Source: a virus. Taken from it: 28,458 bases of DNA. Positions within the stretch are counted from its first letter, which is position 1, and each line of letters opens with the position of its first letter. The DNA lies in IMG/VR virus record IMGVR_UViG_3300021389_000114, positions 1 through 28,458 of that record; one strand, given 5' to 3'. Shown here piece by piece: positions 1-28,458 of this stretch. The translations under genes and the position numbers were made by a program. The notes under the pieces were generated by a model, which ran no database searches, was not told where the DNA came from, and worked only from the letters and a program-made list of their open reading frames with translations.

Positions 1-2133
1 GCCACCAGTAAATGTACCAGTACCTACTGTGAATTTATCTTCACTTTCATCATAACCTATAAATGCGTTATTTGAATCTCCTCTTTCAATTACTATACCA
101 GCGTCTCCGTTTGGAGAACCTGTAGTTCCTGTACCTAATTCTATGAGTGTATCAGCGATTGTAGTTGTAGTAGAGCTTACAGTCGTTGTTGTACCGTTTA
201 CTGTTAAGTTTCCTGAAAGTGTAACGTTTCCTGTGAATGTTTGACCACCTAATGCATCTGATTTAAGTTCAGAAGCTGATACTGCATTTGCTGATATTTC
301 ACTGTTAGTAACAGCATTTGCGGCTATCTTTGCTCCTGTTACAGCATTACCTGCTATATGTATTGCATCAATAGAGCCAGAGATTAATTCTGCGCTGTCT
401 ACTGAATTAGATGCTAGTTCGCTTGAACCTACAGCACCACCATTGATGTGTCTTGCTAGTATTTGGTCTGTTGCAATTTTTGCTGAAGTAACTTGGTTAG
501 CTGCGATATGTATTGTGTCAATACTACCTGATGCTATTTCTGAACTATCTATTGAGTTTTCAGCTATGTGTGTTACATCTATAACACCTGTACCTATCTT
601 TGCAGCAGTAATTGAGTTGTTTCCTAAGTGTATAGTATCTATACTACCTGTTACTAATTCTGCTGAATCTACTGAATTAGCTCCTAAGTGGTCTGCTGTT
701 ATTGTTGCTGTAGGTATGTGTCTTGCAACGATTGAATTTTGTGCTATCTTAGTCCCATCTACTGCGTTATCTGCAATATTGGCTAAAGCTATTGTGTTGG
801 CGGCAATTTTAGCGCCTGTTACTTGTAAGTCGCCTATATGTGCGGTATCTATACTGCCGTCTACTAAATGTTCTGAATCTATTGAGTCATCTGCGATTTT
901 TGAGCCATTTACTGCATCTGCTCCTATTTTTCCACCAGTTACTGCTCCTGTACCTATTTTTGCTTCTGTTACTTGTGAAGCTCCAATATGTATAGTATCA
1001 ATACTACCTGATACAAGTTCAGAACTATCAATTGAGTTTGCAGCTATTTGTGCAGAACTTACACTATTAATTCCTACATTGGAACTATTTACTACTGCTT
1101 TCCAACCCATATTACCATGTGCTGAACATTGGTAATACAATATTTGAGGAGTAGTACTTGTAACAGCAATTTCTGTGTATGCACCTGAACTTCCTGCTGT
1201 TCCGCTAGTTGTAACTCCTGTGGTATAAGCCGTTGTTTTATTGGCTTCTAAATAAAATCTGAAAGGATGATTGGCATTTGACGAATCATCTTGCTTAAAT
1301 TTATAGCTATTCCCAGGTTGTAATACTAATACTGGAGACTCTTTGCCTTCGAACTTATATCCTAGAGTGCTACCATTTCCATAGTCTCCGTGTGCGGAAG
1401 TTTTTGTAACAACCGTTACATCATATTCATAAGTTCCAAATTCTTGAATTGATTTTGCGTTCTTGTGTATTTCACTTGAAGTAACATTATCACCAGCTAT
1501 TTTTGCTGAAGTAATATTATTTGTTGCTATTTTAGATGTTGTAACTTGTAAGTCTCCTAAATGGTAACCATCAATACTACCTGTTACTAGTTCACTAGAG
1601 TCTACTGAGTTTGCACCAAGTTGTGTTGAAGTAATACTCCCATCAGCAATATGATGAGCAGTAACTGCATTTTGGGCAATCCTCGCTGTTGTTATTTGAT
1701 TCTCAGCAATCTTAACCGTAGTTATAGCATTATCAGCTATCTGTAATGTCTCGATTGCATTTGTTGCTATCTCTGAAGTGTCTACTGAGTTTGCAGCTAT
1801 CTCGTTGGAAGTGACAGCGTTAGCAGCTATTTTGGCTGTTGTAACTTGTCCTGTTCCAAGATGAATAGTGTCAATAGAACCACTTACTAACTCACTTGAA
1901 TCTACTGAGTTTGCAGCGATACCTGCGTTTGTTACTGAATTATCCCCTACGCCTGTAACGGCTGTTGCTTGTAGTTGAGCTGCTCCAATAGCATTTGTTG
2001 CTACTTCGGCAGTACCTACAGCGTTTACTGCTATTTCAGAGGCACTAATAGCATTTGCAGCTATCTTTGATGCTACTACACTATTATTTCCTATTGAGTC
2101 TTGTTGTACTAAAAATTTACCGATTAGTGGCAT
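1..2133 (-). CDS. Long tail fibre with decapeptide repeats and an inserted cupredoxin-like domain (3' end beyond window)
   Basis: The frame is open from an ATG at 2133 to the left edge, 711 codons, so the C-terminus is missing. A GGAG ribosome binding site lies at 2144-2147, inside the end of the upstream gene. Residues about 10-225 and 350-625 are ten-residue repeats with the pattern x-x-x-[SAQN]-[VI]-[TD]-x-x-x-[IL], for example AANSVDSSEL then VSGSIDTIHL. Between them, about residues 227-350 form a different domain with a cupredoxin-like ligand set. The last 80 residues switch to fibre-shaft sequence (NVTLSGNLTVNG, then GDAGIVIERGDSNNAF), a type I associate with structural proteins of marine phages. 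The regular period suggests a trimeric beta-helical or beta-prism shaft, which is inference. Its place as the last gene of the tail cassette fits a receptor-binding or distal fibre. Product class is confident; receptor and fold are not known. Confidence 0.85.
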   Translation of the reverse strand, partial: MPLIGKFLVQQDSIGNNSVVASKIAANAISASEIAVNAVGTAEVATNAIGAAQLQATAVTGVGDNSVTNAGIAANSVDSSELVSGSIDTIHLGTGQVTTAKIAANAVTSNEIAANSVDTSEIATNAIETLQIADNAITTVKIAENQITTARIAQNAVTAHHIADGSITSTQLGANSVDSSELVTGSIDGYHLGDLQVTTSKIATNNITSAKIAGDNVTSSEIHKNAKSIQEFGTYEYDVTVVTKTSAHGDYGNGSTLGYKFEGKESPVLVLQPGNSYKFKQDDSSNANHPFRFYLEANKTTAYTTGVTTSGTAGSSGAYTEIAVTSTTPQILYYQCSAHGNMGWKAVVNSSNVGINSVSSAQIAANSIDSSELVSGSIDTIHIGASQVTEAKIGTGAVTGGKIGADAVNGSKIADDSIDSEHLVDGSIDTAHIGDLQVTGAKIAANTIALANIADNAVDGTKIAQNSIVARHIPTATITADHLGANSVDSAELVTGSIDTIHLGNNSITAAKIGTGVIDVTHIAENSIDSSEIASGSIDTIHIAANQVTSAKIATDQILARHINGGAVGSSELASNSVDSAELISGSIDAIHIAGNAVTGAKIAANAVTNSEISANAVSASELKSDALGGQTFTGNVTLSGNLTVNGTTTTVSSTTTTIADTLIELGTGTTGSPNGDAGIVIERGDSNNAFIGYDESEDKFTVGTGTFTGG
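260..1080 (-). repeat. Second block of about 27 decapeptide (30-bp) repeats in the fibre gene
   Basis: After the cupredoxin-like insert the same ten-residue pattern resumes and runs for about 27 units, ending near SANAVSASEL. A paired unit of the form ANSVDSSEL plus xSGSIDTIHx recurs roughly every 30-50 residues, giving a higher-order period. The motif SIDTIH makes short DNA stretches such as ATTGACACAATA recur many times. Confidence 0.85.
1085..1455 (-). other. Cupredoxin-like domain inside the tail fibre
   Basis: About residues 227-350 of the fibre break the decapeptide pattern. The segment has strands such as YEYDVTVVTK and VLVLQPGNSYKFKQ, then NANHPFRFYLE, then QILYYQCSAHGNMGW. The ligand candidates are His289 (codon 1267-1269), Cys336 (1126-1128), His339 (1117-1119) and Met342 (1108-1110). 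Small blue copper proteins use exactly one upstream His and a C-terminal Cys/His/Met cluster; plastocyanin spaces the cluster C-x2-H-x4-M, whereas here it is C-x2-H-x2-M. The upstream HPF followed by hydrophobic residues and the closing YYQC resemble periplasmic cupredoxins. Copper binding is an inference from the motif; the domain could also be a metal-free structural beta sandwich. Confidence 0.6.
1456..2106 (-). repeat. First block of about 20 decapeptide (30-bp) repeats in the fibre gene
   Basis: Translation of the minus strand gives about twenty consecutive ten-residue units, for example ATNAIETLQI, ADNAITTVKI, AENQITTARI and AQNAVTAHHI. Hydrophobic residues at positions 5 and 10 are nearly invariant. 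One irregular unit (around QATAVTGVGDNSVTNAGI) falls about residue 50. The DNA copies are diverged, so this is a protein-level repeat and not a recent tandem duplication. Confidence 0.85.
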
Positions 2134-2134
2134 T

Positions 2135-2467
2135 TTATGTTTGCTCCAAATAAGATAGAACTACGTCTATCGAGCTTGCCGTGTTTGACTGTACTTTAAT
2201 TGCATCACCAGCTTCTAATACTACTTTTGCATCTCCACCGATTGGTGCGAGTGTTGAGCCTGCTGGTATTTCTATTCCATGAACTATACTAATGTGATTA
2301 CTTGTACTTGCATCATAAAATTGAGCAGTAGCATTTATATCTGCACCACCAACATTACATAAGTATAAACCTATAATGGTTGTTGTTGTTGAGCTAGGGC
2401 ATGTATATACTGTTGATAAACTTGTTCCTACGTCGTTTCCTGTTGCTGTCTTAAATGCTGATGCCAT
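2135..2467 (-). CDS. Small virion structural protein, fibre-associated beta-sandwich type
   Basis: A 110-residue protein starting MASAFKTATGNDVG and rich in Thr, Ser and short beta-strand-like segments, with no signal peptide or membrane segment. Segments such as TIIGLYLCNVGG, IEIPAGSTLAPIGG and VVLEAGDAIKVQS look like a small jelly-roll or Ig-like fold. I have seen similar short proteins next to fibre genes in marine phages, where they are annotated only as structural proteins. It ends one base before the long fibre starts, so the two are translationally close. A plausible role is a fibre base or decoration protein. The exact function is unknown. Confidence 0.65.
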   Translation of the reverse strand: MASAFKTATGNDVGTSLSTVYTCPSSTTTTIIGLYLCNVGGADINATAQFYDASTSNHISIVHGIEIPAGSTLAPIGGDAKVVLEAGDAIKVQSNTASSIDVVLSYLEQT

Positions 2468-2471
2468 AATA

Positions 2472-2681
2472 TTATCCTAATGCTATAGAGAAAGCTACGA
2501 GGTCGTCTGTTGTTAACGCTCCATCGACATGACTAGCTAGTATAACTACTGTGCCGTCAGCTTTCTTTGTATAAATCCTTTGGTCAGCCACATTCATAGC
2601 AATTTCATGAGTTTGTAAATCACTTGTCTGTGGCACTGAGTTTGTTGTCTCCGACCTTTTTGGTTTAATAACTTGAGCCAT
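2472..2681 (-). CDS. 69-residue stand-alone fibre N-terminal (Mtd-like) domain protein
   Basis: A 69-residue protein beginning MAQVIKPKRSETTNSVP. It resembles the first part of the 547-residue fibre next door, which begins MAQTIKIKRSSSSAAPS, and both follow with an acidic or polar stretch and a short beta hairpin (HEIAMNVADQRIYTKKADG here). This layout is like the N-terminal domain of the major tropism determinant family, which anchors fibres to the tail. Here the fibre body is absent: after the hairpin there are only about 20 residues. It lies 2 bases after the 547-residue fibre and 4 bases before the next gene. It may cap or anchor a fibre, or be the remnant of a duplicated one. Confidence 0.6.
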   Translation of the reverse strand: MAQVIKPKRSETTNSVPQTSDLQTHEIAMNVADQRIYTKKADGTVVILASHVDGALTTDDLVAFSIALG

Positions 2682-2683
2682 TC

Positions 2684-4327
2684 TTAGAATGTGCCTCCAT
2701 CTATGTTATTACTCCATGCTATTGTTCCGTTTGCTCCAACTTGTAGAATTTGTCCTACTGAATTTGTTGAATCATATGTTCCGATTGATAAAGAAGCAAA
2801 AGAGCTACCACCATTTGCACCATATAATAGTACACCTTCTGGTAATGCGCTTACTCCTTTTAGTCTTGCTGTATCTGAATTAAGTTCTATTGTTACGTCA
2901 TCTACATTGACAGCAAGTGTGTTTCCTGATTTTGATAAACCATTTCCTGCAGTAACACTACCAGCTCCTGAGAACTGAGTCATTGTTATATTATCAGTAC
3001 CGATAGATGCTGAGCCAGTGATATTTGAAAGTACAAAACCTGCGTCTGCATCACTTCCTTCTTCAACGAATGTAAACATACCGCCTGTGACTTCTGCTGC
3101 ACTATCTGCATCAGTTGTTCTTGTAAGAACGAATGGATTTGAAACGTCACCTACTGTTGTTACAGAGTATATACCATTTTGTTTTGGGTCTGTTTGTGCT
3201 TTTACAAGTACTCTATCTCCAGAAGTTAAATTAGTACTATCTACAGAAATTGCACCGTTACCACTCGCTGTAAGTGTAGCACCTACACCACTAGTACCGT
3301 TATTATAAGTTGTATTTAAATTACTTTGTGAACCAACTCTTACTGAATCTTTTATATCTAGTGCTTGTTTTACACCATCTACATATGCTTTTGTTACTGC
3401 ATCAGTTGCTTGTGAGGGAGTACCAATATTAGTAACTCTATTTCCACCCATATCAACTGTTTGTGAACCTGCAACCGTTATTCCACCGTCAAAATCTGCT
3501 GACTGTGTAAAGGTTGATGTACCAGTAACTGTTATTGTGTCTCCACCAGCATTACCTAAAGTAACATTTCCATCTAATTGAGTTGAACCATCAACTTCTA
3601 AGTTACCTGTTAATGTGGAGTTTCCAGTTACATCTAAAGTACCTGCTACTAATGTATTACCTGTACCACTTGCTACTGTGAATTTGTCTGTATTAATTAC
3701 TAAATTACCTGCAGCTGTTATAGCTCCATTAGAACTTAAAGAATTAACTGTTGCAGAACTAGATACATCTAAAGTACCATTTAGGTCTACATTTTTGCCT
3801 AGTTCTATTTCTTCACTACCATTTGTAGTGATTAATTTAATATAAGAAGTACCGCCTTCATTTATGTCTAATGCTGCTGCATTGTCGTCTAAGATAGTAA
3901 TAGAGTTAGACTGTGAGGCTAAAGATAAAGTGCCTCCATGAGTAACTGTTACTGTACCTGCCGCATTTAAACCTAATGCTCCAGCCGATGTAATTGCTAT
4001 ATTTCCGCTTGTTGTTGTTTTTAAAGTTAATGCCGAAGCTGCAGTTGCTATAGTATTATTAGCTCCAGTAATTACTGTAGACCCAGTTTTTAACTGGTCA
4101 ATTTTACTGTCTGAACCTACTAATATAGCTGAACTTGCTGTAAGAGTACCTGCTGAGTGGTCAAGCATTGCAACATATAAATCTCCTCCGATTGTTGTTA
4201 CTGCTGCTGAACTTGGGTGTCCTACAAAGAGCTTCTTAGAATTAGACGAATATGCTAATTCACCAGCACCTAGAGAGGAAGGAGCAGCGGAGGAGCTACT
4301 TCTTTTGATTTTAATGGTTTGTGCCAT
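2684..4327 (-). CDS. Tail fibre protein with Mtd-like N-terminus and AYVDG-type fibre domain
   Basis: A 547-residue fibre. Residues 1-55 are a tropism-determinant-like N-terminal domain (IKIKRS, then GAGELAYSSNSKKLFVG). Residues about 60-290 are a low-complexity beta shaft with repeated short phrases such as GTLDVTGNSTLTGNLEVDG. About residue 293 starts MGGNRVTNIGTPSQATDAV followed by KAYVDG near 315, a junction widespread in phage fibres. Residues about 320-460 form a compact domain (KDSVRVGSQ, then SGDRVLVKAQTDPKQNGIYSV). The C-terminus is a short knob ending near VGANGTIAWSNNIDGGTF. Translation starts with an AGGA site 5' of ATG 4327. Host-surface contact is inferred from family and position. 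Confidence 0.85.
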   Translation of the reverse strand: MAQTIKIKRSSSSAAPSSLGAGELAYSSNSKKLFVGHPSSAAVTTIGGDLYVAMLDHSAGTLTASSAILVGSDSKIDQLKTGSTVITGANNTIATAASALTLKTTTSGNIAITSAGALGLNAAGTVTVTHGGTLSLASQSNSITILDDNAAALDINEGGTSYIKLITTNGSEEIELGKNVDLNGTLDVSSSATVNSLSSNGAITAAGNLVINTDKFTVASGTGNTLVAGTLDVTGNSTLTGNLEVDGSTQLDGNVTLGNAGGDTITVTGTSTFTQSADFDGGITVAGSQTVDMGGNRVTNIGTPSQATDAVTKAYVDGVKQALDIKDSVRVGSQSNLNTTYNNGTSGVGATLTASGNGAISVDSTNLTSGDRVLVKAQTDPKQNGIYSVTTVGDVSNPFVLTRTTDADSAAEVTGGMFTFVEEGSDADAGFVLSNITGSASIGTDNITMTQFSGAGSVTAGNGLSKSGNTLAVNVDDVTIELNSDTARLKGVSALPEGVLLYGANGGSSFASLSIGTYDSTNSVGQILQVGANGTIAWSNNIDGGTF

Positions 4328-4347
4328 GATTATTTCCTATCGAGCTA

Positions 4348-4728
4348 TTAAAAGCTCCCTGCGTCTACCGTGTCTGAGTCCGCTGAACTATTACCTATCA
4401 TTATAGGGACAAATTCAAAGTTTCCAGTTGATGTTTCACGGTAAATCTTTAACTGATTATCATCAGTATCATAATATAAATCTCCTTCTGCCAAGTCCGT
4501 TGTACTTGAGGTAGGAGCTGTTGTTGAGACAAAGAATTGATTCGCTAAAAAGTTAAGTGCACCTTCTACGGTTGTTTCACTTGCTAGAGTGCCTACAGGA
4601 TTTGCAAAAGTAATTCCTGCGGCATCTTCAGCTGAACCAGCTACTGCATTAGATATTGTTAGAGTTGTACTTTGAGCAGTGGCATTAATACTTGTATTAT
4701 TAGGAGTAATAGTTATCGTTGTTGCCAT
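4348..4728 (-). CDS. Small fibre-associated structural protein
   Basis: A 126-residue protein with a Thr/Ser/Ala-rich N-terminal half (MATTITITPNNTSI) and a C-terminal segment EGDLYYDTDDNQLKIYRE. That segment matches the beta-hairpin phrase found in tropism-determinant-like fibre N-termini (compare GELAYSSNSKKLFVG in the 547-residue fibre). The start ATG overlaps the stop of the 112-residue gene by one base in a TAATG, so translation is probably coupled. It is likely a fibre or tail-tip accessory protein. I do not recognise a named family. Confidence 0.6.
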   Translation of the reverse strand: MATTITITPNNTSINATAQSTTLTISNAVAGSAEDAAGITFANPVGTLASETTVEGALNFLANQFFVSTTAPTSSTTDLAEGDLYYDTDDNQLKIYRETSTGNFEFVPIMIGNSSADSDTVDAGSF

Positions 4729-5066
4729 TATCTTGTTACATTTGGTGTAACTCTTGCTACACCCTCGATTAATCTAGTCATGCTTGAAGCTGTTGAGTTG
4801 AATAATTCTAAATCATAATAGTACTTTCCAGCAGGTATATCACGTGTAACTGTATATGGTAAAACCATTTTTAGTTTGCCTTGTGAGGCACTTGTAATTG
4901 TACACGTAAATGTTGCTGTGAGAGTTGTTGAGGTAGGAGTAGGTCTTAGTTGAGCAGTTGCAGTATGATTACCTAAGGCGATGACTTCACCATCTTGGGC
5001 AAGTTCGAGCTCCAGGGCAAAATCTGCTCCCTGGTCGATAACTATATCATATTTTCCTGCTGCCAT
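4728..5066 (-). CDS. Tail/baseplate beta-sandwich protein, first gene behind the internal promoter
   Basis: A 112-residue protein with the layout common to small tail-associated proteins: DQGADFALELELAQDGEVI, then ATAQLRPTPTST, then a closing VTRDIPAGKYYYDLEL and LIEGVARVTPNVTR. This pattern is known from many siphovirus tail modules near the fibre genes and resembles the N-terminal domain of baseplate upper (BppU-like) proteins; its exact role is not established. The start at 5066 is supported by AGGAG at 5073-5077 and by the promoter just upstream. It heads the sub-operon of fibre genes. Confidence 0.7.
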   Translation of the reverse strand: MAAGKYDIVIDQGADFALELELAQDGEVIALGNHTATAQLRPTPTSTTLTATFTCTITSASQGKLKMVLPYTVTRDIPAGKYYYDLELFNSTASSMTRLIEGVARVTPNVTR

Positions 5067-5071
5067 ATTGT

Positions 5072-5077
5072 ACTCCT
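5072..5077 (-). promoter_or_regulatory. Strong ribosome binding site of the 112-residue gene
   Basis: Minus-strand AGGAGT six to seven bases upstream of ATG 5066. It fixes the start and, with the promoter, leaves an untranslated leader of only about 15 bases. Confidence 0.8.
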
Positions 5078-5086
5078 ATATGCTAA

Positions 5087-5115
5087 ATTATATCAAAAAA
5101 TGCAGGTTATGTCAA
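5087..5115 (-). promoter_or_regulatory. Perfect-consensus sigma-70 promoter for the fibre cassette
   Basis: On the minus strand, TTGACA (5110-5115) is followed by a 17-bp spacer and TATAAT (5087-5092). Both hexamers and the spacing are the exact bacterial housekeeping consensus. An A-rich tract (AAAAAT, about 5120-5126) lies just upstream of the -35 box, as in UP elements. Transcription should start near 5079-5081. It sits in one of the few intergenic gaps of the window (5067-5144), immediately before a strong ribosome binding site. This placement argues against chance. Confidence 0.85.
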
Positions 5116-5144
5116 GAACTATTTTTGAGGGGTATGTGCTTGAC

Positions 5145-5333
5145 CTAGGAGTTTGGGAATTTGTCCTTTACGGCTTTCCTAGCTAAATAAAATTGTCCAG
5201 TTTTTGCTGAGTCACCAAACTTGCCAGAATCAATATCGTGGTATAGTTTATCTAGTTGTTCTATTGCGTCAGTATAATACTTTTGTCTTTTTTCATTTGC
5301 AGTATCTGTTGTTGTAATTGTTATATCTGTCAT
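5145..5333 (-). CDS. Small hypothetical protein, acidic and helical
   Basis: A 62-residue protein with a Thr-rich start (MTDITITTTDTANE) and a likely alpha-helical remainder (QKYYTDAIEQLDKLYHDI, then LARKAVKDKF). The start overlaps the stop of the 139-residue gene in an ATGA, and the TAG stop is followed by the 78-base promoter gap. There are no cysteines, signal peptide or membrane segment. I do not recognise the family. The position suggests a minor virion or tail-assembly protein. Confidence 0.55.
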   Translation of the reverse strand: MTDITITTTDTANEKRQKYYTDAIEQLDKLYHDIDSGKFGDSAKTGQFYLARKAVKDKFPNS

Positions 5334-5749
5334 GATGCCCTCGCTGTTACTACTTCGAATCCATAATCAAAGTAGCCTACTTTTTTAAATATTATCTCAA
5401 ATTGTCCTGGGTCGTTGAATGTTAAATTTAATGTTGTGTCAGACATTGTTGTTTTTAAAACATTATCTATCCATACTTGAGTTCCTGTTGGTATTCCTGT
5501 AATAGACAATGGAGTTTCTAGTGCAGGAGAGTATGTACTAATTGTAGGAGTAAAAGTTGATTTTAAAATAACTCCATCTTCATCCTCATTTACATAGTAT
5601 CTATTTGCATCTAGTACATCGTCTTGTTGCACAGTTATATGACTAAGTCCTAACTCTGCTTGTTCCTGGATTATACCAGGAGTAATTCCATTATCTACTG
5701 TCCAGTGAATAAATTTGTTTGAGTCGTAAAATACGTTCCATGTTTTCAT
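5330..5749 (-). CDS. Minor tail protein with PEGA-like C-terminal domain
   Basis: A 139-residue protein. Residues 1-60 start MKTWNVFYDSNKFIHWTVDN. From about residue 75 to 136 it reads like a PEGA or Ig-like surface repeat: LSITGIPTGTQVWIDN, a Thr-rich linker, then FNDPGQFEIIFKKVGYFDY. PEGA-type domains are small beta sandwiches found on cell and virion surfaces. The start overlaps the stop of the 512-residue gene (ATGA). A tail-tip or fibre-adaptor role is inferred from the neighbours. Confidence 0.6.
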   Translation of the reverse strand: MKTWNVFYDSNKFIHWTVDNGITPGIIQEQAELGLSHITVQQDDVLDANRYYVNEDEDGVILKSTFTPTISTYSPALETPLSITGIPTGTQVWIDNVLKTTMSDTTLNLTFNDPGQFEIIFKKVGYFDYGFEVVTARAS

Positions 5750-7284
5750 AAACTTTCTCCATTTTTAAAGTTTTCTTCGTGAAATATAATTAAGGCATAA
5801 TAAATATCCTCATCATACCCTATTGTTGTTTCTGTAAATCCCCCATAATAATTATATTGTTTGCTATATGTTTTATTAATAGCTTCTATTGAAATTACAT
5901 TATTATTACTTGCTGCGGTATTTGCAGCTAGTTGATAATGTTTTAGAGTTATACTATTACTTGCATAAGCATTTATCATTCTGCTTTCCTCTTTCCAAGG
6001 AGTATAAGCAACAATTGCATCTGGTGTGGTTTTAGAATTTTGTCCTGTTAGTAATGAGGGAATAAATGAACCATACCAAACGCCTCCCACTACATCAACT
6101 CCATAAGTTGTACCTGATGTATTTCTAAAAGTAACTATGAATTTAAAATCGCTTCTCCCACCTGAACCAGCACCAGGCGTAAAGTTTAATCCCATCTTTG
6201 CTCTAAAAGATACAATGTCTCCTTGAGTTGACCCTTGTCGACTAAACTCAAGGTTGTTCACTGTAGTTGAGGCATTATAACTTGCAGGAATAGTTTGTGG
6301 TGTGTCTACCCTGACATAGTAGCCATTATCTTGAACTCCTACAGCCCCTGTGCTATTTGCATTTTGATTTTGTAAATCAAAACCTAATTTTATATCTACT
6401 TGAATCCAGTTGTCTTTTTCTACATTATAGTAGTTTTCTGAGCTTCCTCCATATATTCCAGGGTCTGTAAATTGTGCATATTGTCCAAAGCTATGTGAAG
6501 TAGTCACTTCTAGTACATAGTCTCTTCCCGCATATTCTTGTTTTACTCTTGGACGCATTGCCATACTTCTATGAGCAGGTTCTTGATATTGATTACCATA
6601 ACTTCCTCTAGAAAATCTTAAAGCATATGCAGGAACTGTTGTAGACGTTAAAACATCATGATTCTTCCCCCAGTTATGAGTTATATTTACTCCAGCATGT
6701 CCTCTGTTTCCATTCCAATAACTATTATTACTTGTTTGCAGTATTCCTTGATGTACTTCATATACTGAGAGTCCTCCGCCAATATGACCCCCTGAATCAA
6801 ACGTAGTGCTTTCTAATGTTCCTTCATCTACTCCGATTACATTTGCTCCCGCGTACGGACTTGCTGATGTACCACTTCCACTAGAAGTATCTATCCCAGA
6901 TACAAAAGCTCCTCGTCCTCCCTCTGCTCCAATAACAATTGGAGTATTAGAGTATGCTGTCTCTCCATAGTCATTTAATCTTACTAAAGGTGCGGATACT
7001 CCTCCTGGTGGCGAAGCCTGTGAACCAAAGTAAGTTTGATAAGAACCTGTACCTTGATATGTCCAATCATCTTCTACATATGTAGTGCCATCTGGCATTG
7101 TTAGTGTTAAATTTGCAGAAGAATTAAAACTTACTGCATTTGCTAATCTTAGTACTGCTTTTATTCTGTAGTAACCGCCTGAATGTATATAATCATATTC
7201 TACTTGCAATACATTTACAGTAGTTGTTCCATCACTAATTGTAGTTGGTGTTGTTCTTTTTCCTATTACTGCTCTATTTGCCAT
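5746..7284 (-). CDS. Large minor tail protein, unknown family
   Basis: A 512-residue protein rich in Ser, Thr, Gly, Tyr and Asn, which suggests an all-beta virion surface protein. The first residues MANRAVIGKRTTPTTIS resemble the start of the 409-residue protein encoded just upstream (MTKRVALGKLATVHTVS). Aromatic and Gly-rich stretches follow (HSGGYYRIKAVLRL, GGSSENYYNVEKDNW). There is no signal peptide or membrane segment. The start lies two bases after the previous stop, so both belong to one transcript. It probably sits at the tail tip with J. The function cannot be assigned further. Confidence 0.6.
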   Translation of the reverse strand: MANRAVIGKRTTPTTISDGTTTVNVLQVEYDYIHSGGYYRIKAVLRLANAVSFNSSANLTLTMPDGTTYVEDDWTYQGTGSYQTYFGSQASPPGGVSAPLVRLNDYGETAYSNTPIVIGAEGGRGAFVSGIDTSSGSGTSASPYAGANVIGVDEGTLESTTFDSGGHIGGGLSVYEVHQGILQTSNNSYWNGNRGHAGVNITHNWGKNHDVLTSTTVPAYALRFSRGSYGNQYQEPAHRSMAMRPRVKQEYAGRDYVLEVTTSHSFGQYAQFTDPGIYGGSSENYYNVEKDNWIQVDIKLGFDLQNQNANSTGAVGVQDNGYYVRVDTPQTIPASYNASTTVNNLEFSRQGSTQGDIVSFRAKMGLNFTPGAGSGGRSDFKFIVTFRNTSGTTYGVDVVGGVWYGSFIPSLLTGQNSKTTPDAIVAYTPWKEESRMINAYASNSITLKHYQLAANTAASNNNVISIEAINKTYSKQYNYYGGFTETTIGYDEDIYYALIIFHEENFKNGESL

Positions 7285-7286
7285 GA

Positions 7287-8516
7287 TTAAAAAATTGCCA
7301 ATGAATGTACTCTTGGTTCTAAACTGAATTTTACCGTTGCCGCTGATTCTAGTGTAAAACTGTAGCTTGTAAATAAATTATCTGATGAAGAAGTATAAGT
7401 TACTGAAGAAGTAGGTGACGAAACTAATGGAGTTGGTGCTATTGCATATGGATTGTAAAAAGATAATGTTTGAGTTTGATTAGAACCTGTAGTAGTAAGT
7501 GTACTAGTTATTGAAGGAATTGCAGCACTTGTTCCTATTACATCAGCATAGTTAGTAGCTAATTTTTGGTCATCTCCTCTATACGCTATTCCTGCCACTC
7601 CATTATCTGTACCTAGTATTAAATCATCTATCTCACAAGAATCAACATCATACCCAGGTCTTGATACATAAAGCCCTCCAGCATTAGAAAAACCTGCTGT
7701 GCTATTTGTAAACTTTCCTGATATTACTCTTTTCTTTCCTTTTGTAGGAGTATATGCATGTTGATAATTAGCCCCGTCTGCATAATAAAGCTGATTCATA
7801 TAGCCATAAGCGCAAGGTAATCTTAAAACTTTAAAAGATAAATCTTCACATAAATTTAATGATTGTCTTGCTACATTTGAAGTTCCGACTTCTATCCAAG
7901 GGCCTTGTCCTGTATAGAAAGAAGCTGCTCGAATAGGTTGAATTGAATCTTCTCTTGTAGCTATCTGTTCTGCTATACTATTATTTGCAAATGTGCTTAG
8001 AGAGCCTATTTGCTGATGTACTGTTCTAAAACCTTGTTTCTTTTCGTCATGAGTAATTAAAGGAATGTAGTTTAAAAAATCATCTCCTCTTTTGAAATTT
8101 ACTTCTGCACTTGCACTAGACTGAAATCCTTGTGCATAAATAACGCCTCTTCTATCGCTTCTACTGTCAAAAAGTAAATCTTTCTGTCCTACTTGGTCTA
8201 CGTTTGCATTTTGTTTTGCAACTTTTAGTCCGTATTCATTATAATCTGCATAAAAAGTGCCGTTTACAGGTAAATACTGAGTACTTATATTATGACTTAA
8301 AACTATATCCCAAGTGCCTCCATTTCCAGATTGATTTTTATGAGTTACTCTTGCATTTGTACCCGCAATGTTATTAGTTCCATCTATACTAATGTAAGCT
8401 CCCACTCTTATTGCTTCTGCATTTGTAACGTTATAATATCCTGTCGCACTTGTAGAAGCACGCTGACTTACTGTATGTACTGTTGCTAGTTTACCTAGGG
8501 CTACTCTCTTTGTCAT
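7287..8516 (-). CDS. Minor tail protein with GK-motif N-terminus
   Basis: A 409-residue protein directly after J, sharing the TAATG overlap. The N-terminus MTKRVALGKLATVHTVS and the internal phrase GGLYVSRPGYDVDSC resemble small tip proteins of siphoviruses that carry an xRxxxGK start and a VSKPGxDV-like motif, followed by a region of the KDLLFDSRSDRRG type. The C-terminus has short beta segments ending near VKFSLEPRVHSLAIF. It is likely a tip or fibre-adaptor protein bound to J; this is inferred from position and general similarity, not from a named family with a known role. Confidence 0.65.
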   Translation of the reverse strand: MTKRVALGKLATVHTVSQRASTSATGYYNVTNAEAIRVGAYISIDGTNNIAGTNARVTHKNQSGNGGTWDIVLSHNISTQYLPVNGTFYADYNEYGLKVAKQNANVDQVGQKDLLFDSRSDRRGVIYAQGFQSSASAEVNFKRGDDFLNYIPLITHDEKKQGFRTVHQQIGSLSTFANNSIAEQIATREDSIQPIRAASFYTGQGPWIEVGTSNVARQSLNLCEDLSFKVLRLPCAYGYMNQLYYADGANYQHAYTPTKGKKRVISGKFTNSTAGFSNAGGLYVSRPGYDVDSCEIDDLILGTDNGVAGIAYRGDDQKLATNYADVIGTSAAIPSITSTLTTTGSNQTQTLSFYNPYAIAPTPLVSSPTSSVTYTSSSDNLFTSYSFTLESAATVKFSLEPRVHSLAIF

Positions 8517-11500
8517 TAGTCTTCTATTAGTATCCTTTCGTTATCTCTATCGATTGTTATTTTACTTCCTACTGCTATTGTTTCTCCTGTATCTACATCT
8601 CCTGATGTATTAAATGGTGTTGAAGCAATACTTCCTATATTTACCTGACTTGAAGAACCGGCTCCTGATAGAACTCCATTTGCTGCAAGTGTTATGCCTG
8701 AGTTTTTAACATTTCCTTGTGATACATTGTCTATAAGTAACGCATTTCCTGAGAATGAAGTTTTGTTTGCGTTGTTTGATACTCCACTTAATCCTACAAA
8801 TCCTTGAGTTGCTGCTACTGTTGAAGTTACAGTTGAACCTATTTTTAACCTCATACTTGTTCCAGAAATATCTACATCAAGTGATGAGTTTTTAATATCA
8901 TCATTTCCTAGTACAGTACCGCCTGAATCTTTAATATGTGTTCCTGCTCTTACATCATCACGAGTAGCTAAGTTTCCTTGGTTAGCAAATCCTGCAGCAG
9001 TATTATCAGCTGTTCTGTCAGCATTATTTGCTACACCACTTAATCCTACAAGGCCTTGGTCAAGAGCACCCGTGCTACCATTTGTGATTGTTGTACTTCC
9101 AAATTTTATTTTCAGTTGTGTTCCATCTTGGAAAAGATTTAGTGAAGCATTTTTTATCCCTTCTGGTGCATTAGCTAAAGAAGTTTGTACAGCTCCTATA
9201 GCATTAGCTGCTACTGCACCTGAGCCTGCTCCTGATAATGAGCCATTAGCGTTCATACTAATTCCACTATTTTTTATAGCACCATTGTTAGTACCGTCAA
9301 TAAATAAATTATTACCTGTTAATGCTGTTTCATTTGCATTGTTTGATACTCCACTTAATCCTACTAAATTTTGGGTTAAACCTCCAGTACTACCATTTGA
9401 AATTGTTGTACTTCCAAATTTTATTTTTAAAGAAGTTCCATCTTGGAAAAGATTTAATTGTTCATTGTTTATTTTTTCAGGTATATTACTTTCAGAAAAT
9501 TGTTGTACATTATCTACAGCACCAAGTCCAACATCTCCTTTTGCTATACCAACATCAGTAGTTGCTCCTGTATTTGTAAGTCTAATTTGTCCGTTTACTT
9601 TACTTATACCGATTTCATCATTTCTGTATTTATCAGTAATAACAGCTTCTTTGTAAGATATAGAATTATCGGGTCTAAATTTAATTTTATTATTACTATC
9701 ATCTATAGTAAAATCTATACTATCTGGGTCAAAGAGTTCCCACTTACCACCTGCTGGTCTAACAGGGCCTGAAGTAATTGTTAAACCTGTTGTACTATCA
9801 AAAGTAGCTTCTTTTATTACAAAGGTTGCAAAAGCAAAAGGAACCACTCCTAAAGTTTGTGACCATCCAGACGTAAGTCCTGATAAAGTTTTTGAAGTAA
9901 AGTTAAATCCTGTTGCAGTTGGAACGCTTGGTAAAGTACCATATGCCCAAGCATCATAATATACAGTTACACGCTCTACTCTTGGTTGTTGTGCTTCTGA
10001 CTGTACTGCTGGTGTTGACCATTCTCCTGTTGCAACAACATCTGTTGCTGTGTTTGAGGTTGCAGTTGCAGAACAACTCCATAAATATTGAGCTGTACCT
10101 GTTGGTACTTCATTTAATGACCATCCATCTAAGTCTGCTGTGTTTGTTACTGAAGAACTAGAGAATGTATATGTTACATTTCCATTCGGTACTGCTGGTG
10201 CAGAACTTCCACTAGTACTTCTTTTATAAAGTGTTAGAGTTGCTGTATTATTACCGTCTGTGCCATCTGACCCTTCTATTCTTGTTGCAGCTTGCCATGT
10301 AGTTCTATATCTAAAACTAGAGCTAAAATCAAAAACTGTCGTTCCTTTAGAAACCCAAACTGGGTCACTTCCTGAAGGTACATCTCCTATGTCATCATAC
10401 CAATTACTAGGTAGAGTAGGGTAGTTTGTTATAGAAGGCGTAGTTGGTTGAGTCGCACTTCTTTGAAATATAAACTCTATTTGATTTGCTGGGTTATTGC
10501 TATTTCCTGGTGTAGACCAAGTTAGGCTTCCCGATACATTAGTTGTTGAACTTTCTGTTGCAAGAGCTTCTGAAGTAAAGTAAAAGAATCCTGGATTTGT
10601 ACTTGTTGGTATGGCTTGTTGCCATCCTGCTGGTATACTTGCGAGTGTTCCAGTACCAAAATTATATGTTCCTGTAGTTGGAACACCTGGAGGAGAGATA
10701 AAACTTCCATTAAAAGTTACTGGATAATATATAATTAGTTCCTGTACTTTTTTACCATCACTACCGTCTTGTCCATCGTCTCCTTCTTTTGATTTTGTAA
10801 ATGTCTGTGCTTTTGTAAGAGTTACTGTATCTTCTATATCAATACTATACTCTATTTCTGAAAGGTCTATACCATTTGCAACACCACTGTGATTTCCAAC
10901 TGTAATATTTTTATTTCCTGAATCGAATAACTGAAATGTTCCTGGTGTAATATTTGTTGCGCTTGTTGTAACTGCGTACTGATTCGTAGAAGGTGTAGTA
11001 TTATTTGCTACTGGAGTAAGTTGTGTTGCTCCTTTATACACTTCTATTTTTGTACCTGAATTTGCAAAACTACTTACTACACCAGTATTTGATGCAGGGA
11101 AGGTATGTGCTTCATTAGTTAGTATAGCTGTATATGCTGGGGCACCATCTGTACCTTGGCTTCCTTGTTGTAGTGAGGTAAGTGTGATTGTATCAAATGC
11201 AAGTTCTGTTTGGTTTGCTTCTGATACACCAACCTTAATTGTTTGTGGAGTAGTATTTATACTTGAAGGAACACTAAAATTAATTGTATCTGTGGTTGTA
11301 TTTGAGCCGTTTGCTGTAAACGTTCCTTCATCACTTATACCATCTCCTGTAAATCTAAAATATGGACTAGTGAAATTTTGAGCAGTCGCTGTTAATACAA
11401 TTGTACTACTAGGGCTTGGATTTGTACCATCAGGTCCGTATACAATTGAATAATCACTTGCTGTTAAATTAACTGTTCTTGAGTCTGTACCCGCTCCTGC

Positions 11501-14500
11501 AGCTCCTGGTATACTTTTACCGAGTGAAATAACTCTTGTCCCAATTGTTTCATTTGTTTCTCTATCTGTAATTGTAACTGTTATAGAAGCTGTATCTGCA
11601 GACATTGCTGTAACTGTTATTGCTCCTGAACTAGAGTTTACTATTGCAACACATCCTGAATTTGATAATGTTAAACCAAAAGTACTTGGTGTTGAACCTG
11701 AACTTGCAAAACTATAATTTATTGTACCTTTATTAACTGTGTAAGAGTTTGTAAAACTTGAAAAATCTGAAACAAGTCCTGCTGCATTTGAAGGGAAGTT
11801 ATGATTTTCATTTGTTCCATTAACTGTAAAAGCATCGGCACCTCTATTACCACTAGAAAAATTAATTAGTGAAAATACTCCGCCCGTATTTGTTACAGAT
11901 GCAAGTATAGAATCATTTGCATTTGAGGTTCTTAAACCTTGTCTAAATACATTTGCACCACTATAGGCTCTTGTTGGAGAATTTGTCAAGCTTAATGAAG
12001 TGTTACTTTCAATATAACCTACTGTAGTAATAAATCTAGTTGTACCTGCATCTCCTATAATTATAACATCTCCAGGCTCAAAGCCTGTAGATGAAACATC
12101 AAAAGTAGTACTACTGCCTGTTACCTCTACTGAGTTGGCAGCAACAGATACGGTGCCTGAAGCTTGTACAAAGTCTTCATTTGATTCTCCTAATCTCTTT
12201 CCGTATTGGAAAAAGTTTTGTACTCCGTCTGCATTAGTTGTTGTTGTTTCTACTACATCAACAACAGGTTGTAATAAATCTGTTCGTGTTGCACCTCTAG
12301 ACAAACTTCCATCATAGTCTAAATATAAATATCCCGTTTCTCCATTTGCTAGATTATTAAAGTCTGCCTGGGTAGTCATAGCAGTATTACCTGAAACAAT
12401 ATCTATAGCATCTGCAGATTGATTAGGTGAAGTAAATGTATAAGTATCTGAAGCAAAAGTTACAGTACCATTTGCACTATTTATATTAATAGGACAAGTT
12501 AAAATACCTCCACGCATTATACCACCATTTAATCCAAAACCAACGGCAGGTACTGATTGAGGTTTTAATTTATCTTCATTAATTTCTAATATTCTTTGTG
12601 TCCAAGAAGAAGTAACTCCTATATTATTTATAGTTCTAACTCTAACTATAACTTCTCCTGTTTGACCTACACTTTCTATTCTAAAACTTGTTGTATTATT
12701 TCCTGATATAACTTCTCTTATAAACTTGTCTGGTACATCACTTATTTTTGCATTATGTGCTATTTCATACGCTGCAATGTGTTCATAAACATCATCTACT
12801 GCGTCTCCATTTGCATCTGTTAGTCCATTTGTTGGATGTTGCCACTCTACTAATATATCATTACCACCAGCACTTTCTATATCATCTTCTTTGCTATTAA
12901 TTAGTTCTAAGTAAACTTCTTGAGGAGCAGGAACTAAATCTGAATCTTTTGGAGGTCTCATTACATCAGGAATATCTGGAATAATATATCCTCTATCAAC
13001 TTCGTCAAATTTTGTAGCGTTATATTCTACAGCACTAATATTATAGTGCATCTCTTTGAAATCTTCTTTTATTGAAGACACCATGTACGTTTTTAAGCTT
13101 CCTGTTACATCTGTACCGTCTTCTTTTTGTCCTGATACTGTGTAGATGACTTCTCCTTCAGGAGCCTCTGAAAATGCTGAACTTACTGTTATTGAAGAAG
13201 CGTTAAAAGAAGATACCGCTTTAGTCTCAACTCTAGCTTCTTCTGACCATAATAATTGTACTTGAGCACCTGCATCATCTTTACAGTTTATTGATTTTGC
13301 ATTTGTGTCAATAGCTGCACCTGCTTCATCTAATAGTACTAAATCTCCTTGTCTATAATTTGTAGAATTTATAGTTGCACTTTGTTGTGATAAGTATGCG
13401 CCACCTTTTGGATATATTAAATGTAAATCAAAGTTATCGTTTTCATTTAAAAATCCGCTTATGTCTCGGTCAGTTTTAATTACTGTTGTTGTAGAAGAAG
13501 ATGTTGTTGTAACTCTACCACTAGCAACTACGTCTGTTATATCTGGGTCTTGTACATTAATAACATCTCCAGGTCTAAGCATACCGCCATTTATTCCTGT
13601 TGTAAAGTTACATACTTCTTTTTCTGTTAGTTCACTTGCTAAGTGCCATTTTCCATATCTTATAGCTTGGCCTTTTGAAGTACAACCAAAAGCTGTAACA
13701 TTTTTTGTTTTAATTTTTCCTGTTTTAGCAATGTCGTTATTATCTTCTACAAGCACTACATCTTGCTTATACCCTTTTTCTGGGTTATTATAAGTTACTA
13801 CTATTTGATTATTTCTGAATCTATTTGCTGTTCCTGCATATGAGAATTCTCCATTAATTACATTTGATTTTGTAAAAGTATATACTGCACCTTTTTGTAT
13901 ATTGGCGCCTAGACTTACTTGTCCATTCCACCATATTAACATACTTCTCATTGTGGTACAGAAATCTTTTAGTATCTTCAGTGCATTTGTACCTTTTGAT
14001 ATGTATATATTACATTCAAAACGAGGTTCTGTACCTCCTTTTCCATCTGGCACTAGTTCATCACAATATTTTGCTAAGGCAAATAAAGTATACTTATCAA
14101 TTCCTGAAAAGTCAAAATTAGGGTCAACATGTTGTCCTAATCCATAACGTGGATTAGTCATGATATCTAAAAATACCCAAACTGGATTACTTGTATATAC
14201 AGTATCATAATTTATATGAGAGGGACTAAATGTTTTCTTATCTCCTCTAAAATTACCATCCCAATCTGTATATGCTGAAGTATCTGCTCCTGTTGTTACA
14301 TTTCTTGTGTAAGCTGCTGAAGTTCTTCTTATTCCTGCAGACGTTTTTTCGTCTTTAGGAAAGTAATTAGTAGGAACTTTTACTTTTAGTCCGCGTATTT
14401 CGTAACTTCTTTTTGGTATAGATTGAAAGTCTTTTGCATCAACTATAACACCTGCATATGCTGTATATGGAAAACTTAATTTATCTAATATAACATTTTC

Positions 14501-15916
14501 AATAGTTTTTAGTGTAGCTGTTGATGTATATTGCCATCCTCCAGCCACACCATTTACTTCACTAATTCTTTCTACTTTTACAGTATATGCATCATAAGGT
14601 TGATACTTACTTATATCAAACTCCATAATGTAGTTAAAGTTTCTTTTTGTTGAGGCAACTATAGCTCCTGAGTATCCCCCGTTATGTCCGCTTCCTCCAG
14701 GATTAATACCATACTTTCTATCTACTCCTGAATAAGAACTTTGACCATTTAAAATTACTGAGTGTTCTGTTCCATTTCTTTCATATATTAAGGTAACTCT
14801 AAATAACGCTCCTGCAGATACTTTTTTATTACTTTCACCTTTGTAAGCATTTAAACCTTGTGGAAAATTAAACGTAAGTCTAAGTAAATCTACTTCACTT
14901 GGGTCTGAAACTCCCATACCTCCTGAGCCTGAAGCTGCATAATTTCTTGCACTACCATCATAAGCAGGCTTGTCTGTTTTTCCTAAGTTTCTCTCAAGTT
15001 CTGTCCATGTAGGATATCCTGTATTTGGTACAGTTTCTAAGGTTCCATTAGAAACTTGAAAAGGCACAGAAGCACTACCTATTCCATGCGGTGTTGGTAA
15101 ATAACTTTGCTCTCTTTCTCCTGCTCTAAATGCCCATAAAAAGTTATCATATTTAGCTAGAGGTGCTTGGTTAACTGTTCTTACAGGTGTACTGAGAGTT
15201 GCTTGTGTATTACTTGTATCTATTCCACCTGCTGTTATAGTTACTTTATTTTGTGCAGAATTATAGCTTGTTACTGTTCCAACATAGTCTAATTTACACA
15301 CTGCATTAGTTGTGTCTGTTGAAGGTGCTAAGTTAACTCGAACCGCAGAAGTATTAATAAATTCTGTAATTCTAGCGGAAAAATCTTGACCGTCTGGCCC
15401 TGCACCTGTGATTCTAATTTGTGGATTTAATCGTTTTGTACCGTCTAGAACTACATCTGTAGAGGCGAAAGTAAGTCCTGAAGCTCCTGAAACAATAGTA
15501 TTCCCTACTGCTGTATTAATTGTTCCTCTTTTAGCTCCGCCAAATACAAGTATATCCCTACTGCCTTGCGCAGTATTTGCTGAGTCTATAAATGAAGGAT
15601 TATTATGGTCTGTAATAACTCCAGTAGAGGCAACATAACTCACATCTGTAGAATCTAAAATTGCTACTATGTCTTTATCTCCGTAATTATAGGCTTTGTT
15701 ACCTCCAAGTTTAATACTTGCACCTTGGTCTACTAATCCTTCAATAGGGCCTTCGGATAATGCGTCATAAATTACAGCAGTTTGATGATAAGTTAAAGCT
15801 CTACTGTCTCCAGACGTACTGGTAGTTACAGAAGAAGTCGAACTTCTTTCTTCGTTTTGTCTTTCGTTTTCTACTGCTTTCTGCACTGCAGCACTCATAT
15901 CTGATAACCAACCCAT
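8516..15916 (-). CDS. J: Tail tip / host specificity protein (lambda J type), giant form
   Basis: A 2466-residue central tip protein; lambda J has 1132. The N-terminal region carries the J hallmark SEGPIEGLVDQG (about residues 50-65). The hub domain follows, with YEIRGLKVKVP near 504 and TNPRYGLG near 586. A fibronectin-type segment starts about residue 995 (VPAPQEVYLELINS). From about 1470 there are four Gly-rich collagen-like joints (GAAGAGTD near 1470, GSQGTDGAP near 1585, GDDGQDGSDG near 1710, EGSDGTDGNN near 1880), separating beta modules of about 110-170 residues. The last 320 residues hold three fibre-like repeats. J-type proteins close the tail and bind the host receptor. The upstream neighbour is I, as in lambda. 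The long C-terminus suggests that separate fibres have been fused to J. Confidence 0.93.
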   Translation of the reverse strand: MGWLSDMSAAVQKAVENERQNEERSSTSSVTTSTSGDSRALTYHQTAVIYDALSEGPIEGLVDQGASIKLGGNKAYNYGDKDIVAILDSTDVSYVASTGVITDHNNPSFIDSANTAQGSRDILVFGGAKRGTINTAVGNTIVSGASGLTFASTDVVLDGTKRLNPQIRITGAGPDGQDFSARITEFINTSAVRVNLAPSTDTTNAVCKLDYVGTVTSYNSAQNKVTITAGGIDTSNTQATLSTPVRTVNQAPLAKYDNFLWAFRAGEREQSYLPTPHGIGSASVPFQVSNGTLETVPNTGYPTWTELERNLGKTDKPAYDGSARNYAASGSGGMGVSDPSEVDLLRLTFNFPQGLNAYKGESNKKVSAGALFRVTLIYERNGTEHSVILNGQSSYSGVDRKYGINPGGSGHNGGYSGAIVASTKRNFNYIMEFDISKYQPYDAYTVKVERISEVNGVAGGWQYTSTATLKTIENVILDKLSFPYTAYAGVIVDAKDFQSIPKRSYEIRGLKVKVPTNYFPKDEKTSAGIRRTSAAYTRNVTTGADTSAYTDWDGNFRGDKKTFSPSHINYDTVYTSNPVWVFLDIMTNPRYGLGQHVDPNFDFSGIDKYTLFALAKYCDELVPDGKGGTEPRFECNIYISKGTNALKILKDFCTTMRSMLIWWNGQVSLGANIQKGAVYTFTKSNVINGEFSYAGTANRFRNNQIVVTYNNPEKGYKQDVVLVEDNNDIAKTGKIKTKNVTAFGCTSKGQAIRYGKWHLASELTEKEVCNFTTGINGGMLRPGDVINVQDPDITDVVASGRVTTTSSSTTTVIKTDRDISGFLNENDNFDLHLIYPKGGAYLSQQSATINSTNYRQGDLVLLDEAGAAIDTNAKSINCKDDAGAQVQLLWSEEARVETKAVSSFNASSITVSSAFSEAPEGEVIYTVSGQKEDGTDVTGSLKTYMVSSIKEDFKEMHYNISAVEYNATKFDEVDRGYIIPDIPDVMRPPKDSDLVPAPQEVYLELINSKEDDIESAGGNDILVEWQHPTNGLTDANGDAVDDVYEHIAAYEIAHNAKISDVPDKFIREVISGNNTTSFRIESVGQTGEVIVRVRTINNIGVTSSWTQRILEINEDKLKPQSVPAVGFGLNGGIMRGGILTCPININSANGTVTFASDTYTFTSPNQSADAIDIVSGNTAMTTQADFNNLANGETGYLYLDYDGSLSRGATRTDLLQPVVDVVETTTTNADGVQNFFQYGKRLGESNEDFVQASGTVSVAANSVEVTGSSTTFDVSSTGFEPGDVIIIGDAGTTRFITTVGYIESNTSLSLTNSPTRAYSGANVFRQGLRTSNANDSILASVTNTGGVFSLINFSSGNRGADAFTVNGTNENHNFPSNAAGLVSDFSSFTNSYTVNKGTINYSFASSGSTPSTFGLTLSNSGCVAIVNSSSGAITVTAMSADTASITVTITDRETNETIGTRVISLGKSIPGAAGAGTDSRTVNLTASDYSIVYGPDGTNPSPSSTIVLTATAQNFTSPYFRFTGDGISDEGTFTANGSNTTTDTINFSVPSSINTTPQTIKVGVSEANQTELAFDTITLTSLQQGSQGTDGAPAYTAILTNEAHTFPASNTGVVSSFANSGTKIEVYKGATQLTPVANNTTPSTNQYAVTTSATNITPGTFQLFDSGNKNITVGNHSGVANGIDLSEIEYSIDIEDTVTLTKAQTFTKSKEGDDGQDGSDGKKVQELIIYYPVTFNGSFISPPGVPTTGTYNFGTGTLASIPAGWQQAIPTSTNPGFFYFTSEALATESSTTNVSGSLTWSTPGNSNNPANQIEFIFQRSATQPTTPSITNYPTLPSNWYDDIGDVPSGSDPVWVSKGTTVFDFSSSFRYRTTWQAATRIEGSDGTDGNNTATLTLYKRSTSGSSAPAVPNGNVTYTFSSSSVTNTADLDGWSLNEVPTGTAQYLWSCSATATSNTATDVVATGEWSTPAVQSEAQQPRVERVTVYYDAWAYGTLPSVPTATGFNFTSKTLSGLTSGWSQTLGVVPFAFATFVIKEATFDSTTGLTITSGPVRPAGGKWELFDPDSIDFTIDDSNNKIKFRPDNSISYKEAVITDKYRNDEIGISKVNGQIRLTNTGATTDVGIAKGDVGLGAVDNVQQFSESNIPEKINNEQLNLFQDGTSLKIKFGSTTISNGSTGGLTQNLVGLSGVSNNANETALTGNNLFIDGTNNGAIKNSGISMNANGSLSGAGSGAVAANAIGAVQTSLANAPEGIKNASLNLFQDGTQLKIKFGSTTITNGSTGALDQGLVGLSGVANNADRTADNTAAGFANQGNLATRDDVRAGTHIKDSGGTVLGNDDIKNSSLDVDISGTSMRLKIGSTVTSTVAATQGFVGLSGVSNNANKTSFSGNALLIDNVSQGNVKNSGITLAANGVLSGAGSSSQVNIGSIASTPFNTSGDVDTGETIAVGSKITIDRDNERILIED
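8660..9480 (-). repeat. Three tandem fibre-like modules at the C-terminus of J
   Basis: The phrase LVGLSGVSNNAN (or a close variant) recurs near residues 2184, 2289 and 2375. Two copies are preceded by LNLFQDGTxLKIKFGSTTIxNGSTG, and the third by a diverged equivalent. DNA is still similar between copies: the 28 bases around 8770-8797 and 9339-9366 differ at few positions. Spacings are about 105 and 85 residues. These are diverged tandem duplications inside one coding sequence. Confidence 0.8.
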
Positions 15917-16563
15917 TATACGTTCCAGTTATATTCAAAGCCGGTCTTACTATAACCACTTGCGCTTTGTACTCTTGTTTTTGTAAATCCGAAGTTTGTT
16001 ACAACTCCACCTGCTTCTACTCGTCCATATGCCATAGGTACTGGCACTCCTGTTTTTGTTGTGTTTACTGGACCGTTAAATAAAGATGATTTTTCGGGTT
16101 GGTCACTTCCATCTGCATCTGGCATTATCAGTTCAATAATACCTTGTAGTGCCAACATTGCTCCCACAGCTCCTAGTACGTACATCATTGCTCCCCCTGT
16201 TACGATAGCTGCATAAATAAGTAATGCACCTACTACTATTTTAAATAAAGCTTTAAAAGCTTTACCAATAAAAGCTCCTGCAGGTACTGGAGTAATAATT
16301 ATATCCTCGTCATCTAAAAAATGTCCTATTTCTTCTTGTCCAATAAAATCATCTAAATTTTCTTTTGCCATAGCTTTTACTTCGGTTCCTTTTTGTACAG
16401 TAAAATGTATACCTAAATCCATAGACTCCATGATATATCTGCGAAGTCCACCTTTCATCGTGTCTATTGCGTGCATAGCCTCTTGAATTGTTTGCACATT
16501 CAGTCTATGTTTTTCTCCAAATAGTTTACCCATTTGTCCTTTTAATATTATTGTTCTTGTCAT
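15916..16563 (-). CDS. I: Tail assembly protein, lambda I type
   Basis: A 215-residue protein. Residues 1-95 form the small ubiquitin-like domain of lambda I relatives (MTRTIILKGQMGKLFG, then DDEDIIITPVPAG). Residues about 105-147 are strongly hydrophobic (KIVVGALLIYAAIVTGGA), as is usual for this family. The C-terminal part has GPVNTTKTGVPVPMAYGRVE, also conserved in the family. It overlaps K upstream by ATGA and J downstream by TAATG, the order K-I-J as in lambda. In lambda, I acts early in tail-tip assembly and is not a major virion component. Confidence 0.88.
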   Translation of the reverse strand: MTRTIILKGQMGKLFGEKHRLNVQTIQEAMHAIDTMKGGLRRYIMESMDLGIHFTVQKGTEVKAMAKENLDDFIGQEEIGHFLDDEDIIITPVPAGAFIGKAFKALFKIVVGALLIYAAIVTGGAMMYVLGAVGAMLALQGIIELIMPDADGSDQPEKSSLFNGPVNTTKTGVPVPMAYGRVEAGGVVTNFGFTKTRVQSASGYSKTGFEYNWNV

Positions 16564-16874
16564 TTTGGCTCTAAAATTGTATAATCTTTGTCGGGATACG
16601 ATACGATAAAGTATGGTATGCCAACGGCGTTACAGTTATTAATATCATGGTCACTTGGACGACAATCTTCGTCATAGTGACTATGGACTACATATAAAAT
16701 TTTTGAAATCGCCTGATATGTTGCGAAAGTTAATGCGTCCATTTCAAATTCATTTTTATTTTCGGAAATATTTTTCATGGGAATATATCGTTTGTCGCTC
16801 CCATCTTGTATAACAAGTCCACAACACTCACGCGGCGCACATTCAGCAGCATGCTGAAATATAGCATCCATCAT
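16560..16874 (-). CDS. K: JAB/MPN metalloprotease, lambda K N-terminal half only
   Basis: A 104-residue Zn-dependent JAB-domain protein. The JAMM motif is intact: Glu16 in ECCGLV, then H64-S-H66, seven residues, Ser74 and Asp77 (SDHD). Lambda K joins this domain to an NlpC/P60 peptidoglycan hydrolase; here the protein stops after the JAB domain and no NlpC/P60 gene is seen in the window. The start ATG overlaps the TGA of L (ATGA); a second Met follows directly. Role by family: tail-tip processing or assembly, possibly cleaving a tail protein during maturation; the substrate is unknown. Confidence 0.88.
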   Translation of the reverse strand: MMDAIFQHAAECAPRECCGLVIQDGSDKRYIPMKNISENKNEFEMDALTFATYQAISKILYVVHSHYDEDCRPSDHDINNCNAVGIPYFIVSYPDKDYTILEPK

Positions 16875-18079
16875 CTAAACGACCTTGCTGCTGGAAAACC
16901 TCCAAAAGGTAATACAACATTTGAATTTGTTGTTGTCTTACCTGTTGTTGTAGTACTAGCTGCATTTTGTGGTATAAATCCGAATCTTAACTTACATCCT
17001 GTAGTAGTTTTACTACATAAATCCCCTTTTTGCCAGTATTTTGAGTACTTTGGTGCCTGGCTCTCACTAGGTCTTGTAGTTTTCCATAATAATGCTTTAT
17101 TATATGTTTCTGAACTAGAAACATTGTCTGTAAATACTACATAGTCATTATCTCTATCATCAACGTAAGTAAAGTATTCTGTACCGTGATTGTATGTAGA
17201 GTATATTCTTACTCTTTTAAAGTTAGTATTACTATCTGTAGGAGTACCCGGGTTATTGCTTGTGTTTGTAGCTTGCCAATAATTATTTATAGTTACAGAA
17301 CTCGTGCTACCATTAGCATTAAATCTCGTACTAGTTTTTGTGGTTTTATAATATTCATTTTGATTTACTGTTCCACTACTATAAGAAGCAAAACTTACAG
17401 AACTTGGAACAACATATTCATCATCTAAATTTGCAAAAACAGTATATTTGATTCCATTTACACCGTAAATATGACCTTCTAAATGCCACTTACATCCGCT
17501 TTGGTCTTTCTTCCATCTATCTAATCCTGGACTTGCACCTTGATATTTAAATGAACATCTATCTGAATATATTTTTCTTGCTGGAATTTGTACTGTTTGC
17601 ATATCAAATGGAGCAACAAGTTCTATGGAAACAGATGTTTTACTTCTTGCTTTAATTCTATCCATATTCCAAACTTGTCTAGGGAATTCTGTAGGTGGAT
17701 TTGAGTCTCCACTTTCTCCATATAAGTACTTTTTCAGAGTTGTTCTACGAATGAATTTTAGTCCAAGAAAATCATTATAATCAAGTGTTCCAACTGCATT
17801 ACTGAATACTGTATTTACATTTGCAATAAGCACATTGGGTCTTGCTATAGCACCGTCATTTTTTGTTTCAAATCCATCTGATTCCATAGGAAGTGCAACA
17901 TAAGTTCTAATTGTAGCTGGAGTATCATAATCTCTCATTTGTAGAGTACTTAAATCATCGTCTAATCCACTATGAAAGTATATAAATTCTCCTTTCTCAT
18001 ACTCTAATTCATAAAGATGTACCAGTTCTGAGCCTGGGTCAAGTTTTTGTAAATCTTTTACCAATAGTTTATCTGTCAT
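16871..18079 (-). CDS. L: Minor tail protein, lambda L type, with an insertion in its iron-sulphur domain
   Basis: A 402-residue homologue of lambda L (232 residues). The N-terminal part (residues 1-165) has the family pattern ELEYEKGEFIYFHSG, LPMESDGFETKNDG, then RQVWNMDRIKARSK. The C-terminal domain has the cysteines that bind a [4Fe-4S] cluster in lambda L: Cys175 (DRCSFKYQG), Cys196 (SGCKWH), Cys355 and Cys362 (LCSKTTTGCKLRFG), and the ending LPFGGFP is conserved. Between Cys196 and Cys355 lie about 158 extra residues, rich in Asn, Ser, Thr and Tyr (near YTVFANLDDEYVVPSS onward). L joins the tail tip to the tube. It overlaps M by one base. Confidence 0.9.
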   Translation of the reverse strand: MTDKLLVKDLQKLDPGSELVHLYELEYEKGEFIYFHSGLDDDLSTLQMRDYDTPATIRTYVALPMESDGFETKNDGAIARPNVLIANVNTVFSNAVGTLDYNDFLGLKFIRRTTLKKYLYGESGDSNPPTEFPRQVWNMDRIKARSKTSVSIELVAPFDMQTVQIPARKIYSDRCSFKYQGASPGLDRWKKDQSGCKWHLEGHIYGVNGIKYTVFANLDDEYVVPSSVSFASYSSGTVNQNEYYKTTKTSTRFNANGSTSSVTINNYWQATNTSNNPGTPTDSNTNFKRVRIYSTYNHGTEYFTYVDDRDNDYVVFTDNVSSSETYNKALLWKTTRPSESQAPKYSKYWQKGDLCSKTTTGCKLRFGFIPQNAASTTTTGKTTTNSNVVLPFGGFPAARSFR

Positions 18080-18456
18080 TATGCCTCGTATATTCTTCTA
18101 AATGTTGCTGATAAGTTGTAAAAATCATCGTATGACCAAGTTTGGTCCCACTTTTCACAAACTACTTTTACTGTTTCTTCATTACTCCCCGCATTTGTAT
18201 CTGAGAATACAAAGTTAAATGCAGTTGCTCCTTTTTTACTTTCAAAGAAAGCTACTATGTCATCTATTTCATCCTTTGGTCTACTTGCAAAACTTACATT
18301 AAACGATTGCTTAATATTATTAATACCTTTTACAAGTCTTTGTTCATAGCCATCACCAAACTCTGCAAGGTAAACTCTTGGTTCATTATTTCTGCTAAAT
18401 CCTTTATCTGGTGCCACTACTCCGAGTGTGCCGCCTACATCAAATCCTATTGCCAT
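18079..18456 (-). CDS. M: Minor tail protein, lambda M type
   Basis: A 125-residue protein of the usual family length (lambda M is 109). Residues 33-40 (FGDGYEQR) are the family signature, and SFNVSFASRP and WSYDDFYNLSATFRRIYEA match the rest of the domain. In lambda, M belongs to the tip complex beside the distal end of the tape measure and shares a fold with tail tube proteins. It begins three bases after the tape measure stop and its own stop overlaps the L start (TAATG). Confidence 0.9.
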   Translation of the reverse strand: MAIGFDVGGTLGVVAPDKGFSRNNEPRVYLAEFGDGYEQRLVKGINNIKQSFNVSFASRPKDEIDDIVAFFESKKGATAFNFVFSDTNAGSNEETVKVVCEKWDQTWSYDDFYNLSATFRRIYEA

Positions 18457-18459
18457 ATT

Positions 18460-21400
18460 TTATCCTGTTGCCAACATTCCGCCTGGGCGTTGTTGCCTTT
18501 CTATTTCGTTTAGTACTGCTGCGTTAATAGCCGCTCCTAGTTGTTTTCCATCTTCTGCGTCTGACTTAGTATCTGAAGTACCCTCCGCCATGTTAACACT
18601 AATAGATACGTTATTATTATTGCCCATTCCTTTTCCACCAAAATCTACTGGTATACTTCTATTGTCTGGTAATGGTACTACTGCTTCGTTTTGTTTTCCT
18701 TCTCCAACTAAATAAGTAGGTTGTGTTGCAACTCCACCTTTTGCATATCTTGGCATTACTCCACCTTGTGCTAATCCTACTAATTTATTTCCGATAACAC
18801 CGCCTTTTGCGAATGGTAATATAGATAATAATGGGCCAATACCTGGTATCATTCCTAGTAACGGTTTTAGGAGTCCCATAATTCCACTTTTTCCACCGCC
18901 AAGAAGTCCTCCGAGCAGACCGCCACCGCCGCCGCCCATTAAACCTCCAAGAAGTCCGCCACTACCACCACCGCCAATGGCTCCTGTGATAGCTTTCATA
19001 AATCCGCCGCCTTCTCCTGTAAGATTCTGCATAAAGTTACCAAATATACCTTTTCCTGCACCATCTCCACCGAATAGACCTGCTTTTAAATTTGCAAATA
19101 GTCCGCCTTCTCCAAATAATCCATTTTCCCCTTTAAATATTCCTTTTAAGTCTCCTAAGAAAACATCAAATATTCCACCCATATCTCCGAACATTGCTGA
19201 GAATCCTGTATCGCCTTTATTTGTTGTTTTTGTTACAAGGTCTTCTATTTCTCCACCAATTGTTTGTCCTGTTTTTTCATCTGTTTTCTTTTTCGCATCA
19301 TCTGTAGCACTAGTTCCTGTTCCACCAGTACTTCCGCTTTGGTCTGTAATAGGCCCAGGTGCTTTTGTACCCATTACTTGGGCCATGCCTGTAACATGCT
19401 GAGTTAATACGGATGCTAGTCCATCAACATGTCCCTTGTGTACATCTTTGATTTCTTGTGCTTCTTTTGAAATTTTACCAACACCAAATAAGTCTTTTAC
19501 TTTTTGAGGCATTATTTTACTAAATCCAGCACCAATTAATTCCATACCTTTACCTGCTATAAATCCTGCTCCGGCGCTCTGTAAATCTTTTGCTAGTTTT
19601 TCTCTGATTTCATTATTAGACTTGTCTCCTATGAGGGCATCTTTTAGTGCAGTTGTACCTGCTGCATCTGCTGCTTTTAATATCTCTGCTGCAAATGCTT
19701 TTGCAATATTTAAGTTTCCTTCTAATACAGCTTGTTGTGCTTCTAAGGCTTCTACTTGTGAGCGTTGAGAATCTAAAGTTGCTTCCATTTCTTTTGTAAG
19801 GTCACCATTTAGTTTATTGTATATTTCTTGTGTTGCATTAAGCTCACCTTGTGCTCTCATTCTTTGTGCATCTACTTTTTGTATTTCAAGCAATCCAGCT
19901 CTTCTTCTGTTAATAGAAGTGTCAAAGAACATTAGTCTTTTCTTTTGTGAGTCAAGTATTGAAAGATAGGATTTTTCTCCTTTTATTAAAGCGTCTGTTT
20001 TTTCAAATACTTCGGTAAGTATTTCTTTTTGGTTGACTAGTGCATTAGCTGCCTCATTTGTTAATCCTAGTTGTGTTTCAAGTAGTTGTATTAATCCAGC
20101 TCTTAATTTATATTCTGTACCATCTGCCATTGTCATAGCAAAGTTACTATAATCGTTATTACTTTCGTTTATTTCTTTTGAGATTTGTGCAAATCCGCTT
20201 ACAAAATTACTAAACATTGTTGGTTTTGGTAATAACTGGTCAATAGTTTGTCTTAAATTTTTTGAAGCCTCTTCTAATCCAAGGATTCCTTGTCCTGCTT
20301 TAAGAGATTCTGAGGTCGATTCCTTTAAGAAGTCTACAAACTTCAACCCTGCATCAGTCATCATTATAGTTCCACCTGCTGTTTCTGTTATAAGTCCTGA
20401 ATTTATAAATAATGAGTCATTAAAGCTTTCAAAAAGACTTGTTAAAGATGCAATACCTTGTTGTCTAGTATCTGATTCTTTCATCAATTTTATAGATTGT
20501 TCAAATGATTCATTAAATCGTTCTTGTTCACTTGCGATTGTTATGACGCTACCTGCTGTAAACTGATTACCACCAGACCCATATTTCGTTTCTACATCAC
20601 TTAGCATACTTTTTAATTTATCTTGTATTTTTGCTTGTGCATTTGGGTCTGTTAATCCTGTAAGAACTTGATTTATTAAATACTGACTTGCGTTATTCTT
20701 TCCTTGAGCTTCTGCTCTTCCAAAGTTAAATAATCCGTTTCTTGCTTTTTGAACTTGTTTATTTATTTCATCAAAAGTTTTTTCCATCGCTTTTGGGTCG
20801 CCTATTCCTGCAAGAGCATTACCCATAAATTTAAAAGCAGCTGCTGCTTCATAAGCTGCTATTTTTCCGTCTTCCATTGCTTTTTCGTGTTGTTTAAATA
20901 AGCCTTGAAGTACATTCGCAGTCTCTTCTGTTTGGTCTTGTAACTTTTTATTTTGGTCCTTTAATCCTGCTAGAGCTTCTTTTGTATCTCGATACCCTTT
21001 TGAAAATATTTCAAAAATAAAGTCTAAAGTCATAAATGCCATTAAGAAGCCCATTAAGGCACTTGCTGCTACGCCTAGTACTCTTACTGCAGGTGCGGCT
21101 GCCATTGCTGCCTTTCCTATAAGTGCGACCATTTGTGCTGCTTTTTGTGCAGGTAGTGCTACAAATCTCTCAATTTGTAATCCAACTTTTTTCAAACTTA
21201 AACCTGCTTTTGTTAAATTTTGTTTTTGAGCCATTTCAATCTTTTTATAAGCAGCTCTGTACATTAATTCTATTCTTTTAGCAGTAGCTTTTTCTGCTGC
21301 TGTTTTTTTCGGTAACTGTTTTATGTATTTTGTAATGTGAGCTTTTTGGTCTTGAAACCTTCTCATATTGAAGAATTTATCAGCAACTCCTCTTTTTTTC

Positions 21401-22485
21401 AAATCTTTCTTAAAAGCAGCTGATACAGAGTTTTCTACTGTTATTGTCTTCTTTCCTGCTTTCTTTATTTTTGCTGAAGTTTTTTCAATTTGTACATCAT
21501 ATTCTGTTAATTTATCTTTTGCTCTTTGGCCAAATCTAGTAAATGCACCTGTCATGTCATTTGCTGCAGGAACGACTTGTTTTAACATATTAAATGCAAG
21601 TACACTAAGTATAACTCCTAAAACTCCACTACTTCTATCTAAGAAAGCTACTACAGGTTCAAGGACTCTAGTAACAAATCCACCAACATCTTTTGCAATA
21701 TCAGATATAGTTGTTGCAAATCTAGTGAAAGCATTTAAGTAATTGTCTGCATCATCTCCAAAAGCACCAAAGTTTTCGTCTAACTGTTGCTGTACTTCAT
21801 TGTATACAGCCATTCTTCTTTGTGCGATTGTAAGTTTTTCTGCGACAAGACCTTGAGTTGCTGCAAATTTTCTAGTAGCAATGTCTAGTCTAAGAATGAT
21901 ACCTAATTCATCGAGTAGTTCGGGTTCGGCTTTTGTCACACCACGAATCAATCTGTTGTAAGAGTCTGTCATATCTCGACCTAGAGCAACAGAAGCTAAC
22001 TTAGCTCCTTCTGCTAATCCAACGATTTGGTCTCTGGAAAATCCTGCTGCAGTTGCGATAGCAACTTGTTGAGCGGCAGCCTGAAATTCTAATAGACCAC
22101 CTGTAGCTTCTCTTACAGCTGCTGTTGTACTAAGCATAGATGTACCAGTAATAGCTGCTAGTTGTTGGAAGCCTTTGATTTGATTTTGAATATTTGCTGC
22201 GTTTTCAAGTGCACGGAAAGCTGCACCTACGGCAAATAGTGTTGAAGCGAGAATTGCGTAAGTTTGAACAAGACCACCCGTACCTTGTTGCATACGAGCA
22301 AATCCTTTAGTACTAGACTCGGTACGACCAGACATAGCCTGCATATTTCTACGAGCATCACCCGCAGATTTACTGACTCCATCTAATCCTTTTTTAGCGC
22401 CTTTGGCTCTTTGCCCTACCTGTTTAAGAGTACCGTCATCGGTAACTTCAAAGGTAATAGTTGCGCCTTTTACTCTTTTTGCCAT
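18460..22485 (-). CDS. H: Tail tape measure protein
   Basis: A 1341-residue protein that sets tail length and is ejected with the DNA. The N-terminus is basic and helical (MAKRVKGATITFEVTDDG). Hydrophobic segments lie near residues 73-95 (VQTYAILASTLFAVGAAF), 285-300 and 462-495 (LMGFLMAFMTLDFIFEIF). Long amphipathic and coiled stretches follow (about 480-620 and 880-1000). A Gly-rich segment near 1165-1205 precedes the C-terminal tape-measure signature: FAKGGVI, GGVMPRYAKGGVA, then GEGKQNEAVVPLP near 1262-1275. At about 1.5 angstrom per residue the tail would be close to 200 nm, longer than in lambda; this is an estimate. It starts two bases after the chaperone fusion stop. Confidence 0.96.
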   Translation of the reverse strand: MAKRVKGATITFEVTDDGTLKQVGQRAKGAKKGLDGVSKSAGDARRNMQAMSGRTESSTKGFARMQQGTGGLVQTYAILASTLFAVGAAFRALENAANIQNQIKGFQQLAAITGTSMLSTTAAVREATGGLLEFQAAAQQVAIATAAGFSRDQIVGLAEGAKLASVALGRDMTDSYNRLIRGVTKAEPELLDELGIILRLDIATRKFAATQGLVAEKLTIAQRRMAVYNEVQQQLDENFGAFGDDADNYLNAFTRFATTISDIAKDVGGFVTRVLEPVVAFLDRSSGVLGVILSVLAFNMLKQVVPAANDMTGAFTRFGQRAKDKLTEYDVQIEKTSAKIKKAGKKTITVENSVSAAFKKDLKKRGVADKFFNMRRFQDQKAHITKYIKQLPKKTAAEKATAKRIELMYRAAYKKIEMAQKQNLTKAGLSLKKVGLQIERFVALPAQKAAQMVALIGKAAMAAAPAVRVLGVAASALMGFLMAFMTLDFIFEIFSKGYRDTKEALAGLKDQNKKLQDQTEETANVLQGLFKQHEKAMEDGKIAAYEAAAAFKFMGNALAGIGDPKAMEKTFDEINKQVQKARNGLFNFGRAEAQGKNNASQYLINQVLTGLTDPNAQAKIQDKLKSMLSDVETKYGSGGNQFTAGSVITIASEQERFNESFEQSIKLMKESDTRQQGIASLTSLFESFNDSLFINSGLITETAGGTIMMTDAGLKFVDFLKESTSESLKAGQGILGLEEASKNLRQTIDQLLPKPTMFSNFVSGFAQISKEINESNNDYSNFAMTMADGTEYKLRAGLIQLLETQLGLTNEAANALVNQKEILTEVFEKTDALIKGEKSYLSILDSQKKRLMFFDTSINRRRAGLLEIQKVDAQRMRAQGELNATQEIYNKLNGDLTKEMEATLDSQRSQVEALEAQQAVLEGNLNIAKAFAAEILKAADAAGTTALKDALIGDKSNNEIREKLAKDLQSAGAGFIAGKGMELIGAGFSKIMPQKVKDLFGVGKISKEAQEIKDVHKGHVDGLASVLTQHVTGMAQVMGTKAPGPITDQSGSTGGTGTSATDDAKKKTDEKTGQTIGGEIEDLVTKTTNKGDTGFSAMFGDMGGIFDVFLGDLKGIFKGENGLFGEGGLFANLKAGLFGGDGAGKGIFGNFMQNLTGEGGGFMKAITGAIGGGGSGGLLGGLMGGGGGGLLGGLLGGGKSGIMGLLKPLLGMIPGIGPLLSILPFAKGGVIGNKLVGLAQGGVMPRYAKGGVATQPTYLVGEGKQNEAVVPLPDNRSIPVDFGGKGMGNNNNVSISVNMAEGTSDTKSDAEDGKQLGAAINAAVLNEIERQQRPGGMLATG

Positions 22486-22487
22486 AA

Positions 22488-22883
22488 TTATCTTTTCATT
22501 TTAGCTTTACGCTCTTCTGCATCTCTTTTCGCTTTTATGGATGCGTTAATCTTTTCTGAATTATAATATTCAATGTGTTTTAAGAAATATAAAGACTGTT
22601 TTCGGTCTTCTATATCTAAAACGTTTAAATAAGTTTCTAAGGCTGAGTAGTCTTTTCCGAGGTAAAAGCCATTCATACCATCCCAACGGTCGGAGAGCAT
22701 ATCATGTAAATGAAATGCTTCCTGAACTTCCAAGGGAAAGATACTTCTATTTACAGGCATTTTATCTGGGTCAGGCTCTTCGCCTAACTGGTCACAGACA
22801 GCTAAATATTTTTCAATATCTAAACCTGTATCTTTATAGCTTTTCTTTATAAGTGCAAGTATATATCTTACTTGCTTTGCGTA
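22488..22883 (-). CDS. Second half of the tail assembly chaperone (GT fusion), read after a -1 frameshift
   Basis: The frame is open from about 22907 down to the stop at 22488. Reading from the heptamer it gives 131 residues: YAKQVRYILALIKKSY, then DTGLDIEKYLAVCDQLG, EEPDPDKM, and then the part after the ATG at 22760. The segment before that ATG is protein-like and uninterrupted, so the ATG at 22760 is probably internal and the 90-residue product not the real one. With the first 142 residues of the G-type gene it gives a 273-residue G-T fusion. In lambda the equivalent fusion binds the tape measure and recruits the tube protein, which fits the tape measure starting two bases downstream. Confidence 0.85.
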   Translation of the reverse strand, partial: YAKQVRYILALIKKSYKDTGLDIEKYLAVCDQLGEEPDPDKMPVNRSIFPLEVQEAFHLHDMLSDRWDGMNGFYLGKDYSALETYLNVLDIEDRKQSLYFLKHIEYYNSEKINASIKAKRDAEERKAKMKR

Positions 22884-22889
22884 AAATTT
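22855..22889 (-). promoter_or_regulatory. Programmed -1 ribosomal frameshift signal
   Basis: The slippery heptamer A AAT TTT (22883-22889) has the canonical X-XXY-YYZ form in the zero frame. After a 7-base spacer a perfect 7-bp stem follows, GCAAGTA / TACTTGC (22869-22875 and 22855-22861), with a 7-base loop. The zero-frame stop TAA (22868-22870) lies within this hairpin. Heptamer, spacer length and stem match known phage and viral -1 signals. Confidence 0.85.
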
Positions 22890-23308
22890 TCCAAATCGCC
22901 TACAGTATCAGTTACCCATTGGTCAAAATCGCCTGAATTTTTCATCAATAACTCAGCATTTTCTGCTGTGTATTCAAGTTCTTCTTCGGGGCTTTGTCCA
23001 CTTACATCTACCAATAGAAACTCTTCTAAGTAGCTATATTTTAAACCTGTCCATCCTTTTATAATTGAGCTAACGTATTCTACTAAAAATAGTTCTTCAT
23101 CGAGTGAATCTTCAAAAGCTCTTGTCTTTTTATTAAACTTTTGTTTCATACATTTGTTTCTAAGTTTAATTAATTCTTCTCTACTTAAATATGTTAATTC
23201 AACTGAAAGGCCGTCATAACCTGGATAATCAATTGATACTGTCTTGCTTGGAGTTAGTAAACTCTTAAGCGAAACGGGTTGTGTTTTTACTTCTTTTTGT
23301 TCTGTCAT
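22868..23308 (-). CDS. G: Tail assembly chaperone, lambda G type
   Basis: A 146-residue acidic protein (MTEQKEVKTQPVSLKSLL) with a helical middle (LSREELIKLRNKCMKQKF) and an acidic tail. It lies between the tube protein and the tape measure, the fixed position of the G-type chaperone. Its last codons hold the frameshift heptamer, so most ribosomes finish here and a few continue into the T part. The chaperone coats the tape measure during tail assembly and is not in the mature virion. A leading AGGA site precedes the ATG. The transcript passes through a terminator hairpin just upstream, which should lower its level relative to the tube protein. Confidence 0.82.
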   Translation of the reverse strand: MTEQKEVKTQPVSLKSLLTPSKTVSIDYPGYDGLSVELTYLSREELIKLRNKCMKQKFNKKTRAFEDSLDEELFLVEYVSSIIKGWTGLKYSYLEEFLLVDVSGQSPEEELEYTAENAELLMKNSGDFDQWVTDTVGDLENFTQSK

Positions 23309-23318
23309 TTTTTGTCCT

Positions 23319-23345
23319 AAAAAGTGGGAGGGAATGACCCCTCCC
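23319..23345 (-). terminator. Hairpin terminator between the tail tube gene and the chaperone
   Basis: Minus strand GGGAGGG (23339-23345), loop of six bases, CCCTCCC (23326-23332), then ACTTTTTA. A perfect GC-rich 7-bp stem plus a five-T tract. On the other strand a TTTTATTAT tract follows the same stem, so it may work in both directions. No promoter is visible between it and the next gene, so read-through is needed. Confidence 0.85.
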
Positions 23346-23353
23346 GAGTTTTA

Positions 23354-24580
23354 TTATGCTACTTTGTATGTTACTTTAACTTCGTTAGTTGCATCTGCTG
23401 CTGTTGCTGATGATAAATCTGTAGCTAAGCCGTGGAAAGCCACGTCTACTGATACTACATCTTCAAAACTATGAGCGGGTAACTCTAAGTGTGCTTTTGG
23501 TACATCAACAACTACTCTAGGAGTATTTGCTGTTGAACCTCCAATTCCGAAAGCCAAATCAAAAGCGTTAGTAATAACTCCTCTTGATTCTTGTAATTTC
23601 TCGAATAAGTCTAAAGAGCTATTAGCGTCTGAGTTTAGATAACAAGTAAAGTTACCTGAGACACTTCTAGTTCCTGTTATATGACCTATTGGTAGGTTTA
23701 CTGTACCTAGTGTTTCTGGTGTTAAATATGTGAGATTATTCTCAATTGTTATATTTCCACCTGTTAACGTTATACTATAAGCTTGGTCACTTGAGCCTAA
23801 AGCACCTAGTGAACCTGTAGATGCTGAAGCATCATAAGTTATAGATAAATCTGTTAATTTATTTCTAATAAAGTTAGTTGTTGTACCAACTCCTTCAGCA
23901 ATTAACCCTTTTGGTGCGTCTGCATTTGAAGTAGTTAAGTCTAAAGCTTCTACTTCTTCTATTGACTTACCATTTCCAGACCATGCAATCTGAGCAATAC
24001 CTTCTATATCAAAATCAATTGATGCAGAACCTACTGAACAATCTGCTAGTTTGTAAATTGTAACACCTTCTGTACCTGTTGCGTAATTGCCTCCTGTGTC
24101 TTTTGAAGCTCCTAGTACGAAGAACATATTAAATGTTCCTATTTGTACGTTATTGGAATTTGCAAAATCAAAAGCTAGTCCGCCGGTACCTGTTCCTGCT
24201 GTGAAGTCTCCTCCACATGCTTTGTCATAGTCTTTTGCACTTAGAGCTGCCCATAATGGGCCTTCTACTGCAAAATGAGCTGCTGATGCGGAGTGTTCTC
24301 CACTAGCATAAGCTGCTGCACTACCTGACTTTGTAGGTCTCATATAAGTACTAAAGCTCCATTCAGCCGGCGCGAAAGAGTCAGTAAACATTGCTCTGCC
24401 TCTCTTACTGTATCCTGCTGAATCTGCTGCTTCACTCAATGTTACCTCTGAAGTATTTGTGCCTTGGCTAAAAGAAAACCCATCTAATACAGGTATCTCA
24501 TACAGAGCTGTATTAGCTGTAGTGCTATCTTCTGACCATTCCATAAATACTTTGGTATCTCTACTAAAGAAAAATGCCAT
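23354..24580 (-). CDS. V: Major tail (tube) protein
   Basis: A 408-residue tail tube protein with the alternating beta content of this class. The N-terminus (MAFFFSRDTKVFMEWSEDST, then YEIPVLDGFSFSQGTNTSEV) and the segment RAMFTDSFAPAEWSFSTYMR fit tube proteins of marine siphoviruses. It is longer than lambda V (246 residues), the extra length lying in Gly/Ser/Thr-rich middle and C-terminal parts. A strong AGGAG site lies just before the ATG, and a terminator follows the stop; both fit a protein made in many copies. Position between the tail terminator and the chaperone gives the same answer. Confidence 0.85.
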   Translation of the reverse strand: MAFFFSRDTKVFMEWSEDSTTANTALYEIPVLDGFSFSQGTNTSEVTLSEAADSAGYSKRGRAMFTDSFAPAEWSFSTYMRPTKSGSAAAYASGEHSASAAHFAVEGPLWAALSAKDYDKACGGDFTAGTGTGGLAFDFANSNNVQIGTFNMFFVLGASKDTGGNYATGTEGVTIYKLADCSVGSASIDFDIEGIAQIAWSGNGKSIEEVEALDLTTSNADAPKGLIAEGVGTTTNFIRNKLTDLSITYDASASTGSLGALGSSDQAYSITLTGGNITIENNLTYLTPETLGTVNLPIGHITGTRSVSGNFTCYLNSDANSSLDLFEKLQESRGVITNAFDLAFGIGGSTANTPRVVVDVPKAHLELPAHSFEDVVSVDVAFHGLATDLSSATAADATNEVKVTYKVA

Positions 24581-24593
24581 TCTTTTCTCCTAA

Positions 24594-25055
24594 TTAATAT
24601 CGAATCTCTAAGGTGATTTCTCCTACACCTAGGGGTTCCAATACGCCTTCATCTGTATCTACAGTACCGATTGTTGTCTGTACTGTATTATGAGATGTTC
24701 CTGTTGAATCATAGTATGTTAGTGGGTCGTTATCCTCTATTACCGTTTCAACGTCTTCTAACAATTCTTCGAGTGCTTCTATGACATCATTGTCATCTGA
24801 AACATAACATCGGACTGTTATTCTTAAAAATCTAAATCTGAAACCACCGCCATCATATTCGCGTGTTTCAGTACCTGCTCCTACATGTATTGTAGGAAAT
24901 TCATTCACTTCGTCCCAAAACTTGAGTCGTCTTTCTACACCTGCGACTGAAGTTCTACAAGAAGAGCTACCATTTATTCCTTCTAGTTTTAAAGCTAGGG
25001 CTTCAACAATGGCTCTGCGACGCGTGGTATGTTTCCTTGCTAGTGCTGTTTCCAT
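24594..25055 (-). CDS. Tail terminator / completion protein (lambda U position)
   Basis: A 153-residue protein with an N-terminal helix (TRRRAIVEALALKLEGING), a middle beta part with FPTIHVGAGTETREY, FRFRFLRITVRCYV, an acidic helix (DVIEALEELLEDVETVIED), and a closing strand VGEITLEIRY. This helix-strand-helix-strand layout is typical of tail terminators that cap the tube and join it to the head. It begins inside a TAATG with the preceding gene and lies immediately before the tube gene, as U precedes V in lambda. Sequence similarity to lambda U itself is not obvious, so the assignment rests on layout and order. Confidence 0.7.
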   Translation of the reverse strand: METALARKHTTRRRAIVEALALKLEGINGSSSCRTSVAGVERRLKFWDEVNEFPTIHVGAGTETREYDGGGFRFRFLRITVRCYVSDDNDVIEALEELLEDVETVIEDNDPLTYYDSTGTSHNTVQTTIGTVDTDEGVLEPLGVGEITLEIRY

Positions 25056-26674
25056 TATTGTATACTTATCCCAAATCTTGCTCCAACTATTGAGGTGGCT
25101 ACTTGTCTAATTGACTTTCTAATTAATTTTTCAGGGTTTCTTTGAGTAGTATACATTTTTCCTCCTGGAGCAAATGTTTCATAAGGATTATTCCTATAAG
25201 TTGCTTCAATCATTGTATTACCGCCTCTTGGCCCTTGTGTTATATTATCTACTCTTACCGAGTTTGCAAATCTTCCTGTTCTATACTGTAGAGCAGGAGA
25301 TGTCATATTTTGTGCTACTATTTGAGGTAACATTTCGTTCAATAAAGCTTTTAGTGCCATTGGGTTTCTTCCTGCCTTCTGTTCTGTTCTTAACTTTCTT
25401 GCTCCAGCTGCTACTGCTGCTCCTGCTGGTGCTTTAGCAGTTCTTCCTGTAGTTCTGCTTTTTGAACCTTTCATCTTTGCTTTAGAAGTTCTCGAAGAAC
25501 CAGTTTTAGTTCCAAATCTTAACAAAGCTTTGTTTACTTTTAATCTCATATCAGGATTAGTAAATTGTGTAAATAATCCTTGTACTATTTGTTTATTAGC
25601 TGCTGCTGTTAATCTCTTACTAACTGGTGGACTGTCTGAAAATAAATCATCTATTTGTTTGGCAGTCATACTTCCAGGTAGTAATCTTTGAGCTTCGTTT
25701 CTGAAATATGTAGCATTTTTTAGAAACAATCTCCAGTCCGCTGTTATCGCTTTATCATACTCTCCTGGATTAAAAGAGTCTGATTTTGGAACCATTGAAC
25801 TTTGCATTACTAAAGTTCTTTTTAAATATTTAGAGGTTTTTTCATCATATATGATACTACTATCATAATTGAACATATCTCTCCACTTTGCCATTGCTAG
25901 TTTGAAAAATTGTCCGTAGTAGATAGGATTTTTAGCTTCCTCTTGCATATTATTTGCAAGTGTTTTTACTATCCTTTGCTCTATCCTAGTACCTCTTGCC
26001 CCACTTGATGTCATTCCACCACCTTTGAGGTCTTTTGTAATTTGAGCTTGTCTTCCTCTTTGTCTTTGGGGGAACTTTCCTCGACCTAGTTGACTATACT
26101 TATCACTGAACTCGTCTTCTCCCCTCATTCCATGTTCTTCTATCTGACCTTTTGCAGTTGCTCCAGTCTTTTTAGCTGTTAAAAGAGTTAAATCTTTAGC
26201 TGCTGTTGATTTAAACTTTCTTTGTTTAAAAAAATCAACACAAGCATCTGAAACCATTCTTACTGCTATGCCATTTATGTCTCTGTTATTACTTATAAAA
26301 GCAGCAACACCTTTAGGGTCTGGATTTCTAACTAGTGCTTTATTATTTCTTTTGTAAAATAAAGTTAGCTCAGTTGGAGTTTGTTTTGTACTTTTCCACA
26401 TCCAAATTATATAAGAGTTCTTTTTCGCCTGTACAAATTTTAGAATATGATTTTGCATTTGTGCCCAATCTGCATCTGTCATTTGAGGCTTAGTTGGTCC
26501 TGCTATTATAGTCATTCCTGACTTAGCAGCAGCACTGGATAATGCTTTAAAATATACATTATTCCATACTCTCTTTTCAACAGAAAGCTTTCCATTATCA
26601 AAAAATCCTCCAGTATTAGGATTATTTTTTGCTTGTAACTGGCTTAGTAACTTGGTTCTAAGTTTACTAGACAT
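25055..26674 (-). CDS. Large neck-region structural protein with HK97 gp10-like C-terminus
   Basis: A 539-residue basic protein. The C-terminal 120 residues fit the head-tail joining proteins of the HK97 gp10 type: an amphipathic helix (LLNEMLPQIVAQNM), YRTGRFANSVRVDNI near 464-478, NPYETFAPGG near 494, and a final helix LIRKSIRQVATSIVG. Such proteins are usually 110-160 residues. The N-terminal 340 residues are not recognised and include aromatic stretches (SYIIWMWKST) and RGKFPQRQRGRQ. A Lys/Arg/Ala/Ser-rich linker lies near 390-440 (KMKGSKSRTTGRTAKAPAG). It sits exactly in the connector-to-terminator slot. Function by position: neck; the N-terminal role is unknown. Confidence 0.6.
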   Translation of the reverse strand: MSSKLRTKLLSQLQAKNNPNTGGFFDNGKLSVEKRVWNNVYFKALSSAAAKSGMTIIAGPTKPQMTDADWAQMQNHILKFVQAKKNSYIIWMWKSTKQTPTELTLFYKRNNKALVRNPDPKGVAAFISNNRDINGIAVRMVSDACVDFFKQRKFKSTAAKDLTLLTAKKTGATAKGQIEEHGMRGEDEFSDKYSQLGRGKFPQRQRGRQAQITKDLKGGGMTSSGARGTRIEQRIVKTLANNMQEEAKNPIYYGQFFKLAMAKWRDMFNYDSSIIYDEKTSKYLKRTLVMQSSMVPKSDSFNPGEYDKAITADWRLFLKNATYFRNEAQRLLPGSMTAKQIDDLFSDSPPVSKRLTAAANKQIVQGLFTQFTNPDMRLKVNKALLRFGTKTGSSRTSKAKMKGSKSRTTGRTAKAPAGAAVAAGARKLRTEQKAGRNPMALKALLNEMLPQIVAQNMTSPALQYRTGRFANSVRVDNITQGPRGGNTMIEATYRNNPYETFAPGGKMYTTQRNPEKLIRKSIRQVATSIVGARFGISIQ

Positions 26675-27270
26675 TAAATAACAACTTTATATAAATCAAG
26701 TACCCTTTTTATGTGGTCTGGAAAATCTGTACTGTTTCTAATTCCAGCTGTTCCTTGATTCTGTTGGATAGCTCCGCCTAATGCTCTTCTTTCCTTATGT
26801 TCATCTTTTATGTAGTAGTTAACTAAATCAAATAAAGCTAACTGTAAATCTCTTGGTGTTGAAGCATATCCTGCTTTATATGTAATTTTTACAGCACCTA
26901 CACCTCTTGCCCAATATATCTGATTACCACCTGCATTAGTTCTAATGATTGCATCGGCTTCTTCATCAACATAGTACTCGTATTTAGGTATAGTAAGTTC
27001 TGTATAACTATCTGAATAGTTTTGTCTTTCTTCTACTTTTGTTACAGAAACTATAGGACTTTCACTCACAATTATGGTGTTAGTAAAGTTATCTTCAATT
27101 GTAAAAGTTTCAACTTTGTCTGTACTATAAAAATCTACGAAACTTGTTCCGCAATACTTCTTAACTAAATCAGATACCTGAGGTACTATAACTGTAAGAC
27201 GGTCGTCATCCTTCTCCCCTCGAAGGCCTTCTGCGTCTTTGTATTCATTTACTGTTATTAAGTCTGCCAT
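26674..27270 (-). CDS. Head-tail connector (HK97 gp6-like adaptor)
   Basis: A 198-residue protein with the typical layout of the first adaptor under the portal. The N-terminal helix is LITVNEYKDAEGLRG, then RLTVIVPQVSDLVKKYCG. The middle is a beta hairpin region (VETFTIEDNFTNTIIVSESP, KYEYYVDEEADAIIRTN). Then YKAGYASTPRDLQLALFDLV and a short C-terminal tail follow. The phrase GYxxxPxDLxxA is the most characteristic part of the family. It follows the major capsid gene and begins right behind a hairpin terminator, with no clear Shine-Dalgarno sequence before its ATG. Confidence 0.8.
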   Translation of the reverse strand: MADLITVNEYKDAEGLRGEKDDDRLTVIVPQVSDLVKKYCGTSFVDFYSTDKVETFTIEDNFTNTIIVSESPIVSVTKVEERQNYSDSYTELTIPKYEYYVDEEADAIIRTNAGGNQIYWARGVGAVKITYKAGYASTPRDLQLALFDLVNYYIKDEHKERRALGGAIQQNQGTAGIRNSTDFPDHIKRVLDLYKVVI

Positions 27271-27274
27271 AGTT

Positions 27275-27303
27275 AAAAAGGGTGGGTTTTAAGGAAACCC
27301 ACC
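27275..27303 (-). terminator. Hairpin terminator after the major capsid gene
   Basis: Minus strand GGTGGGTTT (27295-27303), loop CCTTA, AAACCCACC (27281-27289), then CTTTTT. A perfect 9-bp stem followed by a five-T tract, ending four bases before the ATG of the connector gene. No promoter lies between, so the connector depends on read-through. Confidence 0.9.
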
Positions 27304-27322
27304 GAAAACCTGTAATTAGCTA

Positions 27323-28458
27323 TTAACTAGCTGCTGCGTATTTCCATCCGTGTACACAGTGAGCGTTCTCAATTAATTGGGCAAAGCCTAATCTTTGTGA
27401 AGCTACTAGTACTCTTCTTTGGTTTGCTACTTCGTAGTCAGATTCTATTGTTACGCCTCTTAATCTAGGCATTACAAAGTTTCTTGGGTATACTGCGATA
27501 GCACCTGTTTTTGTCGCTGCTTTAGTAGCAAATTCATCACATAAAATGACTCTTGAGCCAAATACTTGTCCGATTTCACCACTTAGTTTAGTAGCCATGT
27601 CGCCAACTAGGTTAGCGTCTTGGAACTCTGCATCTTCAAGTAGGTTGTAGTAACCTTCTTGTGAAACAAGATAAACAACTTCTGATGGATTAACACCATA
27701 TTTGCCCATATTCTTTCTTAGACCTAATAGGTCTGCTGCAGTTAAAGCATCGCCTGCTGCAAAGATTCCACCTGAACCTCCACCAACGTCTCCAGTATTG
27801 TATTCAGAACTACCGTCTCCGTTTTTAGCATGTTCAATCAAACCTTCAAATGAAGCTGCTGATGTACCATATACACCTTCAGCATTGTCACCTGCTAAGA
27901 TAGCGTTCTCGATACCTCTTGCATGTGCTCTTACCATTGACTCTCTAATTAAAGGGAGAATTGGCATGATTGCATCTTCTTCAGTCTCGTTACCTAAGTA
28001 AGATTGTGAAATAAGCTTTTTAGTTGATAGTGTAATTTCTGTTAAGTCAACACCGTCATTAGCACCTATAGCGGCACCTCTAGCTTCTAAGTTTCCTTTT
28101 GGTGCACTTCCACCAGCTGTCTGTGATGAAGTGAACTCAGCATAACCAGCGTCTGGTAATACTGGGATAATCATGTTAGCAGAAGTCATAGCAATTTCTC
28201 TAAATAGAGGTGCTAAGACTAATTCATTTTGAATATCTCTTTCAATTGATGTTGATACTAACTGTTCAAAGTTAGCTGAAGATACTTCTACACCTGCTTG
28301 TACATTAACTTTTTCCATTAATGACTTAGTGTAATCTGTATCCCAACCTTTACCAGTCGCTAAACCAGCAAATTTTGCATCCATAACATCTTGTTCAAAG
28401 TCTTTCTTCCAGTCGCCGTTACCATTTCTATTAGCAAAAACTCTTTTAGATTCACGAA
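27323..28458 (-). CDS. Major capsid protein, HK97 fold (5' end beyond window)
   Basis: The reading frame continues upstream of the ATG at 28384 to the right edge (…RVFANRNGNGDWKKDFEQDV before MDAKFAG), and that stretch looks like a normal protein, so the true start is outside the window; at least 377 residues are present. The visible part has the usual HK97 order: an N-arm and E-loop region (QLVSTSIERDIQNELVLAPL, then NMIIPVLPDAGYAEF), a spine helix with LIRESMVRAHARGIENAIL, a P-domain with NPSEVVYLVSQEGYYNLL, and a C-terminal strand set (NFVMPRLRGVTIESDYEV). It builds the head shell. A strong terminator follows the stop, suiting an abundant product. Whether an N-terminal scaffold domain is cleaved cannot be seen here. 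Confidence 0.92.
   Translation of the reverse strand, partial: RESKRVFANRNGNGDWKKDFEQDVMDAKFAGLATGKGWDTDYTKSLMEKVNVQAGVEVSSANFEQLVSTSIERDIQNELVLAPLFREIAMTSANMIIPVLPDAGYAEFTSSQTAGGSAPKGNLEARGAAIGANDGVDLTEITLSTKKLISQSYLGNETEEDAIMPILPLIRESMVRAHARGIENAILAGDNAEGVYGTSAASFEGLIEHAKNGDGSSEYNTGDVGGGSGGIFAAGDALTAADLLGLRKNMGKYGVNPSEVVYLVSQEGYYNLLEDAEFQDANLVGDMATKLSGEIGQVFGSRVILCDEFATKAATKTGAIAVYPRNFVMPRLRGVTIESDYEVANQRRVLVASQRLGFAQLIENAHCVHGWKYAAAS

Follow-up and report, generated by a model that had tools for sequence, protein, structure and literature searches.

A predicted cupredoxin domain with a co-conserved type-1 copper ligand set in the tail fibres of marine phages

The fibre gene and its inserted domain

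The viral DNA analysed here (the window; 28,458 nucleotides, IMG/VR record IMGVR_UViG_3300021389_000114) carries at its first positions a tail-fibre gene that is open at the window edge. The visible part encodes 711 amino acids, and full-length relatives (L231, L233) encode about 1,290. Elsewhere the window encodes a major head protein, a major tail protein, a tape measure, a minor tail protein and a tip protein of the J-like type, a gene set that suggests a long-tailed phage. Two large proteins adjoining the J-like tip protein (5746-7284 and 7287-8516, minus strand) gave no significant PHROG match. The features of the fibre gene are as follows.

1..2133, minus strand: tail-fibre gene, 711 amino acids visible, running off the window edge (matches to phrog_892 and further tail-fibre families)
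1444..2133, minus strand: N-terminal fibre shaft, amino acids 1-230 (decapeptide repeats, PHROG)
1078..1443, minus strand: cupredoxin domain, amino acids ~231-352, inserted in the shaft (AlphaFold2, PDB matches, comparison with sister fibres)
1267..1269, minus strand: codon of His289, putative N-terminal copper ligand, in an HP motif (invariant in alignment A1; just before model strand 61-64)
1126..1128, minus strand: codon of Cys336, putative thiolate copper ligand (invariant in A1; last residue of model strand 101-106)
1117..1119, minus strand: codon of His339, putative second His ligand (invariant in A1; in the loop that leads into the last strand)
1108..1110, minus strand: codon of Met342, putative axial ligand (invariant in A1; amicyanin spacing)
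1..1077, minus strand: shaft repeats after the cupredoxin domain, amino acids 353-711 (the gene runs past the window)

The decapeptide shaft on either side of the domain was matched by PHROG tail-fibre families. We compared the window gene with sister fibre genes (L237-L246, L249), which are 74-85% identical to it over the first 117 amino acids and share their C-terminal end with its relatives. In these sister fibres the shaft runs through the same position without the domain, indicating that the domain is an optional insert. The earlier note on this DNA had described a domain interrupting the shaft at 1085-1455; the insertion is borne out by the sister fibres, and the boundaries found here lie about 10 bases away.

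Translation of the open reading frame placed H289, C336, H339 and M342 at the positions and in the order that had been reported, with the closing YYQC present. C336 is the only Cys in the 711 amino acids and M342 the only Met besides the start, both at ligand positions, and in the complete relatives the sole Cys is likewise the ligand. When the composition of the reading frame was shuffled, the pattern H-x40-55-C-x2-H-x2-M appeared in 2 of 20,000 trials; conservation among homologues, given below, is the stronger test of the putative ligand set. No HxH motif was present in the 711 amino acids of the fibre or in its complete relatives, and an HxH iron site was rejected on this ground.

Predicted fold and relation to known cupredoxins

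The domain was modelled alone, a check that the earlier note had proposed, using AlphaFold2 with 33 homologues. The result was a confident cupredoxin fold with nine strands (pLDDT 95, pTM 0.88). In Foldseek searches, the best solved structures were rusticyanins (E 2.9e-4), followed by multicopper oxidases, while VIA-align placed a domain of the Hyphomicrobium copper nitrite reductase (residues 24-134) first, with a Z of 9.8 and 2.5 Å over 100 residues. A second model was built for L080, a relative sharing 45% identity with the window domain (12-row alignment, pLDDT 91.8). Its top PDB match was 2ux6, a pseudoazurin engineered to carry the ligand loop of amicyanin (E 4.4e-4), followed by the Hyphomicrobium nitrite reductase and further pseudoazurins, and the top VIA-align match was again the nitrite reductase cupredoxin domain (Z 9.7). 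Both models have the Greek-key beta sandwich of about eight strands that marks the cupredoxin fold superfamily.

In the model of the window domain, H59 (H289 of the fibre) immediately precedes a strand, C106 (C336) ends the next-to-last strand, and H109 and M112 (H339 and M342) lie in the loop preceding the final strand. This predicted placement is the classic type-1 copper topology. The fold models and strand positions thus agree with the initial description of a cupredoxin-like domain carrying a complete type-1 ligand set in the right order. Giant-virus 'beta-sandwich proteins' in BFVD also matched the fold of the window domain (best E 7e-9), namely A0A481Z6J5 (Pithovirus LCPAC302), A0A481Z7Q7, A0A481YY19 and A0A481YWX9.

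At the level of plain sequence the signal was faint. One relevant PDB match was obtained, to pseudoazurin (E 0.5, or 0.027 with a profile), and its alignment spans YQC..H..MG. The window domain had no match to PF00127 (Copper-bind) and remained below its gathering cut-off; among the 33 family members, one matched PF00127, with an E of 0.076. The At5g54830-like domain PF25489 scored 20.6 bits against window positions 1078-1443 (E 4.6e-4), under its cut-off of 27 bits, and this plant family may be a distant cupredoxin relative.

We then compared profiles, as had also been advised. The phage family matched a profile of eight cellular PF00127 proteins with a probability of 94.7 and an E of 5.7e-8, and the alignment brings the first His, the Cys and the second His into register. 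A profile of plastocyanins only gave a weak match (probability 43), and the link of the phage family to PF00127 goes via cellular proteins of the HPFYIKT type. These cupredoxins of Prochlorococcus and Bacteroidetes (L124, L127, L126) score above the PF00127 cut-off and can be aligned to the phage family; they differ from it in being cellular and are about 30% identical, and L126 has the C-x2-H-x2-M spacing.

Amicyanin, pseudoazurin and plastocyanin (PF00127) have the fold, the ligand set H...C-H-M and the ligand topology in common with the phage domain. However, they are small soluble electron carriers, whereas the phage domain is a virion-fibre insert below Pfam detection, and its N-terminal His lies in an HP motif rather than PH. 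The C-x2-H-x2-M spacing, which had been taken as a possible mark of a distinct subfamily, is present in the window domain and is not new, because it is the ligand loop of amicyanin. Amicyanin itself appeared neither in the sequence matches nor among the best 50 fold matches.

Conservation and distribution of the domain

H, C, H and M were all invariant in the 33-row alignment A1. All four ligands were kept in 195 of 200 collected domain copies, part of this set having been collected with a pattern containing CxxHxxM. In a set assembled without the CxxHxxM scan (46 copies at <80% identity), which keeps loci found with query peptides, one of them spanning the C-terminal H and M, or with an N-terminal-H pattern, the first H was kept in 44 of 46 copies and C, H and M in 44 of 45 each, against a mean column conservation of 0.60. 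Cultured phages located by tblastn showed agreeing ligand conservation.

The five deviating copies were informative as well, since ligands were lost jointly in four of them and the fifth is truncated. In L112 and L113, the first copy (at L112:1365 and L113:1320) has none of the four ligands and the second copy in the same protein is intact; in L184 and L191, the Cys and the second His were lost together; and in L116 the truncated second copy is without the first His. Judged from sequence, such joint keeping and joint loss is the behaviour of a shared metal site. Homologues failing to conserve the Cys, both His and the Met had been named as evidence that would count against the copper-site reading; in the collected copies these residues are conserved and tend to be lost together. 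Chance residues in an unrelated fold were ruled out by the fold, the conservation and the joint loss.

To describe the spread of the domain, 50,697 phage records were searched. The window domain as query matched 30 records, L080 matched 127, and the divergent query L096 matched 320. By organism name, nearly all matching records were Synechococcus, Prochlorococcus, Pelagibacter or Methylophilales phages or cyanophages, and a scan of IMG/VR yielded at least 544 confirmed matches. The domain was found in tail fibres of Melnitz, P-SSM2, Bellamy, Mosig, HTVC028P and Baldr, in the gp9 baseplate wedge tail fibre connector of S-ShM2, P-SSM4 and P-RSM4, in a P-SCSP2 protein with tail-fibre PHROG matches, and in other virion proteins. 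These results show that the domain, implied by the first description to be a single case, is common in marine cyanophages and SAR11/OM43 phages and occurs in several types of structural protein.

The gp9 of P-SSM4 has a T4 gp9/10 N-terminus (Pfam above cut-off, with PDB matches) and the cupredoxin at its C-terminal end. Cyanophage gp9 proteins (L217, L218, L219) resemble T4 at the N-terminus and then continue into a different C-terminal part, with the cupredoxin last, at the fibre-connector end. Two PHROG families, phrog_30742 (tail fiber) and phrog_677 (baseplate wedge tail fiber protein connector), contain the cupredoxin domain, yet they are named solely as tail proteins, and neither cupredoxin nor metal appears in their names. 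A fold is now assigned to a domain that databases know merely as a tail protein. The P-HM1 protein PHM1_104 (L225:1560-4243) has a subtilase (Peptidase_S8) and two copies of the cupredoxin type in one chain, and one of the copies gives a weak PF00127 match.

The closest cellular copy seen was in Actinomarina, in a Thr-rich, lipoprotein-like protein (L104:4374-5279; 46% identity over 85 amino acids). It is the same domain with all four ligands; unlike the fibre, the protein is cellular and the domain lies behind a Thr-rich linker. The gene adjoins an FAD/NAD oxidoreductase gene, with a cytochrome b561 gene near, perhaps as a cell-surface redox or copper system, and the copy is cellular, judged by these neighbours. 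Three further Actinomarina genomes (L102, L106, L109) also encode a Thr-rich lipoprotein-like protein ending in the same cupredoxin domain. A copy in a SAR11 single-cell genome (L090) was dropped as a cellular example, because its neighbours look viral; the sole Pfam names among them were a peptidase M15 and a 2OG oxygenase. The P-SCSP2 copy and the Prochlorococcus cellular cupredoxins have HPFYIKT in common, and transfer between marine cells and phages, in either direction, is plausible.

Proposed role of the site and alternatives

Cellular cupredoxins are known to carry electrons or to form parts of enzymes. Searches of an open-access library, which covers few subscription journals and no preprints, turned up no report of a cupredoxin in a virion. 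The fold itself is known; what appears to be new is a structural role for it as a module in phages.

Computation establishes the fold, the complete co-conserved type-1 ligand set, the location in tail proteins and the optional insertion. By homology, conservation, confident fold and comparison of sister genes, the segment is a genuine cupredoxin domain whose type-1 (blue) copper site, complete and under selection, has the amicyanin loop, and which is displayed on the virion as an optional shaft module. We consider our explanation as a whole somewhat probable. The site would quite probably hold one copper per chain. Phage fibres are usually trimers, and a trimeric fibre would carry three coppers. 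Free copper is vanishingly low in the cytoplasm, where fibres fold. As fibre assembly is cytoplasmic, filling with copper would most likely take place once the cell has lysed. The main use may be adsorption, with the face of the ligand loop docking to a partner on the surface of marine bacteria; we would give this step slightly less than an even chance.

The adsorption reading would be the copper counterpart of the metal-loaded fibres of the Ferrojan Horse hypothesis, in which iron-binding HxH fibres are represented by the T4 gp37 tip and alterophage R22Y (PMC11705849). Both proposals place a metal on a phage fibre in a marine setting and connect it with attachment. In the HxH fibres, however, iron sits at the trimer axis via HxH pairs, whereas the putative site described here lies within one chain and includes a thiolate.

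Three points stand against the copper and attachment reading: the domain lies mid-shaft and not at the tip, folding in the cytoplasm makes copper loading hard, and some phages carry copies that lack the ligands. The mid-shaft position of the domain fits a purely structural metal, an alternative that we regard as somewhat unlikely. According to this explanation, the filled site would lock the loop, shield the lone thiol in oxygenated seawater and stiffen a spacer or branch-point module, with no receptor role. C336 being the sole Cys of the fibre is consistent with it, as is the presence of the domain in gp9 connectors, which are joints and not adhesins. However, ordinary beta domains stiffen fibres without metal, and ligand-less copies persist in some structural proteins.

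Those ligand-less copies bear on a further alternative. The fold has some use without copper, because some phages carry such copies, and the domain might be a metal-free adhesin or spacer of the virion throughout, its ligands kept for thiol chemistry, loop shape or similar. The difficulty of loading a site during cytoplasmic assembly points the same way. Nevertheless, H, C, H and M are retained as a set across widely divergent copies and also disappear as a set, and co-variation with a His some 47 residues distant is not what a side chain kept only for loop shape would show. We consider a metal-free domain rather improbable.

We judge it very unlikely that the domain transfers electrons, with the virion exchanging them at the host surface and, for example, triggering fibre rearrangement. 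Its structural neighbours are all redox copper proteins and the Actinomarina copy lies beside redox genes, but the window encodes no electron partner and a fibre has no evident need for electron transfer. A carbohydrate-binding or other beta-sandwich domain merely resembling a cupredoxin is highly improbable and largely refuted. In its favour are weak Pfam CBM_4_9 scores in 8 of the 33 members (best E 0.0017); against it, two independent models best match blue copper proteins, the ligands are invariant, and the cellular copper-protein profile match reached an E of 5.7e-8. Bulk copper scavenging is an unlikely purpose, because by our own estimate ~1e10 phages per litre with tens of domains each would hold <1 pM copper.

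Returning to the copper and adsorption reading, we tentatively propose that a large fraction of the tailed phages of the sea (picocyanophages and phages of SAR11 and OM43) may carry copper-loaded blue copper domains on their fibres and baseplates, with the copper working in adsorption or triggering, which would make this the first cupredoxin known as a structural part of a virus; it is somewhat more doubtful than the presence of copper in the site itself. Should the site bind copper, some of the most common viruses of the ocean may need a supply of it for infection, and the long-discussed but little-tested idea that phage tails reach marine hosts with the help of metal becomes testable with a small domain. 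This small, expressible domain occurs in the cultured phages P-SSM2, Bellamy and HTVC028P. The copper ligands are also lost in domain copies of Syn1 (L222) and S-H9-2 (L227), and ligand-less copies represent natural apo controls.
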